Shown here: positions 1 to 64,000 of the stretch, piece by piece | Layout of the letters: each line of letters begins with the position of its first letter | Position numbering within the stretch: position 1 is the stretch's first letter | Assembly (NCBI RefSeq): GCF_001423585.1 | Contig: NZ_LMOP01000008.1 | Coordinates: 1,049,323-1,113,322, forward strand | Reading direction: 5' to 3' | Length of the DNA stretch: 64,000 nucleotides | Source: Xanthomonas sp. Leaf148 | Lineage (GTDB): Bacteria > Pseudomonadota > Gammaproteobacteria > Xanthomonadales > Xanthomonadaceae | The notes under the pieces: model-generated | Told to the model about the DNA's origin: nothing | Seen by the model: only the letters and a program-made list of their open reading frames with translations | Databases searched by the model: none | Translations under genes and position numbers: made by a program

Positions 1-260
1 TAGTTTTCGATCTGCTCGCGCGAGGCGCGCACTTCGTTGGAGACCGTCGGCAGCAGCACGCCGTCCGGCGCGTACAGATCGGCCACCTTGTGCGGGTTGC
101 CTGTCGCCAGTGCAGCGTTCCAGGTGTCGAACAGTGCGGCGACTTCACGTGCTTCACCGTCGACGGGCAGCGCTGCCTTTTCGGTGTAATGCATCACGCC
201 AGCGGCCAGCGCCGGGGTGGCAGCCAGAGCCAAAGCCAGAGAGAACAGGGTGCGACGCAT
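1..260 (-). CDS. SnoaL-like / DUF4440-type secreted protein (partial, C-terminus outside window)
   Basis: The first 86 codons are visible; the gene runs off the left edge. It begins with a typical Sec signal peptide (MRRTLFSLALALAATPALAA). The mature part starts an NTF2/SnoaL-like fold: a segment with VAALFDTWNAALATGNPHKV followed by LYAPDGVLLPTVS. This is the characteristic opening of the SgcJ/EcaC/DUF4440 family, small alpha+beta barrels found as stand-alone periplasmic proteins of mostly unknown substrate. GGAG sits about 6 nt before the ATG. It reads away from gapA, so the two share the 450-bp intergenic region. The family call is by pattern; no catalytic residues can be judged from the fragment. 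Confidence 0.75.
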   Translation of the reverse strand, partial: MRRTLFSLALALAATPALAAGVMHYTEKAALPVDGEAREVAALFDTWNAALATGNPHKVADLYAPDGVLLPTVSNEVRASREQIEN

Positions 261-1714
<1,454 letters not shown>

Positions 1715-1735
1715 GTTCTGACGTCGTGCAAAAAA

Positions 1736-1759
1736 CCCCGGTTAGTCCGGGGTTTTTTT
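1736..1759 (+). terminator. Rho-independent terminator of gapA
   Basis: Six-bp stem CCCCGG/CCGGGG with a 5-nt loop (TTAGT), followed by seven T, 21 bp after the gapA stop. Confidence 0.92.
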
Positions 1760-2041
1760 ATGGGCGTTTCGCTCGTTCCGGTGGCAGGGCCGGTCGGGCG
1801 TGGATGTAAAGCCGTAGGTGTCCCCGAGACGTGTTGTCCGCCCCATGGCATGCGCAAGCTGCGCGACTGGCTTTACTGCAAGATGCAGGCACCTGGTACG
1901 CGAGCCGCTTGCTTTACCGTCCAGGTCGTCTTGGGCACAGCGTCTTGTCGTGCGCTTATGCGTGGCGATGCCGACTTTCGTGCGTACGCCGAGTAGCATG
2001 GCGGCGCTAGAGTCGGCCGGATGCCGGCTAGGGGATAGGCG
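1760..2041. other. Gap between gapA terminator and DUF2339 gene
   Basis: About 280 bp without a credible gene. It is presumably the promoter and leader of the membrane-protein pair. A GGGGA stretch at about 2032 serves the TTG start at 2042. Confidence 0.35.
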
Positions 2042-4855
2042 TTGGAAACGATAATCGTGCTGGTGGCCCTGGTGCTGCTCGCAGTGCCGGTGGGCGTTGT
2101 GATCGCGCTGGTGTGGATTGCCGGGCTGCGGCGGCGGGTGGATGCGCTGGAGCAGCGGCTTGCGTACTGGCAGGCGGGGAATGCGCCTGCGGATGCGGCA
2201 GCGCGTGCGGCCGAGAGGCAGGCCTCTGCGCCGACGGACGCATGGGCGCAGCCGGGCGACACGTCCGCATTGAACACCTCCACTTCCGACGCGGCGGTGC
2301 CTGACGCATTCGATTTTCCGAGTGCGTCGAGTCGCATTTCGCCGTCTGCGTCTGTGATGCAGACGCCACCAACACTGCCCGCAGACGCGCCTGCAGCGTC
2401 GGTAACCAGTCCAACAGCGGAAGATGCGCCTGCGTCCGGCTGGCAAGCGCAATCGTCGCCGTCGGAGCCGCAAGGACTGCCACAGCAAGCGCAGGAATTG
2501 CCTGCGCTGCCAGTGCAACCGGACCCGATCACGCGCGCCATCGGCGCGGTGAAGCGCTGGTTTACCGAAGGCAATGTGCCGGTCAAGGTCGGCATGCTGG
2601 TGTTGCTGGCCGGCGTGGCGTCGTTGTTGAAGTACGCCAGCGATCAGGGCTGGATGCGCATGCCGGTCGAGCTGCGGTTGGCCGGCATCAGCGTGCTGGC
2701 GCTGGCCGGTCTGGTATTCGGCTGGAAGCAGCGGTTGCAGCGGCCCGGGTTTGCGTTGGCGTTGCAGGGCGGTGCGATCGGCGGCTTGTTGCTGACGGTG
2801 TTTGCGGCATTCAAGTTGTACAGCTTGCTGGGCGCCGGCCTGGCGATGGGCATCAGCGTGGTGCTGATTGCCGGCATGTGCGTGCTGGCGGTGGTGCAGG
2901 ACTCGCGCACGTTGGCTGTGTTGGGTGTGTTGGCCGGGTTTCTTGCGCCAATCTGGCTGTCCACCGGCAGCGGCAATCATGTCGGGCTGTTTTCGTATTA
3001 CGCCTTGCTCAACGCCGGCATCGTGGCGATAGCGTGGACGCGGCCGTGGCGGGTGCTCAACCTGCTTGGATTCGCCTTTACCTTCGGCATCGGCACGCTG
3101 TGGGGCGCGCTGCAGTACACCCCTGCAAAATTCGCCAGCACCGAGCCGTTCTTGTTGCTGTTCTTCGCCATGTATGTCGCGATTCCGGTGCTGCATGCGC
3201 GACGCGGCGACGGCAGTGCGGGCAAGCTCATCGATGGCAGCCTGTTGTTCGGCACGCCTTTGGTCGCCTTTGCGTTGCAGGCGCGTTTGCTGGAAGGCGA
3301 TCGCCTGCCATTAGCGTTGTGCGCCGTCGCCGTGGCGGCGTTGTATGCAGGTCTTGCGAGCTGGTTGCTGCGGCGTGCCTCCACACGTTTGCTGGGCCAG
3401 GCGCACGCCATGCTGGCCGTCGGCTTTGCGACGCTGGCAGTGCCGTTGGCGTTGTCGGCGCGTGCCACCGCCAGCGTGTTCGCGCTGGAAGGCGTGGGGT
3501 TGTTGTGGCTGGGCCTGCGTCAGCAGCGACGCATCTCGCAGATCAGCGGTGTGGCCTTGCAGCTGCTTGCGGCGGTGGGCGTGGCCTTCGGTGTGGATGC
3601 GTGGCGCTACGACAGCGTGGCGGTGGCCAATGCCACCTGCATGAGCAGCTTGCTGATCGCCATTGCCGGCTGGGCCAGTGCCTGGTTCCTGCGCGATGCG
3701 GGTTATCGGCGGAGCGCGCTGGTGGCGTATCTGTGGGGGCTGGGCTGGTGGACCATGTGCGGGGTACACGAAATCCTGCGCTTTGCCGGCGATCTGCGCA
3801 GCGAGCCGGATCTGCTGCTGGGCTTCGTCGCGTTCAGCGTGTGGCTGGCGGCCGAGGTGCACCGCCGTCGCCCTGCCGCTGCATTGGTGTGGACGGTCAT
3901 GGCGGGTCTGGCGCTGGCCGCGCCGTTGGCGCTGTGGCAGAACCATGCGCATACGCAGCCCTTCGCGCATTGGGGTGCTCTGGCCTGGCTGGCGTTTGCG
4001 CTGGCAGGCACGCGGGCGTTGTGGTGCCTGCGGATGCAGCCTGGCGCAGGCGCCGTGGTCGCGCAGTTCATCTGGTGGCTGTTATGGCCGTCGGTGGTGT
4101 CGTTGGGTGCGGCTTGGCTGGCCGATGCGTTTGCCCTTGCCAACGGCTGGCGCTGCGCCTTGCTGGCGGTGCCGTGGCTTGCCGTGGCGACCGTGGGCTT
4201 GCTGCGCTGGCCGTGGCTGACCTGGCCGCAGGGGGCGCGCTTCGACCCTGCGCGCACCGGGTTGCTGAGCTGCGTGTTCGCGGTGTTGGGTATCGGTTGG
4301 CTGCTCGCATTGCTGGATCCGGTCAGCGCCGCGCCGCTGCCCTGGGTGCCATTGCTCAATCCGGCCGAACTGGCGCAGCTGGCGGTGCTCGCCTTGGTCG
4401 CGCGCTGGGCGTGGTCGACGGACGCGCCGGCGATCCTGCAAGGTCGGCGCGTCACTGCGCTCGGTGTGCTGGGCTGGGTGTTGATCACCGGCAGCACCTT
4501 GCACAGCGTGCATCACTGGGGCGATGTGCCGTGGAATGCCGCGTTGGTGGGCGCGACGGTGTCGCAGACCAGCCTGACCATCGTCTGGAGCGTGCTGGGT
4601 GTGCTGGGTTGGGTGGTGGGCTCGCGTCGCGGGCAGCGCGGACTGTGGCTGGGCGGTGCCTTGTTGATGGGCCTGGTGCTGGCCAAGCTGGTGCTGGTCG
4701 ATCGCCAGCACCTGGGCAATCTGCTCGGCATCGGCTCGTTCATGGCCTACGGCCTGTTGTGTACGGTGGTGGGGTATCTGGCGCCGGCGCCGCCGCGTCC
4801 GGCGATTGAAGAGCGCGCTGTCGACGACGATGGCGCGGCAAAGGATCAGGCATGA
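2042..4855 (+). CDS. DUF2339 large polytopic membrane protein
   Basis: 937 aa. After one N-terminal membrane helix (about residues 3-25) and a short coiled-coil-like stretch (RRRVDALEQRLAYWQ) comes an Ala/Pro/Ser-rich linker to about residue 165. The rest is an almost continuous run of hydrophobic helices, probably more than 20, starting at PVKVGMLVLLAGVASLLKYA. That architecture matches the DUF2339 'predicted membrane protein' family, whose function is unknown. The start is TTG, preceded by GGGGATAGG; no in-frame ATG precedes the first helix. Its stop overlaps the next start (ATGA), so it is translationally coupled to the DUF3999 gene, a pairing that recurs in this family. Biochemical role is not inferable. 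Confidence 0.85.
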   Translation: METIIVLVALVLLAVPVGVVIALVWIAGLRRRVDALEQRLAYWQAGNAPADAAARAAERQASAPTDAWAQPGDTSALNTSTSDAAVPDAFDFPSASSRISPSASVMQTPPTLPADAPAASVTSPTAEDAPASGWQAQSSPSEPQGLPQQAQELPALPVQPDPITRAIGAVKRWFTEGNVPVKVGMLVLLAGVASLLKYASDQGWMRMPVELRLAGISVLALAGLVFGWKQRLQRPGFALALQGGAIGGLLLTVFAAFKLYSLLGAGLAMGISVVLIAGMCVLAVVQDSRTLAVLGVLAGFLAPIWLSTGSGNHVGLFSYYALLNAGIVAIAWTRPWRVLNLLGFAFTFGIGTLWGALQYTPAKFASTEPFLLLFFAMYVAIPVLHARRGDGSAGKLIDGSLLFGTPLVAFALQARLLEGDRLPLALCAVAVAALYAGLASWLLRRASTRLLGQAHAMLAVGFATLAVPLALSARATASVFALEGVGLLWLGLRQQRRISQISGVALQLLAAVGVAFGVDAWRYDSVAVANATCMSSLLIAIAGWASAWFLRDAGYRRSALVAYLWGLGWWTMCGVHEILRFAGDLRSEPDLLLGFVAFSVWLAAEVHRRRPAAALVWTVMAGLALAAPLALWQNHAHTQPFAHWGALAWLAFALAGTRALWCLRMQPGAGAVVAQFIWWLLWPSVVSLGAAWLADAFALANGWRCALLAVPWLAVATVGLLRWPWLTWPQGARFDPARTGLLSCVFAVLGIGWLLALLDPVSAAPLPWVPLLNPAELAQLAVLALVARWAWSTDAPAILQGRRVTALGVLGWVLITGSTLHSVHHWGDVPWNAALVGATVSQTSLTIVWSVLGVLGWVVGSRRGQRGLWLGGALLMGLVLAKLVLVDRQHLGNLLGIGSFMAYGLLCTVVGYLAPAPPRPAIEERAVDDDGAAKDQA

Positions 4856-6198
4856 GTACGAAACATTGGGGATGGGTGCTGCTGGTGCCGCTGATGGCGC
4901 AGGCGGCCGATGTGCGGCAGGACTATCGGCAGCAGTGGTCGCTGCAGGTGGCCGGCTCCGACGCCGGTATGTATCAGCTGACCTTGAACGAAGCGGTCTA
5001 TCGCAGCGCAGTCGATGCGGAATTAGGCGATGTCACGGTGATCGACGCGCGTGGCGAAGAGATGCCCACCGCGCCGCTGCCCGTCGCCGCTGTGCCATCC
5101 GCATCGCGTCGGCAGCGGTTGCCGTTGTTCGCATTGCCTGAAGGCGCTGCGCCGGCCAACGGCGATCTGCAGTTGATCGCCGAGCGCGATGCCAGCGGGG
5201 CAGTGCGGCGGCTGGAAGGCCGCTTTGCAACCGGTGCACCCGCAGCGCCCGGCGTCGGTGGCAGCTGGTTGATCGACGCCAGCGCATTACGCGATCGCCC
5301 GCGTGCGTTGTTGCTGGACTGGGAGGGCAATACGCCGGTGCAGGCGCAGCTGCGTGTGGAGGGCAGCGACGATCTGCGCGACTGGCGTGTGCTCGCTTCC
5401 GATGCAACAGTCATGGCCTTGGACAATCAGGCGCAGCGGCTGCAGCAACGCCGCATTGCGCTAGACGACGGCGCAAAGTACCTGCGCATCGTGCCGGTAT
5501 CGGGCAGCTTGCCGACGCTGCGTGCGGTTGATGCGGAAGTGGATGGCGTTGTCGCGCCCACCCAACTGTCCTGGCTGGACTTGCAGGGCACTGCCCAGGA
5601 CACCGGCGTGACCTATGTCGTGCCGGGTCGCTTCCCGATCACGCAGCTGGATGTGGGCGGCGGTCTGGCCGAAGCGGTGGAATGGATCGTGGAAAGCCGC
5701 GATGCCGACGACGCACCGTGGTCGCGTCGCGCCGGGCCATGGTTGGCGTATCGGCTTGGCAATGGCGCCTCGCCACCGCAGCTGTTGTCCGCACTCGTGC
5801 GCGATCGTCAGTGGCGATTGGTGGCTGCCCAGGGCCGCAGCACCGCGGTGCCGACCTTGCGCGCGGGGTATCAGCCGGAGCGATTGATGTTTCTTGCGCA
5901 GGGGCAGCCGCCGTATGCGCTCGTCGCTGGCAGCGCGCGCGTGCAACGTGGCGACGCGCCATTGGCCTCGATGCTGCAGGCGCTGCGGCAGGAGCGCGGG
6001 ATGCAGTGGCAGCCCGTGCAGGCCAGCATGGCCGCGCAGGCACAGTCGCTTGCCGGCGATGCGGCACTGCAGCCGGCCGCCACGCCGCGCGACTGGAAAC
6101 AATGGCTGCTCTGGGCGCTGCTGGTCGGTGGCGCCTTGCTGGTGGGCGGTTTCGCGGTCAGTCTGCTGCGCAAATCCGGTACGGACCGGCCGCTGTAA
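4852..6198 (+). CDS. DUF3999 family protein, membrane-anchored
   Basis: 448 aa with a signal peptide (KHWGWVLLVPLMAQAADV) and a single C-terminal membrane helix (about 415-440, WKQWLLWALLVGGALLVGGF) followed by a basic tail. It is therefore probably a periplasmic protein held in the inner membrane. The central part is beta-rich (LRVEGSDDLRDWRVLASDA; YLRIVPVSG) and resembles sugar-binding jelly-roll folds, but this is only an impression. It overlaps the DUF2339 gene by 4 nt and is likely its partner in an envelope function. Family membership is read from the pairing and the overall layout; no enzymatic motif was recognised. Confidence 0.8.
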   Translation: MSTKHWGWVLLVPLMAQAADVRQDYRQQWSLQVAGSDAGMYQLTLNEAVYRSAVDAELGDVTVIDARGEEMPTAPLPVAAVPSASRRQRLPLFALPEGAAPANGDLQLIAERDASGAVRRLEGRFATGAPAAPGVGGSWLIDASALRDRPRALLLDWEGNTPVQAQLRVEGSDDLRDWRVLASDATVMALDNQAQRLQQRRIALDDGAKYLRIVPVSGSLPTLRAVDAEVDGVVAPTQLSWLDLQGTAQDTGVTYVVPGRFPITQLDVGGGLAEAVEWIVESRDADDAPWSRRAGPWLAYRLGNGASPPQLLSALVRDRQWRLVAAQGRSTAVPTLRAGYQPERLMFLAQGQPPYALVAGSARVQRGDAPLASMLQALRQERGMQWQPVQASMAAQAQSLAGDAALQPAATPRDWKQWLLWALLVGGALLVGGFAVSLLRKSGTDRPL

Positions 6199-6641
6199 CG
6201 CCGCGCTGTCGCGCTGTCGCCAGCGGTGTGCAGGTGATGCGGGTTTGCCGCTTTGCTGCGAAGGCCGGACAATGGGTATCCCCCGTCGCCGAGGCAGCCG
6301 CATTGCCCGTCGTGTTCGACCGATCACAGTTGGCGCCATCCGCATGTGCGGCAGCGCCCGTCCAGCGCACTGCCTTGTTGCGGTACGGCGCGCCGATCCC
6401 GACTCCTGATGACCCAATCCCCGCCGCCAAGGCGGTCGCATTGCCCGTCGTCTCCGGTCGACTGCCGTTCGTGTCGGCCGCAGTTGCAATGGCGGCATCT
6501 TTGCAAGGCGCTGCCCCGTCAAGGCGGCGCAGTAGCGTGATTTCCTCCGCGCACAGAGCGTGCACGCACGCGTCCAACGCAGGCGCGGCGCCGTGTACCA
6601 ATCCCCGATTCCCTAATCTCCAGACTTAGCGAGCCAAGCCC
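6199..6641. other. Intergenic region upstream of pgk with a diverged direct repeat
   Basis: 443 bp without a supported gene. Two 42-bp segments, 6281-6322 and 6419-6460, align at roughly three positions in four and share GCATTGCCCGTCGT, so this looks like an old duplication. At 6597-6622 a half-copy of the element seen in the cys operons (CCCCGATTCCCTAATCTCC) lies just before pgk. The pgk ribosome binding site is weak. Confidence 0.45.
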
Positions 6642-7817
6642 ATGTCCATTGTCCGTATGACCGACCTCGATCTCTCCGGCAAGCGCGTGCTGATCCGCCA
6701 GGATCTCAACGTGCCGATCGACAACGGCCAGATCACCTCCGAGCAGCGCATCACCGCTTCGGTGCCCACCCTCAAGCTGGCGCTGGAAAAAGGCGCGGCG
6801 GTGATGGTCACCTCGCACCTGGGCCGCCCGAAGGAAGGCAGCTGGAGCGAAGACGATTCACTGGCGCCGGTCGCCGCGCGGCTGACCACCTTGCTGGGTG
6901 TCGAAGTCACCCTGGTGCGCGACTGGGTCGACGGTGTGGAGGTCGCGCCGGGCCAGGTGGTGTTGCTGGAAAATTGCCGCATGAATGTCGGCGAGGGCAA
7001 GGACGACGAGACCCTGGCACGCAAATATGCCGCGCTGTGCGATGTGTTCGTCATGGATGCCTTTGGCACCGCGCATCGTGCGCAGGCGTCCACGCATGGT
7101 GTGATCCGCTTCGCGCCGGTGGCCGCCGGTGGCCCGCTGCTGATGGCCGAACTCGATGCGCTGGCCAAGGCGCTGGATAACCCGGCCAAGCCGCTGCTGG
7201 CGATCGTGGCCGGCAGCAAGGTCTCGACCAAGCTGGAGCTGCTCTCCAACCTGGTCAACAAGGTCGACCAGCTGATCGTCGGTGGCGGTATCGCCAACAC
7301 CTTCATCGCCGCTGCCGGGTATGCGGTGGGCAAGTCCTTGAACGAGCCGGATCTGATTCCGACCGCCAACCAGATCGTGGCCGATGCCAAAACGCGCGGC
7401 GCCGAGATTCCGCTGCCCACCGACGTGGTTGTCGCCAAGCAGTTCCTGCCCGATGCGCAAGCCACGGTGAAGTCGCTCGATGCCGTCGAGGCGGACGATC
7501 TGATTCTCGACATCGGCCCGCAGACTGCGCAGCACTATGCCGAGATGATCGCCAATGCCGGCACGGTGGTGTGGAACGGCCCGGTCGGTGTGTTCGAATT
7601 CGAGCCCTTCAGCCACGGCACCGAAACCCTGGCACGCGCGATCGCCGCATCCAAGGCGTTTTCCATCGCCGGTGGCGGCGACACCCTGGCGGCCGTGGAC
7701 AAGTACGACATCGCCAAGGACGTGACCTACATCTCCACCGGTGGCGGTGCGTTCCTGGAATTTCTGGAAGGCAAAACCTTGCCGGCGGTGGCCGCACTCG
7801 AGGCCCGCGGCAAGTGA
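6642..7817 (+). CDS. pgk: Phosphoglycerate kinase
   Basis: 391 aa, full length. It transfers the acyl phosphate of 1,3-bisphosphoglycerate to ADP; cytosolic monomer. Family signatures are present in order: [13 protein letters not shown] near the N-terminus (substrate-binding Arg and Asp), [10 protein letters not shown], the hinge-region Lys in [22 protein letters not shown] and the nucleotide-binding [11 protein letters not shown], ending in [13 protein letters not shown]. The stop overlaps the start of the following HAD phosphatase gene, so the two are co-translated. Upstream lies a repeat-derived leader rather than a clear Shine-Dalgarno (only GCGAG). Confidence 0.98.
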
Positions 7818-8461
7818 GTGCAGCCACGCTGTTCTTCGATCTGGACGGCACGCTGGTGGATTCGGAACCGGGCATCGTCGCCAGCATCGTGCATGCCTTC
7901 GATGCCGTGGGCCAGCCGCGTCCATCGGCGCAGACCTTGCGTGCCTGGATCGGCCCGCCGTTGCGCGACAGCTTTACCGAGTGTTTTCCGCAGGACCCGG
8001 AGCTGGTGCAGCGCGCGCTGGGCCTCTACCGCGAGCGCTACGACGCGGTGGGCTGGACCGAACTCAGCGTGTTCGATGGCATCGGCGAGGTGGTCACCGG
8101 CCTGCAACGCGCCGGCCATCGCCTGGCCGTGGTCACCTCCAAGAACGAGCGTTACGCACGCCGCATCGTCGAGCACCTGCCGTTTGGTGCGTGCTTCGAG
8201 AATGTGATCGGTGCCAGCGAAGATGGCGAACGCCGCTTCAAGCCGGACCTGATCGCCGAAGCATTGCGCCGCCTTGAGATCGACAAGGCCGGCTGCGTGA
8301 TGATCGGCGACCGTCGCATGGATATCGATGGCGCCAATCACCACGGTATCCACAGCATCGGTGTGCTGTGGGGCTTCGGCGACGAGGCCGAACTGCGCAC
8401 CGCAGGTGCCGGCGCGATTGCACACACCCCGGCGCAACTGACCCAGTTGATCCACGCGTGA
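7814..8461 (+). CDS. HAD-superfamily hydrolase, phosphoglycolate phosphatase-like
   Basis: 215 aa from a GTG that overlaps the pgk stop by 4 nt; the catalytic motif lies only a few residues in, which fixes the start. All four HAD motifs are visible: [16 protein letters not shown] (nucleophile Asp), II VVTSK, III Lys in [23 protein letters not shown] helical cap with [13 protein letters not shown] lies between motifs I and II, as in the Gph/pyrophosphatase-type subfamily. Phosphoglycolate or another small phosphate ester is the usual substrate guess. Its coupling to pgk suggests repair or removal of a by-product of central metabolism, but this is inference. Confidence 0.88.
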
Positions 8462-8717
8462 GCGCTGCGCATCGGCGGTGGCGCTCGCTTGGTCGCCGCC
8501 GGCGCGCTGCGCAACGTGATGCAACAGATTGCTCTTCACTGCCACCGGGTTAGGGTGGCGACCGCATCGCGTTGCCCGGTGCAACGCGTGCGTAAACGGA
8601 CGTACTGTCCCGCACTGTCTGTAAGACATGCCGGAATAAGAGGGTGGCTATGCCGCAATGCCATCCTCGGTACGTGACGTGTGTGTTAAGTTTCGCGGCT
8701 TTTACAGGGAGGCCATC

Positions 8718-10184
8718 ATGAAAGAACGTCAACGCCGCACCAAGATCCTCGCCACCCTCGGACCGGCAACGGACGCGCCCGGTGTGCTGGACGCTTTGTT
8801 CAAGGCGGGCGTCAACGTGGTGCGCCTCAACTTCAGCCACGGCGACCCGTCGGGCCAGGCCAAGCGCGCCGCCGAAGTGCGTGCCGCCGCTGCGCGCGCC
8901 GGTGCCGAAGTGGGCATCCTGGCCGACCTGCCGGGCCCGAAGATCCGTATCGAGCGCTTTGCCGAAGGCAAGATCAAGCTGACCATGGGCGCGCGCTTCG
9001 ATCTGGTGGCCGATGTCAATGCGCCGGCCGGCGACCAGAATCAGGTGGGCGTGAGCTACCTGGGTCTGCCGCAGGACGTGGTGGCCGGCGACGTGCTGCT
9101 GCTCGACGACGGCCTGGTGCAGTTGCAGGTCACCGACGTGCAAGGCGCGCGCATCGTCACCACCGTGCTCAACGATGGTGTGCTGTCCGACCGCAAGGGC
9201 TTGAACAAGCAGGGCGGCGGCCTGTCGCTGGGCGCGCTGACCGAGCGCGACAAGGAGCTGATCGGCATCGTCGCCAAGATCGGCGTGGACTTCATCGCGG
9301 TGTCGTTCTGCCGCAATGCGCAGGACATGCACGACGCGCGTCAGATCGCCCAGCAGCACGGCTGCGATGCGCAGCTGGTGTCCAAGATCGAGCGCACCGA
9401 AGCGATCGAAAATCTGGTCGAAATCGTCGAAGCCTCTGACGTGGTGATGGTGGCGCGCGGCGATCTGGGCGTGGAAATCGGCGACGCCGAATTGCCCGGT
9501 CTGCAGAAGAAGATCATTCGCGAGTCGCTGGCGCAGAACAAGGTGGTGATCACTGCCACGCAGATGCTGCAGTCGATGGTCGAAAGCCCGATCCCGACCC
9601 GCGCCGAAGTGCTGGACGTGGCCAACGCGGTCATCGACGGTACCGACGCGGTGATGTTGTCGGCCGAAACCGCCGCCGGCGCCTATCCGGTGCGCGCGGT
9701 GGAAGCGATGGCACGTATCTGCCTGGGCGCCGAGCACCAGTTCGAATTCGATACCGACTTCGAAGCGGCGCAACGCAACCTGCAGCGCGCCGATCAGGCG
9801 ATCGCCATGGCGACCATGTTCCTTTCCGAGCACATCGGTCTGGGCGGCGTGGTGGCGTTGACCGAATCCGGCGGCACGCCGCGCTTCCTGTCGCGCTTCC
9901 GCTCCAACATGCCGATCTACGCCTTCACCCGTCACGATGGCGCGCGTCGCCAGATGGCGATGATGCGCGGCGTGTTCCCGATCAGCTTCGACAGCCGCGG
10001 CCTGACCCCGCGCGAAGCCGCACGTGCGGCCATCCGCCTGCTGGTGGAAAACGAGCGCATGGGCCCGGGCGACCGCGTGGTGTTCACCAGCGGCGAGCAC
10101 ATGGAAATGCACGGCGCCACCAACACGCTGCGTCTGCTGGAAGTGGGCGAAGACGGCCGCGCCACCGGTCTGGGCGAGCTGTAA
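8718..10184 (+). CDS. pyk: Pyruvate kinase
   Basis: 488 aa. It converts phosphoenolpyruvate and ADP to pyruvate and ATP. Seen in order: RRTKILATLGPATD, NVVRLNFSHGDP, GPKIRIERF, the catalytic-Lys region SKIERTEAIENL, MVARGDLGVEIG, ITATQMLQSMVESPIPTRAE and SAETAAGAYPV. The C-terminal allosteric domain is complete. ATG 8718 is preceded by AGGGAGG at 8706-8712, the best ribosome binding site in the region; the longer in-frame reading from 8658 adds 20 unrelated residues. It is followed by a hairpin and a 660-bp gap before the aldolase gene, so probably monocistronic. Confidence 0.97.
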   Translation: MKERQRRTKILATLGPATDAPGVLDALFKAGVNVVRLNFSHGDPSGQAKRAAEVRAAAARAGAEVGILADLPGPKIRIERFAEGKIKLTMGARFDLVADVNAPAGDQNQVGVSYLGLPQDVVAGDVLLLDDGLVQLQVTDVQGARIVTTVLNDGVLSDRKGLNKQGGGLSLGALTERDKELIGIVAKIGVDFIAVSFCRNAQDMHDARQIAQQHGCDAQLVSKIERTEAIENLVEIVEASDVVMVARGDLGVEIGDAELPGLQKKIIRESLAQNKVVITATQMLQSMVESPIPTRAEVLDVANAVIDGTDAVMLSAETAAGAYPVRAVEAMARICLGAEHQFEFDTDFEAAQRNLQRADQAIAMATMFLSEHIGLGGVVALTESGGTPRFLSRFRSNMPIYAFTRHDGARRQMAMMRGVFPISFDSRGLTPREAARAAIRLLVENERMGPGDRVVFTSGEHMEMHGATNTLRLLEVGEDGRATGLGEL

Positions 10185-10200
10185 CGCACTGCCGGCCATT

Positions 10201-10224
10201 CGCGGATGTCGATTGACGTCCGCG
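10201..10224 (+). terminator. Hairpin just after pyk, terminator-like without T-run
   Basis: Ten-bp stem (CGCGGATGTC against GACGTCCGCG, one G-T pair) with loop GATT, 16 bp after the pyk stop. There is no T tract, so Rho-dependent release or 3'-end protection is as likely as intrinsic termination. Confidence 0.5.
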
Positions 10225-10883
10225 GCGGGTTGAACAGCGCGCATCCTGCACAGCTGCGGCCTTCGGGTCGCCGTTGTGCTGTGTGCGGTTCGGTGCGTCG
10301 GGCGTCGTGGCATTCGGCATGCACCGACCGTGCGCTGTCTGGCGTCCGCACCGCTGGTGCGTTGCATGTCGCTCACCACATCACGCATTCCATCGTGCAT
10401 GGCGTGATTCAACAGGCCTGGATCGTCGGTGGCATCTGCTTGGCTGCCATCGCGCTCCAAGTGGCGGCGATGCTGCCGACAAAGCTGCTGTCGCGCGGCA
10501 CGTCTTCCTGGGGACACGACCTGCGCCCGTCCACGTGTTGACGTGATCGATCGACGCGGCAACTGCGATGCCCTCAGGTTCTGCGCACACAGTGGGGCAT
10601 GCAGATCTACCGCTACACGCGCGCTGCTAGGGTGATCGCAGCGCATGTGCAGACCTTTTTGCAGCATCGCGCGCTGGCATGCAGACGTTGCGTCCGCATG
10701 CGCTTGTGCAAGCGTTGGCAACCACACACCACAGCGATGGCGCCTTGTGCAGCGCGATGCGAGCGGCGCCACACATCCTGTCACGCAGGCAAGGTGTAAT
10801 CGGTTGCAGGCATTCCGTGAAGGAATGTGTACGACTTTCGTCGCTATACTTTCGTCCTCCCCCGCAGCTGCCACAGGAACTAC
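10225..10883. other. Long non-coding stretch upstream of the class I aldolase gene
   Basis: About 660 bp with no credible coding region on either strand; the short frames lack ribosome binding sites and family resemblance. The last 80 bp look like the aldolase promoter: palindrome CATTCC-gtgaa-GGAATG at 10811-10827, and a TATACT at 10845-10850 that could be the -10. The length is unusual for this gene-dense window and could hide a small RNA; no intrinsic terminator was found inside it. Confidence 0.4.
10811..10827. promoter_or_regulatory. Palindrome in the aldolase promoter region
   Basis: CATTCC-gtgaa-GGAATG, a perfect 6-bp inverted repeat ending 17 bp before a TATACT that resembles a -10 box (10845-10850), where a -35 element would lie. 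Plausible operator; the binding protein is unknown. Confidence 0.35.
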
Positions 10884-11888
10884 ATGAGCATCGAACAGCT
10901 TGCCGAAACCGCCCAGGCCATGGTCGCCCCGGGCAAGGGCATCATCGCCATCGACGAGTCGACCAGCACAATCGCAAAGCGTTTTGCCAGCGTCGGCATC
11001 GAGAACATCGAAGAAAACCGCCGCGCTTACCGCGAACTGCTGCTGACCACGCCCAAGCTGAGCGATTACATCTCCGGCGCCATCCTGTTCGACGAGACCA
11101 TCCGTCAGAAGACCAAGGACGGTGTGCCGTTCGCCAAGTACATGGCCGAGCACGGCATCATCCCGGGCATCAAGGTCGACAAGGGCGCGCAGCCGCTGGC
11201 CGGCATGCCGGGCGAACTGGTCACCGAAGGTCTGGACGGCCTGCGTGCACGTCTGGAGGAGTACTACACGCTGGGCGCGCGTTTCGCCAAGTGGCGTGCG
11301 GTCATCAACATCGGCGAAGACATTCCGTCCGGCACCTGCATCGAGGCCAACTCGCATGCGCTGGCGCGTTACGCCGCGCTGTGCCAGGAGCAGGGCCTGG
11401 TGCCGATGGTGGAGCCGGAAGTGATCATGGACGGCAGCCACGACATCGAGACCTGCTACGAAGTGACCGAAGCCACGCTGCGTTCGCTGTTTGGCGCGCT
11501 GTATGAGCAGAACGTCGTGCTCGAAGGCACCATCCTGAAGGCCTCGATGGTCATTTCCGGCAAGGGCTGCGAAGAGCAGGCCAGCGTCGAGGAAGTGGCC
11601 GAGTCCACCGTGATGTGCCTGAAGTCGACCGTGCCGGCGATCCTGCCGGGCATCGTGTTCCTGTCCGGCGGCCAGACCGATGAGCAGTCCACCGCGCACC
11701 TCAACGAAATGCACCAGCTCGGCAATCTGCCGTGGCCGCTGAGCTTCTCCTACGGCCGCGCGATGCAGCAGGCCGCACTGAAGCTGTGGGCCAAGGACAT
11801 GACCGGCAACTTCGCCAAGGCGCAGCAGATCATCTATGAGCGCGCCAAGGAAAACGGCCTGGCGGCACTGGGCAAGTGGAAGGGCTGA
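10884..11888 (+). CDS. Fructose-bisphosphate aldolase, class I
   Basis: 334 aa. It cleaves fructose-1,6-bisphosphate to DHAP and GAP by a Schiff-base mechanism. It is a eukaryote-like class I enzyme: APGKGIIAIDESTSTIAKRF near the N-terminus, WRAVINIGEDIPS, MVEPEVIMDGSHDI, the Schiff-base Lys in LEGTILKASMV, and SGGQTDEQSTAHLN. The ATG at 10884 has AGGA five nt upstream. A longer in-frame start at 10827 would only add a non-conserved leader. A terminator follows. In Xanthomonas this gene sits beside the lower-glycolytic genes, as here. Confidence 0.95.
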   Translation: MSIEQLAETAQAMVAPGKGIIAIDESTSTIAKRFASVGIENIEENRRAYRELLLTTPKLSDYISGAILFDETIRQKTKDGVPFAKYMAEHGIIPGIKVDKGAQPLAGMPGELVTEGLDGLRARLEEYYTLGARFAKWRAVINIGEDIPSGTCIEANSHALARYAALCQEQGLVPMVEPEVIMDGSHDIETCYEVTEATLRSLFGALYEQNVVLEGTILKASMVISGKGCEEQASVEEVAESTVMCLKSTVPAILPGIVFLSGGQTDEQSTAHLNEMHQLGNLPWPLSFSYGRAMQQAALKLWAKDMTGNFAKAQQIIYERAKENGLAALGKWKG

Positions 11889-11933
11889 TCGAGTGATGGC
11901 GGCCGCAAGGCTGCATCGCCGGTAAGACCAAAG

Positions 11934-11959
11934 CGCCGGCAGCGATGCCGGCGTTTTTT
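11934..11959 (+). terminator. Rho-independent terminator of the aldolase gene
   Basis: Perfect 8-bp stem CGCCGGCA/TGCCGGCG with a GCGA (GNRA-type) tetraloop and six T, 46 bp after the stop. Confidence 0.93.
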
Positions 11960-12255
11960 ATTGGGTGTCGACGTGCGGGTTGACTGCGCCCAGGTGCGGA
12001 CCAGCTCGGCGCAACGCAGCCGCAACGCACGAAACACTGCGCCTTCGCCGGGCGGGTATGACCGGCCGGTGCCTGGATCGGCATGCACCGATGCGGGCAC
12101 CGTAGTTCCTCGGCGCTGTGCGCACTTGCCTGACGCCTTCTCCGTTTGTCAGCCGCTCCTGGTGCGATCGGGCGAGCTAAGGCTGTGCATCAGGACTGCT
12201 GCACAGTAGTGGCGCGGTTGAAAGACGACGACGGGATTCCACTGACCGAAACGCA
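11960..12255. other. Gap between aldolase terminator and macrodomain gene
   Basis: About 300 bp between converging genes. Nothing recognisable apart from the flanking terminator hairpins. Confidence 0.4.
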
Positions 12256-12277
12256 ACGAGCGCCTTGCGGCGCTCGT
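12256..12277 (-). terminator. Hairpin downstream of the macrodomain gene
   Basis: Perfect 9-bp stem ACGAGCGCC/GGCGCTCGT around TTGC, 25 bp beyond the stop of the - strand macrodomain gene. The T tract on that strand is poor (TTGCGTTT), so efficiency is uncertain. Confidence 0.55.
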
Positions 12278-12302
12278 CAGTGCAACCTGCATTGCGTAGC
12301 GA

Positions 12303-12842
12303 TCAGGCGGCCGCGGTGTCCTGCGTTGCCAGTGCCTGCTGATACGCCTTGTAGGTCGCCTCGTTATAGGCCACCAGCACGATGTGCTTGGGCACCTTGT
12401 GCGAACGCTGCCAGTCACGGGTTTCGGTCACGGCAATCCGTGCGGCCTGGTACAGCGGGTAACCGTAGATGCCGCAGCTGATGGCCGGGAACGCGATCGA
12501 ATGCAGCATCATTTGCTCGGCAAGTTTGAGCGACTGCCAATAACAGTTGGCCAGTTGCTCCGGCTCGTTGTGCTTGCCGTCGCGCCAAACCGGGCCCACG
12601 GTATGAAACACATGGCGCGCCTTCAGATCGAAGCCTTCGGTGATGCGGATTTCGCCGGTGGGGCAGCGTACGCCTGGGCGCACCTGCGGCAGCGCTTCAC
12701 AAGCGTGCAGCAGACGTGGGCCAGCAGCACGATGGATGGCGCCATCGACGCCGCCGCCACCCAGCAGTGATTCGTTTGCGGCGTTGACGATGACGTCAAC
12801 GTCGAGTTCGGTGATGTCGCCTTGCCAGACTTCGATTCTCAT
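12303..12842 (-). CDS. Macrodomain protein, O-acetyl-ADP-ribose deacetylase-like
   Basis: 179 aa, one complete macro domain. Signatures: [36 protein letters not shown] (N-terminal beta strand, the [18 protein letters not shown] ADP-ribose-binding loop), [24 protein letters not shown] and the second loop [12 protein letters not shown]. These match the YmdB/MacroD-type subfamily, which removes the acetyl group from O-acetyl-ADP-ribose and can reverse mono-ADP-ribosylation. YmdB in E. coli also modulates RNase III, but nothing here speaks to that. Monocistronic by context, convergent with the aldolase gene. Confidence 0.93.
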
Positions 12843-13111
12843 AGCGCGATAGTTATGGGATTTGAATGATGAACGCGTGATGGGGTCAGGCGTTGCGGAG
12901 CCACACGCTAGGGCCCATTCATCTCACACGCTGCGACAACCCACGACGGTGCCGGAGGCGCAGCAAAAGATCAGCCAGAATCGGGTTTTCGGACGAAACA
13001 GTCGCGGCAACGATTGGAAGAATTTATCGCTGGCGGCAGGGAGTTACCGGCGCCCCTGCCTGCCAAACCGCCGCCGCATTGCGCGACGCGGCGCGGCCCG
13101 CGCGTTGCGCG

Positions 13112-13618
13112 TCAGAGCCAGCGGCGGACGCGCGTGCAGTACGCGGTGTAGGCGCGGCCGAATTCGGCGCGCAGGCGGCCTTCTTCGAACGGGATCAGGT
13201 AGAACTGCAGCGCCAGCCACGGCAGCGGCAGCAACAGCACGCCCCATAGATAGCCCATCTGCACGGTCAGGCCCAGATAGCTCAGGATCAGGGCCAGATA
13301 CATCGGATTACGGGTGAAGCGGTACGGGCCGGTCAGGACCAGCTGCGAGGGATGGCCGCTGGGCAGGATGGTGGTGCGGCGGCGCGCGAACAGCACAAAG
13401 CAATTGATGGCCAGGGCCAAGCCCAGGCAGGCGACGATGCCGCCAAGCAGTTCGATCCAGGCCAACAGGTCTGGCGGCGGCAAGGGCAGATCGAACCGCC
13501 GTTGCAGCCAGGCGCCCAGGGCCAGCGTCGCAGCGAAGTGCACGGGCGACGTGATCTTCACCAGCCACGGCGCGCGTGCGCTGCGTGTGCCGCCGTGCCC
13601 ATACGATTGCTTGCTCAC
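13112..13618 (-). CDS. Isoprenylcysteine carboxyl methyltransferase-family membrane protein
   Basis: About 168 aa with four to five membrane helices. The C-terminal half has the family pattern: GPYRFTRNPMYLALILSYLG (the RNPMYL motif), then a hydrophobic segment, then IPFEEGRLRAEFGRAYTAYCTRVRRWL, i.e. the E-E/G-L-x-x-x-F-G-x-x-Y-x-x-Y signature of ICMT/phospholipid-methyltransferase-type proteins that bind SAM in the membrane. Two adjacent GTG codons (13621, 13618) after AGGGAGAG are the likely start; the longer frame from an ATG at 13693 is less convincing. The bacterial substrate is unknown; a lipid or quinone-like molecule is possible. Confidence 0.85.
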   Translation of the reverse strand: MSKQSYGHGGTRSARAPWLVKITSPVHFAATLALGAWLQRRFDLPLPPPDLLAWIELLGGIVACLGLALAINCFVLFARRRTTILPSGHPSQLVLTGPYRFTRNPMYLALILSYLGLTVQMGYLWGVLLLPLPWLALQFYLIPFEEGRLRAEFGRAYTAYCTRVRRWL

Positions 13619-13621
13619 CAC

Positions 13622-14244
13622 ACTCTCCCTGCAGAACGGCGGACATCCTAACGTTTCCTTGACAAGGAGGGGAGTGCATCCATCGCAATGCAATGTGTCG
13701 CGGGGGAACGGGATAGGGCCGGAGACTTGGGGAGCCGGAAAGCGCGTTTCCGTCGCGGCGCGGTACGGTTGTGCGCTCTTTACTAGGAGTTGAGCGCTGC
13801 TCGTATGACGTGCACGCGCAATGCAGCGTCTTCAATCAGGTGAGGCCATGTTGCGGCGATCAATCAGCGGGCGCGTCGCGTTTTTTGATTGCGTTGCCCG
13901 CCATCAGGGTGTGGCGGCGGTCACTCGCGGTACGGCGCCGATGCGGCGGGCTGCGTGTGGCTGGCGGCGACGCGAACGCACTGCGGTGCTTGCCTGATGT
14001 GTTGTTCCCGGTTCGGCTGTGATTGTCTTTGCCGAAAGGCGCACGCAATCAGGTGCGCTGGGCGCTGTTGCCATGGTGCGATTACTTCGGTAACCGTGCC
14101 GCCCAGCATGGGTTTCGCAATGCACTGCTGGGTGCTCAATCGCAATGGCGATCCGGCTGTGCTCAGTCCGCTGCCGCGATGAAACAAGCAGTGATGCGGG
14201 GGTCTGTCGATCGACTTCGCTTCCCAGGTCCGCGGTCCCAGAAC
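13622..14244. other. Non-coding stretch between the ICMT-like gene and cysK terminator
   Basis: About 620 bp without a supported gene on either strand. Base composition is mixed and no repeat, RNA gene or terminator was recognised besides the cysK terminator at its right edge. Short frames lack ribosome binding sites. Confidence 0.4.
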
Positions 14245-14271
14245 AAAAAAGGCCGCGCTGAACGCGCGGCC
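14245..14271 (-). terminator. Rho-independent terminator of cysK
   Basis: Read on the - strand: 8-bp perfect stem GGCCGCGC/GCGCGGCC, 5-nt loop, six T. It begins 25 bp after the cysK stop. Confidence 0.93.
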
Positions 14272-14295
14272 CTCGCGTGCCAACCAACCGTCCGC

Positions 14296-15255
14296 TCAGG
14301 GCAGGCCGGCCAGCCAATCGTCATCCGAGCCTTCATTGATGTCGGCGAACAGCGGGGTGGAGAAGTAGCGCTCGCCGGTATCGGGCAGCATCGCCAGGAT
14401 GACCGCGCCGGGTGCGGCGGACTCGGCCACGCGCAGCGCCGTGGAGACGGTGGCACCGCCGGAGATGCCGGTGAAGATGCCTTCTTCGGCGGCCAGACGG
14501 CGGGCGATGGTGATCGCATCGCTGTCTTCCACGCTCAGCACTTCGTGCGCGACCTCGCGATTGAGCACCTCGGGGATGAAGTCCGGGGTCCAGCCCTGGA
14601 TCTTGTGCGGCTTCCAGTCCTGGCCTTGCAACAGCGCGGCGCCGGCTGGTTCGCTGGCGGTGATGCGCACTTCCGGGCGGGCGACACGCAGCACTTCGCC
14701 CACGCCGGTGAGCGTACCGCCGGTGCCCCAGCCGGTGACGAAATGGTCCAGCCGGTGGCCGGCGAAGTCGCGCAGGATTTCGGCGGCGGTGGTGTTGCGG
14801 TGATAGGCCGGGTTGGCCGGATTGGCGAACTGGCTGGCCAGGAACCAGCCGTGCTGCTCGGCCAGTTCCTTGGCCTTGCGCACCATGCCGCTGCCTCGCT
14901 CGGCGGCCGGGGTCAGGATGACCTTGGCGCCGTACGCGCGCATCAGCTTGCGGCGCTCGATGGAGAAGGTTTCCACCATGGTGGCGACGAACTTGTAGCC
15001 GCGCGCGGCCGCGACCATGGCCAACGCCACGCCGGTGTTGCCGGAGGTGGCTTCGACGATGGTATCGCCGGGCTTGAGCAGGCCGCGCTGCTCGGCGTCG
15101 AGGATGATCGCCAGCGCCAGGCGGTCCTTGACCGAGCCGCCCGGATTGAACGCCTCGACCTTGACGTACAAGGTGACGTTGTCCGGGGCGAGGCGGTGAA
15201 GTTTGACCACCGGGGTGCGGCCGATGGTGTCGAGGATGTTGTCGTACAGGGCCAT
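14296..15255 (-). CDS. cysK: Cysteine synthase A (O-acetylserine sulfhydrylase)
   Basis: 319 aa PLP enzyme making cysteine from O-acetylserine and sulfide. Motifs: N-terminal DTIGRTPVVKLHRL, PLP-Lys in FNPGGSVKDRLAL, the substrate loop EATSGNTGVALA, phosphate-binding TGWGTGGTLTGVGEVL and EGIFTGISGGA near the C-terminus, all as in CysK. SEPAGAALLQG is CysK-like rather than CysM-like, so CysK is preferred over CysM. It lies 16 bp downstream of cysG on the same strand and ends at a strong terminator, forming a cysG-cysK transcript divergent from cysB. Regulation by CysB is expected from its position. Confidence 0.95.
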   Translation of the reverse strand: MALYDNILDTIGRTPVVKLHRLAPDNVTLYVKVEAFNPGGSVKDRLALAIILDAEQRGLLKPGDTIVEATSGNTGVALAMVAAARGYKFVATMVETFSIERRKLMRAYGAKVILTPAAERGSGMVRKAKELAEQHGWFLASQFANPANPAYHRNTTAAEILRDFAGHRLDHFVTGWGTGGTLTGVGEVLRVARPEVRITASEPAGAALLQGQDWKPHKIQGWTPDFIPEVLNREVAHEVLSVEDSDAITIARRLAAEEGIFTGISGGATVSTALRVAESAAPGAVILAMLPDTGERYFSTPLFADINEGSDDDWLAGLP

Positions 15256-15271
15256 GGGGTCTCCGTCGAAT

Positions 15272-16486
15272 TCAGGCTGCGTGGGCGAGTGTGGGCGTGT
15301 CGGGCGTTGCGATGGGTGAGTGTGGCAGCGGCGCGCTGAGCGGTGCAGCGCCGAACCAATGCAGCGTCGGCGCCAGTGCGGTCACTTCGCCCAGGATCAG
15401 CAGAGCGGGCGCCTGTACCTTGAACTGCCGTGCGGTGCTGGCCAGGGTGGCGAGCGTGCCGGTGATCACCCGCTGCTGCGGGCGCGAGCCGTTTTCCACC
15501 AGGGCGAATGGCGTGGTGGGTGCGCGGCCGGCCTGCAGCAGGCGCTGCTGGATACCGTCCAGGCCCGCCACGCCCATGTAAAAGGCCAGCGTCTGGCGCT
15601 CCTGGCCCAGCGCGTGCCAGTCCAGCGTGTCCAGCGAATCCTTGCAGTGCGCGGTGATCAGGCGCAGCGATTGCGCGTGATCGCGATGGGTGAGCGGGAT
15701 GCCGGCATAGGCCGCGCAGGCGATGGCGGCGGTGATGCCGGGGACAACCTGAAAGCCGATGCCGTGCGCGCGCAGGAATTCCAGCTCTTCGCCGCCACGG
15801 CCGAACACGAACGGGTCGCCGCCCTTGAGTCGCACCACCCGGCGCCCGGCGCGGGCATGTTCCAGCATCAGCGCATGGATCTGTTCCTGGCGGGTGCTAT
15901 GGCCTTGCGCGGCCTTGCCGACTTCCACACGCACTGCGTCGCGGCGGGCCAGTTGCAGGATCTGCGGGCTGACCAGACGGTCGTACAGCACCACCTCGGC
16001 CTGCCGGAGTGCGCGCAATGCGTGGCGCGTGAGCAGGCCGGGATCGCCCGGGCCGGCACCGACCAGGGTCACGCTGCCGGGGGAGAGTGGCGCGATACCT
16101 GCCTGCGGCGCGGGGGAGGGCGCCGGCGCAGCTGCGGATACGGCCGGCGCCGCATTGTGGGTCAACAAGCGCTGGCTGCTCGCTGCGGCGCGCAGGGCAT
16201 CGTTGTGTTCCGGCTGCTCGCTGGCGGCGATGGTGAGCCAGACGGGGGCATCCGGCAGCGCCAGCCAGGCGGGGTCGAAGTGACCGTGCAGCCATCGAAG
16301 CCGGCCGGCCCGCGCCCACTGCTGCAACTGTGGGGTCAGTTGCGGGGCGCCAACCAGCGGCAGCGCGCCGGCCTGCAGCAGGTTGGCGGTGGCGCGTTCG
16401 GCATCGGCACCGCCACCGACCACCAGGACGGCACGGCCACGCAGGTCGGCAAGGAGCGGGAACGCAGAAGTCACGGACCGGGGCAT
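15272..16486 (-). CDS. cysG: Siroheme synthase CysG with a shortened dehydrogenase/ferrochelatase module
   Basis: 404 aa, against about 457 in E. coli CysG. Residues about 145-390 form a complete uroporphyrinogen-III C-methyltransferase ([67 protein letters not shown]). The N-terminal part has only the NAD-binding half of the precorrin-2 dehydrogenase ([20 protein letters not shown]). The catalytic-Asp position (E. coli NVVDAP, Asp104) reads HNAAP, and the dimerisation/chelatase helices that should follow are replaced by a 25-residue Ala/Pro linker. The methyltransferase should work; dehydrogenase and chelatase activity probably not. Product siroheme is the cofactor of CysI, coded further right. 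Confidence 0.93.
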
Positions 16487-16512
16487 CGAAAGGGAGGGCC
16501 AGACCGTAACGC

Positions 16513-16573
16513 CGGCTTATAGCCGTCGGAAATGACTTCATGCGCCCTAAAAATAGCGTTCGGTTATAAGCTG
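16513..16573. promoter_or_regulatory. Candidate CysB-type operator in the cysG/cysB divergent promoter
   Basis: CGGCTTATAGCCG (16513-16525) and CGGTTATAAGCTG (16561-16573) are two imperfect, mutually inverted copies of a CGGCTTATAACCG-like half-site. They lie in the 151-bp gap between cysG and cysB. LysR regulators commonly bind such TTAT/ATAA-containing dyads upstream of their own gene and a divergent target. Not tested. Confidence 0.45.
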
Positions 16574-16637
16574 AGCCGTCGAACTCCTCTACAGTCCAAG
16601 TCCTTGTGGCGCCTCGCGCTTTTTTGGACATAAGCCC

Positions 16638-17618
16638 ATGACGCTGACCCAACTTCGCTACCTGGTGGCCATCGCCGATGCCGAGCTGAACATCACGCTG
16701 GCGGCGGCGCGTGTGCACGCGACCCAGCCCGGCCTGTCCAAGCAGCTCAAGCAGCTGGAAGACGAGCTGGGCTTTTTGTTGTTCGTGCGTAAAGGACGCA
16801 GCCTGGACGCGGTGACGCCGGCCGGGGTGGAAGTGATCGAGCGGGCACGCGCGGTGCTGTCGGAAGCCAACAACATCCGTACCTACGCCGCCAACCAGCG
16901 TCGCGAAAGCCAGGGCCAGCTGACCTTGACCACCACCCATACCCAGGCGCGCTTCGTGTTGCCGCCGGCGGTGGCGCAGATCAAGCACGCCTACCCGCAG
17001 GTGAGCGTGCATCTGCAGCAGGCGGCCGAAAGTGCGGCGCTGGATCTGCTTAGCCAGGGCGATGCGGATATCGCGGTGGTCAGCACCGCCGGCGGCGAGC
17101 CCAGTGCCGGCATTGCGGTGCCGTTGTATCGCTGGCGGCGGCTGGTGGTGGTGCCGCGCGGGCATGCGCTGGACACGCGGGTGGCGCCGGACATGCAGGC
17201 GCTGTCCGAGCACCCGCTGATCAGCTACGAATCGTCCACCCGACCGGGCTCGTCGCTGCAGCGGGCATTTGCGCAGGTCGGGCTGGAGCCGAGCATCGCG
17301 CTAACTGCGCTGGATGCGGACCTGATCAAGACCTATGTGCGCGCCGGGCTCGGTGTGGGGTTGGTGGCCGAGATGGCGGTCAACGCCCAGGACGAGGACC
17401 TGCGTTCCTGGCCAGCGCCAGCGCCGATCGCCGAGTGCATCGCCTGGGCGGTGCTGCCGCGCGACCGGGTGCTGCGCGACTACGCGCTGGATCTGGTGCA
17501 TGTGCTGGCGCCGCAGATCGACAAGCGCGACCTGCGCCGCGTACTGGACGGCAATCAGGCGCCGAACTGGCCGCTGCCGCCGACCTGGGAATCGCTGACC
17601 CAGACCATCACCAGTTGA
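16638..17618 (+). CDS. cysB: LysR-family regulator of cysteine biosynthesis
   Basis: 326 aa. The N-terminal winged helix-turn-helix reads MTLTQLRYLVAIADAELNIT with AARVHATQPGLSKQLKQLEDELG, the CysB/Cbl version of the LysR HTH with the TQPGLSKQ recognition helix. The effector domain starts QGQLTLTTTHTQARFVLPP, again typical of CysB (TTHTQARY); family members sense O- or N-acetylserine. Length is as in E. coli CysB (324). It is divergent from cysG-cysK and in the same neighbourhood as cysHIJ and cysDNC, so it is the obvious activator of all of them. It starts at ATG 16638; upstream SD is weak. Confidence 0.95.
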   Translation: MTLTQLRYLVAIADAELNITLAAARVHATQPGLSKQLKQLEDELGFLLFVRKGRSLDAVTPAGVEVIERARAVLSEANNIRTYAANQRRESQGQLTLTTTHTQARFVLPPAVAQIKHAYPQVSVHLQQAAESAALDLLSQGDADIAVVSTAGGEPSAGIAVPLYRWRRLVVVPRGHALDTRVAPDMQALSEHPLISYESSTRPGSSLQRAFAQVGLEPSIALTALDADLIKTYVRAGLGVGLVAEMAVNAQDEDLRSWPAPAPIAECIAWAVLPRDRVLRDYALDLVHVLAPQIDKRDLRRVLDGNQAPNWPLPPTWESLTQTITS

Positions 17619-17628
17619 GCGCTACGCG

Positions 17629-17913
17629 ATGACCGAGCCAGTACGTCCGTCGCTCAGCAGACTGTGGTCGCCCGAACCCGATGGCGGCATGTCGTTGCAA
17701 CTGTCGGCAAACATCGACGGACGCGAGCACGCCATGCTGACGGTGCTGGCCGACCCGCAGGACGAATCGCTGTGGGTGGCGCTGCAGGCCGGCGCAACGC
17801 CGGTGCAGATTCCGCTGGCCGTGTTGCGTCAGCTACTGGAAGTGGCGGCCGAGGACGTGCATTCGGCGGCGTGGTTTGCGCAGCAGGGGGATGAGGCCGG
17901 GATTGGAGATTAG
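17629..17913 (+). CDS. Small hypothetical protein downstream of cysB
   Basis: 94 aa, starting 11 bp after the cysB stop on the same strand, so probably co-transcribed. No signal peptide or membrane segment. The sequence is moderately acidic, with a beta-rich middle (MLTVLADPQDESLWVALQAG) and a helical C-terminus (IPLAVLRQLLEVAAEDVHSAAW). I do not recognise a family. Its last residues (DEAGIGD) and the stop codon fall inside a half-copy of the dispersed GGGAATCGGG-type element (17899-17926), so the C-terminus has probably been remodelled by the repeat. Codon usage resembles the neighbours; likely real but of unknown function. Confidence 0.65.
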   Translation: MTEPVRPSLSRLWSPEPDGGMSLQLSANIDGREHAMLTVLADPQDESLWVALQAGATPVQIPLAVLRQLLEVAAEDVHSAAWFAQQGDEAGIGD

Positions 17914-17926
17914 GGAGTTGGAATTC
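17899..17926 (+). repeat. Diverged half-copy of the GGGAATCGGG intergenic element
   Basis: GGGATTGGAGATTAGGGAG followed by TTGGAATTCC resembles one arm of the inverted-repeat element at 27192-27298 and 30246-30353. It supplies the stop codon of the upstream small gene. Confidence 0.5.
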
Positions 17927-18377
17927 CTAACAGCGGTTTCTGCCACGTCGTCGTGCGCTGGGTGTGTTGCATGCTCTTGTTGTCGTGTCCGCTAACGCAG
18001 AATCGCATGTTGCACTGCAGTGTAGAGTGGCCCGCAAATCCTCTTTGCAATCAATGCCATGCGAGCGCTGGCCGACGCGCCGCGCGTGTTGCTGTCAGTG
18101 ATTCTCCCTACACGTGTCAGGGCCGCCTTAGCCGCGTTGTCGACACCCATCAAGTTGGGCGCGGCGCTGTCGTAAACCCTTATAGCAACCATGACGCGAC
18201 ACTTCGGACGTCTAGGGGTGGACGGCGCAGGACCGGCGATGCATGTATCGCTTCACCGGTGTGATCAGTGGTGTCGTCGAAAGGTTGCTAGCGCTGTCGC
18301 ATCACTGTTGCGCGAGGCTGCGCACACAGCGCGGCTGGCGCACCCGGGTCCCTGGGGAGAGGCCTGGCGTGTTTGGC
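17927..18377. other. Non-coding stretch ending in a strong + strand terminator
   Basis: About 450 bp without a convincing gene. The terminator at 18378-18416 must serve a + strand transcript: either the cysB/small-gene mRNA or an independent small RNA made here. No promoter could be pinned down and no known RNA family was recognised. Confidence 0.4.
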
Positions 18378-18416
18378 GGCGGATCCGGGTCGGGAGCTCG
18401 GGTCCGCCTTTTTTTT
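18378..18416 (+). terminator. Rho-independent terminator, possibly of a small RNA
   Basis: GGCGGA (18378-18383) pairs with TCCGCC (18403-18408), with further GC pairing possible inside, and is followed by eight T. The nearest + strand stop codon is 465 bp upstream, so the transcript it ends may be non-coding. Confidence 0.75.
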
Positions 18417-18582
18417 GGCCGATTTTTCGCCGAAACAAGCGCAGCATGCGCCGGCGGCCGAGCTGGGTTGGCCGCTCTTGGCGAGCGCCAGGGACTTGAA
18501 TCAACGCCTGTGAAGCGACGTGCGCCAGGTCTGCTGCACAGCTGCGCGGTCGCACATCGCCACGCAGCCGTGCGGGACTGCG

Positions 18583-19821
18583 TCAGGCCAACGGAATGCG
18601 AACCGAAAAACAGGTCCCGCCTTCCGAACGTGGCCGTACCTTCACCTCGCACCCCAGCGTCTCGGCGGTGCGGTGCACGATCCATAGCCCGATGCCCAGA
18701 CCGTCGCTGCGCGGGTCGGCCTGGCGAAACGCCTGGAAGACCTGCTCGGGCTGCTCAAGATTCAGGCCGATGCCGCTGTCGATGATTTCCACCACCGCAT
18801 AGCCGGGGCGGCGGCGCGTGCCGACCAGCACGCGTCCACGCTCGGTGTATTTGATCGCGTTGCCGACCAGATTGCCGATCAGGGTGGTCAACAACGTCGG
18901 GTGGCTGCGCACGCGCAGCGAGGTCGGTACGTGGCGCAGCGACAGGCACTTGTCGATGGCCGGCTGGCGCCAGACGCCGAGCACCGAATGCAGCACGTCT
19001 TCCAGCTGCAGCGGCTGCAGATCCGGCATGGCGGACTTGCTTGCGGCGGCCAGCGTGGCCAGTTCGTCCAGGCTGCGACCGACCAGGCTGATCGCGTCGC
19101 GCGCAGTCACCAAGGTCGGGATGGAATCGACGTTGGCATGCCGACGCATCTTGTCGATGGCGTAGGCAGCGGTGCGCAGCGGGGTCTTCAGATCGTGCCC
19201 GGCAATGGCCATCAGCCGGCTGCGATAGCGGTCGGATTCTTCCGCAATCAGCAGCGCACGGCGCAATTCCAGCTGCGCCATGGTCTGGCGCGCTAGCGCG
19301 CGCAGCGCCTCGACCTGTTCGTCGGTGAGCTTGCGCGGCTGCCGGTCGAGCACGCAGACGGTGCCTAACGGCAGGCCGTCCGGCGTCTTCAACAGCGCAC
19401 CGGCATAGAAGTACAGCGGCGCTTCGCCGGTCACCAGCGGGTTGCGCGAAAAACGGATGTCTTCGCGCGTATCGGGCACCACCAGCACGTCGCTGTCGAG
19501 CAGCGCATGCGCGCACATCGACTTGAACAGCGGCGTCTCGCGCTCGCCCATGCCGAGCTCGCTCTTGAACCACTGGCGGTCCGCGTCCACCAGGCTGATC
19601 AGGGCGATCGGGGTCTGGCAGATGATCGACGCAAGCCGGGTGATGTCTTCGAAGGCCGCCTCGCGCGGCGTATCGAGGATGCCGTAGCTGCGCAGGGCCT
19701 GGAGGCGCAGCGCCTCGCTGGGCGGTTTGGGCGCGCAGGGAAGTGGCTCAGCCGCTGGATCGGACAGGACAGGACTCATGCGCGCGCTGGATGAATGGGA
19801 TGACGCCCAAGCATAGGGCAT
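18583..19821 (-). CDS. GAF-domain sensor histidine kinase
   Basis: About 412 aa, soluble. A GAF domain (about residues 45-200) with SYGILDTPREAAFEDITRLAS, LISLVDADRQWFKSELG and FYAGALLKTPDGLPLGTVCVLD is followed by the kinase core: H-box AGHDLKTPLRTAAYAID, N-box LIGNLVGNAIKYTERG, G1 IIDSGIGL and G2 SDGLGIGLWIV. This GAF type, with the LGTLCV(L/I)D pattern, is common in cytoplasmic kinases sensing unknown small signals or light-related cues. No response-regulator gene is adjacent, so it is an orphan. The start is uncertain: ATG 19821 has GAGG upstream, while ATG 19779 (MSPVLSDP) lacks a Shine-Dalgarno. Confidence 0.87.
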   Translation of the reverse strand: MPYAWASSHSSSARMSPVLSDPAAEPLPCAPKPPSEALRLQALRSYGILDTPREAAFEDITRLASIICQTPIALISLVDADRQWFKSELGMGERETPLFKSMCAHALLDSDVLVVPDTREDIRFSRNPLVTGEAPLYFYAGALLKTPDGLPLGTVCVLDRQPRKLTDEQVEALRALARQTMAQLELRRALLIAEESDRYRSRLMAIAGHDLKTPLRTAAYAIDKMRRHANVDSIPTLVTARDAISLVGRSLDELATLAAASKSAMPDLQPLQLEDVLHSVLGVWRQPAIDKCLSLRHVPTSLRVRSHPTLLTTLIGNLVGNAIKYTERGRVLVGTRRRPGYAVVEIIDSGIGLNLEQPEQVFQAFRQADPRSDGLGIGLWIVHRTAETLGCEVKVRPRSEGGTCFSVRIPLA

Positions 19822-20082
19822 GGCGACGCCTCGCATGCGCGCGGTCTTATACGCATCGGTAGAACTGTGACTGCCGGCCTGGACAATGGGGCGGCAGTGA
19901 TATCCAGGTGATGGGCTGCGCTTCATCGACTCGGCCGTGGCGATGGCTGATGGGGCGCAGCTCGACAGGCGTCAGCGGGCGATGCCGGTCGCCCGGACGC
20001 CTGCGCGGGTTTGGGTGCGACATCCGGTCGCGCACCGGCCGCTCCCATCGCTCCTGCCGACATGGCGGCTTACACTGCGGCG

Positions 20083-20511
20083 ATGCCCGCGCTTCATCGC
20101 CATCATCTGTTGCACCTGCTCGCCTGCCTGGCAGTGGCGCTGATGCTGTTGGCGCCGTTGATCAGCCGCTGGAGCCAGGCGCGCATGCTCGAGCCGATGT
20201 GCATGAGCGGCCCGGCGCTTGGCACCAGCGCTGCAGTGCATGCGAGCCACGCGCCTGCGCACAGCGCAGTGCCTCGGGATCACGGCATGCCCGGTGCCCC
20301 GCAACGCGCCGGCGACCATGACGCTGCGCTGCATGGCGAAGCCTGCGACTACTGCATGTTGGCCGCGCGTCTGCTGCCCTGGCTGGCACTGCTGGTGCTG
20401 TGTCTGCTGCAACGACGCCCGGTGCCGATGCCGCTGCCCGCCGCGGTGCGGGCATGGTCGGCCTTGCGCTGGACCGCCCTCGGAGCGCGTGGGCCACCGT
20501 TGTACGCCTGA
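20083..20511 (+). CDS. DUF2946 family protein, His/Cys-containing, metal-uptake associated
   Basis: About 142 aa. An N-terminal hydrophobic helix (LLHLLACLAVALMLLAPL) is followed by a His- and Met-rich stretch (MLEPMCMSG, HASHAPAHS, RDHGMPG, GDHDAALHGEACDYC), a second hydrophobic helix and the terminal LGARGPPL. The CxYC motif after a His-rich segment and the final ARGPP(L/P) are the marks of DUF2946, a family usually encoded beside TonB receptors linked to copper. Here a TonB receptor gene and a PepSY protein follow, fitting that pattern. Start is uncertain (ATG 20062 is also in frame); neither has a clear ribosome binding site. Confidence 0.8.
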   Translation: MPALHRHHLLHLLACLAVALMLLAPLISRWSQARMLEPMCMSGPALGTSAAVHASHAPAHSAVPRDHGMPGAPQRAGDHDAALHGEACDYCMLAARLLPWLALLVLCLLQRRPVPMPLPAAVRAWSALRWTALGARGPPLYA

Positions 20512-20679
20512 GCCTTGCCCCGTTGCGGGCGTCCGTGCTGCTGCAGCCTGTCTGCGCCTGATGCGTTGGCGTGCCTGCGCACACTCGATGGACGACGCAT
20601 TCTTTGAATGAAGCCGGTGCTTGCCCTGTGGGGGCGGCGCACGGCGGCATTGCCGTGGTGTCGCGGCGAAGGGTTGGTC

Positions 20680-22707
20680 ATGCGGTTACGGTTGTTGAAA
20701 ACGATGTGGTACGCGCCGTCGTTGGCGCTGGTGTGTGGCCACCCCTGGCAGGTGCAGGCGCAAGATGCGGCATTGACGCTGGGCAAGGTACAGGTGAGTG
20801 AGTACGTGCAGCGCACGCCAAGTACCGCGCGCGTGCTGAGTTCGGTGGACGTGATCGGTGGTGCGCTGCTGCACGATCAGCACGTGGATTACAGCTGGGA
20901 ACTGCTGATGCGTGCGCCCGGCGTGCAGGTGACCCAATTCCGCATGGGCACCGATGCAGGGCGGTTTTCGTTCCGTGGCTTCAACGGCGAGGGGCGGATC
21001 AACGCGGTCAAGCTGCTGATCGACGGCATCCCCAGCAACGACAACGCCGGTGGCATGCCCTATCTGGATGCGGTGTTTCCGCAGGACATCAGTGCGATCG
21101 AAATCGTGCGCGGCACCAACGATGCGCGATATGGCTTGAACGCCATCGCCGGCAGCGTGGATGTGCTGACCCGCACCGGTGGCAACGATGGCCGCCTCAG
21201 CGTGACCGCGGGCAGTTTCGGTGCGCGCGAAGTGCAGCTGGGCAAGGGCTTCGAGCGGGGTCCGTGGAGCCAGAACTATGTGCTGGCCTGGCGCGATTCC
21301 GATGGCTATCGCGCGCACGCCGATGCGCGCAAACGCAGCGTCGCCGGCAAGTGGTTCTACACCGACCCGGATGGCGCCTTCCGTGCCGGGCTGACCACGC
21401 GCTACTACGACAATCACGCGCTGGAGGCGGGGTATCTGGACGCGGCCAGCGCGCGTGCGGCGCCGCGCAGTTCGCCGGCCTATGCGCAGGACGATCGCAG
21501 CGAGCGCCGTGTGCGTCAGACCGCATTGCATGCCGATGGCACGCTGGGCGCGGATGCGCATTGGAGCGCCAAGGCCTACCAGAACGACTACCGCAATCAA
21601 CGCTGGGTCCGTTTTTCCGCCGCCGGCCTGCAGCAGGAGCGCGGTACCGATGAAACCCATCGCGGCGTGCTGCTGCGCGGCAACTGGCAGCCCGACTGGG
21701 GCGTGTGGAATGCGGCGCTGGAAGCCGGTGCGGATGCGCAGTGGCAGGACAACCAGTCGCAGCGCTACCGCACCGTCGCACGCGTGCGCGGCGCGCAACT
21801 GCGCGACTGGAACTACGATCTGCACACCCAAGGTGCCTATGTGCAGGCGGTGCTGAGCCCGGTCGACCGTTTGCAACTGGTGCCGGGGTATCGCATCGAT
21901 CGTGTCGATGGCACCTTGCACGACCTGCTGGCCGGTATCTGGGCGCCGAGCTACGACTACGGCACCATCAAGCAACCCAAGTTCAGTGCCAGCTACCGTG
22001 TGGGCGAACAGAGCAGCATGTACGCCAACTGGGGACGCACCTTCCAGATCGGCAGCGGCGATGGTGCCTACCGTCGCCAGCCAGGCAATCTTGGGCCATC
22101 GATCAACGATGGCTGGGAAGCCGGTTTCAAATTCGCCCCGTCGGCACTGCTGGATGGGCGGGTGGCGTATTGGGAACAACGCGCGTCCGGTGAAGTGGCC
22201 ACCATTCTTGGTGTCAATGGCGTGGCCGGCATCGGCGATGTGGCCAACGTCGGCCGCACGCTGCGGCGCGGGTGGGATGCGCAACTGAACCTGCAGCCTG
22301 CCGAGCATTGGCGTGCGTGGATGTCGTATTCGCGGCAGAAGGCCAGCATCGCCACGCCTGACCCCAGCGCGCCGGCCACGCGTGGCAAGGAGATCGAGAA
22401 CGTGCCGCACTGGTTGGCCACCGCCGGGCTGGAGTGGCAGGTGAGTGCAGCCGTGCAGCTCAGCGCCTGGGGTAATGCGCAGGGCGATTATTACCTGGAG
22501 CGCAGCAACACCCTAGGCCGCACCGGTGGCTATGCCTTGCTCAATCTTGGCGCGCGCTGGAACGTGGATGCGCGCAACGCGCTCAGCGTGCAACTGCGCA
22601 ATGTCACCGATCGCGCCTATGTGTACGCGTGGTACGACAGCGGCAGTTCCGGCTATTCGCCAGGCGATGGCCGCGCGCTGTCGGTGTCCTGGGATTGGAG
22701 TTTCTGA
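20680..22707 (+). CDS. TonB-dependent outer-membrane receptor (metal or metal-chelate uptake)
   Basis: 675 aa from ATG 20680, which gives a normal signal peptide ending VQAQDA; an earlier in-frame ATG at 20608 would add 24 residues before it. The plug domain carries LLMRAPGVQVTQFRMGTDAGR, FSFRGFNGEGR, LLIDGIPSNDN and IEIVRGTNDARYGLNAIAGSV. The barrel is complete and ends with an aromatic residue (SVSWDWSF). The size fits siderophore or metal receptors. It is coupled (TGATG) to a PepSY membrane protein and preceded by DUF2946, so iron or copper uptake is likely; the substrate cannot be read from sequence. Confidence 0.92.
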   Translation: MRLRLLKTMWYAPSLALVCGHPWQVQAQDAALTLGKVQVSEYVQRTPSTARVLSSVDVIGGALLHDQHVDYSWELLMRAPGVQVTQFRMGTDAGRFSFRGFNGEGRINAVKLLIDGIPSNDNAGGMPYLDAVFPQDISAIEIVRGTNDARYGLNAIAGSVDVLTRTGGNDGRLSVTAGSFGAREVQLGKGFERGPWSQNYVLAWRDSDGYRAHADARKRSVAGKWFYTDPDGAFRAGLTTRYYDNHALEAGYLDAASARAAPRSSPAYAQDDRSERRVRQTALHADGTLGADAHWSAKAYQNDYRNQRWVRFSAAGLQQERGTDETHRGVLLRGNWQPDWGVWNAALEAGADAQWQDNQSQRYRTVARVRGAQLRDWNYDLHTQGAYVQAVLSPVDRLQLVPGYRIDRVDGTLHDLLAGIWAPSYDYGTIKQPKFSASYRVGEQSSMYANWGRTFQIGSGDGAYRRQPGNLGPSINDGWEAGFKFAPSALLDGRVAYWEQRASGEVATILGVNGVAGIGDVANVGRTLRRGWDAQLNLQPAEHWRAWMSYSRQKASIATPDPSAPATRGKEIENVPHWLATAGLEWQVSAAVQLSAWGNAQGDYYLERSNTLGRTGGYALLNLGARWNVDARNALSVQLRNVTDRAYVYAWYDSGSSGYSPGDGRALSVSWDWSF

Positions 22708-24443
22708 TGCGGACACGCACAAGCACTACCAGCGTCGACGTACCGCAGCGGGATGGCCGCTGGCGGTTCTATCGGGCCGTGTGGCGCTGGCATTTCTATT
22801 CCGGGCTGCTGGTGCTGCCTTTCATCATCTGGCTGGCGCTGACCGGCGCGGCGTTTCTGTATCAGGACGCTATCGATCGCACGGTGCACCATGGGTTGAA
22901 GGTGGTGCCGGTGGGTGCGGCCCGCGCGTCCGTACAGCAACTCGTGGAGGTGGCGCAGCGCGAGGATGGCGGGACATTGTTCCGCTACACCACGCCCAAA
23001 CGTGCCGATGCCAGTGCCGAGATCGGCCTGGTGGACGCGCATGGCACCCGCACGGTGGTGTATGTGGACCCGTATCGCGTGCGTGTGCTGGGTCGCTTGC
23101 CCGAGCACGGCACGCTGGCCTGGACGATTCGCCGGCTGCACAGCCTGGAGTTGATCGGCCCGTTTGCACAGGGGCTGATCGAAATGGCGGCGGGGTGGGC
23201 GATCGTGCTGGTGCTCACAGGTGTGTACCTGTGGTGGCCGCGCGGGCGGCGTGGTGGTGTGGTCAACGTCCGTGGCACGCCGACGCAGCGGCTGTTCTGG
23301 CGCGACCTGCACGCGGTGACCGGGGCCGGTGTGGGTGCGATCCTGTTGTTTCTGGCGCTGACCGGCATGCCGTGGTCGTGGCTGTGGGGTGCGCAGGTTA
23401 ATCGTTGGGCCAACGGGCATGATTTTGGGTATCCGGCCGGGCTGCGTGTGCAGCAGCCGATGTCGGAGCAGCGCCTGACCGACAGTGGCGAGCCTGCGTG
23501 GTCGCTGCGGCAGGCGCGGTTGCCGGAATCTGCTGTGCCTGTGCCTGCTGCGCTGGATGAGCGATTGCATGACGGCCAAGCGGGTGGGCTGCACGCGGCT
23601 GCGATGCGTGCGGCCGACCCGCACCCCAACCCCAACCCCAGGTCCGCGCTAGCGGCGTGGGAGCTCCAAGGCACGCGCGCCAGTGGCGCACAAACAGTGC
23701 CTTCTCGCCCAGAGGGGAGAGGGGCTAACTTCGACCATGCTCATGCACAACATTCGGAACATTCGGAGCACTCGCAGCATTCGGATCACTCAGAACATTC
23801 AGATCACTCAGAGCATTCGGAACACTCACAACATTCGGCGCACTCAGAACATTCACGCCAGTCAGAATATTCAGTCCATGCAGCGCACGGTGGTGCCGGC
23901 AGTGTCGCTGCGCCGGGGATGGGCGCGATTGATCTGGATGCGGCGATGGCGCGGTTCGATGCGCTCGGCATTGCGTCGGGCTATAGCGTGTCGCCGCCGC
24001 GTGGCGTGCGCGGTGTCTATACCGCGACGGTGTATCCGGCCGATCTGCAGCAACAGCGGGTGATCCATCTGGATCAGTACAGCGGTGCGGTGCTGCTGGA
24101 CATGGGCTACCGCGATTACGGGCCGGTGGCCAAGACGCTGGAATGGGGCATCAATGTGCACCTGGGGCAGCAATACGGCACCGCCAATCAGCTGATCCTG
24201 CTGCTGGCGTGCGCGTTGATCGTGCTGTTGTGCGTCAGTGCCGTGGTGATGTGGTGGAAGCGGCGGCCGGTGGGCGGCTTGGGCGTGCCGCCATTGCCTG
24301 CCGACCCACGCACCCTGCGCGGGTTGCTAGTGCTGCTGGTGCTGTGCGGATTACTCTTTCCGCTGGTCGGGCTGTCGTTGTTGCTGATGTGGTTGTTCGA
24401 TCGTTATTGGATGCAGCGCGTGCAAGCGAATGCCGTGGCGTGA
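22707..24443 (+). CDS. PepSY-associated membrane protein with a His-Ser repeat insert
   Basis: 578 aa. A family of iron-regulated inner-membrane proteins with PepSY domains: helix 1 at about residues 28-50 (FYSGLLVLPFIIWLALTGAAF), periplasmic PepSY domain, helices 2 and 3 (AAGWAIVLVLTGVYLWWPRG; ILLFLALTGMPWSWLWG), a large extracytoplasmic loop and two C-terminal helices. The loop contains a Pro/Asn-rich piece and then a striking low-complexity segment (residues about 344-394) of HSE, HSQ and HSD triplets, coded by 9-bp tandem repeats, with some 18 histidines. Reading-frame overlap (TGATG) with the TonB receptor makes this an operon. A reductase or permease-like role in metal uptake is the usual proposal; the His segment may bind metal. 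Confidence 0.88.
   Translation: MRTRTSTTSVDVPQRDGRWRFYRAVWRWHFYSGLLVLPFIIWLALTGAAFLYQDAIDRTVHHGLKVVPVGAARASVQQLVEVAQREDGGTLFRYTTPKRADASAEIGLVDAHGTRTVVYVDPYRVRVLGRLPEHGTLAWTIRRLHSLELIGPFAQGLIEMAAGWAIVLVLTGVYLWWPRGRRGGVVNVRGTPTQRLFWRDLHAVTGAGVGAILLFLALTGMPWSWLWGAQVNRWANGHDFGYPAGLRVQQPMSEQRLTDSGEPAWSLRQARLPESAVPVPAALDERLHDGQAGGLHAAAMRAADPHPNPNPRSALAAWELQGTRASGAQTVPSRPEGRGANFDHAHAQHSEHSEHSQHSDHSEHSDHSEHSEHSQHSAHSEHSRQSEYSVHAAHGGAGSVAAPGMGAIDLDAAMARFDALGIASGYSVSPPRGVRGVYTATVYPADLQQQRVIHLDQYSGAVLLDMGYRDYGPVAKTLEWGINVHLGQQYGTANQLILLLACALIVLLCVSAVVMWWKRRPVGGLGVPPLPADPRTLRGLLVLLVLCGLLFPLVGLSLLLMWLFDRYWMQRVQANAVA
23736..23888 (+). repeat. 9-bp tandem repeat coding (H-S-E/Q/D)n
   Basis: About fifteen imperfect units of the type CATTCGGAA / CACTCAGAA in phase with the reading frame. 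Units differ mainly at synonymous or third-residue positions. Such tracts expand and contract by slippage, so repeat number should vary between strains. Confidence 0.9.
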
Positions 24444-24762
24444 TGCGATGGCCGCGCGTGTCGCTATCGCTGCACATGTAGCGATTGCATCTCTCAGCCG
24501 CTGTAGCTGTAGCTACAGCTCACGTCGATGTCGTCTGTGTTCGCGGTGCCGGGACCAGCATTGCCGCGCTCTTCGGCAAAGATCACGCCTTTCTCGATCC
24601 TGCGATCTTGCTGCAACGACGGCGCGATGCCTCGCACGTGTTACGGCCACCAGCCCACCAGAAAGATCTCCAGGCGTTGCGCTGTCTTCCATGCGCACAG
24701 CACGCAGAAACCAGACACCTCGCGTCGCGGCGCTCTACATAGCGCGCGATGCGTAGCTCAAC
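24444..24762. other. Gap between the PepSY gene and cysH
   Basis: 319 bp between convergent genes without a credible gene. The only feature is a perfect 16-bp palindrome, AGCTGTAGCTACAGCT, at 24505-24520, 62 bp after the PepSY stop. No T-run follows it. Confidence 0.4.
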
Positions 24763-25488
24763 TCAGATGTCCTCGTGAATCCCGCACTCGCGCTTGAGGC
24801 CGAAAAAGCGGGTGTCTTCTTCGCGCATGCCCGGTTCCCAGCGGCGAGTCGTGTGGAAATCGCCGATCGAGACGTAGCCCTGCTCCCACAGTGGGTGATA
24901 CGGCAGGTCGTGCGCCTGCAGGTATTGCCAGACATCGCGGTCGGTCCAGTCGGCGATCGGGCTGATCTTGTAGCGGTCGCCACGCTTCTGCACGATTGGC
25001 GTCTGTGCGCGTCCGCCGGACTGGCTGCGGCGCAGGCCGGTGAACCAGGTGCCGACGTCGAGCTCGTCCAGTGCGCGGCGCATCGGCTCGACCTTGCGCA
25101 GGTTGTTGTACTGGTCGATGCCGACCATGCCCTGTTCCCACAACCGGCCATGGCGCGCTTCCATCCAGGCGCGGCTGACCAGCGGGCGATACACCTTGAG
25201 ATTGAGTTTGAGCCGATCGGTCAACGCGTCGGCAAAGCGATAGGTTTCCGGAAACAGATACCCGGTATCGATCAGGATCACCGGAATGTCCGGACGTTGC
25301 CGGGTGAGCAGATGTAGCGTCACCGCCGATTGCGCGCCGAAACTGGACGACAGCGCGACGTCCTGCGGGCCATGTTCTAGCGCCCACGCCACGCGTTCGT
25401 CGGCACGCAGGGTTTCCAGGTGTGCGTTGAGCGCGTCCAGATCGTCCAACGCGGAAGAGGTGATCGATGCGACAGGCAGCGCGGTCAT
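24763..25488 (-). CDS. cysH: Phosphoadenylyl-sulfate (PAPS) reductase
   Basis: 241 aa. It reduces PAPS to sulfite with thioredoxin. [17 protein letters not shown] is the nucleotide-binding loop, [15 protein letters not shown] and [11 protein letters not shown] follow, and the C-terminus carries the catalytic Cys in [10 protein letters not shown]. The extra Cys pairs that bind a [4Fe-4S] cluster in APS reductases are absent, so PAPS is the expected substrate, consistent with an APS kinase domain in CysNC. The start overlaps the cysI stop by 4 nt (ATGA). Last gene of a cysJ-cysI-cysH unit. Confidence 0.96.
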
Positions 25489-27191
25489 GCGAGCAATTCC
25501 AGGTCGAGGTGACGGTGCGTGGGGTAGGGCGGCAGGGCGATCAGGCCACTGCGGTGCAGGAAATCGCCAAAGCCTTCATCGCCTACCTGGTCGCGTTCTG
25601 CGGCGTAACGAGCCAGTAGTGGCTCCAGCGCGGCCAGGATCTCTGCTTCAGTGATGTTTTCGCGATACAAGGTGTTGAGCCGCTGGCCGCGACGGTCGCC
25701 GCCCAGCATCAGGTTGTAGCGACCGGGCGCCTTGCCCACCAGTGCGATCTCCGCCAAGTACGGTCGCGAACATCCATTGGGGCAACCGGACAGGCGCAGC
25801 ACGATGGGCGTGTCGGCCAAGCCGTGCTGCTGCAACAACGGCTGCAGCGCAGCGCTGAAATCGGGCAGATAGCGCTCGGCTTCGGCCATCGCCAGGCCGC
25901 AGGTCGGCAGTGCCACGCAGGCCATCGCGCCGCGTGCCAAGGCGGTGCCGGCATGGTTGCCCGCATCCAGCGCGTACTGCGCAGCCAGCGCATCGATCTG
26001 CGCGCGCTGCTGTGCAGGGACGCCGGCGATGACCAGGTTCTGGTTAGGCGTCATCCGGAACTCGCCCACGTTCAACTGCGCAATCGCGCGCAGCCCGCTC
26101 AGATGCGCGGCAGTGTCGGTGTCGGCAATGCGGCCGGCCGGTAGCGACAGGGTCAGATGCCACAGGTCGTCTTCGCCTGCAACCCAGCCATAGCGGTCGC
26201 CGTTGTGGTCGAACGCAAACTGCCGCGCAGGCTGCAACGAAAAACCGGCACGGCGTTGGATCTCGGCCACGATGGTGTCCAGGCCATGATCGTCGATGGT
26301 GTACTTGAAGCGCGCGCGCTTGCGCACTGCGCGATTGCCGAAGTCGCGCTGCGTGGTGACCACGGCGGTTGCGAGATCCAGCAACTGATCGCGGGTGATA
26401 AACCCGATGACGTTGGCCACGCGCGGCCAGGTCTCCGCATCGCCGTGGCTGGCGCCCATGCCGCCGCCGATGCTGACGTTGTAGCCGAGCAGCTCGCCGT
26501 CGCGCAGGATGGCGATGAAGCCCAGATCGTTGGCGAACACATCCACGTCGTTGAGCGGCGGTGCGGCGAAGCCGATCTTGAACTTGCGCGGCAGATACCG
26601 GTCGCCGTAGATCGGCTCGTCTTCGCTGCCGGATCCGGATACGCGTTCTTCGTCCAGCCAGATTTCGTAGTACGCACGCGTGTTGGGTAGCAGATGCTCG
26701 GACACGCGCGCAGCATCGGCGTACAACGTGGCATGCGCCTGCGACAACAAGGGGTTCGCCGCCACCTGCACATTGCGATTGACGTCGCCGCACGCCGCCA
26801 GCGTATCGACCAAGGTGGCGTTGATCGCCTGCATTGTCGCCTTGAGTTCGCGCTTGATCACGCCATGGAACTGGAACGCCTGACGCGTGGTGATGCGCAG
26901 CGAATGATTGGCGTACCGCGTGGCGATGCCATCCAGCGCCAGCCATTGGCTGGGCGAAATCACCCCACCCGGCGTGCGCGTGCGGATCATGAACTGATAT
27001 GCCGGCTCGAGCTTCTGCCGACGCCGCTCATCGCGGATATCGCGATCGTCCTGCTGGTAGCTGCCGTGGTACTTGATCAGCGTCTGATCGTCCTCGCGCA
27101 GCGCCCCGGTGATCGGATCAGCCAGGCTCTGCTCCAGCGACCCGCGCAGACGGCGGCTTTCGGATTTGATGTCTTCGACAGAGTGGCTCAT
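25485..27191 (-). CDS. cysI: Sulfite reductase hemoprotein beta subunit
   Basis: 568 aa. It carries siroheme and a [4Fe-4S] cluster and reduces sulfite to sulfide with electrons from CysJ. Cluster ligands are visible as C-x5-C in [11 protein letters not shown] and C-x3-C in [26 protein letters not shown] and [12 protein letters not shown] are sulfite-binding regions. The start at 27191 ([17 protein letters not shown]) matches family N-termini. The sequence directly upstream is one arm of an inverted-repeat element, so there is no Shine-Dalgarno. Because the window's CysG is defective, the source of siroheme is a question. Confidence 0.96.
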
Positions 27192-27298
27192 GGGAATCGG
27201 AAATGGGGAATAGGGAATCGTAAAAAGCTGCCTGGTCTGCCAGGAAAAGTCAGGTGAGGGCTGTACCAATTCCCGATTCCCCACTCCCGATTCCCGGC
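27192..27298. repeat. Inverted-repeat intergenic element between cysJ and cysI
   Basis: Left arm 27192-27219 is made of GGGAATCGG, AAATGGGGAATAGGG and AATCG; right arm 27268-27298 of ATTCCCGATTCCCC and ACTCCCGATTCCC. They are inverted copies around a 48-bp centre that has its own CCTGG-tctg-CCAGG hairpin. The element fills the whole cysJ-cysI gap and touches both genes. A second full copy is at 30246-30353. Confidence 0.8.
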
Positions 27299-27299
27299 A

Positions 27300-29147
27300 C
27301 TAATACACATCGCGCGCATATCGCCCCTCCACCTGCAGCTGAGTGAGATATGCGGCGGCGTCTTCGGCGCTGCGGGCGCCGTGGGTGGTGACGATGTCCA
27401 GCAATGCGGCGTGCACATCCTTGCCCATGCCGATGGCGCCACAAACATAGAGATGCGCGCCGCCCTGCAGCCAGGCGTAGACCTCGGCGCCGTGTTCGCG
27501 CAGGCGGTGTTGCACGTAGATTTTTTCGGCATGGTCGCGCGAGAACGCCAGGTCCAGCGCGTGCAACTCGCCGCGTTGCAAGGCCTGCTGCCACTCGGCC
27601 TGATACAGGAAATCGGTATTGAAATGCTGGGCGCCGAAGAACAGCCAGTTACGACCCTTGGCGCCGGTTTCGGCGCGTTCCTGCACGAAACCGCGGAACG
27701 GCGCCACGCCGGTGCCCGGGCCGATCATCAGGATGTCGCGGTCCGCGTCGGCCGGCACGCGGAAGCGTGTGTTGGGTTCGATGTAGACCGGGGCGGTATC
27801 GCCTTCGGCAAGCGCGGCGAGAAAGCCGCTGGCCGAACCCAAATGCGCATGCCCGTGCGCCTGATAGTTGAGTTCATCCACCGCCAGATGCACTTCATCG
27901 CCCACGCGCTTGCGGCTGGAGGCGATGGAATACAGCCGCGGGGTGAGCGGGCGCAGCGTGTCCAGCAGGCTGGCGTGGTCCCAATCCGCCGGCCAGCGTC
28001 GCAGCACGTCGATCACTTGATGATCGGAGAGCAACGACGCCAGGCCGGCAGTCTGGGTGGGGGTGAGCAGCGCCTGCAGGTCGTCTGCGCGTGCGCGCTC
28101 GGCATGGGCGGTGAGGAATGGCCGCGACAGCTTGGTCAGTTCGCGCCGGGTGGTCAGCCACTCGTTCAAGGCCAGAGTCTCTTCGCCGACGGTGACCGCG
28201 GCATGACCATCCAGCTGCAAGGTCTGCAGTACCGCATCCACCAGCGCGGGCGGATTGCGATGACGGATGCCCAGGGCATCGCCGGGTTCGTAACTCAGGC
28301 CGCTGCCTTCCAGCGAAAATTCCAGATGCCGCACGCGCTTGCCGGGCTGCGCATAGGCGCGAAAGCCCGGGCCCTTGAAGTCGCGCCCGCTGATGATCTG
28401 GTTGGCCAGCAACTCGGCAGCAAACGGATGCTGATGCGACCACACCGGCGCCACCGGGTTGCTGCGCAGCGGCGTGACCGTGGCCGAGTGCGGGGCGCTC
28501 TTGAGCTGCTCGCGCGCATGCTTGAGCGCTTGCGCGCGCCACGGGTCGGCGATGCTGTCGATGTCCAGGTCGGCTTCGCCGCGCGGCTGCACACGGCTGG
28601 CGCCGAGCTCGGCCAGACGGTCGTCGATGCGCCGCGCAATGCCGCAAAACTCCGCATAACTGGAATCGCCCAGGCCCAGCACCGCGTACTTGAGGTCGGG
28701 CAGCTTGGGCGCGCGGCGGCCGGCCAGGAATTCAACCAGGCCGATCGCATCGTCTGGCGGGTCGCCTTCGCCCTGGGTGCTGATCACCACGTACAACAGG
28801 CGTTCGCTGGCGAGTTCGCGGGTGGGGTAGGCATCGGCGCGCAGCAACCGCACGCTCAGCCCGGCGGCCTCGGCATCGGCGGCCAGCTGCTCGGCCTGGC
28901 GGCGCGCATTGCCGGTCTGGCTGCCGTACACCACGGTCAAGCGCTGGCTATCCTGCGCGGCCGCCTGCGGTTGCCCGCCCGGCAGCACCGCCAACGAGCG
29001 CGGCGGGTGACCCTGCGCCAGCCCGGCGGTGTAGCCGGACAGCCACCACAGCGCGGCGGTATCCAGGCCGTCGACCAACCGTTCCAGCAGCGCCTTGCGC
29101 TCGTCGGGCAAGGGGCTGGGCGGTAGCGCGGAACTGGCGGCGGTCAT
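27300..29147 (-). CDS. cysJ: Sulfite reductase flavoprotein alpha subunit
   Basis: 615 aa; NADPH to FAD to FMN electron transfer to CysI. Flavodoxin domain at about 68-210 (VVYGSQTGNARRQAEQL, STQGEGDPPDDA, LGLGDSSYAEFCG); FAD domain with RLYSIASSRKRVGDEVHLAV; NADPH domain with IGPGTGVAPFRGFVQER, FFGAQHFNTDFLY and the C-terminal YVCGAIGMGKDVH, ending EGRYARDVY. First gene of the - strand cys unit, facing cysD across 180 bp. Domain order and length are as in enterobacterial CysJ. Confidence 0.96.
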   Translation of the reverse strand: MTAASSALPPSPLPDERKALLERLVDGLDTAALWWLSGYTAGLAQGHPPRSLAVLPGGQPQAAAQDSQRLTVVYGSQTGNARRQAEQLAADAEAAGLSVRLLRADAYPTRELASERLLYVVISTQGEGDPPDDAIGLVEFLAGRRAPKLPDLKYAVLGLGDSSYAEFCGIARRIDDRLAELGASRVQPRGEADLDIDSIADPWRAQALKHAREQLKSAPHSATVTPLRSNPVAPVWSHQHPFAAELLANQIISGRDFKGPGFRAYAQPGKRVRHLEFSLEGSGLSYEPGDALGIRHRNPPALVDAVLQTLQLDGHAAVTVGEETLALNEWLTTRRELTKLSRPFLTAHAERARADDLQALLTPTQTAGLASLLSDHQVIDVLRRWPADWDHASLLDTLRPLTPRLYSIASSRKRVGDEVHLAVDELNYQAHGHAHLGSASGFLAALAEGDTAPVYIEPNTRFRVPADADRDILMIGPGTGVAPFRGFVQERAETGAKGRNWLFFGAQHFNTDFLYQAEWQQALQRGELHALDLAFSRDHAEKIYVQHRLREHGAEVYAWLQGGAHLYVCGAIGMGKDVHAALLDIVTTHGARSAEDAAAYLTQLQVEGRYARDVY

Positions 29148-29327
29148 TCGGATCCAGGGGCGGGGATTGGATGAACGATGTTAGGGAAGCGTTCGCTGGT
29201 CCAGAAAGGATCACCGGTTATCGCGTTATGCCGGCCGCTTATTTCAAGCAGACATCTGCCCGCCACACACTGCGCTGCCTTGGCCTACCATCGGCTGGTC
29301 TTGCCTGCCGCCGCTCCCGACATCCTG
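29148..29327. promoter_or_regulatory. cysJ / cysD divergent promoter region
   Basis: 180 bp shared by two oppositely directed cys operons. It contains GGTTATCGCGTTATGCC and CGCTTATTTCAAGC (about 29216-29250), TTAT-type half-sites similar to those in front of cysB, so CysB binding is plausible. No promoter boxes can be fixed with confidence. Confidence 0.45.
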
Positions 29328-30236
29328 ATGACCTTGCCACCGCTGTCCCATCTCGACCGGCTCGAAGCCGAAAGCATCCACATCCTGCGCGAGGTCGCCG
29401 CCGAGTTTCGGGCACCGGTAATGCTGTATTCGGTCGGCAAGGACAGCTCGGTGCTGCTGCATCTGTTGCTCAAGGCGTTTGCGCCGTCGCCCCCGCCGAT
29501 CCCGCTGCTACATGTGGACACGCGCTGGAAATTCCGCGAGATGATCGCCTTTCGCGACCGCCGCGCGGCCGAAACCGGGGTGGATCTACGCGTGCACATC
29601 AATCCCGATGGCATCGCGCAGGACATCGGTCCGATCAGCCACGGCGCCGCGGTGCACACCGACATCATGAAGACCCAGGGCCTGAAGCAGGCGCTGGAGC
29701 ACGGCGCGTTCGATGCGGCGATCGGCGGGGCACGGCGCGACGAAGAAAAGTCGCGGGCCAAGGAGCGGGTGTTTTCGTTCCGCAATGCACGCCATCGCTG
29801 GGACCCGAAAAACCAGCGTCCGGAACTGTGGAACCTCTACAACGCTCGCACCAAACCCGGCGAGAGCGTGCGCGTGTTTCCGTTGTCCAATTGGACCGAG
29901 CTGGATATCTGGCTGTACATCTACCGCGAAAAGATCCCGGTGGTGCCGCTGTATTTCGCCGCAGCGCGCCCGGTGGTGGAGCGCGACGGTGCGTTGATCA
30001 TGGTCGACGACGAACGCTTGCCGCTGCAGCCGGGCGAAATCCCGCAGCTGCGCTCGGTGCGCTTCCGCACGCTGGGCTGCTACCCGCTGACCGGCGCGAT
30101 CGACTCCACCGCCGACACCCTGGAAGCGGTGATCGCCGAAATGCTGGTCAGCACCAGCTCCGAGCGTCAGGGCCGCATGATCGATCATGCGCCCGGTGCG
30201 TCGATGGAACAGAAAAAGCTTGAGGGGTATTTCTGA
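29328..30236 (+). CDS. cysD: Sulfate adenylyltransferase small subunit
   Basis: 302 aa. With CysN it makes adenosine phosphosulfate (APS) from sulfate and ATP. PP-loop ATPase fold: [29 protein letters not shown] (SxGKDS loop), [31 protein letters not shown] and [17 protein letters not shown], all as in CysD. ATG 29328 gives the family N-terminus ([14 protein letters not shown]); a long upstream in-frame extension from 29178 is not conserved. Its stop overlaps the following cysNC start (TGATG). First gene of the + strand sulfate-activation pair. Confidence 0.96.
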
Positions 30237-32212
30237 TGGGCAGTGAATCGGGAATCGGGAATGGGGAATCGCAACAGCGGTTCGCTGCGTCTACATCGAT
30301 CGAGGATGCGGCTTGTGCCATTCCCGATTCCTCACTCCCGATTCCCGGCACCATCGACACTTACCTGCAGCAGCACGAATCCAAGCCGCTGCTGCGCTTC
30401 ATCACCTGCGGCAGCGTGGACGATGGCAAGAGCACCTTGATCGGGCGCTTGCTGTACGACAGCAAGCGCTTGTTCGACGATCAGCTGGCGGCGCTGGAAA
30501 GCGATAGCCGGCGGCATGGCACGCAAGGCGAGGGTATCGATTACGCGTTGCTGATGGACGGGCTGGCAGCCGAACGCGAGCAGGGCATCACCATCGATGT
30601 GGCGTATCGCTATTTCGATACCGACCAACGCAAATTCATCGTCGCCGACTGCCCAGGCCACGAGCAGTACACGCGCAACATGGCCACCGGCGCGTCCAGC
30701 GCCGATGTGGCAGTGGTGCTGGTGGATGCGCGCAAGGGCTTGCTCGTGCAGACGCGCCGCCACAGCTACATCGTGTCGTTGCTGGGCATTCGCCACGTGG
30801 TGCTGGCGGTCAACAAGATGGATCTGGTGGACTACGACGCCGACGTCTTCAGCGCCATCGCCGAGAGCTACCGCGCGCTGGCGACGCAGCTGGGTATTGC
30901 CGATGTGCAGTGCATCCCGTTGTCGGCGCTGGCTGGCGAAAACCTGTCCAGCGCCTCCACCCGCATGCCGTGGTACAGCGGCCCGCATTTGCTGCAGCAT
31001 CTGGACAGTGTGCAACTGGAGCCGCCCGACGCCGACAGCGGCCTGCGCCTGCCGGTGCAGTGGGTCAACCGCCCCAACTCACAGTTCCGCGGTTATGCCG
31101 GCACCATCGCGGCGGGGCAGGTGCGCGTGGGCGATGCGGTGGTGGTGGTGCCATCGGGGCGACGTTCGCAGGTGGCTGCGGTGCTGGATGCCAATGGCGC
31201 GGTGGCCAGCGCACGCGCAGGGCAGGCGGTGACGCTGACGCTACGCGATGAGATCGATATCAGCCGTGGCGACATCATCGCCGCCATCGACGACCCGCCG
31301 GAAGTGGCCGACCAGTTCGCTGCACATTTGCTGTGGATGGACGATGCCGCGCTGCTGCCCGGCCGCCCGTACTGGCTCAAGATCGGCACCCGCACGGTCA
31401 CCGTGAGCGTCAGCGAGATCAAGCACAAGGTCGATGTGAATACGCAAGAGCGGCTGGCGGCCAAGCGGCTGGAGCTCAACGAAGTGGGCTACTGCAATCT
31501 CGCCTTGGACGAACCCATCGCCTTCGCGCCGTACGCCCGCAACCGCGTGCTCGGCGGGTTCATCCTGATCGACCGGCAGAGCAATGCCACCGTGGCCGCG
31601 GGCACGCTGGAGTTTGCGTTGCGCCGCGCCGGTAACGTGCATTGGCAGCATCTGGACGTGGACCGCGGTGCCCGTGCGCGCATCAAGGGCCAGGCGCCGC
31701 GCGTGCTGTGGTTCACCGGCCTGTCGGGGGCGGGCAAATCCACCGTCGCCAACCTGGTCGACAAGCGCCTGCATGCCTTGGGCTATCACACCTTCATCCT
31801 GGATGGCGACAACGTGCGCCATGGGCTCAACCGCGATCTGGGCTTTACCGACGAAGACCGCGTGGAAAACATCCGCCGCGTGGCCGAAGTGGCGCGCCTG
31901 ATGGCCGATGCGGGACTGATCGTGCTGGTCAGTTTTATTTCTCCGTTCCGCGCCGAGCGGCAACTGGCGCGCGAGCGTTTCGATACGGGCGAGTTTGTCG
32001 AAGTGTTCGTGGATGTGCCGCTGGCGGTTGCAGAGGCGCGCGACGTGAAGGGGTTGTACCGCAAGGCGCGGGCCGGGCAGATTCCCAATTTCACCGGGAT
32101 CGACTCGCCGTACGAGGCGCCCGAGACGCCGGAGATCCATCTTCACGCCGATGGTGAGAATGTAGAGGCGCTGGCGCGCCACGTGCTCGAGTTTCTGGGG
32201 CTGGAACGCTGA
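30236..32212 (+). CDS. cysNC: Bifunctional sulfate adenylyltransferase GTPase subunit / APS kinase
   Basis: 658 aa. CysN GTPase part: P-loop [29 protein letters not shown] (switch), [15 protein letters not shown] (G3), NKMDLVD (G4); then beta-barrel domains. The APS kinase part starts about residue 475: [50 protein letters not shown]. CysN energises APS formation with CysD; CysC phosphorylates APS to PAPS for CysH. The conserved protein begins near residue 39 ([18 protein letters not shown]). Residues 1 to about 38 are encoded by an inverted-repeat element and look like translated repeat ([22 protein letters not shown]). No other in-frame ATG exists before the conserved part. Confidence 0.96.
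30246..30353. repeat. Inverted-repeat element inside the 5' end of cysNC
   Basis: Arms GAATCGGGAATCGGGAATGG (30246 on) and CCATTCCCGATTCC...ACTCCCGATTCCC (to 30353) match the element between cysJ and cysI, including the trailing GGCAC. The interior (about 50 bp) is different. It is read through as coding sequence. Confidence 0.8.
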
Positions 32213-32464
32213 GCGCAGGCATCAGGACGTGGCATCCAGTCTCCCGCGTAGTGCGCGTGGCGGCAGACCCTATCGTGGAGTGACCGCGCGGGTTTGCGCC
32301 ATCGGGCTTTCCCGGGCGGTGGTTGCAGTGTCGAGGGCCGCGCCGACCAGCGCATCATGACGACGACGGCAAGGGTCTTTGGTCATGGTGCAAAGCGCGC
32401 CCTTTCTGTCAACGCTTGGCGGTGAGGTCGGTAAACTTTCGCGGTACCCCGCCAGGATGTTCTG

Positions 32465-33535
32465 ATGCTTGTTCTGCCCAGCGCGCGCAATTGCGCCGCG
32501 CTCTTGTTGGCCGTGTGGCTGTCCGGTTGTGCCCGTCAGGCCAGCGCGCCGGCCGCTGCCAAGCCCATCCCGGTGGTCGTGCAGCCGGTTGCGGTGCAGC
32601 CCTGGAACTCCACCGTGCAATCGATCGCCACCGTACGTGCGCGCGAATCGGTCGCGCTCACCGCAGCGGTCAGCGATGTGGTCGAGCAGGTCAATTTCGA
32701 CAGCGGCGATGAGGTCAAGGCCGGGCAGTTGCTGCTGCGGCTGCGCGGCAATTCGCAGCAGGCCGCGTTGACCGCCGCGCAAGCCACCTTCGAGGAAACC
32801 GACCAGCTCTATCGTCGCCAGTTGAGCCTGGTTGGGCAGCAATTGGTCGCCAAGTCCACGGTCGACACCCAGCGCGCCCTGCGCGATGCAGCGCAGGCGC
32901 GGGTGCAGCAGATGCGCGCGGAAATCACCGACCGCGAAGTGCGCGCGCCGTTTTCCGGCGTGCTGGGCATCCGCCAGATCAGCCCCGGGTCGTTGATCAC
33001 CTCGAGCACCGTGATCGCCACGCTGGACGATGTGGCGCGCATGTACGTGGATTTTCAGGTGCCGGAATCGCAGTTCGGTCTGGTGCAGCTCGGCAATACC
33101 GTCAATGGCACCGCGGCGGCGTATCCGGGTGCGCGCTTCGACGGCATCGTTGCCGCGATCGATTCGCGCATCGACGAGACCACCCGCTCGGTGACCGTGC
33201 GTGCGGACTTCCCCAACGACGATCGCCGCCTGCGCCCGGGCATGCTGCTGGATGTGCGGCTGCTGCAGCCGGCGCGGCAGGCGGTGGTGATCCCGGAGAT
33301 TGCGGTGGTGCAGGTGGGCCGCGAGTCGTACGTGTTCCGGGTCAAACCCGACAGCAGCGTGGAGCGTGCCGATGTGCGCCTGGGCGAGCGGCGCGATGGC
33401 AAGGTGGAGATTCTGGAGGGCGTCAAGGCTGGTGAGCGCATCGTGGTGGACGGCACCGGCAAGCTGCGTCCGGGCCTGAAGGTGGTCGACCAGGCCGCGC
33501 CCGCGTCGACGCGCCCGCAGGCCGCAGCACAATGA
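32465..33535 (+). CDS. RND efflux periplasmic adaptor (membrane-fusion protein)
   Basis: 356 aa lipoprotein: the signal segment ends LLAVWLSGC (lipobox), so the Cys at about 19 would be acylated. The adaptor architecture is complete: barrel-sandwich half VRARESVALTAAVSDVVEQVNFDSGDEVKAGQLL, a short helical hairpin (ALTAAQATFEETDQLYRR), second half with VRAPFSGVLGIRQISPGSLITSS, beta barrel (DETTRSVTVRADFPNDDRRLRPGMLLDV) and membrane-proximal domain. The stop overlaps the RND pump start by 4 nt. No outer-membrane channel gene follows, so it presumably uses a TolC-like protein coded elsewhere. Confidence 0.94.
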   Translation: MLVLPSARNCAALLLAVWLSGCARQASAPAAAKPIPVVVQPVAVQPWNSTVQSIATVRARESVALTAAVSDVVEQVNFDSGDEVKAGQLLLRLRGNSQQAALTAAQATFEETDQLYRRQLSLVGQQLVAKSTVDTQRALRDAAQARVQQMRAEITDREVRAPFSGVLGIRQISPGSLITSSTVIATLDDVARMYVDFQVPESQFGLVQLGNTVNGTAAAYPGARFDGIVAAIDSRIDETTRSVTVRADFPNDDRRLRPGMLLDVRLLQPARQAVVIPEIAVVQVGRESYVFRVKPDSSVERADVRLGERRDGKVEILEGVKAGERIVVDGTGKLRPGLKVVDQAAPASTRPQAAAQ

Positions 33536-36500
33536 AACTCTCCGACCTGTCCATTACCCGCCCGGTGATGGCGGTGGTGATGAGCCTGTTGCTGATCGTG
33601 CTGGGAGTCATGTCGTTCACCCGCCTCACCCTGCGCGAACTGCCGGCGATCGACCCGCCCATCGTCTCGGTGGATGTGGAATACACCGGCGCCTCGGCAG
33701 CGGTGGTGGAAAGCCGCATCACCCAGGTGCTGGAAGACGCGCTGGCCGGTATCGAAGGTATCGCCACCATCGAAGCGCGCAGTCGTAACGGTTCGTCGGA
33801 TATCAGTATCGAGTTCGTGCAATCGCGCGATGTGGAAGCGGCCGCCAACGACGTACGCGATGCGGTGAGCCGCGTTTCCGACCGCATGCCCGACCAGGCG
33901 CGCCCGCCGGAAATCTCCAAGGTCGAAGCCGACGCCGATCCCATCCTGTGGCTCAACATGAGCTCCAGCACGATGGACACGCTGCAGCTGTCCGACTACG
34001 CCGAGCGGTATGTGGTGGACCGCTTCTCCAGCCTGGATGGCGTGGCGCAGGTGCGCATCGGCGGACGCCAGCGCTATGCGATGCGCATCTGGCTGGACCG
34101 CGACCAACTGGCCGCACGCGCACTCACCGTGGCCGATGTCGAAACGGCGCTGCAGAACGAAAACGTGGAGTTGCCGGCCGGCAGCATCGAATCGGCGCAG
34201 CGCGACTTCACCTTGCGTGTGGAGCGCAGCTACCTCAAGCCGGAAGACTTCGCCAAGTTGCCGTTGAGCAAGGGCGAGGGCGGTTATGTGGTGCGCTTGG
34301 GCGATGTGGCCAAGGTGGAGTTGACCTCGGCCGAACGGCGCGCCTATTTCCAGAGCAATGGCGTGCCCAACGTGGGCCTGGGCATCGTGCGCAATTCCAC
34401 CGCCAACGCGCTGGATGTGGCGCGCGAAGCGCGCGCGCAGGCCGAAGAAGTGCAGAAGTCGCTGCCGCAGGGCACCAACATCTTTGTCGCCTTCGACACC
34501 ACCACCTTCATCGATGCGGCGGTGGAGCGCGTCTATCACACCCTGGTCGAAGCGGTGGTGCTGGTGTTGGTGGTGATCTGGGTGTTTCTGGGCAGCGCAC
34601 GTGCAGCGCTGATTCCGGCGGTCACCGTGCCGGTGTGTCTGATCGCTGCGTTCATTGCGCTGTACGCGTTCGATTTCTCGATCAACCTGCTCACCTTGCT
34701 GGCGCTGGTGCTGTGTATCGGTCTGGTGGTGGACGACGCCATCGTGGTGGTGGAAAACATCCAGCGCCGCATCGATCTGGGCGAGCCGCCTTTGGTGGCC
34801 GCCAGGCGCGGTACCGGCCAGGTAGCATTCGCGGTGATCGCGACCACCGCCGTATTGGTGGCGGTGTTCCTGCCGGTGGGATTTCTGGAAGGCAATACCG
34901 GGCGCTTGTTCCGCGAGTTGGCGGTGGCGTTGGCTGCGGCGGTGGCGATCTCGGCTTTCGTGGCGCTGACGCTGACGCCGATGATGTCGTCCAAGCTGCT
35001 GCGCTCGCACAGCGTGGCCAAACCCAATCGGTTCCATCATTGGTTCAACGGGCGCATGCAGGCGGTGTCCGGCGCATACGGGCGCTCGCTGGAGCGGCAT
35101 GTGCACCGCACCTGGATCTTCGCGCTGCTCATGCTGCTGGCCTTGGGTGCGAGCGCCTGGTTGATGAGCCGTATTCCGTCCGAACTGGCGCCGGCGGAAG
35201 ATCGCGGCAATTTCCAGATCATGATCGACGGGCCCGAAGGCGCCGGCTTCGATTACACCGTCGGGCAGATGCATCAGGTCGAAGACATCCTGCGCCCGTA
35301 CGTGGGACCGGACAAACCCATCGTGCGTGCCAACCCGCGCGTACCCGGCGGCTTCGGCAGCAGCGAGGAAATGCACACCGGCCGCGTCAGCGTGTTCTTG
35401 CAGGACTGGGAAAAACGCACACGCCCCACCACCGAAGTGGCCGATGAGCTGCAACAAAAGCTCAGCGTGCTCAGTGGCGTGCGCGCACGCACGCAGGTCA
35501 GTGGCGGCCTGGTGCGCAGCCGCGGCCAACCATTCCAACTGGTGCTCGGTGGCCCGGACTATGCCGAGATCGCGCAGTGGCGCGACCGCATCCTGCAGCG
35601 CATGGAAGCCAACCCCGGTCTGGTCGGCCCGGATTCGGATTACAAGGAAACCCGCCCGCAGATGCGCGTCAACATCGACCGCCTGCGCGCAGCCGATCTG
35701 GGCGTACCGGTCACCGCCATCGGTGGCGCGCTGGAGGCGATGATGGGCTCGCGCCGCGTCACCACTTTCGTCGACAACGGCGAGGAATACGACGTGATGT
35801 TGCAGGCCGGGCGCGAAGGTCGCATGTCGCCGGAGGACCTTACCGCCATCCGCGTGCGCTCTACCCGTGGCGAGCTGATTCCGCTATCCAACCTGGTGAG
35901 CTTGAGCGAAGTGGCCGAAGCCGGCACCTTGAACCGCTTCAATCGCCTGCGCGCGATCACCATCACCGCCGGTCTGGCGCCGGGCTACCCGTTGGGCGAT
36001 GCCATCGCCTGGGCGCAGCAGGCCGCGCAGGAAGAACTGCCGGAATATGCGCAGCTGGACTGGAAGGGCGAATCGCGCGAATACCAGCAATCCGGCAGCG
36101 CGGTGTTGCTGACTTTCGGCATGGCCCTGCTGGTGGTGTATCTGGTGCTGGCTGCGCAGTTCGAAAGTTTCGCGCATCCGCTGGTGATCATGCTCACCGT
36201 GCCGCTGGCGGTGCTGGGTGCATTGGTCGGTTTGTGGCTCACCGGTGGCACGCTCAACCTGTTCAGTCAGATCGGCATCGTGATGCTGGTGGGCCTGGCG
36301 GCGAAGAACGGCATTTTGATCGTGGAGTTCGCCAATCAGTTGCGCGACGAAGGCCGCAGCGTGCATCAGGCCATCGTCGAATCGGCCTCGGTGCGGTTGC
36401 GCCCAATCCTGATGACTTCGATCGCCACTGTGGTTGGCGCGATTCCGCTGGTGGTGGCCGGCGGGCCCGGCTCGGCCAGCCGCGCCACTATCGGCGTGGT

Positions 36501-36657
36501 AGTGATCTTCGGTGTGTCGCTGTCCACGCTGCTGTCGCTGTACGTGGTGCCGGCGTTCTACAGCCTGATCGCCCCGTACACCAAGTCGCCGGAAGCGGTC
36601 GCACGCGAGCTGGAAACCCTGGAGGCAACCACGCCATCGGTGGGCGGGCACGCGTAA
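33532..36657 (+). CDS. RND-family (HAE1-like) inner-membrane efflux pump
   Basis: 1041 aa with the twelve-helix RND fold. Helix 1 follows SDLSITRPVMAVVMSLLLIVLG. The proton-relay aspartates are in LALVLCIGLVVDDAIVVVENI (helix 4), then an AVFLPVGFLEGNTGRLFRELAVALAAAVAISAFV-type segment (seen at about residues 443-476), and the second half mirrors this with LNLFSQIGIVMLVGLAAKNGILIVEFAN. It resembles the MdtB/MexK-like subgroup by LRELPAIDPPIVSVDVEYTG; substrates of such pumps include drugs and detergents. Coupled to the adaptor gene upstream. No local regulator. Confidence 0.95.
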   Translation: MKLSDLSITRPVMAVVMSLLLIVLGVMSFTRLTLRELPAIDPPIVSVDVEYTGASAAVVESRITQVLEDALAGIEGIATIEARSRNGSSDISIEFVQSRDVEAAANDVRDAVSRVSDRMPDQARPPEISKVEADADPILWLNMSSSTMDTLQLSDYAERYVVDRFSSLDGVAQVRIGGRQRYAMRIWLDRDQLAARALTVADVETALQNENVELPAGSIESAQRDFTLRVERSYLKPEDFAKLPLSKGEGGYVVRLGDVAKVELTSAERRAYFQSNGVPNVGLGIVRNSTANALDVAREARAQAEEVQKSLPQGTNIFVAFDTTTFIDAAVERVYHTLVEAVVLVLVVIWVFLGSARAALIPAVTVPVCLIAAFIALYAFDFSINLLTLLALVLCIGLVVDDAIVVVENIQRRIDLGEPPLVAARRGTGQVAFAVIATTAVLVAVFLPVGFLEGNTGRLFRELAVALAAAVAISAFVALTLTPMMSSKLLRSHSVAKPNRFHHWFNGRMQAVSGAYGRSLERHVHRTWIFALLMLLALGASAWLMSRIPSELAPAEDRGNFQIMIDGPEGAGFDYTVGQMHQVEDILRPYVGPDKPIVRANPRVPGGFGSSEEMHTGRVSVFLQDWEKRTRPTTEVADELQQKLSVLSGVRARTQVSGGLVRSRGQPFQLVLGGPDYAEIAQWRDRILQRMEANPGLVGPDSDYKETRPQMRVNIDRLRAADLGVPVTAIGGALEAMMGSRRVTTFVDNGEEYDVMLQAGREGRMSPEDLTAIRVRSTRGELIPLSNLVSLSEVAEAGTLNRFNRLRAITITAGLAPGYPLGDAIAWAQQAAQEELPEYAQLDWKGESREYQQSGSAVLLTFGMALLVVYLVLAAQFESFAHPLVIMLTVPLAVLGALVGLWLTGGTLNLFSQIGIVMLVGLAAKNGILIVEFANQLRDEGRSVHQAIVESASVRLRPILMTSIATVVGAIPLVVAGGPGSASRATIGVVVIFGVSLSTLLSLYVVPAFYSLIAPYTKSPEAVARELETLEATTPSVGGHA

Positions 36658-37130
36658 GCGCGGCCGTCAAAACGACTACGCTCGCCGCCTGGCGGGCGTG
36701 GTCGGTGCCCGGCGCGGCATGTGTGACTAATGCACTCTGGGTTTGAGCGTGCCGTCCACGCCTACCTGACGACTGCGCGCCAGGCGTTTTAGCCGCTCTA
36801 AGCGCTGCTCGACACGCGTGCGCGGTCGCAGCATTGCGCCTGCGCGAGTGATCGGCATCCCGCAGTTCCGCTGATTGGCGATGTTGGCTGCAGGACCCGG
36901 ATGCCGGGCGCCGCTACGTTGTGCGCGTGTGCGGATGGCTGCACGCGGCGCATGCGTGCCAGTCACGGTCACGCCTGTAGCGCAACTGTGCCTAGTATGG
37001 CCACTGCGTTTATCGCAGCCGCCAGCGTCGGCATCGACAGCCTTCGCTGCGCTGGTGCAGTGACTAAGGTCACATGACAGTCATCCCCGGCTGTGGTCGA
37101 CTTCGGCGGTTACCCTGACCGGAATTGCCC
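36658..37130. other. Intergenic region between RND pump and aminopeptidase genes, with repeat
   Basis: 473 bp without a credible gene. The left part (about 36665-36800) is copy A of the dispersed repeat also found at 39815-39945 and 60240-60385. The remainder holds the promoter for the aminopeptidase; GTGACTAAGGTCACATGAC near 37057 includes an imperfect dyad (GTGAC-taag-GTCAC) of possible regulatory meaning. Confidence 0.45.
36665..36800 (+). repeat. Dispersed intergenic repeat, copy A
   Basis: Shares with copies B and C the ordered blocks GACTxCGC, CCxCCxGGCGGGCG, GGTCGGTGC, CGGCATGT, CCGTCCAC, CTGACGACTGC and TTTTAGCCGCTCTAA. It is the most diverged of the three in this window. Confidence 0.6.
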
Positions 37131-39806
37131 ATGCGTCGTCTTGCCTGCCTGCTTGCTCCTTCCCTCCTTGCGCTGTGCTGCGGTAACGCACTCGCGCAGA
37201 CGTCCGGCGAGCCGGTACCCAATGGCCGGTTGCCGATCTGGGCGGTGCCCGAGCGTTATAGCCTGGCGATCAAGGTCGACCCCGAGCAGGCGCAGTTCAG
37301 TGGCCGCACCACCATCCGCGTGCAGCTCAAGCAGGCATCCGATCATCTGTGGCTGCACGGCAAGGAGCTGAAGGTCAGCAAGGCCACGGTCAAGCCGGCT
37401 AAGGGCAAGGCGCTCACCGCGCGCTATGTGGATGCCGATGCGCAGACCGGTGTGGTTCGTCTGGAGTTCGGGCGCATGCTCAAGCCGCAGACGCTCACCG
37501 TGGAGATCACCTACAGCGCGCCGCTTAACCAGCAGCTGCAGGGCTTGTATCAGGTGAAGTACCAGGGCAAGGCGTATGCGATGACGCAGATGGAGCCGAT
37601 CAGTGCGCGCTACGCGTTCCCGGGCTTCGATGAGCCGGCCTTCAAGACCCCGTTCAACCTCAGCCTGACCGTGCCCAGCGACGATCAGGCGCTGGCCAAT
37701 ACCATCGCCACCTCCACCAAACCGGCCGGCAAGGGCTGGAAGACGGTGACCTTTGCGCCGACCGTGCCGTTGCCGACCTACCTGGTCGCCTACGCCGCCG
37801 GCCCGTGGGATGTGGTGGACGTGCCGCCCATGCCGGCCACCCCGCAGCGCCCCAACGCCACGCCGCTGCGCGGCATCGCCGCCCAGGGCCAGGGCCCGCG
37901 CATCACTCCGGCGCTGGACCAGACCCCGGCGATCATCGCCGCGTTGGAGGACTACTACGACTTCGGTTATCCGTTCGACAAACTCGATCTGGTCGCCGCA
38001 CCGGATTTCAGCGCCGGCGCGATGGAAAACCCCGGGTTTGTCACCTTCCGCGACTGGTTGCTGTTGCTGGACAAGGATTCGCCGGCCGAAAACGTGCAGC
38101 GCTCCTTCAACACCAACGCGCACGAGCTGGCACATCAGTGGACCGGCGACACCGTGACCATGGAATGGTGGGACGACCTGTGGCTCAACGAAGCCTTCGC
38201 CACCTGGATGCAGCAAAAAATCACCATGCAGCTGCACCCGGAGTATCACGCCAACCTGGATCGCATCGGTGGCGCGCAATACGCGATGAATAACGACAGT
38301 CTGGTCAGCGCACGCAAGATCCGCCAGCCGATCACCGGTAACGGCGATATCGAAACCGCTTTCGATGGCATCACCTATCAGAAGGGTGCGGCGGTGCTGG
38401 CGATGTTCGAAGCCTTCGTTGGCGAGGACGTGTTCCGCGAAGGCATGCGCGCCTACATCGCCAAGCATCAGTTCGGCAGCGCCACCGCCGACGATCTGGT
38501 CGATGCGATCGCCGAAGCCGCCGGCAAGGGCGAAGACTTCAAGGCGGCATTCCGCAGCTTCCTGAATCAGCCGGGTGTGCCGTACCTGCAGACCCAGGTG
38601 GCGCGCGAAGGCGGCAAGACTGTGGTCAAGCTGCAGCAGCAGCGGTATTTGCCGCTGGGTTCGACCGGCTCCACCGCGCAGCAGTGGGGCGTGCCGGTAT
38701 GCGTGAAGTACGGCAAGGGCAAGAACCAGGTCGGTACCGCCTGCCAGTTGCTGGAAGACGGCAGCGGCAGCATCGTGCTGGACGGCGCCGGCAAGAACAC
38801 CTGGGTGTTCCCGAACGCGCATGGCGCCGGCTATTACCGTTTCAGCCTGCCGAAGAAGCAGCTGGCCGCACTCGGCAAGCAGGTCGCTCAACTCGACGAT
38901 AACGAGCAGTTGGCCTACGCCGATGCCATCGATGCGGCCTACCGCCACGGCGATGCCGACAGCGATGCAGTGTTGATGGCGCTCAAGCAGCTGGCGCCGT
39001 CCGCATCGGCCGATGTCTCGACCGCGCTGGTGGATCGCTTCGGGTGGATCTGGCGCTACCAGGCCAGCACCGAGGCGCAGCGCGGCGCGTTGCGCAAGGC
39101 CGCCGAACAGGCGTATTTGCCGCGTCTGCGCCAGCTGGGTTACGTGCGGCGTAGCGGCGAATCGGTCGACGACACCGCGCTGCGGTCGTCGCTGGCCGGG
39201 CTGTTTGGGTTACGCCTGCAGAACGCGGAAGTGCGCAAGGCGCTGCTTGCCCAGGGCGATGCGGTGCTGGCCGGTGGCAACGGGGCGCTGGACTTTTCCG
39301 CGGCCAACCCGGATCTGCTCGGCACCGTGCTGGCGGTCACCGCGCAGGAACGCGGCGCGCCCGCGGTGCAGACCCTGATCGCGGCATTGCGCACGCACGC
39401 CGACCCCGCACAGCGCAACGCCATGATCGCTGCACTGGGTGCGGTGCAGGACCCGGCGTTGCTCAAGCAGGTGCGCGATTTTGCGTTGACCGATGCCATC
39501 AAGGTCGGCGAGATGAAGAGCATGCTGACGCGTGGGAACAGCTACGAGGGTCCGCATGCGTCGATGTGGCCGTGGTTCACCGCTAACTTTGATCGCATCG
39601 TGCAGCGCAGCGGGTCGTTCGACGGCGGCGGTCTGCCGGCGCTCGGCGCATCCGGTGGCTGCAGCGTGGAAGAGGCCGACCGCCTGGATGCCTTCTTCCA
39701 GCCGCGCCTGGCCAAACTCAGCGGCGCCGATCGCGGCCTGGCGCAGACCGGCGAAACCATCCGCTTGTGCGCCGCGCTCAAGCAGGCGCAGACCGCCAAG
39801 CGCTGA
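37131..39806 (+). CDS. M1-family metallo-aminopeptidase, exported
   Basis: 891 aa with a signal peptide (RRLACLLAPSLLALCCGNALAQ). The M1 catalytic machinery is intact: exopeptidase motif GAMENPGFV, zinc site HELAHQWTGDTV (HExxH) with the third ligand Glu 18 residues on in LWLNEAFATW, and the downstream Tyr region. An ERAP1-like C-terminal helical domain follows (TQAVLMAL..., FGWIWRYQAS). It removes N-terminal residues from peptides, here in the periplasm. ATG 37131 is preferred to the in-frame TTG at 37125. Single gene flanked on both sides by copies of the same intergenic repeat. Confidence 0.94.
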   Translation: MRRLACLLAPSLLALCCGNALAQTSGEPVPNGRLPIWAVPERYSLAIKVDPEQAQFSGRTTIRVQLKQASDHLWLHGKELKVSKATVKPAKGKALTARYVDADAQTGVVRLEFGRMLKPQTLTVEITYSAPLNQQLQGLYQVKYQGKAYAMTQMEPISARYAFPGFDEPAFKTPFNLSLTVPSDDQALANTIATSTKPAGKGWKTVTFAPTVPLPTYLVAYAAGPWDVVDVPPMPATPQRPNATPLRGIAAQGQGPRITPALDQTPAIIAALEDYYDFGYPFDKLDLVAAPDFSAGAMENPGFVTFRDWLLLLDKDSPAENVQRSFNTNAHELAHQWTGDTVTMEWWDDLWLNEAFATWMQQKITMQLHPEYHANLDRIGGAQYAMNNDSLVSARKIRQPITGNGDIETAFDGITYQKGAAVLAMFEAFVGEDVFREGMRAYIAKHQFGSATADDLVDAIAEAAGKGEDFKAAFRSFLNQPGVPYLQTQVAREGGKTVVKLQQQRYLPLGSTGSTAQQWGVPVCVKYGKGKNQVGTACQLLEDGSGSIVLDGAGKNTWVFPNAHGAGYYRFSLPKKQLAALGKQVAQLDDNEQLAYADAIDAAYRHGDADSDAVLMALKQLAPSASADVSTALVDRFGWIWRYQASTEAQRGALRKAAEQAYLPRLRQLGYVRRSGESVDDTALRSSLAGLFGLRLQNAEVRKALLAQGDAVLAGGNGALDFSAANPDLLGTVLAVTAQERGAPAVQTLIAALRTHADPAQRNAMIAALGAVQDPALLKQVRDFALTDAIKVGEMKSMLTRGNSYEGPHASMWPWFTANFDRIVQRSGSFDGGGLPALGASGGCSVEEADRLDAFFQPRLAKLSGADRGLAQTGETIRLCAALKQAQTAKR

Positions 39807-39814
39807 GCGCCAGA

Positions 39815-39945
39815 AGCGGCCAACAACGCGACTGCGCGGCCGCCAGGCGGCTGCGGTCGCTGCTCGGAACCGGCATGTGCCCTGCGCACACGCCGGTTCT
39901 GAACCCACCGTCCACCGCTATCCGATGACCGCTCGCGACGTGCAT
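39815..39945 (+). repeat. Dispersed intergenic repeat, copy B
   Basis: Lies 10 bp after the aminopeptidase stop. Blocks CGACTGCGCGGCCGCCAGGC, GCTCGGAACCGGCATGT, CACACGCCGGTTCT, CCACCGTCCACCGC and GATGACCGCTCGCGACGT match copy C at 60240-60385 closely. Confidence 0.7.
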
Positions 39946-40173
39946 CCGGTCTCGGCCAAGCTCGCGAACACCACTGGCGTCGTTGCACAGGGCGTGCGGC
40001 GTGCAGCGCCGATGCCCCACGATGGTGCGCACGATTCGCACATGCGCCGCCGGCACGTTGTCGCGCGCTGACGGCGCAACTCGCATGCACGTCGCATCGA
40101 GCGGCGCTTTCGGCCAGAATCGACCCACTCCCCACGGCGCTGGGGTTCACGATCCAGCACTCGGGGAGATTGC
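39946..40173. other. Leader of the AGCS symporter gene
   Basis: 228 bp between the repeat and the GTG start. No gene is seen; GGGGAG at 40163-40168 is the ribosome binding site. Confidence 0.4.
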
Positions 40174-41667
40174 GTGGAAGCACTCATCAATGGCATCAAC
40201 GGCATCGTCTGGAGCAAGGCACTGATTTTCATGTGCCTGGGCGCAGGCGTTTACTTCACCATCCGCACCCGTTTCATGCAGGTACGCGGGTTCGTGGAAA
40301 TGATTCGCCTCACCGTGGGCGGGCAGAAGTCCGATGCCGGGGTGTCCTCGTTCCAGGCATTGGCGATGTCGATGGCCGGGCGCATCGGCATCGGCAACAT
40401 CGCTGGCGTCGCCACCGCCATCGCCTTCGGTGGGCCGGGCGCGATCTTCTGGATGTGGGTGATGGGCTTTCTCGGCGCGTCCACGTCGTACGTGGAATCG
40501 ACGCTGGCGCAGATCTACAAGATCAAGGATGCCGATGGCCGCTATCGCGGCGGCCCGGCGTACTACATCGAAAAGGCGATGGGTCTGAAGTGGTACGCGC
40601 TCACCTTCGCGGTGGCCACCATCATCGCCACCGGCTTTCTGATGCCGGGCGTCCAGGCCAACGCGATTGCAGACAGCGCCATCAACGCCTGCCGGGGCAC
40701 CAGCCTGTGCGGTGCGATGGACGGGCAGTGGATGGGCCTGCCGATGCGCGATGCGGCCAAGCTGGGCATCGGCATCCTGGTGGCATGCATGCTGGCGGTG
40801 ATCATCTTCGGCGGCGTCAAGCGCATCGCCAACTTCGCCGAAATCGTGGTGCCGTTCATGGCGATGGGCTACATCCTGATGGCGCTGGTCATCATGGTGC
40901 TCAACGCCGAGCGCGTGCCGGACATGTTCGTCACCATCTTCAGCAGTGCGTTCGGCAGCCATGCCGCGTTCGGCGCCTTGCTGGGGCTGGCGGTGGAATG
41001 GGGCGTCAAGCGCGGCATCTATGCCAACGAAGCCGGGCAGGGCACCGGGCCGCATGCTGCGGCAGCGGCAGAGGTGTCGCATCCGGCCAAGCAGGGCTAC
41101 GTGCAGGCGTTTGCGATCTACTTCGACACCATGATGGTGTGCACCGCCACCGCGTTCCTGATCCTCACCACCGGCAAGTACAACGTGTACGCGCCCGACG
41201 GTGCCAAGCCGGGCCTGTACGCCGGCCTGATTGGGGTGGAAGAAGGCCCAGGTTATGCGCAGGCGGCAGTGGAATCGGTGCTACCGGGCTGGGGCGCGGG
41301 CTTTGTGGCGGTGGCGCTGTTCTTCTTCGCCTTCACCACCATCATGGCCTATTACTACATGGCCGAAACCAACCTGAGCTACATCAATGGCAGCCGCCGC
41401 CGGCCGCTCACCGTGCTGCTGCTGCGCCTGGGCATCATGGGCATGGTGATCTTTGGCGCGTTCCACAATGCGCAGCTGGCCTGGGCGCTGGGCGACATCG
41501 GCGTCGGCGTCATGGCCTGGCTCAACATCATCGCCATCCTGATCCTGCACAAGCCGGCCATGCTGGCCTTGAAGGATTACGAACGGCAAAAACGCCAGGG
41601 GCTGGATCCGGTCTTCGATCCGGTGTCGCTCGGCATCAAGAACGCGGATTTCTGGACACAACGATGA
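40174..41667 (+). CDS. Sodium:alanine (AGCS-family) symporter
   Basis: 497 aa, about ten membrane helices. Family traits: FMCLGAGVYFTIRTRFMQVRG near the N-terminus, SSFQALAMSMAGRIGIGNIAGVATAIAFGGPGAIFWMW (the conserved second/third helix region), YRGGPAYYIEKAMGLKW and ANEAGQGTGPHAAAAA. It imports alanine or glycine with sodium across the inner membrane. GTG start with a strong GGGGAG seven nt upstream. The stop overlaps the TrmH-type gene start (ATGA). Co-translation of these two plus the esterase gene gives a three-gene run whose members have no obvious shared function. Confidence 0.94.
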   Translation: MEALINGINGIVWSKALIFMCLGAGVYFTIRTRFMQVRGFVEMIRLTVGGQKSDAGVSSFQALAMSMAGRIGIGNIAGVATAIAFGGPGAIFWMWVMGFLGASTSYVESTLAQIYKIKDADGRYRGGPAYYIEKAMGLKWYALTFAVATIIATGFLMPGVQANAIADSAINACRGTSLCGAMDGQWMGLPMRDAAKLGIGILVACMLAVIIFGGVKRIANFAEIVVPFMAMGYILMALVIMVLNAERVPDMFVTIFSSAFGSHAAFGALLGLAVEWGVKRGIYANEAGQGTGPHAAAAAEVSHPAKQGYVQAFAIYFDTMMVCTATAFLILTTGKYNVYAPDGAKPGLYAGLIGVEEGPGYAQAAVESVLPGWGAGFVAVALFFFAFTTIMAYYYMAETNLSYINGSRRRPLTVLLLRLGIMGMVIFGAFHNAQLAWALGDIGVGVMAWLNIIAILILHKPAMLALKDYERQKRQGLDPVFDPVSLGIKNADFWTQR

Positions 41668-42563
41668 AACAGCATGATGGACGTGGCGCACGGCCGCCAC
41701 GCGACAACACCGGCAGCGGCGCTGCGCCGCTCAACCCCTGGGGCCGCGCGGCGCCGCGTGCGCCGGCACCGGCTGCGGTACGCACCGCCGCCGCCGCACC
41801 GGCCGCTGCCAACGCCAATACCGCACGCGAGCTGCGCCTGTACGGCATCAATGCCATCCAGGCGATGTTCGACGCGCGTCCGCAGGCGCTGCGTAAGCTC
41901 TACCTGACCGAGGCGCGCATTCCGCAGTTCAAGGCCTTGCTGGCCTGGTGCGTCACCCAGCGCATCGGTTACCGCGTGGTGGAGGAGGCCGACCTCACCA
42001 AGCTGGCCGCCAGTACGCATCACGAAGGCATCGTGGCCGAGGTGTTGCGGGTATCGCCGCAGCCGTTGCAGGAGTGGCTGGCGGCATTGCCGCATGGCCC
42101 GGTGCTGGCGCTGTGGCTGGATGGCGTGGGCAACCCGCATAACTTCGGTGCGATCTTGCGCTCGTCGGCGCATTTCGGCGTGGCCGGTTTGCTGCTGTCG
42201 GCCGGCTCCACGCTGGGCCTGTCCGGCGCCGCCGCGCGCGTTGCCGAAGGCGGTGCCGAAGCCGTGCCGCTGGTGCAATTGCCCGAGACCGCAGTGGCGA
42301 TGACGCAGCTGCGTCAGGCCGGCTTCGCGATCGCAGCCACGCTGGTCGACGGTGGGCACGATGTCTTTGCCGCCGCGTTGCCGCAGCGCCTGGTGTATGT
42401 GATGGGTGCAGAAAGCGCAGGCATGGATCGCCAGTTCGCACGCGAGTGCGATCTGCAGTTATCCATCCGCGGCAGCGGCAAGGTCGAAAGCCTCAATGTG
42501 GCGTCGGCCACCGCCGTGTTTCAGGCGGCCTGGCGCGCCCGCGTCGACACCGGAGCGCTGTGA
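41664..42563 (+). CDS. SpoU/TrmH-family RNA 2'-O-methyltransferase
   Basis: 299 aa. The N-terminal 50 residues are Ala/Pro-rich and probably disordered. Then comes an L30e-like substrate-binding domain (LRLYGINAIQAMFDARPQAL) and a SPOUT catalytic domain with its three motifs: NPHNFGAILRSSAHFGV, VYVMGAESAGMDRQF and ESLNVASATAVFQAAW, which form the knotted SAM site. It belongs with RlmB/TrmH-like enzymes that methylate rRNA or tRNA ribose; the exact target cannot be read. It overlaps both neighbours by 1-4 nt. Confidence 0.92.
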   Translation: MKQHDGRGARPPRDNTGSGAAPLNPWGRAAPRAPAPAAVRTAAAAPAAANANTARELRLYGINAIQAMFDARPQALRKLYLTEARIPQFKALLAWCVTQRIGYRVVEEADLTKLAASTHHEGIVAEVLRVSPQPLQEWLAALPHGPVLALWLDGVGNPHNFGAILRSSAHFGVAGLLLSAGSTLGLSGAAARVAEGGAEAVPLVQLPETAVAMTQLRQAGFAIAATLVDGGHDVFAAALPQRLVYVMGAESAGMDRQFARECDLQLSIRGSGKVESLNVASATAVFQAAWRARVDTGAL

Positions 42564-44074
42564 TGCGTCCATCGGCCTGGTTGCTTGCTGCCCTCTGCAC
42601 ACTGAGCGGCAGCGCGTTTGCTGCCGCGTCTACGCTTCCTGCGACGCCGCCGGAAGCGCGCACCGATCACGGTGTAGTGCGTGGGCAATGGCAGGCCGAC
42701 GGCAGTGCGGTGTTTCGTGGCATCCCCTTCGCGGCGCCGCCGCTGGGCGCATTGCGCTGGCGCCCGCCGCAACCGGTTGCCGCATGGACGCAGGTGCGTG
42801 ACGCCACGCAGGCGGCCACACCGTGCGTGCAGCCCGCGCTGGGCTGGAACGATGCGATGGCCAGGCGCGGCAGCGAAGACTGCCTCTACGTCGAAGTGCA
42901 GACACCCACGCTGAAGCCGGCAACCCCGTTGCCGGTGTTTGTGTGGATCCATGGCGGCGCCAATGTCGCCGGCGGTGCAGATGGGCATCTGCCCACCAAT
43001 CTTGTCGCGCAGAACATGCTGGTGGTGACGCTGCAGTACCGGCTGGGCGCGTTGGGCTTCCTGTCGCTGCCGGAACTGCGCGATGGCGACAACCAAGCGG
43101 CCGGAAACTACGCGTTGCTCGACCAGATCGCCGCGCTGCGCTGGGTGCGCGACAACATCGCGCAGTTCGGCGGCGACCCTGCGCGGGTCTCCATCGCCGG
43201 GCAGTCGGCCGGTGGCCAGGATGTGGGCTTGCTGATGCTCAGCCCACTCGCGCGCGGGCTGTTTTCTGCAGCAATCGAACAAAGCGGCACCGCTGGTTTC
43301 GGGCTGCCGGCGCGCAGCCTGGAAGACAATCGCGCGTTGGGCGTTGCCATCGCCAAACGTGCGGGTATCGACGATGCAGCGACGCGGCTGAGCCAATTGC
43401 GCGCGTTGCCGGTGGAGCAGTTGCTCAAGGCCGGGCAGGGCGTGGATGTGCCAGCGTTGGATGACGATGGCTACATCTGGTTGCAAGCCGTTGTCGATGG
43501 CCGCGTGCTGCCGCGCTCCCCGGCCGAGCTGCTGGCCAGTGGCGCACAGGCCAAGGTGCCGCTGTTGATCGGCTACGTGGTGCAGGAGCTTACCTACGGC
43601 GGCGACCAGGGCGCACAGGCGCGTCTGCGTCGCGATTATCCCGACCGTGCCGAGGCAGTGTTGCAGGCGCAGCGTAAGCATGCGGCGCAACGTGCCGAGC
43701 GTCAGGGCAATGCCGCGATGCAGCTGTCCACCGATCTCACTTTTCGCTGCCCGGCGGTGACAGTGGCGCAGCGCCAGGCCGCGCTCGGCGTGCCGGTGTG
43801 GCATTACGTGTTCGACACCGCAGCGCCGGGTGGGCAGGTGACTCACAGCGCCGAACTGCCGTTCCTGTTCAAGGACCTGCCCATCGGCCAGCCGCCGGTT
43901 AGCCTGCAACGCTATTGGGCGGCATTCGTGCAGCGTGGGAATCCCAACGCCAAGGGCTTGCCTGCATGGCCGGCATTTGCGCCGAAACATGCGGCGCTGC
44001 AGTTCGATGCGCGCGGCGTGCAGCAGATCAAGGACGCGCGCCCGGCCGTGTGCGCAGGCGTGGATTTGCCGTAA
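42563..44074 (+). CDS. Type-B carboxylesterase, exported
   Basis: 503 aa with a signal peptide (WLLAALCTLSGSAFAAAS). The alpha/beta-hydrolase of the carboxylesterase/PnbA family is complete: FRGIPFAAPPLGALRWRPPQP, SEDCLYVEVQTP, oxyanion-hole VWIHGGANVAGG, nucleophile elbow IAGQSAGGQDV, an acidic residue in LIGYVVQELTYGG and the catalytic His in THSAELPFLF. It hydrolyses carboxylic esters in the periplasm or outside. TGATG overlap with the SpoU gene. Substrate unknown; plant-derived esters are an attractive but unproven idea. Confidence 0.92.
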   Translation: MRPSAWLLAALCTLSGSAFAAASTLPATPPEARTDHGVVRGQWQADGSAVFRGIPFAAPPLGALRWRPPQPVAAWTQVRDATQAATPCVQPALGWNDAMARRGSEDCLYVEVQTPTLKPATPLPVFVWIHGGANVAGGADGHLPTNLVAQNMLVVTLQYRLGALGFLSLPELRDGDNQAAGNYALLDQIAALRWVRDNIAQFGGDPARVSIAGQSAGGQDVGLLMLSPLARGLFSAAIEQSGTAGFGLPARSLEDNRALGVAIAKRAGIDDAATRLSQLRALPVEQLLKAGQGVDVPALDDDGYIWLQAVVDGRVLPRSPAELLASGAQAKVPLLIGYVVQELTYGGDQGAQARLRRDYPDRAEAVLQAQRKHAAQRAERQGNAAMQLSTDLTFRCPAVTVAQRQAALGVPVWHYVFDTAAPGGQVTHSAELPFLFKDLPIGQPPVSLQRYWAAFVQRGNPNAKGLPAWPAFAPKHAALQFDARGVQQIKDARPAVCAGVDLP

Positions 44075-44306
44075 GCCGGCATCCATTGCCACGGCGAGTG
44101 GCGTGGTGAGTCCTTGCTGGCTGTGTGTCGCTTGCAAGGACTACCAGAGAGCGTGGGCGCGCCTGCCGTGATGAGCACTCTGCATTCGGCACGCCGATAA
44201 GCCAACACCACTTGGCCGCACGCTGCAGTGGTGCTGGCAGTTCTGACGTTTCAGCATGCACCGCACAACGGCGCAACTGCATGCGGGTTCGTGTCGTGGC
44301 CAACAA

Positions 44307-44341
44307 GCGAACGCGCGCGCTGCAGCAGTGCGCGCGTTCGC
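44307..44341 (-). terminator. Strong hairpin after the neprosin-like gene
   Basis: GCGAACGCGCGC (44307-44318) pairs perfectly with GCGCGCGTTCGC (44330-44341); 11-nt loop. On the - strand it begins 6 bp beyond the stop codon. The T-run is weak (TTGTT). Confidence 0.65.
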
Positions 44342-44347
44342 AGCAAC

Positions 44348-45838
44348 TCAGCGGGCGCAGCCCGGCCCGCCGAAGTAGATGCCGCCGTTCTGCATCTCCG
44401 GCGACAGGCTGGTGCGGGAGACGCCGGCTCCCAACGCATACGGATAGCTGTAGCCGGCAATCGCCAACGTGTAGCACGACGGCTGCTCCACACTCATCGA
44501 TGACAACCGTTGTGCAGGCCAGGTGGCCATGGCCGCATCGCGATAAAAGTGGTTGGCCTGGAACGCGGCCTGCCGGTAGCCGGCCGATGCGAACCGCCCG
44601 CTGCCCATTGGTGTGCTGGGGCGACCATCCCAGGTGGAAATTTCGCCACCGGCCGAGATGAAGATGTTGGCGCTGCCTTCGGCAATGTCGCCGGCATACA
44701 GCTCGGCCTTGTAGTAGCCGATCCATTCGCCATTCAAGCCGAACCACCAATAGCCGTCGGCATTGCGTTGGAATTCCACATGCAACATGGCCTGCTTGCC
44801 GCCCGCGGTGCTGAAGCCGCCGGCTGGCGCTGCGCCGAGCACATTCGCCGTGCTGGTCTGCACGAAGTCGGCGCAATCCAGGTTATGGCAGCCGGTGTTG
44901 ATATAGCCGTCCTGCGTGGAATAGATAAACAGGATCGGCGTGTTGCCCCAGCCTGCGCCAGGTTGGGTTTGCCAACCGGCCTCCAGGGTCTGGATCTGCC
45001 GTTGCGCCGTGTACCCAGCCAGCCAGATCTGGCTGATCGACTGCGCATCGTTGGCGCGCACGGCCGGCACCCAGGTGTTGAGATCGGCACCGGCGCCGGT
45101 CACTGGCGAGCCGGCGGTGTCCAGGTAAATGGTGGAGTAGTAATGCACCACCGACGCGGCATCCTCCGCGGCGGGTAGCAGAGTGGGGCGGTCGGGTGTC
45201 GTCGCCTGCGGTGTGGTGCCGCGCAAGAACGCCCGCAGCGTTGCGTGTTGGCTGATGTCAGCCAGACCGATGCGCTGCAACGGCACACTGCCAGCATCGC
45301 AGCGTTGCGCCGCATCGAGTGGAGCGCTGCTGCTGACGCCGGCCGCAATGCTGGGCGGCATGGCAAGCGCGCCGCCATCGCGCAACGCGGGCTGCTGCGC
45401 GAGCGGGATGCAGTCGAACACCTTGCCGCGCTGATGCACGCTGCGCAGCACGGTCAGGCCGTTGTAGCGATTGAACAGATAACGCTGCATCTGCGCGAAG
45501 GCCGCTGGGTCGCGCACCTTGGCGGTGACCTCGCGCGTGGCGTAGCTGCGCTGTGCCTGCGCATCCAAAAATTGCTTGAATTCTTGCGTGACCAACGGAA
45601 ATGCACGCGATACCGCAGCAGTGCTGTGCTGCATGCCGGCACGCTGCTTGGGCGCAACACGTGCGGTGGCGGGTGTGCGCAGCAGCGGCGGCATCAGCGC
45701 ATCGATACGTTGATCATCTGCAGCCGAGATGGAGGGCGATAGCAATGTGCCTGCAAGGCTCGCGGGCGCTGCGGTGCAAATGGCAAGCGCGACAACGGCG
45801 CGGCCGATCGACATCGGTCGCTTGGAACGAAACGTCAT
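44348..45838 (-). CDS. Neprosin-domain (DUF239) secreted putative glutamic endopeptidase
   Basis: 496 aa with a signal peptide (MSIGRAVVALAICTAAPASLAG). The C-terminal half matches the plant DUF239/neprosin domain: LEAGWQTQPGAGWGNTPILF, STQDGYINTGCHNLDCADFVQ, GYWWFGLNGEWIGYYKAELY, SAGGEISTW and PTMGSGRFASAGYRQ. The two catalytic glutamates of neprosin (in LEAGW, here E286, and GGE, here E399) are both kept at near-identical spacing, and the N-terminal part may be a propeptide. Neprosin itself is a pitcher-plant prolyl endopeptidase. The gene would thus encode an exported protease acting on proline-rich proteins, perhaps plant wall proteins (inference). Confidence 0.86.
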   Translation of the reverse strand: MTFRSKRPMSIGRAVVALAICTAAPASLAGTLLSPSISAADDQRIDALMPPLLRTPATARVAPKQRAGMQHSTAAVSRAFPLVTQEFKQFLDAQAQRSYATREVTAKVRDPAAFAQMQRYLFNRYNGLTVLRSVHQRGKVFDCIPLAQQPALRDGGALAMPPSIAAGVSSSAPLDAAQRCDAGSVPLQRIGLADISQHATLRAFLRGTTPQATTPDRPTLLPAAEDAASVVHYYSTIYLDTAGSPVTGAGADLNTWVPAVRANDAQSISQIWLAGYTAQRQIQTLEAGWQTQPGAGWGNTPILFIYSTQDGYINTGCHNLDCADFVQTSTANVLGAAPAGGFSTAGGKQAMLHVEFQRNADGYWWFGLNGEWIGYYKAELYAGDIAEGSANIFISAGGEISTWDGRPSTPMGSGRFASAGYRQAAFQANHFYRDAAMATWPAQRLSSMSVEQPSCYTLAIAGYSYPYALGAGVSRTSLSPEMQNGGIYFGGPGCAR

Positions 45839-46234
45839 GGGAGTATTTCCTGGCGCCGGAATGAAACGGCCCCGCATGCGGCGAACCATGCAGGCCGCGC
45901 CATCACGTCACAGGGCGAGCCGGGAAATAGCTGGCAACGCACACCTGCGGTGAAGGTGCGCGCATCCTAAAACGTATGCTTTGCAAAAGTATTCGAAGAT
46001 ATTGATTGCGTGACGCCAGGCACACGGCAAGCGCAATGCGCTAAGCGGATGTCCGGTGCAAACATGTACTTGGCGATATGCGGTGCAGTGCCTCTGCGCA
46101 ACAGTGTCCACGGTCACGGTCACGGGTGTTGAGCTGTGGTGTTGCAGCAATGCCCGGCTGCTATCGATCTGTCATCCCACAGGTCGAGCGCACCTGCGGG
46201 AATCGTCGCTGCATAGCGTCGTCGTATCCTCACT
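45839..46234. other. Upstream region of the neprosin-like gene
   Basis: About 400 bp, clearly more AT-rich near 45965-46030 than the flanks, where the promoter should lie. AGGA 9 nt before the start is the ribosome binding site. No gene is seen. Confidence 0.4.
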
Positions 46235-46263
46235 CACCCCCTCTCAAGATGAGAGAGGGGGTG
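46235..46263 (-). terminator. Hairpin downstream of the GH97 gene
   Basis: Perfect 11-bp stem CACCCCCTCTC/GAGAGGGGGTG with a 7-nt loop, 29 bp past the GH97 stop on the - strand. No T-run; similar CCCTCTC/GAGAGGG hairpins are common intergenic elements in Xanthomonas, so its role may be mRNA protection. Confidence 0.5.
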
Positions 46264-46291
46264 GTGTTGCATCGCGCCCCGAGCGCTGCGC

Positions 46292-48256
46292 TTATTTCTT
46301 CTGCAGCCGTACCGCTGCGCCGCCGCTTGCAGCCAGTTCCAGTTGCAGGCTGTCGTCACGGGTGAGCTTGCGGGTCTCGATGCGGACCTCGGTCGGCGCC
46401 TGGCCGTCGGCGTAGATCGTTGCGGTCCAGCTGCCCTTGCCCAGGAACGACAACGGCAAACTCAACGTGCGTGCTTGCTCGTTGGTCATCGCGCCCACGT
46501 ACCAGTCCTTGCCGCTGCGTCGTGCCAGCGCGATGTGCTCGCCGATCGCACCTTCCAGTGCGCGTGTTTCGTCCCAGCTTGCCGGGACATCGCGCAGAAA
46601 CTGCGCTGCGGGCACGTTTTCGTATTGCTCGGGGCTATCTGCCACCACTGCGAACGGGCTCTCATACACCACATACATCGCCAGCTGCTGCGCACGTGTG
46701 GTCATCACTTGCGGTGCGATGTGCTGCATCTTGAACTCGGCCGGGCGCACATTGCGAAAGCCACCCGGCGTGTAATCCATCGGCCCAAGCAACATGCGCG
46801 TAAACGGCAGCGTGAGGTTATGCGTGGCGGTGATGCGCGTGGTCCACTTATTGTATTCGGCGCCAAGCACGCCTTCTTGCGTCAGATAATTGGGATAGGT
46901 GCGGGTCAGGCCGGTCGGGTGATACGCACCATGCAGGTCCACCAGCAGTTTGTGTTCGGCGGCCTTGCTCAGCAGGCGGTGATAGAAGTCCACCATCTGC
47001 TGGTCGTCGCGGTCCATGAAGTCGACCTTGATGCCCTTGATGCCGAGTTGCTGGTACCACGCCAGCGCTTCGTCCATGTGCGCATCGAGTGCACGCCAGT
47101 GCGCCCATAACCACAACCCCACATCGCGCTTGCGTGCATAGGTCACCAGACCCTGCAGGTCGAGTTGCTCTACGGGGCGACGGATATCGGCATCGCTGTT
47201 GTATTGCCCGTCGCCGGTGCTGCCGTAATACCAGCCGTCGTCGATCAACATGTATTGCAGCTTCAACTGCTGCGCGTGATCGATGTAACGCTGGATCGTG
47301 GCGGTATTCATGCCAGGGTGTTCCACCCCGCCGGCAAGGTTGCCCGACCACCAATCCCACGCCGATTTACCCGCACGCACCCAGCGCGCATCGAAGGCCG
47401 GTGGCGGGTTGAGCGCAGAAATCAGGTTGGATTCGATCAGGCTCTCCGGGCTGTCGCCCAGCATGATCACGCGCCACGGCGTTGCGAAATCGCGTCCCTT
47501 CGCGTCGAACATGACCGCCATCTTCGGTTCGTCCAGGCGCGGCGACAACTTTGCCGACACGCCCAAGCCGCCATCGGCGCGGCCGGTGAGATACAGGCCT
47601 GCGTAGTCGCGCAGATTCGCCTCGCCGATCGCCAGCGTGGTGCCGCGTGCATCGATCTGGCACACCAGCGGTAACTCAAGCAGATTGTGCGGGCGCAATT
47701 TGGACGCGGCGATGGCGTCGTACTCGCCCTCGTGACTGGTTCCGAACCGGCCCAGGTTCAAGGTCCAGCATGGGTAGTCGCGCGGAAACGCAAAGCTGGT
47801 GAGTTCGTCGCGGATGCGTACCTCGCCGGCATCGGGCAACACGTAGCGCAGCGCCACGCCATCGTCGTACGCGCGCAATTCCACGGTGAGGTGACGTTGT
47901 TGTTGATCGGTCAACTGCACGCGCAATTGACGATAGTGATCGCGCACCTGTTGGGTCTTGCCAACCGGTAACGTAAACGTGCTGTCGTGCGTGTCGGTGC
48001 TGCTGCCCTGCACGGTCATGTTGCGGCCAAGTTTGCCGGCCTTGCCAAGATCCAGTCCGAGCGGTGCGTCGTCGAGCACTAACGTGTTGCGGTACAGCAC
48101 ACGATAGCTGGGGACGCCACCGTCGCGTAGCGTGAATTCCACTTCGGTACGTGCATCGGGCGATTGCACGCGCAGGCTCTGTGCGGTTGCTGGCGTTGCG
48201 ATCACACACAGCAATGCGCATGCCGCCGGTAGTGCGGACTGGATCAGGTTTCGCAT
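46292..48256 (-). CDS. Glycoside hydrolase family 97 (alpha-glucosidase/alpha-galactosidase type), exported
   Basis: 654 aa with a signal peptide ending ATPATAQS. GH97 layout: N-terminal beta-sandwich (LRVQSPDARTEVEFTLRDGG), a (beta/alpha)8 barrel with ARWVRAGKSAWDWWSGNL, MLIDDGWYYG, GIKVDFMDRDDQQMVDFYHRLL and HGAYHPTGLTRTYPN, and a C-terminal sandwich. Some GH97 members invert, others retain; which applies here depends on the catalytic residue on the barrel (GIKVDFMDRDDQ supplies an Asp in the retaining-type position). It presumably trims plant oligosaccharides in the periplasm. Divergent from the GH2 gene, sharing a 217-bp promoter region. Confidence 0.9.
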   Translation of the reverse strand: MRNLIQSALPAACALLCVIATPATAQSLRVQSPDARTEVEFTLRDGGVPSYRVLYRNTLVLDDAPLGLDLGKAGKLGRNMTVQGSSTDTHDSTFTLPVGKTQQVRDHYRQLRVQLTDQQQRHLTVELRAYDDGVALRYVLPDAGEVRIRDELTSFAFPRDYPCWTLNLGRFGTSHEGEYDAIAASKLRPHNLLELPLVCQIDARGTTLAIGEANLRDYAGLYLTGRADGGLGVSAKLSPRLDEPKMAVMFDAKGRDFATPWRVIMLGDSPESLIESNLISALNPPPAFDARWVRAGKSAWDWWSGNLAGGVEHPGMNTATIQRYIDHAQQLKLQYMLIDDGWYYGSTGDGQYNSDADIRRPVEQLDLQGLVTYARKRDVGLWLWAHWRALDAHMDEALAWYQQLGIKGIKVDFMDRDDQQMVDFYHRLLSKAAEHKLLVDLHGAYHPTGLTRTYPNYLTQEGVLGAEYNKWTTRITATHNLTLPFTRMLLGPMDYTPGGFRNVRPAEFKMQHIAPQVMTTRAQQLAMYVVYESPFAVVADSPEQYENVPAAQFLRDVPASWDETRALEGAIGEHIALARRSGKDWYVGAMTNEQARTLSLPLSFLGKGSWTATIYADGQAPTEVRIETRKLTRDDSLQLELAASGGAAVRLQKK

Positions 48257-48319
48257 AAGTCCCTCCTCCTGGGAACGCCAACCCTAACGCAGAAAGTGTT
48301 GTCGTCGATATCGCCTTGG

Positions 48320-48331
48320 GGTAACGTTACC
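48320..48331. promoter_or_regulatory. LacI-type operator candidate between GH97 and GH2 genes
   Basis: GGTAACGTTACC, a perfect 12-bp palindrome with the central CG step typical of LacI-family operators and similar in form to the Xanthomonas xyl box (TGGTAGCGCTAACA). It lies in the shared promoter region of two hydrolase genes; a LacI-family regulator is coded at 59157-60209. Confidence 0.5.
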
Positions 48332-48473
48332 TCGCACCATGGTCGCTGAAACAGGGGCGGCAGCCACGGGCGGCATCACTGGATACAACTGCGCTACGTC
48401 GATTGGATGTATGCCGGTTGCACAGATGTGGTGTGCACCGTTGTGTGGCAGTAGAGCTTGGGAGAGGCCTCTA

Positions 48474-51400
48474 ATGCTGATGGTTCGCAAGGCGTTCCGC
48501 CGTGGAGCGCTGTGGCTGTTGTGTGGGTGCATTGGTTGGACCGCAGTGGAGGCTGCCCCTGCCGAGATGGCCCCGCCAGGTCCTTACGATGTTCGCGTGC
48601 TTGGGGGCGGGATGGGGTTGGTAAAGAAGTTTGCCGCAGATACGCCATTGCTCGCCGCCAACGCGGACTGGAGCATGTCGGGCTGGGTGCGCCCATCGCG
48701 TGCAATGACCGGCGCAGCGTTGATTGCCGGCATTGGCGATCCGCATGGTGCGGGCCGTTACTTTGCGATCGACAACGGCACGCTTGGCTTTGTGCAGGGC
48801 GCCGACACCGTGCTGCGCAGCAAGCAGGCGCTGTCTTTAGGCACGTGGACGCACGTGACTGCGGTGGCACAAGGTGGCCGTTTGACGCTGTATGCCAATG
48901 GGCGACAGGTCGCCAGTGGTGCAGTGCGTCAAGCGGCGGCTGCACCGGTGCTGATGTTTGGCCCGCGCGAGCAACCTGCGGCGTACACGCAACACTTCGG
49001 TGGTGAGATTGCCGACTTCGTCGCGCGATCTGGCGCGTTGGAGACAGCGGCCATTGCGCAGCTTGCAGCGCACGCGCCCGACCCGGCGCTGCAACGGTTT
49101 GAAGATGCATCGCCGGCTTGGCCGGTGCAGGTCAAGCAGATGGCCGGCCAGTTGGCGCCGCAGGCCGCATCCACCTTGCCGCGCAGCACCGCTGCGTTTT
49201 CTGCGACGCTTGCCAAGCCGGCGCAGGCCGCGCCTGCATTGCAGCCGCTGGACGATGCAGCCTGGCGCGTTGGTGCGTGGCAGTTGGCCGCTGCGCCGCA
49301 GCTTGGGCAGGCAACGGGTGCGACGCTGTCGCGCAGCGATGCGGACGCCGGCAATGCGGCCTGGCGTGTGGCGACGGTGCCGGGCACGGTGCTCACCACG
49401 TTGGTCGATCGCGGCGTGTATCCGGACCCGGATATCGGCCTCAATAACATGGCCATTCCCGAATCGCTGAGCCGGCACGACTGGTGGTACCGCAGCAGTT
49501 TTGATCTGCCTGCAGCCGCGCAGGGCAAGCGGCTGGAGTTGCTGTTCAACGGCATCAACTATGCAGGCGAAATCTGGGTCAACGGCACCCAGGTCGGGCG
49601 CACCCGCGGTGCATTTGCACGCGGTCGCTTCGATGTCAGCAAGCAGCTCAGAGCCGGTCGCAACATCATTGCGGTGCGCGTCTCGCCGCCGCCGCATCCG
49701 GGTATCGCACACGAGCAATCGATGACGGCGGGCGTTGGCGAAAACGGCGGTATGCAGGCGCTGGACGGTCCCACGTTTATCGCCAGCGAGGGCTGGGACT
49801 GGATTCCCGCAGTGCGCGATCGCAACGCTGGTCTGTGGCAGGACGTGCAACTGCGCGCCAGCGGGCCGGTGACCATCGGCGATACCCAGGTGGTGACGGT
49901 GCGCTTGGCGCCGGATCACCGTCGTGCCGAACTCGAAGTCACTGTGCCGCTGCGCAATGAGAGCGGCGCTGCCGTGCAAGGCAATGTGCAGCTGGTCATC
50001 GGCGATGTGCGCATCCAGCGTCAGGTCAACGTGCCTGCTGGCGACAGCACGCTCAAGTTCACTGCGGCCGACACGCCGCAGCTGGTCATCGCCAATCCGC
50101 GCTTGTGGTGGCCCAACGGTTATGGCGAGCCGGCGCTGTATTCGCTGCAGGTTGGCGTCGATGCGGCCGGTGCGCGATCGGACGCACAGCAACTGCGCTT
50201 CGGCATTCGCGAGGTGACCTACGAACTGTCCCTGTTCGACGAAGACGGCGTGCTGCGCCGGGTGCTGGTCGATCTCAACCAGGCACGCCAACTTGGCGAG
50301 CGCATCGTCGATGTACGGCATGAGGCGATCCGCGCGGTACCGGGCGGCAAGGCGCAATCGTTGTATCCGGGCGCACTGGCTTTGCCGGCAGTGCAGCAAC
50401 TGCAAGACACCACGCTGGCGCCGCATCTGGTGCTGCGCATCAACGGTGTGCGTATTGCAGTCAAGGGTGGTAACTGGGGCATGGACGACTGGCGCAAGCG
50501 CGTCTCGCGCGAGCGGCTGGAGCCGTACTTCCGCCTGCAACGCGACGCGCATTTCAACGTGGTGCGCAATTGGGTGGGGCAGAACACCGAAGCCAGCTTT
50601 TTCGATCTAGCCGACGAATACGGCATGTTGGTGCTCAACGACTTCTGGCAGTCCACCCAGAACTACAACATGGAGCCGGCCGATGCGGCCCTGTTCCTGG
50701 ACAACGCCGCAGAGGTGATCAAGCGCTTCCGCAATCATCCGTCCATCGTGTTGTGGTTCGGCCGCAATGAGGGCGTGCCTGCGCCCATCCTCAACGAAGG
50801 CTTGGACAAACTGGTTGCCGATCTCGATGGCACGCGTTGGTACACCGGCAGCTCCAACGAGGTGAATCTGCAGGGCAGCGGGCCGTATAACTATCGCGAG
50901 CCGGTGGCCTACTTCACTGCGTTGGCGCAGGGCTTTTCGGTGGAAGTGGGCACGCCGTCGTTCTCCACGCTGGAGTCGTTCAAGGCCTCGGTGCCTGCAG
51001 TCGGCGATCAGTGGCCGATCAGCGATGCCTGGGCGTATCACGACTGGCATCAGTCCGGGAATGGCGACACCGCAAGTTTCATGCGGTCGCTCACCGACAA
51101 GCTGGGCGCACCGACCAGCCTGGAAGACTTCGAACGCAAGGCGCAGTTGCTCAACTACGACACCCACCGCGCCATCTTCGAAGGCTTCAACGCACAGCTG
51201 TGGACCAAGAACAGCGGGCGCCTGTTGTGGATGAGTCACCCGGCGTGGCCCAGCAACATGTGGCAAATCTATAGCCACGATTACGACACCCACGCCGCGT
51301 ACTACGGCGTGCGCAACGCGGCGGAAACCTTGCATGTGCAGATGAATCTGCCTGGTCACGAGGTAGTGGTGGTCAACAACGCGGCCGAGCCGGTGCGCGG

Positions 51401-51944
51401 CTTGCGCGTGCGTGCAGAGGTCTACGGCAGCGACGGCAAACTGCTGCAGCAGCGCGAACAGGCGCTGGATGCGGCCGCAGTTGCGGTCTCTGCGCCGGTG
51501 CTGCAATTGGCACCGTTGCTCAAGGACACCAATGGCCTGGGGTTTGTGCGCCTGCAATTGCTCGACCGTGACGCGGTGGTGCGCTCGCGCAACTTCTATT
51601 GGGTGGCGCGCGATGCTGCCGCCATGCGCGAGCTGGATGCGCTGGCCAAGGTGCCGGTGCAGCTCACTACGCAAGTACGCGACGCGGCCGAGCCGGTGTT
51701 GCGCGCCAGCGTGCGCAATGCATCGCAACAGGTGGCACTCAACACCAAGTTGACCCTGGTGGATGCGCAAGGCCAACGCATCCTGCCGGCGTACTACAGC
51801 GACAACTATCTGAGCCTGGTGCCGGGCGAGCAGCGCGAGGTGGAGATCCGTGGCCCGTCTGCGGACACCTTGCGCAACGCCACGCTGCAAGTGCGTGGCT
51901 GGAATGTCGAACCATCAACCGGCGCTGCCAACGGGCTTCCGTAG
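48474..51944 (+). CDS. Exported GH2-family glycosidase with N-terminal LamG-like domain
   Basis: 1156 aa. Signal peptide ends about residue 30. A concanavalin-A/LamG-like domain (about 35-200: WSMSGWVRPS, GTLGFVQGADTVL, WTHVTAVAQGGRLTLYANGRQV) precedes a GH2 enzyme: sugar-binding domain (WWYRSSFDLP, INYAGEIWVNGTQVG), Ig-like domain and barrel. The acid/base Glu is in WFGRNEG (E766) and the likely nucleophile in FSVEVGTPS (E824). It resembles exo-beta-mannosidase/endo-beta-mannosidase or exo-glucosaminidase relatives in GH2. ATG 48474 is preceded by GGGAGAGG (48460-48467). It faces GH97 and is followed by a TonB receptor gene. Confidence 0.88.
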   Translation: MLMVRKAFRRGALWLLCGCIGWTAVEAAPAEMAPPGPYDVRVLGGGMGLVKKFAADTPLLAANADWSMSGWVRPSRAMTGAALIAGIGDPHGAGRYFAIDNGTLGFVQGADTVLRSKQALSLGTWTHVTAVAQGGRLTLYANGRQVASGAVRQAAAAPVLMFGPREQPAAYTQHFGGEIADFVARSGALETAAIAQLAAHAPDPALQRFEDASPAWPVQVKQMAGQLAPQAASTLPRSTAAFSATLAKPAQAAPALQPLDDAAWRVGAWQLAAAPQLGQATGATLSRSDADAGNAAWRVATVPGTVLTTLVDRGVYPDPDIGLNNMAIPESLSRHDWWYRSSFDLPAAAQGKRLELLFNGINYAGEIWVNGTQVGRTRGAFARGRFDVSKQLRAGRNIIAVRVSPPPHPGIAHEQSMTAGVGENGGMQALDGPTFIASEGWDWIPAVRDRNAGLWQDVQLRASGPVTIGDTQVVTVRLAPDHRRAELEVTVPLRNESGAAVQGNVQLVIGDVRIQRQVNVPAGDSTLKFTAADTPQLVIANPRLWWPNGYGEPALYSLQVGVDAAGARSDAQQLRFGIREVTYELSLFDEDGVLRRVLVDLNQARQLGERIVDVRHEAIRAVPGGKAQSLYPGALALPAVQQLQDTTLAPHLVLRINGVRIAVKGGNWGMDDWRKRVSRERLEPYFRLQRDAHFNVVRNWVGQNTEASFFDLADEYGMLVLNDFWQSTQNYNMEPADAALFLDNAAEVIKRFRNHPSIVLWFGRNEGVPAPILNEGLDKLVADLDGTRWYTGSSNEVNLQGSGPYNYREPVAYFTALAQGFSVEVGTPSFSTLESFKASVPAVGDQWPISDAWAYHDWHQSGNGDTASFMRSLTDKLGAPTSLEDFERKAQLLNYDTHRAIFEGFNAQLWTKNSGRLLWMSHPAWPSNMWQIYSHDYDTHAAYYGVRNAAETLHVQMNLPGHEVVVVNNAAEPVRGLRVRAEVYGSDGKLLQQREQALDAAAVAVSAPVLQLAPLLKDTNGLGFVRLQLLDRDAVVRSRNFYWVARDAAAMRELDALAKVPVQLTTQVRDAAEPVLRASVRNASQQVALNTKLTLVDAQGQRILPAYYSDNYLSLVPGEQREVEIRGPSADTLRNATLQVRGWNVEPSTGAANGLP

Positions 51945-51962
51945 CAGCGCCAGCACGTTGCC

Positions 51963-51984
51963 ACGCCGTGCACGTGCACGGCGT
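51963..51984. repeat. 22-bp perfect palindrome in the GH2-TonB receptor gap (first)
   Basis: Each half is ACGCCGTGCAC. It lies 18 bp after the GH2 stop and could form a very stable hairpin in mRNA or a protein-binding dyad. Confidence 0.85.
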
Positions 51985-51990
51985 CTGCAC

Positions 51991-52012
51991 TGACGCGCCG
52001 ATCGGCGCGTCA
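51991..52012. repeat. 22-bp perfect palindrome in the GH2-TonB receptor gap (second)
   Basis: Each half is TGACGCGCCGA. It is separated from the first palindrome by six nucleotides and lies about 75 bp before the TonB receptor start. Confidence 0.85.
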
Positions 52013-52085
52013 TCCAACACTGCAGTGCCCCCCGGCATTGCCATTCGAAACGCTCGTGGATTGTCGTCATCCCTGGGAGGGGACC

Positions 52086-55022
52086 ATGAACAAGCTGCAT
52101 CGCAGTACGCGTCACACCCCGCTGGCCGCCGCGCTGGCCGCTGCACTCACTTTGGTCGCGGCAACTGCCGCAGCGCAGGAAGCCGGCAGCACCGCCGGCG
52201 TCACCGAGTTGGACAAGGTCATGGTCAAGGGCGTGCGCGGTGCGCAGGCCGAGGCCATCGAAAACAAGCGCACCGCCGCACAGATCATCGACTCGATCTC
52301 GGCCGAAGATATCGGCAAGCTGCCCGACGTCACCATCACCGATTCGCTGCAGCGCGTGCCCGGCGTACAGATCCGGCGCTCGGCCGGCGAGGGTTCGCAG
52401 CTCAACATCCGCGGCATGCCGCAGGTGCAGACCACCATGAACGGCGAACTGTATCTGAGCGCCGGTGGTGGCGACCAGTTCGGCCAACCGAATATCGGCC
52501 GCGCCCAACCGGACTTTGTCGACATCCCGCCGACGCTGTTCAGCGGCGTGGATGTAATCAAGTCGCCCACCGCCGCCGATCTGGATGGCGGCATCAGCGG
52601 CACGGTGTCGCTCAAGACACGCCGCCCGTTCGATCTGCCCGAAGGCTGGACCTTCAGCGGCCAGGCCGAAGGGTCCTACGGCGATCGCGTGCAGGAACTC
52701 AACGAGTTGTACTCGGGGCTGGCCAGCTTCCGCACCGAACGCTGGGGTGCGTTGCTGGCGGTGTCGTACTCGGATGCCACGCTGGAAAACAAGCACCCCA
52801 GCGTGTATTCCAACGGCGCGCAAAAATCGACCGAGCAGAACGTAGGCTTCGACTTCAACGGCGACGGCCGCATCGGCAGCAATACCGATCCGTCCAACCT
52901 GCCGCGCGACTATTTCTACAACTGGGTCGCCACCGAACTGGATAACCGCAGCACCGATCGTCAGCGCACCGGCGTCAACGGCTCGTTCCAGTTCAACATC
53001 AACGACTCCTGGACGGTGCTGGCCGATGCGGCCTACACCAAGCTCGAAGACCACGACACGTCGGTGGCCGCGCAGCTGCACACCGGCTGGGCAACCAATC
53101 AGTTGCAGCCGGGATCGGTGGTAGATTCCAATGGCGTGCTCGAGTACGGCCAGTTCCGCTACAACCGCTTCCAGGCGCACTCGATGGCGGGCGTCGCCGA
53201 TTCGGATTCGCTCAATACCAATCTGGAGCTGCGCTTCGATGACGGCGGCCCGTTCCGTGCGTCGTTCCGCTGGGTGCATGGCGATGCGCAGCGGACTTAC
53301 GACGAAGCGCGCGCCGATGCGGTGGTGACACGTGGCGATCAGATCACGCGTGCCGGCGGCGTCACCCAATGGGCGAACGCGAACGGCTTGCCGGTGGTCG
53401 ATGCCTCGGTGGATTTCCGCGGCAGCTACCCGGCGGTCAACCTCGGCACCGATGTGTCCAACCCGGACAACTGGCAGCTGATGTCCACCTGGGCGCAGGG
53501 CAACAAGATCGAAGCCACGATGGATGCATTCCGCGCCGATGGCACCTTCGAGTTCGACGAAGGCGTGGTGCGCGGCTTCCAGTTCGGCATTCGCTACGGC
53601 GAGCGTGAGGTCAAGCTGGACACCTATCGCTACCTGTCGCCGGTGTCGACTACCTGTGCAGACCCCAACCGCTCGCTGTACTACTTCAAGGACCCGCTGA
53701 TTGTCGACACCTGCAGCGGCGTGTCCGAAGCGCGCCTGCTGCCGTTCAATTCGATTCCCGGCTACTGGGCGTACTTCAACGACTTCGATCCGCTCAAGGT
53801 CACCGGCCTGGGCAGCCAAGGCTTGCCGGCGATCAACCCACAGGTCATGAAGGACCCGGTGGCGTATCTCAACAGCCTGTATCCGGGCAACGTGGCCTAT
53901 CAGCAGGCTGCCGATTCGTACAAGGTCACCGAAAAAAGCACCGCGGCGTATTTTCTGGCGAATCTGGAGGGCGGTACCGGCAGTGCAGTGCCGTGGACCG
54001 CGAATATCGGCGCACGCATCGTGCAGACCAAACTCGCCATCGATCAGTATCTGAGCAGCGGCAATGTGTTTATCGGCAATGTCGAATGGAACGGCGTCAG
54101 CCCGGCAATCGGTACCAATCGTCTGAATCGTCAGTACACCGACGTGTTGCCCACCGCCAACCTGTCGCTGGATATCACCGACGCGCAGAAGTTGCGCTTT
54201 GCCTACAACAAGGCGGTGGCGCGTCAGGATCTGCCCGACCTTGGCCGCGGCCTGGTGAGCTTCTACGCCGTCAATGGCACGCCGCCGCGTAACCCGTCGC
54301 TGCCTTCCGATGCGGTGCTTTTCCTCAATGGCCGTTCGGGTAATCCGGACCTGGATCCGTACCGCGCCACCAACTACAACGCGTCGTGGGAATGGTATTT
54401 CTCCGATGCGTCGTTGCTCAGCGTGGGCGCGTTCCTGATCGACGTGAAGTCGTTCCCCACCACGGTGACCAACATCGAACTGTTGCCCGACGCCGATGGC
54501 GTGGCGCGGCTTGGCGGCCCGGTGGAGCGCATCGTCAATGGCGGTGGCGGCAAGATCAAGGGCTTCGAAATCGGCTATCAACAGGCTTTCGATTTTCTGC
54601 CGGGTTGGTTGAGCGGTTTCGGTACCAACATCAACTACACCTTCTCCGATGCAGATACCGACAACACCGATATCGAAGGCAACACGCTTCCGATCGGCGA
54701 CAACTCCAAGCATCAGGCCAACGCGGTGCTGTGGTATCAGAAGGACAAGTTGCAGGCGCGGGTGGCCTACAACTGGCGCAGCAAGCGTTTCAGTCAGGTC
54801 AACAGCGGTGCGTGGGGCGACGAGCTGGCGATCTGGAACGACGATGTCGGCTATCTGGATGCATCCCTCAGCTACGACGTCAACGATCATCTGACGCTGT
54901 ACGCCCAGGCCACCAACCTCACCGGCGAAAGCGAGCGGCGTTACGCGCAGTGGACCAACCACTACTACGATCAAAACATCTTCGAGCGTCGTTACTACGC
55001 AGGTCTGCGTCTGCGCTTTTGA
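52086..55022 (+). CDS. TonB-dependent receptor, carbohydrate-type (Caulobacter-like)
   Basis: 978 aa. Signal peptide ends TAAAQEA; a TonB-box-like stretch (TELDKVMVKGVRGAQ) follows. Plug domain: IGKLPDVTITDSLQRVPGVQIRR, LNIRGMPQVQTTMNGELYLS and VDVIKSPTAADLDGGISGTVSL, the pattern of large receptors in carbohydrate-utilisation loci of Xanthomonas and Caulobacter. The barrel ends correctly with YYAGLRLRF. GGGAGGGG lies just before the ATG. Position after GH97/GH2 and before a GH6 gene suggests import of plant-wall oligosaccharides. A tandem 13-bp duplication follows the stop, then a terminator. Confidence 0.92.
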   Translation: MNKLHRSTRHTPLAAALAAALTLVAATAAAQEAGSTAGVTELDKVMVKGVRGAQAEAIENKRTAAQIIDSISAEDIGKLPDVTITDSLQRVPGVQIRRSAGEGSQLNIRGMPQVQTTMNGELYLSAGGGDQFGQPNIGRAQPDFVDIPPTLFSGVDVIKSPTAADLDGGISGTVSLKTRRPFDLPEGWTFSGQAEGSYGDRVQELNELYSGLASFRTERWGALLAVSYSDATLENKHPSVYSNGAQKSTEQNVGFDFNGDGRIGSNTDPSNLPRDYFYNWVATELDNRSTDRQRTGVNGSFQFNINDSWTVLADAAYTKLEDHDTSVAAQLHTGWATNQLQPGSVVDSNGVLEYGQFRYNRFQAHSMAGVADSDSLNTNLELRFDDGGPFRASFRWVHGDAQRTYDEARADAVVTRGDQITRAGGVTQWANANGLPVVDASVDFRGSYPAVNLGTDVSNPDNWQLMSTWAQGNKIEATMDAFRADGTFEFDEGVVRGFQFGIRYGEREVKLDTYRYLSPVSTTCADPNRSLYYFKDPLIVDTCSGVSEARLLPFNSIPGYWAYFNDFDPLKVTGLGSQGLPAINPQVMKDPVAYLNSLYPGNVAYQQAADSYKVTEKSTAAYFLANLEGGTGSAVPWTANIGARIVQTKLAIDQYLSSGNVFIGNVEWNGVSPAIGTNRLNRQYTDVLPTANLSLDITDAQKLRFAYNKAVARQDLPDLGRGLVSFYAVNGTPPRNPSLPSDAVLFLNGRSGNPDLDPYRATNYNASWEWYFSDASLLSVGAFLIDVKSFPTTVTNIELLPDADGVARLGGPVERIVNGGGGKIKGFEIGYQQAFDFLPGWLSGFGTNINYTFSDADTDNTDIEGNTLPIGDNSKHQANAVLWYQKDKLQARVAYNWRSKRFSQVNSGAWGDELAIWNDDVGYLDASLSYDVNDHLTLYAQATNLTGESERRYAQWTNHYYDQNIFERRYYAGLRLRF

Positions 55023-55045
55023 TGTGATGTCCTGATGTGATGTCC
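55020..55045 (+). repeat. Tandem 13-bp duplication at the TonB receptor stop codon
   Basis: TGATGTGATGTCC is repeated twice in immediate succession; the first unit contains the stop codon. A third, partial unit (CGATGTG) follows. Confidence 0.8.
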
Positions 55046-55188
55046 CGATGTGCGACACGGCGCACCCCCGCGTCGTGTCGCACATGATCTTCTGTTGTCC
55101 CTCTCCAAGCGGTCATTTCGCTTTCTTCCCGTCACCGGCGTGCCGGTGCTGCAAGACGCCCGACGGCAACGTCGAGCACCCTCCCATT

Positions 55189-55226
55189 CGGCTGCATCGT
55201 CGGGAAGCGATGCGGCCGTTTTTTTT
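55189..55226 (+). terminator. Rho-independent terminator of the TonB receptor gene
   Basis: CGGCTGCATCG/CGATGCGGCCG, an 11-bp stem with one G-T pair and an 8-nt loop, followed by eight T. Confidence 0.9.
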
Positions 55227-55728
55227 GTGCGTGATGGCACATACATTTGTGTAGTAATGCCTGCAGTCGAAATATGAGTGCGGGCATTATCTGGATCTGT
55301 GCCCAAACGCAATGTTTGGCGATTGCGTCTATCAGATATGCAGCGTAGTTTCCGCATGGCGAACTCACCACCCCGTTCGCAGGCACAGCATCCCATGCTG
55401 ATCGCTCATTCGCTCCCTGGAGATACTCCGCAAATCACGGAGGCAACTGTCGCAACGAGAATATCGATGCGAGTGCGTTAGCTTCCAACGAATCCGAGGT
55501 CTTAGGTAATGTCTCGGGACACAAGCGAGCCATTGGCTTGAGTGTCTTTGTGTGGACATTACCGACGTCATGCCATGCAAATGCTCTTCGGCGGGACGCC
55601 GACGGAGCGTGTTTGATTGGCTCTAGACATCTCTGATGGGTGCCCTGAAGAGGAACAAAGCAGGCCAAAAAGGCAGTGCTTCATTGATTTTCGAATAAAA
55701 ACCATCCGATAAAAATAAGGTGAATCTC
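55227..55728. other. AT-richer 500-bp region upstream of cbsA
   Basis: No supported gene. Base composition is visibly lower in GC than the rest of the window. It carries a large imperfect inverted repeat (55505-55563) and the cbsA promoter and ribosome binding site (AAGGTGA at 55717-55723). The compositional break suggests that cbsA and its control region were acquired. Confidence 0.5.
55505..55563. repeat. Large inverted repeat upstream of cbsA
   Basis: Outer arms GGTAATGTC (55505-55513) and GACATTACC (55555-55563) are perfect complements. An inner pair, GACACAAGC and GCTTGAGTGTC, can extend the stem with a small bulge. It could be a structured leader, a regulator site or a remnant of a mobile element. 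Confidence 0.55.
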
Positions 55729-57414
55729 ATGAAATCCAGTCAGGGCATCCGTCATAACCTCACGCGCTCGATGGCGTTATCGCTGTTGGCATTAAATCCG
55801 TTATTTGTCGCCAGCGTCTGTGCGCAGGTGCATGTCGACAACCCCTTCGTCGGCGCGAGTGGTTATGTGAATCCCGATTACGCCAAGAAAGTCGATGCAT
55901 CGATTGCGAAGGTGAAGGGCGCACCGCTGAAAGCCAAGATGGGCGTGGTGAAGGCCGTTCCCACCGCAGTCTGGCTGGATCGCATTGCCGCGATTGCCGG
56001 CGGATCGCAGAATGCCGGTCGGCTTGGCTTGAGGGGGCATCTGGATGCCGCATTGGCACAGAAAAAAGCCAACACGCCGATTACTGCCAGCTTTGTCATC
56101 TACGATTTGCCAGGCCGCGATTGTCACGCATTGGCGTCCAACGGCGAATTGCCGCTGACCCCGGCGGCGCTGGAACGCTACAAGAAAGAATATATCGACG
56201 TCATTGCAGCGATCTTTGCGGACCCGAAATACAAGGATATCCGCATCGTCAATGTGATCGAGCCCGATAGCCTGCCCAATCTGGTCACCAACTTGAATGA
56301 CATGCGTTGCGCGCTGGCCAATTCCACGGGAATTTACGAAGAAGGCATCAAGTACGCACTCAATAAGCTGCACGCGGTTCCCAATACCTACAACTACCTG
56401 GATATCGGTCACTCGGGTTGGTTAGGTTGGGATAGCAACCGTGGTCCGTCGATTTCGCTATATACCCGTGTGGTCCAGGGAACGAGCGCCGGGCTGGCAA
56501 GCGTCGACGGCTTTGTCACCAATACCGCCAATACCACGCCATTGAACGAACCCAATTTACCCAATCCGGATTTGAGCGTGAATGGGCAGCCGATCAAGTC
56601 GTCGAAATACTACGAATGGAATCCGTATTTCGACGAGGCCGATTTTACCCAGGCGCTGTACAACGGTTTTGTCGGCGCGGGTTGGCCCAGCACGATCGGT
56701 TTTATCGTCGATACCGGCCGGAATGGCTGGGGCGGTCCGAATCGTCCTGCCAGCGCGTCCGGCAGCGACATCAATACGTACGTCAATACCGGTCGCATCG
56801 ATCGTCGCCTCCATCGCGGCAACTGGTGCAATCAAAGCGGAGCAGGGATCGGGGTGCTCCCCGTCGCAGCGCCTGGGCCGCATCTGGATGCGTATGCGTG
56901 GGTCAAGCCGCCGGGTGAGTCCGATGGCTCCAGTACCCTCATTTCGAATAACGAGGGCAAGGGCTTCGATCGGATGTGCGACCCGACCTACACCACGGCC
57001 GATGGCGTGTTGACCGGCTCACTCGCCGGCGCGCCGATCTCCGGCGCGTGGTTCCATAACCAGTTCGTCGAGCTGGTGAACAACGCCTACCCGGTGATCG
57101 CAACCGCCAGCACCGCGGTGGCTACCTTTGCACCGATCGCGGCGCCGAGCGCAACGCGCGGCCTCACCGCCACCGTCGGCGACAGCCGGGTCAAGCTGAG
57201 CTGGTCGCCGGTGCTGGGAGCAACCAGCTACACGGTGCTGCGTCGCGCAGGTGCCGCGGGTGCGTTCACCACGGTCGGTTCCAATGTTGCAGCGGCCTCG
57301 TATGTCGATCAGTCCGTCGCCAATGGCGCGGACTACGACTACGTGGTCACTGCAAACAGCGCGGCCGGGACCAGTGCGCCATCGGCTGTGGTGCGTGCCA
57401 AGCCGACCAGGTGA
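55729..57414 (+). CDS. cbsA: GH6 cellobiohydrolase with C-terminal fibronectin type III domain
   Basis: 561 aa. Signal peptide ends FVASVCAQ. The GH6 domain has its catalytic features: YDLPGRDCHALAS (acid Asp), VNVIEPDSLPNLVTN, YLDIGHSGWLGWD, WVKPPGESDGSS near the C-terminal loop and CNQSGAG. A FnIII domain covers about residues 470-561 (ATRGLTATVGDSRVKLSWSPV, VANGADYDYVVTANSAAG). This is the architecture of CbsA of X. oryzae/X. campestris, a type-II-secreted exoglucanase acting on cellulose and linked in published comparisons to vascular, as opposed to non-vascular, lifestyle. ATG 55729 has AAGGTGA upstream. Two perfect hairpins follow the stop. Confidence 0.93.
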   Translation: MKSSQGIRHNLTRSMALSLLALNPLFVASVCAQVHVDNPFVGASGYVNPDYAKKVDASIAKVKGAPLKAKMGVVKAVPTAVWLDRIAAIAGGSQNAGRLGLRGHLDAALAQKKANTPITASFVIYDLPGRDCHALASNGELPLTPAALERYKKEYIDVIAAIFADPKYKDIRIVNVIEPDSLPNLVTNLNDMRCALANSTGIYEEGIKYALNKLHAVPNTYNYLDIGHSGWLGWDSNRGPSISLYTRVVQGTSAGLASVDGFVTNTANTTPLNEPNLPNPDLSVNGQPIKSSKYYEWNPYFDEADFTQALYNGFVGAGWPSTIGFIVDTGRNGWGGPNRPASASGSDINTYVNTGRIDRRLHRGNWCNQSGAGIGVLPVAAPGPHLDAYAWVKPPGESDGSSTLISNNEGKGFDRMCDPTYTTADGVLTGSLAGAPISGAWFHNQFVELVNNAYPVIATASTAVATFAPIAAPSATRGLTATVGDSRVKLSWSPVLGATSYTVLRRAGAAGAFTTVGSNVAAASYVDQSVANGADYDYVVTANSAAGTSAPSAVVRAKPTR

Positions 57415-57421
57415 TGTGCGC

Positions 57422-57449
57422 GGTGGACACCGGTACGCCGGTGTCCACC
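57422..57449 (+). terminator. 12-bp hairpin with TACG loop after cbsA
   Basis: GGTGGACACCGG/CCGGTGTCCACC around TACG (a UNCG-type, very stable tetraloop), 8 bp after the stop. No T tract. Confidence 0.6.
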
Positions 57450-57514
57450 CGTCATGGGCGGCACGCGTGGCCGCGATGACACCATCGCTGTGGTGACCTG
57501 ATGATGTGTTGAAC

Positions 57515-57540
57515 CCATGGCGGCCATCTGGCCGCCATGG
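57515..57540 (+). terminator. Second hairpin downstream of cbsA
   Basis: Perfect 11-bp stem CCATGGCGGCC/GGCCGCCATGG with loop ATCT. Followed by TCGTTTGT, a poor T-run. With the first hairpin it probably isolates the precursor-P450 pair from cbsA transcription. Confidence 0.5.
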
Positions 57541-57754
57541 TCGTTTGTGCGAAATGCGAAGTCATGTACGTCAAAGCGTGCAGTGCGGCAATGCGTTGCT
57601 GCAGGGTGAGGAATCTGTGCGCGCACGCAATGTTCTTCCCTGATCTCGGGGCGTAGCTTGGTGTGGCGAGCGTCACCATGGTCGCTCGCGTCACGCTTGA
57701 CCGATTGTGCGAACGCCCATCAGGGCAAACCCCTCCCCAAACAGGATGTCGCTC
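57541..57754. promoter_or_regulatory. Leader and promoter region of the precursor peptide gene
   Basis: 214 bp with no other gene. It contains the dyad GCGAGCG-tcaccatggt-CGCTCGC (57666-57689), whose loop holds ACCATGGT. No clear -35/-10 pair was found; TTGACC at 57697-57702 is the best -35-like hexamer. Confidence 0.35.
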
Positions 57755-57835
57755 ATGAAGATGCTGTTCTCGCTCAAAAACCTGTTGGCTTCCAAGAAAA
57801 GTCTGAAGTCCTACGCTTGGTACATCTGGTACTGA
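57755..57835 (+). CDS. Atropopeptide-type RiPP precursor peptide, core AWYIWY
   Basis: 26 codons. The leader (residues 1-20) is short, Lys-rich and amphipathic, starts MKMLFSLKNLL and ends KKSLKSY; the last six residues are AWYIWY, then the stop. AGGA at 57743-57746 is ideally spaced (8 nt) from ATG 57755. An in-frame ATG at 57746 would overlap that AGGA and is less likely. AWYIWY is the sequence of tryptorubin A from Streptomyces, a hexapeptide crosslinked by a P450 between Trp and Tyr side chains, and KSLK is as I recall a shared leader motif of such precursors. A P450 gene follows 117 bp downstream on the same strand. The gene is too small for normal annotation. Function is inferred from the core, the leader and the partner. 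Confidence 0.88.
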   Translation: MKMLFSLKNLLASKKSLKSYAWYIWY

Positions 57836-57952
57836 GCGCACTGACAAGCGCGGTAAAAGTCGCCGTGTTCTCAGTGTGATGTTGGTCATGCTCGCCCGCG
57901 CGAGGTAAGCGTTTTGCCGGACGCGGGCGTCAACGATAGCAAGGCGATCGTC

Positions 57953-58993
57953 ATGTCTTCAGTCAGTAACGCAGGTTTGGACAGGACGACCGTGTTCGCG
58001 CCGCGGTTGCTGGCGCTGCTGCGTGAGCACATGGGCAAGGAGGTATTTCGGCTGGATGGGGATACCGTCGGTGTTGCCGGGCCGCTGTTGACGCATCGGT
58101 TGCTGGCTGCACGTCTGGCAACAGAAGGTGAGCGGCCAACCTTCAAGCCGCTGCAAGGGCATTCGATCGCACGCACGCATGCCTCCAAACTGATGCAGGC
58201 AATCGGGCGCGATGTGCGCGAGGCGTTGAAGCGCCCCATTAGCGCAGACGTGGATCTGTCCGGCCCATGGCCGCATGTTGGGCACGTGTATCTGCGCGAT
58301 CTGCTGTTGGGTGGCGACCCGCTGCGCCTGCGTCTGTTGATGGACCGCACCCTGGAGCTGACACCCAAGTTGACCTGGGCGCTTATCGCGGCAAGCGCAA
58401 TCAGGCCGCTCACGCTGCAGGCCAACGCGTCGGCGCTTGCGACAGTGACTGCGGCCGCAGACGGCTACGATGCGCGCCGCTTCGCCATGGGCTTGTATCG
58501 ACGAACCGCCGCGCCGGTGTGCTTCACCATTTCCACCTTGGTCGCCAACGCACTGTGGCTGGGATCGCCATTCGATCCTGCCAGTTCCAGCCGAAATATC
58601 ATCTACGAATCGCTGCGTCTGTTGCCGCCCTCCTGGAACATCTTGCGCAACGCATCGCCGGAATATCCGCTGCTCGATCCCCGCATCGGTGTGCAGGACG
58701 ATGTGTTGGTATTGCCACTCCTAAGCCACCGCGATCCTGCGCTGTGGGATGCACCCGATGAATTTCGTCCGGAGCGCTGGGATCAGCTGGATCCCGATCA
58801 TCAGCCCGGCTATCTCCCGTTCGGGCACGCGTCGGAGCGCTGTTGGGGCAGGCACATGGTGATGCCGCTGGCCGAGCAGTTATTGGACAGCGTCCGCCGT
58901 CAGGGATTGGCTGTCAGCCCACGGCAGCGCCAGGCGCAGGTGCCGTTGGCGGGGCTGCTCGGTGTGTCTGAGGTCGATGTCGTGCGTTGCTAG
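57953..58993 (+). CDS. Cytochrome P450, probable crosslinking enzyme for the AWYIWY peptide
   Basis: 346 aa, shorter than usual bacterial P450s (about 400). K-helix ExxR is present as YESLRLLPPSW (E219, R222), then FRPERWD (the PERF-like segment), and the heme loop LPFGHASERCWGRHMVM with Cys297. The loop departs from FxxGxRxCxG: Ala for the first Gly, Arg shifted by one. The I-helix segment (RTAAPVCFTISTLVANAL) lacks the usual acid-alcohol pair. ATG 57953 has AAGG upstream; an in-frame TTG at 57914 is possible. No ferredoxin gene is adjacent. By position it should act on the peptide coded just upstream, forming aromatic C-C or C-N links. Confidence 0.87.
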   Translation: MSSVSNAGLDRTTVFAPRLLALLREHMGKEVFRLDGDTVGVAGPLLTHRLLAARLATEGERPTFKPLQGHSIARTHASKLMQAIGRDVREALKRPISADVDLSGPWPHVGHVYLRDLLLGGDPLRLRLLMDRTLELTPKLTWALIAASAIRPLTLQANASALATVTAAADGYDARRFAMGLYRRTAAPVCFTISTLVANALWLGSPFDPASSSRNIIYESLRLLPPSWNILRNASPEYPLLDPRIGVQDDVLVLPLLSHRDPALWDAPDEFRPERWDQLDPDHQPGYLPFGHASERCWGRHMVMPLAEQLLDSVRRQGLAVSPRQRQAQVPLAGLLGVSEVDVVRC

Positions 58994-59156
58994 CGTTACG
59001 CAACTCGCTTGCTTGCCTGCGTGCACGCCGCAGCGAGCGCATTGCAGCGGCACGGTTCAGAGACCCGAAAGGTGCTGCCGATAGCGCGAACAGGCACACG
59101 CCACGCTTGCAGCATCCAGCGTCAGCCAAACCGCTCCGGGTTCGCGCGTCAGCGTG

Positions 59157-60209
59157 TCATTCCCGGGGTGGCCCAGCCGTCGAGCCGCGCTTGACCAGGG
59201 TGTACTTCATCACCTGATGCACGCCCTGCGCGGCATCGCCCTTGCGCCGCTGACGAATCGCATCTGCAAGCAAGGACACTGCTGCGCGTCCCATCGCGGT
59301 CACCGGTTGATGCACGGTGGTGAGTTCTGGCCAGATGGTGGTTGCCACCGGCGTGTCGTCGAAACCGGCCACCGAAACATCTTCCGGTACACGCAAGCCC
59401 AGTCCATGCGCGACCGCAACCGCGGCAGCCGCCATGTCGTCGTTGCTGCAGAAAATCGCCGTCGGTGGTTTGGGGTGTGCCAGCAGGCTGCGCGCGGCGA
59501 GCAATCCCGAGTGATAAGTAAACAATCCGTCGGCGATCAGGGTCTCTGTAATCTCCAATCCTGCTGCCTGCAAACTGTCGAGATAGCCGTTGGCGCGCAG
59601 CGCGCTTGGTATGTGTTTGGGGTCGCCCTTGATCAGCGCGATGCGGCGGTGCCCAAGTTCGATCAGATGCGCGACGATGGCGCGCGCGGCCTGATAGTCA
59701 TCGATGCGCACCGAGCTGATTTGCGCCATCGGCGCGCCGCTGGCTACCGCCACTACCGGGATGCCGCGTGCATCCAGTTCGCTGATGGTCTGACGCGAAT
59801 CGCACAACGGTGGCGGCAGGATCACGCCGTCAACGCCGGCCGCGAGCAAACGCTCGGTCGCTGCGCGCTGGCTACGGATGGCGCCGCATTTTTCCACCAG
59901 CACCTGGCTGCCATTGAGACTGCTTTGCTCCAGCAGCCCGAGCATGAATTGATTGAGATACGCGGCGCTGGGGTTGCTGTACAGCACGCCGATACGCAAC
60001 AGCCCGCTGGTGCGCAGCGAGCGGCCGGCAAGATTGGGCCGGTAGCCCAAGGCCTGCACTGAAGCTTCCACGCGCACCCGCATGTCCTGCCCGACATGCG
60101 GGTGCCGGTTGATGACGCGTGAGGCAGTCATCGGCGAGACGCCGGCATGTTTGGCGACATCCAGTAACGTCGCCGCGGTGTTCGCACTAAGTTGCCGCTT
60201 GACCGCCAT
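59157..60209 (-). CDS. LacI-family transcriptional regulator
   Basis: 350 aa. N-terminal HTH ATLLDVAKHAGVSPMTASRVINRHPHVGQ with the usual hinge (LGYRPNLAGRSLRTSG), then a periplasmic-binding-like sensor domain with IGVLYSNPSAAYLNQFMLGLLEQS, GVILPPPLCDS, RIDDYQAARAIVAHLIELGHRRIALI and FCSNDDMAAAAVAVAHGLGLRVPEDVSVAGFDDTP (seen from about 265 to 300). It probably responds to a sugar. ATG 60209 is chosen because the HTH then lies at the normal distance; an upstream ATG would add 12 unlike residues. It faces the P450 gene and is the likely regulator of the nearby carbohydrate genes; control of the peptide locus is possible but unsupported. Confidence 0.92.
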   Translation of the reverse strand: MAVKRQLSANTAATLLDVAKHAGVSPMTASRVINRHPHVGQDMRVRVEASVQALGYRPNLAGRSLRTSGLLRIGVLYSNPSAAYLNQFMLGLLEQSSLNGSQVLVEKCGAIRSQRAATERLLAAGVDGVILPPPLCDSRQTISELDARGIPVVAVASGAPMAQISSVRIDDYQAARAIVAHLIELGHRRIALIKGDPKHIPSALRANGYLDSLQAAGLEITETLIADGLFTYHSGLLAARSLLAHPKPPTAIFCSNDDMAAAAVAVAHGLGLRVPEDVSVAGFDDTPVATTIWPELTTVHQPVTAMGRAAVSLLADAIRQRRKGDAAQGVHQVMKYTLVKRGSTAGPPRE

Positions 60210-60239
60210 CGTGTGTGCTCGTCCTGGAGTAAGAGCAGC

Positions 60240-60385
60240 TAACAAAAGGACTGCGCGGCCACCAGGCGGGCGCGGCCGGTGCTCGGTACGGCATGTACCA
60301 ACTTGTACACACCGGTTCCTCCGCGCCGCCCACCCCCATCTGACGACCGCTCGCTACGTTTTTGCTAGCCGCTTTAAAAAACGCG
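60240..60385 (+). repeat. Dispersed intergenic repeat, copy C
   Basis: Blocks GGACTGCGCGGCCACCAGGC, GTGCTCGGTACGGCATGT, ACACACCGGTTCC, CCGCCCACCCCCATCTGACG and GCTAGCCGCTTTAAAAAACG correspond to copies A and B in the same order. It lies between the LacI gene promoter and the 3' end of the peptidase gene. Confidence 0.7.
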
Positions 60386-60407
60386 TTCGCAGCGCTGCGT
60401 TGCCAGA

Positions 60408-61826
60408 CTACTCGTTCGGCGGTTGCACAACTTTCGCGCGGCTGCCGAAATCGCCATCGGCTTCGGCCGCCAGATACGCAAACACGGTGTAGGCGGCGAC
60501 ATTCTGCGCGAGCGCCTTCGGGTCGATCTTGTCCAGCGTGTCGTCGGCGGTGTGGTGCAGGTCGAAGTAGTCGGTGCCGTCCTGCGCCAGCCATGCCCAC
60601 GCGCCACCCTTGGCAGAAATCGGGCCGACGTCCGGGCCGGGGCCGCCCTTGCTCGGCTCATACGCGATGCCGAGCGGTGCCAGCACCTCGGCAATCTGCT
60701 TGGTTGCTGCGCGCGACGCTTCCGGCGCAGCCGAGCCGGTGTTGAATGCATAGATGCGCCCGGCACCGAAGTCGCTCTCCGCGCCGATCTGATGCAGCGC
60801 CATGTCCTTGGCATTCTTGCCGTGCGCGGCCGCATAAGCCTTGCCGCCGTAAAGCCCTTGTTCTTCGTTGGCGAACGCCACCACGCGGATGCTGCGCTTG
60901 GGCGCCTGCTTGAGCTGCCCGATCAGATGCCCGGCGGCTATGGTGATGGCCACGCCGGCGCCATCGTCGATCGCACCGGTGCCCAGATCCCAGGAATCCA
61001 GATGCCCGCCGATCACCACCACTTCTTTGGGCTTGCTGCGCCCGGTGATCTCGCCGATCACGTTGTACGAGGTCGCGGTGCCGTTCCAACCGCAATCCAG
61101 CGCCAGCCGGATACGTGTGGTGCCCAACGCGGCAAGACGTGCCAGCTGGTTGGCATCGGGTACCGACAAGGCGGCGGCGGGTACCGGCGTCAGGCCCTCA
61201 TCGAACCGGGTGATGCCGGTATGCGGCACGCGATGCGAATCGGTGCCGGCCGAGCGCATCACAAAGCCAATCGCGCCCTTGCGAATCGCTTCGGACGGGC
61301 CCTTGCTGCGCACCGCGCCGCCATTGCCGTAGTCCTTGCCATCGCGGGCCTTGACCATCTGGTAATCGACAAACGCGATCTTGCCGGTCAGCGATCCTGC
61401 AGGCGCTGCCTGCAGCGCGGCCAGGGTGTCGAAGCGCACTACCTCACCTTCGACGCTGCCACCCGGGCTGCCGCCCAATGCGGTGATGGTCAACGGTTGC
61501 GCGTGTGCACCCAGCACCGCAGCGTGTTCGCTACGACGTTCCCACTTGGGAAAGGTCACCGGCTCGGTCCACACCTTGTCGAAGCCCAGCGACTGGAATT
61601 TGGCTTTGGCCCACGCCACCGCGCGCGGATCGGCGTCGCCACCGGCAATGCGCGGACCCACTTCGGTGGTGAGCGATTCCACCACTGCAAAGCCGGTGGT
61701 GTCGGCCAGGGCCTGCTCGCGCAACTGCGCAGCGGTGCGCAGCGCGCTGTCGGCAAGGGTGGTCTGTGCGGCAAGCGCGGGGGAACAGGCGAGCAGGGCG
61801 GAGATGGCAACAGCGAGGCGACGCAT
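60408..61826 (-). CDS. M28-family zinc metallopeptidase, exported
   Basis: 472 aa with a signal peptide (MRRLAVAISALLACSPALAA). A PA domain is inserted in the N-terminal half (GKIAFVDYQMVKARDGKDYG, AIRKGAIGFVMRS). The M28 zinc site is complete: GGHLDSWDLGTGAIDDGAGVAIT (His and bridging Asp), ANEEQGLYGGKAY (Glu base and ligand), ESDFGAGRI (Asp) and the final His in DLHHTADDTLDKI. It is an aminopeptidase or carboxypeptidase Q-like enzyme in the periplasm or outside. GGAG lies 8 nt before the ATG. Single gene. Confidence 0.93.
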   Translation of the reverse strand: MRRLAVAISALLACSPALAAQTTLADSALRTAAQLREQALADTTGFAVVESLTTEVGPRIAGGDADPRAVAWAKAKFQSLGFDKVWTEPVTFPKWERRSEHAAVLGAHAQPLTITALGGSPGGSVEGEVVRFDTLAALQAAPAGSLTGKIAFVDYQMVKARDGKDYGNGGAVRSKGPSEAIRKGAIGFVMRSAGTDSHRVPHTGITRFDEGLTPVPAAALSVPDANQLARLAALGTTRIRLALDCGWNGTATSYNVIGEITGRSKPKEVVVIGGHLDSWDLGTGAIDDGAGVAITIAAGHLIGQLKQAPKRSIRVVAFANEEQGLYGGKAYAAAHGKNAKDMALHQIGAESDFGAGRIYAFNTGSAAPEASRAATKQIAEVLAPLGIAYEPSKGGPGPDVGPISAKGGAWAWLAQDGTDYFDLHHTADDTLDKIDPKALAQNVAAYTVFAYLAAEADGDFGSRAKVVQPPNE

Positions 61827-61935
61827 GCAGGGCGGCTCCAACGACAAGGGGGACCCCGAGCTTATCAGCGGCAGGTCCCCCGTCGGCGTGCGAAAAGTCA
61901 TCCTTGTGCGCGAAGCGCACGGTGGATGTGTCCGC

Positions 61936-62367
61936 TTACAACGTGCTCGGCGGTTTGAGCGTGTCGTTTTTCAGCGAGTCGCGAATCTCGCGTAGCAACA
62001 GCACTTCTTCGCTCGGGCCTTTGGGAGCGTCCGGCTTGCGCTGGGTGAGGCGATTGATCAGCTTGACCACAAGAAAGATCGCGAAGGCAATGATCACGAA
62101 TTGCACGACGGTGTTGATGAAGTCACCGTAGCCGATCGCCACGGCCGGAATGTCCTTGCCGGTGGCATCGACGCCGGCGGGTTTGAGCACCCACGCCAAC
62201 CGCGAAAAATCCACATTGCCGATGGCCCAGCCGATCGGCGGCATGATGATTTTTTCCACCAGCGCGGTGACGATCTTGCCGAACGCCGCGCCGATGACCA
62301 CACCGACCGCAAGATCGACAACGTTGCCGCGCATCGCGAATTGCTTGAATTCGCTGACCATTCCCAT
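61936..62367 (-). CDS. mscL: Large-conductance mechanosensitive channel
   Basis: 143 aa. It opens under membrane tension to release solutes on osmotic downshock. N-terminal helix and TM1 [36 protein letters not shown] with the gating Gly/Ala positions, periplasmic loop, TM2 [21 protein letters not shown] and the C-terminal helix bundle ([15 protein letters not shown]). All are typical for MscL; inner-membrane pentamer. Confidence 0.97.
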
Positions 62368-62428
62368 AACGCACTCCAGAGGCGGACGCGGACCGACTGC
62401 CGCTGTGCCGATCCTAGCCCGGCCGATG
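62368..62428. other. Short spacer mscL / FAH-family gene
   Basis: 61 bp on the same strand; GGAG lies about 10 nt before the mscL start. No separate feature. Confidence 0.3.
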
Positions 62429-63142
62429 TCAGCCCGCGATGATGCCGTGGCGTTCGGCTACATTTTCCAAGCGCGCACTGAACTGATCGCCCGGCAGCAA
62501 CGGACCGACGCCGGCCGGTGTACCCATGAAGATCAGATCGCCTGCGCGCAGTGCATACAGCTTGGATAGCTCATGCAGAATTTCCGGCACGTTCCAGATC
62601 ATCTGATCCAGCAACGATTGCTGACGTACCTGTCCGTTGACTTCCAGCGAAAGGTTCAACGCATCCAGTGCGCCCACTTCGCCGGCGTGCACCAACTCGC
62701 TGATCGGTGCGGAGTGATCGAAGCCCTTGGCGGTGTCCCACGGCAGGCCCTTGGCTTTGGCCGCGGCCTGCAGATCGCGACGGGTCAGATCCAGGCCCAC
62801 GCCATAGCCATAGATCAGGCCTTCGGCTTGATCCACGGGCAACTCACCAGCTGGCGCATCGCTCCCCAGCGCCACCACCAGCTCCACTTCGTGGTGCAGC
62901 TCCTTGGTGCCGGGCGGGTAGGGGATCTGGTCGCCGTGACCAACCACGATGGCATCGGCAGGCTTCATGAAAAAGGTGGGCTGGCCACGCTCGGCCTTGG
63001 ACGCTGGCGCGGTGGCGCCCATCTCGCGCGCGTGATCGGCAAAGTTACGGCCCACGCAGTAGATGCGGTGCACCGGAAAGCTGCCGCCACCCACCACCGG
63101 AATGCGCGGAACATCGGCAGCGGGAATCACATCGTCAGTCAT
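62429..63142 (-). CDS. Fumarylacetoacetate hydrolase-family protein
   Basis: 237 aa. The FAH C-terminal-domain fold: [30 protein letters not shown], the metal-binding [13 protein letters not shown] (His-Glu-x-Glu) and [16 protein letters not shown], then [17 protein letters not shown]. Members include 2-hydroxyhepta-2,4-diene-1,7-dioate isomerase, acylpyruvases and oxaloacetate decarboxylase-like proteins, requiring Mg or Mn. The substrate cannot be assigned. It precedes mscL on the same strand, 61 bp apart, without sign of functional link. Confidence 0.9.
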
Positions 63143-63368
63143 GCACGCATCCTCGGAACGGGACGCGTGAGTCTAGCCGCTTGGCCGTGTACGACGGAAC
63201 CTTCAGTGCTGAAGTGAGCGGCAAAGCACCCGTTCGCAGCTCAATATCTTCGGCCGATCGGCAACCCAAAACGCACATCGGCATGCCCGCAGACATGCCG
63301 ATTCAATGTGTCGACGATGTAGAACCCGCTGCGAGGTGCGTCGGGTGTGCCGCACAAGCGCAACGCGC

Positions 63369-63644
63369 TCAGTGCGACATCGGCAGCGCGGGTTTGCGCA
63401 CCACGCGGTATTCGGCCTCGACCACGCGCGCTTGCTGCGGCGTGCGTCGGTTCGACTTGCTCAACAGTTTCCAGGCGACGCCGCCCAGAATCATCGCCGC
63501 GCCGACGAACACACTGAAGAAGATCAGCACCGCAAGGATCACCAGGCCGGCGAGACCCGCCGCAACGCGCACCAACGGGTGGCGCGGCTTGCGTGGCGCA
63601 AACAGGTGATGGAGGTTGCCGAATTGGAAGAAGCGTGCAGGCAT
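63369..63644 (-). CDS. Small membrane protein of unknown function
   Basis: About 91 aa from ATG 63644; a longer frame uses a TTG at 63671. A basic, aromatic N-terminus (MPARFFQFGNLHHLFAPRKPRH) is followed by one or two membrane helices (VRVAAGLAGLVILAVLIFFSVFVGAAMILGGV, about residues 27-58) and a basic soluble tail with ARVVEAEYRVV. I do not recognise a family beyond 'conserved hypothetical'; it is probably an inner-membrane protein. Ribosome binding site is not obvious. Confidence 0.6.
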   Translation of the reverse strand: MPARFFQFGNLHHLFAPRKPRHPLVRVAAGLAGLVILAVLIFFSVFVGAAMILGGVAWKLLSKSNRRTPQQARVVEAEYRVVRKPALPMSH

Positions 63645-63907
63645 GGCGGTGGGCTGCCGGGCAGGAAACAAGCGCGCAGTATCGTTGCGGTTTCATGTCA
63701 TTGAGTGAAAAGTTCGTTAATTCGATCAGCGTTTTGTTAAATCCATCACGTTGTATGTGCTGGCCGGGGTCTGAGGTCGTGCCCGGATCGCCGTCGCTAC
63801 CTGGTCAGCTCGCAGATGGCGCGGTCATCGACACGGCGTTGCGCCTCGCGCAGCGGCGGTGCGGGCGCATGCCACAATCGGCGATCGTTCTTGCGCAGTC
63901 GTTGCCC

Positions 63908-64000
63908 ATGCCATCGTCCTCACCGACCACGCTCGCCAGCTTGGCGCAGATTCCCGATGCCGGATTTCTGGAAGTGGAAGCCGCGTGGGAAGACGGCCCG
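63908..64000 (+). CDS. Start of an unidentified gene (partial)
   Basis: Only 31 codons are visible (MPSSSPTTLASLAQIPDAGF, then LEVEAAWEDGP). The phrase LAQIPDAGFLEVEA is reminiscent of the N-termini of Rieske-type [2Fe-2S] proteins, but that is a weak impression; the rest lies beyond the right edge. Reading frame and coding bias look real. Confidence 0.45.
   Translation, partial: MPSSSPTTLASLAQIPDAGFLEVEAAWEDGP

Follow-up and report, generated by a model that had tools for sequence, protein, structure and literature searches.

Tryptorubin A is the hexapeptide AWYIWY. The biarylitides and cittilins, described as ribosomal peptides cross-linked by P450s and resembling the system studied here in that respect, are set apart by other precursors and core motifs. 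In PMC11450843, atropopeptides are defined by a leader with KSLK or a close motif, Trp at core position 2 and a class-defining P450 nearby; the bitryptide subfamily has an xWxxWx core, with a second Trp at core position 5. The same paper proposed the KSLK motif as an anchor for P450 recognition and contains putative Xanthomonas loci, which have thus been in print since 2024. The main text of PMC12352619 states that no atropopeptide has been reported from Pseudomonadota and describes the modification of 5 out of 7 Pseudomonadota precursors by the Streptomyces P450 ScaB. Among the matches listed for the atropopeptide literature since 2022, no title concerned a natural product from Pseudomonadota. 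Xanthomonas gene sets are therefore already known; the missing piece is a natural product from this phylum. An earlier note on the DNA analysed here had presented its locus as a new proteobacterial member, a novelty that the loci in PMC11450843 had already taken.

We analysed a stretch of 64,000 nucleotides from Xanthomonas sp. Leaf148 (hereafter, the window). Its locus shares with the atropopeptide loci of PMC11450843 and PMC12352619 a KSLK leader, a core with Trp at position 2 and a precursor gene followed by a family P450 gene. It differs in that its P450 belongs to a proteobacterial clade and in a predicted stem-loop in the gap between the two genes, which the main texts of both papers leave unmentioned (word search). 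The gene pair and its motifs are as follows:

57743..57746, + strand: AGGA ribosome-binding site, 8 nt 5' of ATG 57755 (sequence)
57755..57835, + strand: atropopeptide precursor gene, 26 codons, MKMLFSLKNLLASKKSLKSYAWYIWY (NCBIfam NF038372; start chosen by alignment)
57797..57808, + strand: KSLK motif of the leader, a putative anchor for P450 recognition (sequence; role proposed in PMC11450843)
57815..57832, + strand: AWYIWY core, with Trp in position 2 (sequence)
57953..58993, + strand: atropopeptide macrocyclase-family cytochrome P450, 346 aa (Pfam p450; homologue alignment)
58607..58618, + strand: ExxR motif (E219, R222), with neither residue varying among 30 aligned homologues
58841..58843, + strand: heme-ligand cysteine C297 (FGHASERCWGRH), invariant in 30 aligned homologues

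The sequence reads as the earlier note had described it: a 26-codon gene with a ribosome-binding site, a KSLK leader and AWYIWY directly before the stop codon (TGA, 57833-57835), then a P450 gene on the same strand. The start given for the 26-codon gene, 57746, needed correction; this is an in-frame upstream ATG that gives a longer, 29-codon version (MSLMKMLFSLKNLLASKKSLKSYAWYIWY, adding MSL). ATG 57755 is the better start, because the upstream ATG is absent from two relatives (G032 and G024) that nevertheless keep MKMLFS.... The AGGA site was kept in 10 out of 11 aligned genomes and was missing from G025. Further 5', at 57616-57629, we noted a block, TGTGCGCGCACGCA, that has a similar counterpart in most aligned relatives, among them G033 and G008, whose GH6 gene is elsewhere, with G025 again excepted; it is a possible regulatory site.

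The window precursor scored 51.7 bits against the NCBIfam profile NF038372 ('tryptorubin family RiPP precursor'; cut-off 33). This match and the KSLK motif agree with the leader part of the atropopeptide definition in PMC11450843, and AWYIWY has both the Trp at core position 2 and the second Trp, at core position 5, of a bitryptide. The adjacent P450 is of the class-defining type, judged by homology along its length. Its frame runs from ATG 57953 to the stop codon at 58991-58993, 117 nt downstream of the precursor gene, with TTG 57914 as a possible earlier start. The motif alignment comprised 30 rows (the window and 29 homologues). We rejected the idea of a truncated P450, as homologues are about the same length and the window enzyme has the full length of the family. 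Its GC content was 63.4%, against 64.8% for the window. The gene pair encodes neither a redox partner nor a leader peptidase.

The window P450 was 66% identical to a homologue in S. clavuligerus and 62% to one in Embleya, both of which also follow a KSLK precursor; these two plasmid loci have precursors ending in AWYIWW and TWFIWYS, respectively. The jum cluster of S. jumonjinensis (amyxirubin B), too, has a precursor followed by a P450, here 68% identical, but its precursor ends in AWYIWW where the window has AWYIWY. The best NCBIfam P450 match was the aminopyruvatide P450 ApyO (NF050147), likewise a RiPP cross-linking P450, at 66 bits over residues 211-314; this is far under the 525-bit cut-off, and ApyO joins two Tyr residues in a YLY motif. 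In a search of solved structures, the best match (E 3e-9) covered the same residues, 211-314.

To survey the family, we scanned genome contigs with a three-sequence P450 alignment, which confirmed at least 86 relatives, of which 80 were kept. The matches listed came from Xanthomonas, Dyella, Luteibacter, Burkholderia, Paraburkholderia, Collimonas, many Streptomycetaceae and one Kutzneria, and those outside Xanthomonas were 59-75% identical to the window P450. The kept relatives include S. jumonjinensis, on the contig bearing the jum cluster that was expressed in PMC11450843. In an order-level sample of 398 genomes, the P450 was found at E 1e-60 in 17, belonging to 4 out of 98 genera. A KSLK-type precursor lay 5' of the P450 in 76 of the 80 kept relatives, as judged by sequence pattern; the pattern search found no upstream precursor at the other four loci (L081, L086, L094 and L097). 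The last six residues at the 76 precursor loci were AWYIWY in 23, AWYLWY in 18 and AWYFWY in 15, so the window core is the commonest form within the kept set, and Trp was second of the six in 73 out of 76. At one locus, that of Xanthomonas sp. GPE 39, two tandem precursor-like frames precede the P450, with the endings AWEGYISY and SWPHWY.

Such a short gene could be a chance open reading frame, with the P450 acting on some other substrate, and the general Pfam p450 model matches just a 90-residue C-terminal stretch of the enzyme (E 7e-14). We rejected this idea and regard it as practically dismissed on three grounds: the NF038372 match, the co-occurrence of precursor and P450 at 76 out of 80 loci, and precursor pN lower than pS in 10 out of 10 comparisons. 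The profile also had no match in 14 control genomes. Thus, two claims of the earlier note held, namely that frame and P450 occur together beyond chance and that this is a tryptorubin-like (atropopeptide) RiPP locus in a Xanthomonas, the latter on the profile score, the family P450 and the 76 loci.

For the window locus, the DNA itself shows the gene pair with intact motifs, its family membership by sequence, purifying selection on it, its synteny and a predicted stem-loop. Taken whole, the best explanation is a minimal two-gene atropopeptide locus, which we hold with high confidence. A 26-residue precursor would be produced, and by analogy with characterised relatives its KSLK leader would dock on the P450, which would oxidatively cross-link aromatic residues of the AWYIWY core through their side chains, joining Trp2 to Trp5 at a minimum and possibly adding more bonds. 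The leader would then be removed by a peptidase encoded elsewhere.

The earlier note had gone on to name tryptorubin A, or an isomer or variant of it, as the product. Tryptorubin A itself would require three bonds in AWYIWY. Calculated from the WYIWY value in PMC12352619, the linear hexapeptide would have an [M+H]+ of about 901.424, and forms with one, two or three bonds would have about 899.409, 897.393 and 895.377. The window core is that hexapeptide, and 23 out of 76 loci share the ending. Yet a core leaves the product open, as LauA (core WYIWY) illustrates: with ScaB it gave monocyclic products (PMC12352619), whereas in its own cluster, with two P450s, it gives laurentirubin B, with four modifications (PMC11450843). 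Because LauA products vary with P450 context, the core does not imply tryptorubin A. Moreover, the window P450 falls in a proteobacterial clade that has no known natural product according to PMC12352619. The main texts of PMC11450843 and PMC12352619 do not contain the string AWYIWY for tryptorubin A. We consider tryptorubin A a doubtful assignment for a locus that otherwise reads as an atropopeptide pair.

The gene pair is under purifying selection. The P450 gave dN/dS values of 0.10-0.16 between the window and seven intact Xanthomonas relatives. In the 10 comparisons of the window precursor with those of genus relatives, pN ranged from 0 to 0.27 and pS from 0.26 to 0.65. Highest in pN were G033 and G008, the 2 out of 10 relatives with differing cores (SWGLYM and AWSNYM).

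In our genus set of 35 genomes, the precursor was present in 11 and the P450 in 12, once as a fragment and once in two pieces. The precursor was thus found in 10 genomes besides the window strain, with 9 out of 10 exceeding the NF038372 cut-off; a match in G020 (E 0.84) was discarded, as this genome has neither the P450 nor a profile match. The earlier note had staked its reading on P450-bearing relatives also having the small frame, and in the genus set they do: all 11 genomes in which the P450 match reaches from the N-terminal region to the C-terminus (that of G008 in two pieces) have a precursor. In the remaining genome with a P450 match (G015, X. dyei; also L097/L131), a deletion corresponding to window positions 57657 to 58391 took away the precursor along with roughly 146 residues from the start of the P450. 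At E 1e-20, the P450 had no match in 23 out of 35 genomes, one of which (G031; L158) retains a remnant of about 126 bp of the P450 3' end. Three pair-bearing genomes (G014, G024 and G008) have a damaged P450. These damaged copies and the 23 genomes without a match indicate that the trait is dispensable.

The damaged copies, the remnants in G015 and G031, and the many genomes without a match could mean that the window locus, too, is a decaying relic whose product is no longer made in this strain. Both window genes are open, however, the P450 retains the family-invariant residues, and its dN/dS against intact relatives is low, as given above. Decay in the window strain is hence improbable.

The chromosomal site allowed us to trace this history. 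The flanking genes, which lie outside the system, are the following:

55720..57414, + strand: GH6 cellobiohydrolase, CbsA-like (Pfam GH6, E 1e-101)
59157..60245, - strand: LacI-family regulator (Pfam)
60408..61901, - strand: M28 peptidase (Pfam)

A LacI gene adjoined the pair in all 11 genus genomes that carry it (11 out of 11), which marks one shared site. In three Xanthomonas strains beyond the genus set (F10, NCPPB 1128 and GPE39), the P450 likewise adjoins LacI, in two of the three with M28 as well. Across Xanthomonas, the same site occurs intact, partly deleted or empty; in G005, G010, G013, G018 and G026, the pair is absent and just 270-390 bp or so separate GH6 from LacI. X. dyei was the closest named relative compared at the locus (GH6 97%, LacI 98%).

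At the thresholds used, GH6 was matched in 21 out of 35 genus genomes (E 1e-80), LacI in 30 (E 1e-100) and M28 in 32 (E 1e-120), the last whether or not the pair was present. According to PMC11450843, proteases are often encoded close to atropopeptide P450s in Xanthomonas and may take part in removing the leader. M28 and LacI are far more widespread than the pair, so a genus-wide neighbourhood explains the proximity of M28; its position gives no support to a dedicated leader peptidase, and it could still be the enzyme used. A neighbouring peptidase should not be called the leader peptidase from position alone. cbsA has been repeatedly gained and lost in vascular pathogens (PMC7673761). Joint travel of the pair with GH6 is unsupported, because GH6 lies on another contig in the pair-bearing genomes G008 and G033, and in G025, which also carries the pair, GH6 had no match. 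We also noted a terminator-like inverted repeat with 11-bp arms 3' of the GH6 gene (57515-57540; simple scan) and, in the interval separating LacI from M28 (60293-60370, + strand), the Xanthomonas small RNA sX9 (Rfam RF02228, 72.7 bits).

We then compared the P450s in a tree of 80 rows, made by a quick search with midpoint rooting and no bootstrap. The 17 Pseudomonadota rows formed one clade (SH-aLRT 99), as did the 10 Xanthomonas rows (SH-aLRT 99), and under midpoint rooting the Pseudomonadota clade nested inside Actinomycetota; Kutzneria, GPE39 and one Streptacidiphilus had long branches. We infer that the pair entered Pseudomonadota once or a few times, in a tree whose rows are only the matches listed and which may therefore miss other transfers. 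PMC11450843 inferred transfers in both directions, for two clades, from GC content.

Across nine relatives, P450 dS tracked LacI dS (Spearman 0.95), ranging from 0.10 (X. dyei) to 1.53 (GPE39). This relation and a site common to relatives leave a recent transfer into the window strain alone unsupported. The ratio of P450 dN to LacI dN was 1.3 to 4.2 within the genus set and 0.7 to 1.0 against F10, NCPPB 1128 and GPE39, which may reflect rates that were uneven or exchange among lineages of Xanthomonas. The data are best matched by an early gain of the pair, inheritance that was mostly vertical and repeated loss, possibly with such exchange; the pair probably sat beside LacI before the examined Xanthomonas lineages split and was then lost repeatedly.

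Further analysis concerned the 117-nt gap between the two genes (57836-57952), which folds at -52.8 kcal/mol (z -3.11) and contains two predicted elements:

57837..57878, + strand: predicted stem-loop 1 (minimum-energy gap fold; 72.0% of cells pair in 9 Xanthomonas rows)
57893..57929, + strand: predicted stem-loop 2, nearer the P450 and the better conserved of the two (pairing possible in 96.6% of cells)

The exact form of stem-loop 1 is uncertain, since only 72.0% of cells pair as written; both sides had changed in 4 out of 16 pairs across the 9 Xanthomonas rows. The pairing of stem-loop 2 was computed from 9 out of 11 genus loci, with G007 and G025 left unaligned. It showed a two-sided change in 1 out of 13 pairs, with a covariation score equalled by 47 out of 500 shuffles, and the minimum-energy gap fold of G033 differs from it in form.

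Family-wide, all 78 gaps (76 from named loci and two from plasmids, with the window counted apart) had a mean z of -3.06, with 58 under -2; the 74 gaps of at least 60 nt had a mean of -3.31, again with 58 under -2. The four shorter gaps were divided (L079, z -4.07; L037, L089 and L091, positive z), and five others lay above -1.1 (L031, L032, L033, L049 and L104). By contrast, 76 other co-directional gaps of the same loci had a mean z of -0.89 (14 under -2) and 78 stretches lying 5' of the precursor a mean of -0.78 (11 under -2), in controls whose genes were called by a simple rule and among related loci that are not independent. When gaps were grouped by sequence similarity, the mean z was under -2 in 12 out of 14 groups, the exceptions being the main group from Xanthomonas (-1.54 over 6 loci) and L051 (-1.28).

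Two Streptomyces gap alignments, covering 11 out of 12 and 12 out of 16 loci of hand-picked groups, showed two-sided changes in 7 out of 23 and 5 out of 17 pairs, respectively. The covariation score exceeded all 500 shuffles in both, for structures derived from the same alignments, a bias in their favour; for the first, 245 out of 500 shuffles had at least as many pair types. Support for the predicted stem-loop is thus good in Streptomyces but only moderate in Xanthomonas. It seems to be a previously undescribed conserved RNA element. An Rfam search of 55000-61000 with E up to 1 found sX9 only and no known RNA family in the gap.

As our own inference, the stem-loop may act as a dosage element, holding precursor output above that of the P450 through partial termination or protection of the upstream message. 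A literature search on read-through stem-loops in lantibiotics found nothing, and one on stem-loops in operons for RiPPs listed one paper. The hairpin could instead have no part in dosage and be a DNA inverted repeat, or simply the terminator of a precursor gene that is transcribed separately. Terminators are hairpins as well, and a simple scan of the gap found neither a U-tract terminator nor a promoter-like site. Frequent U-G wobble pairs in the covarying Streptomyces stem fit RNA better than DNA, and family gaps differ from the control gaps of the same loci; we thus judge a hairpin without dosage role to be unlikely, if worth keeping in mind. We lean slightly towards a broader reading, in which atropopeptide operons of two phyla share a selected gap RNA stem-loop, its fold kept while its sequence changes, that would set precursor above enzyme output, and in which Xanthomonas, with an actinomycete-like pathway at one site since before the examined lineages split, would make its own, still unisolated atropopeptides.

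The window locus is a real atropopeptide locus, ordinary in kind, whose history is informative when genomes are compared. Because the site is fixed and occurs intact, partly deleted or empty, the trait can be traced through the genus. The locus is also well suited to testing cleanly whether atropopeptides are made by a P450 from Pseudomonadota, as its core is directly comparable with actinomycete products. If real, the stem-loop would bear on how tiny operons balance substrate against enzyme and would be relevant to heterologous expression.
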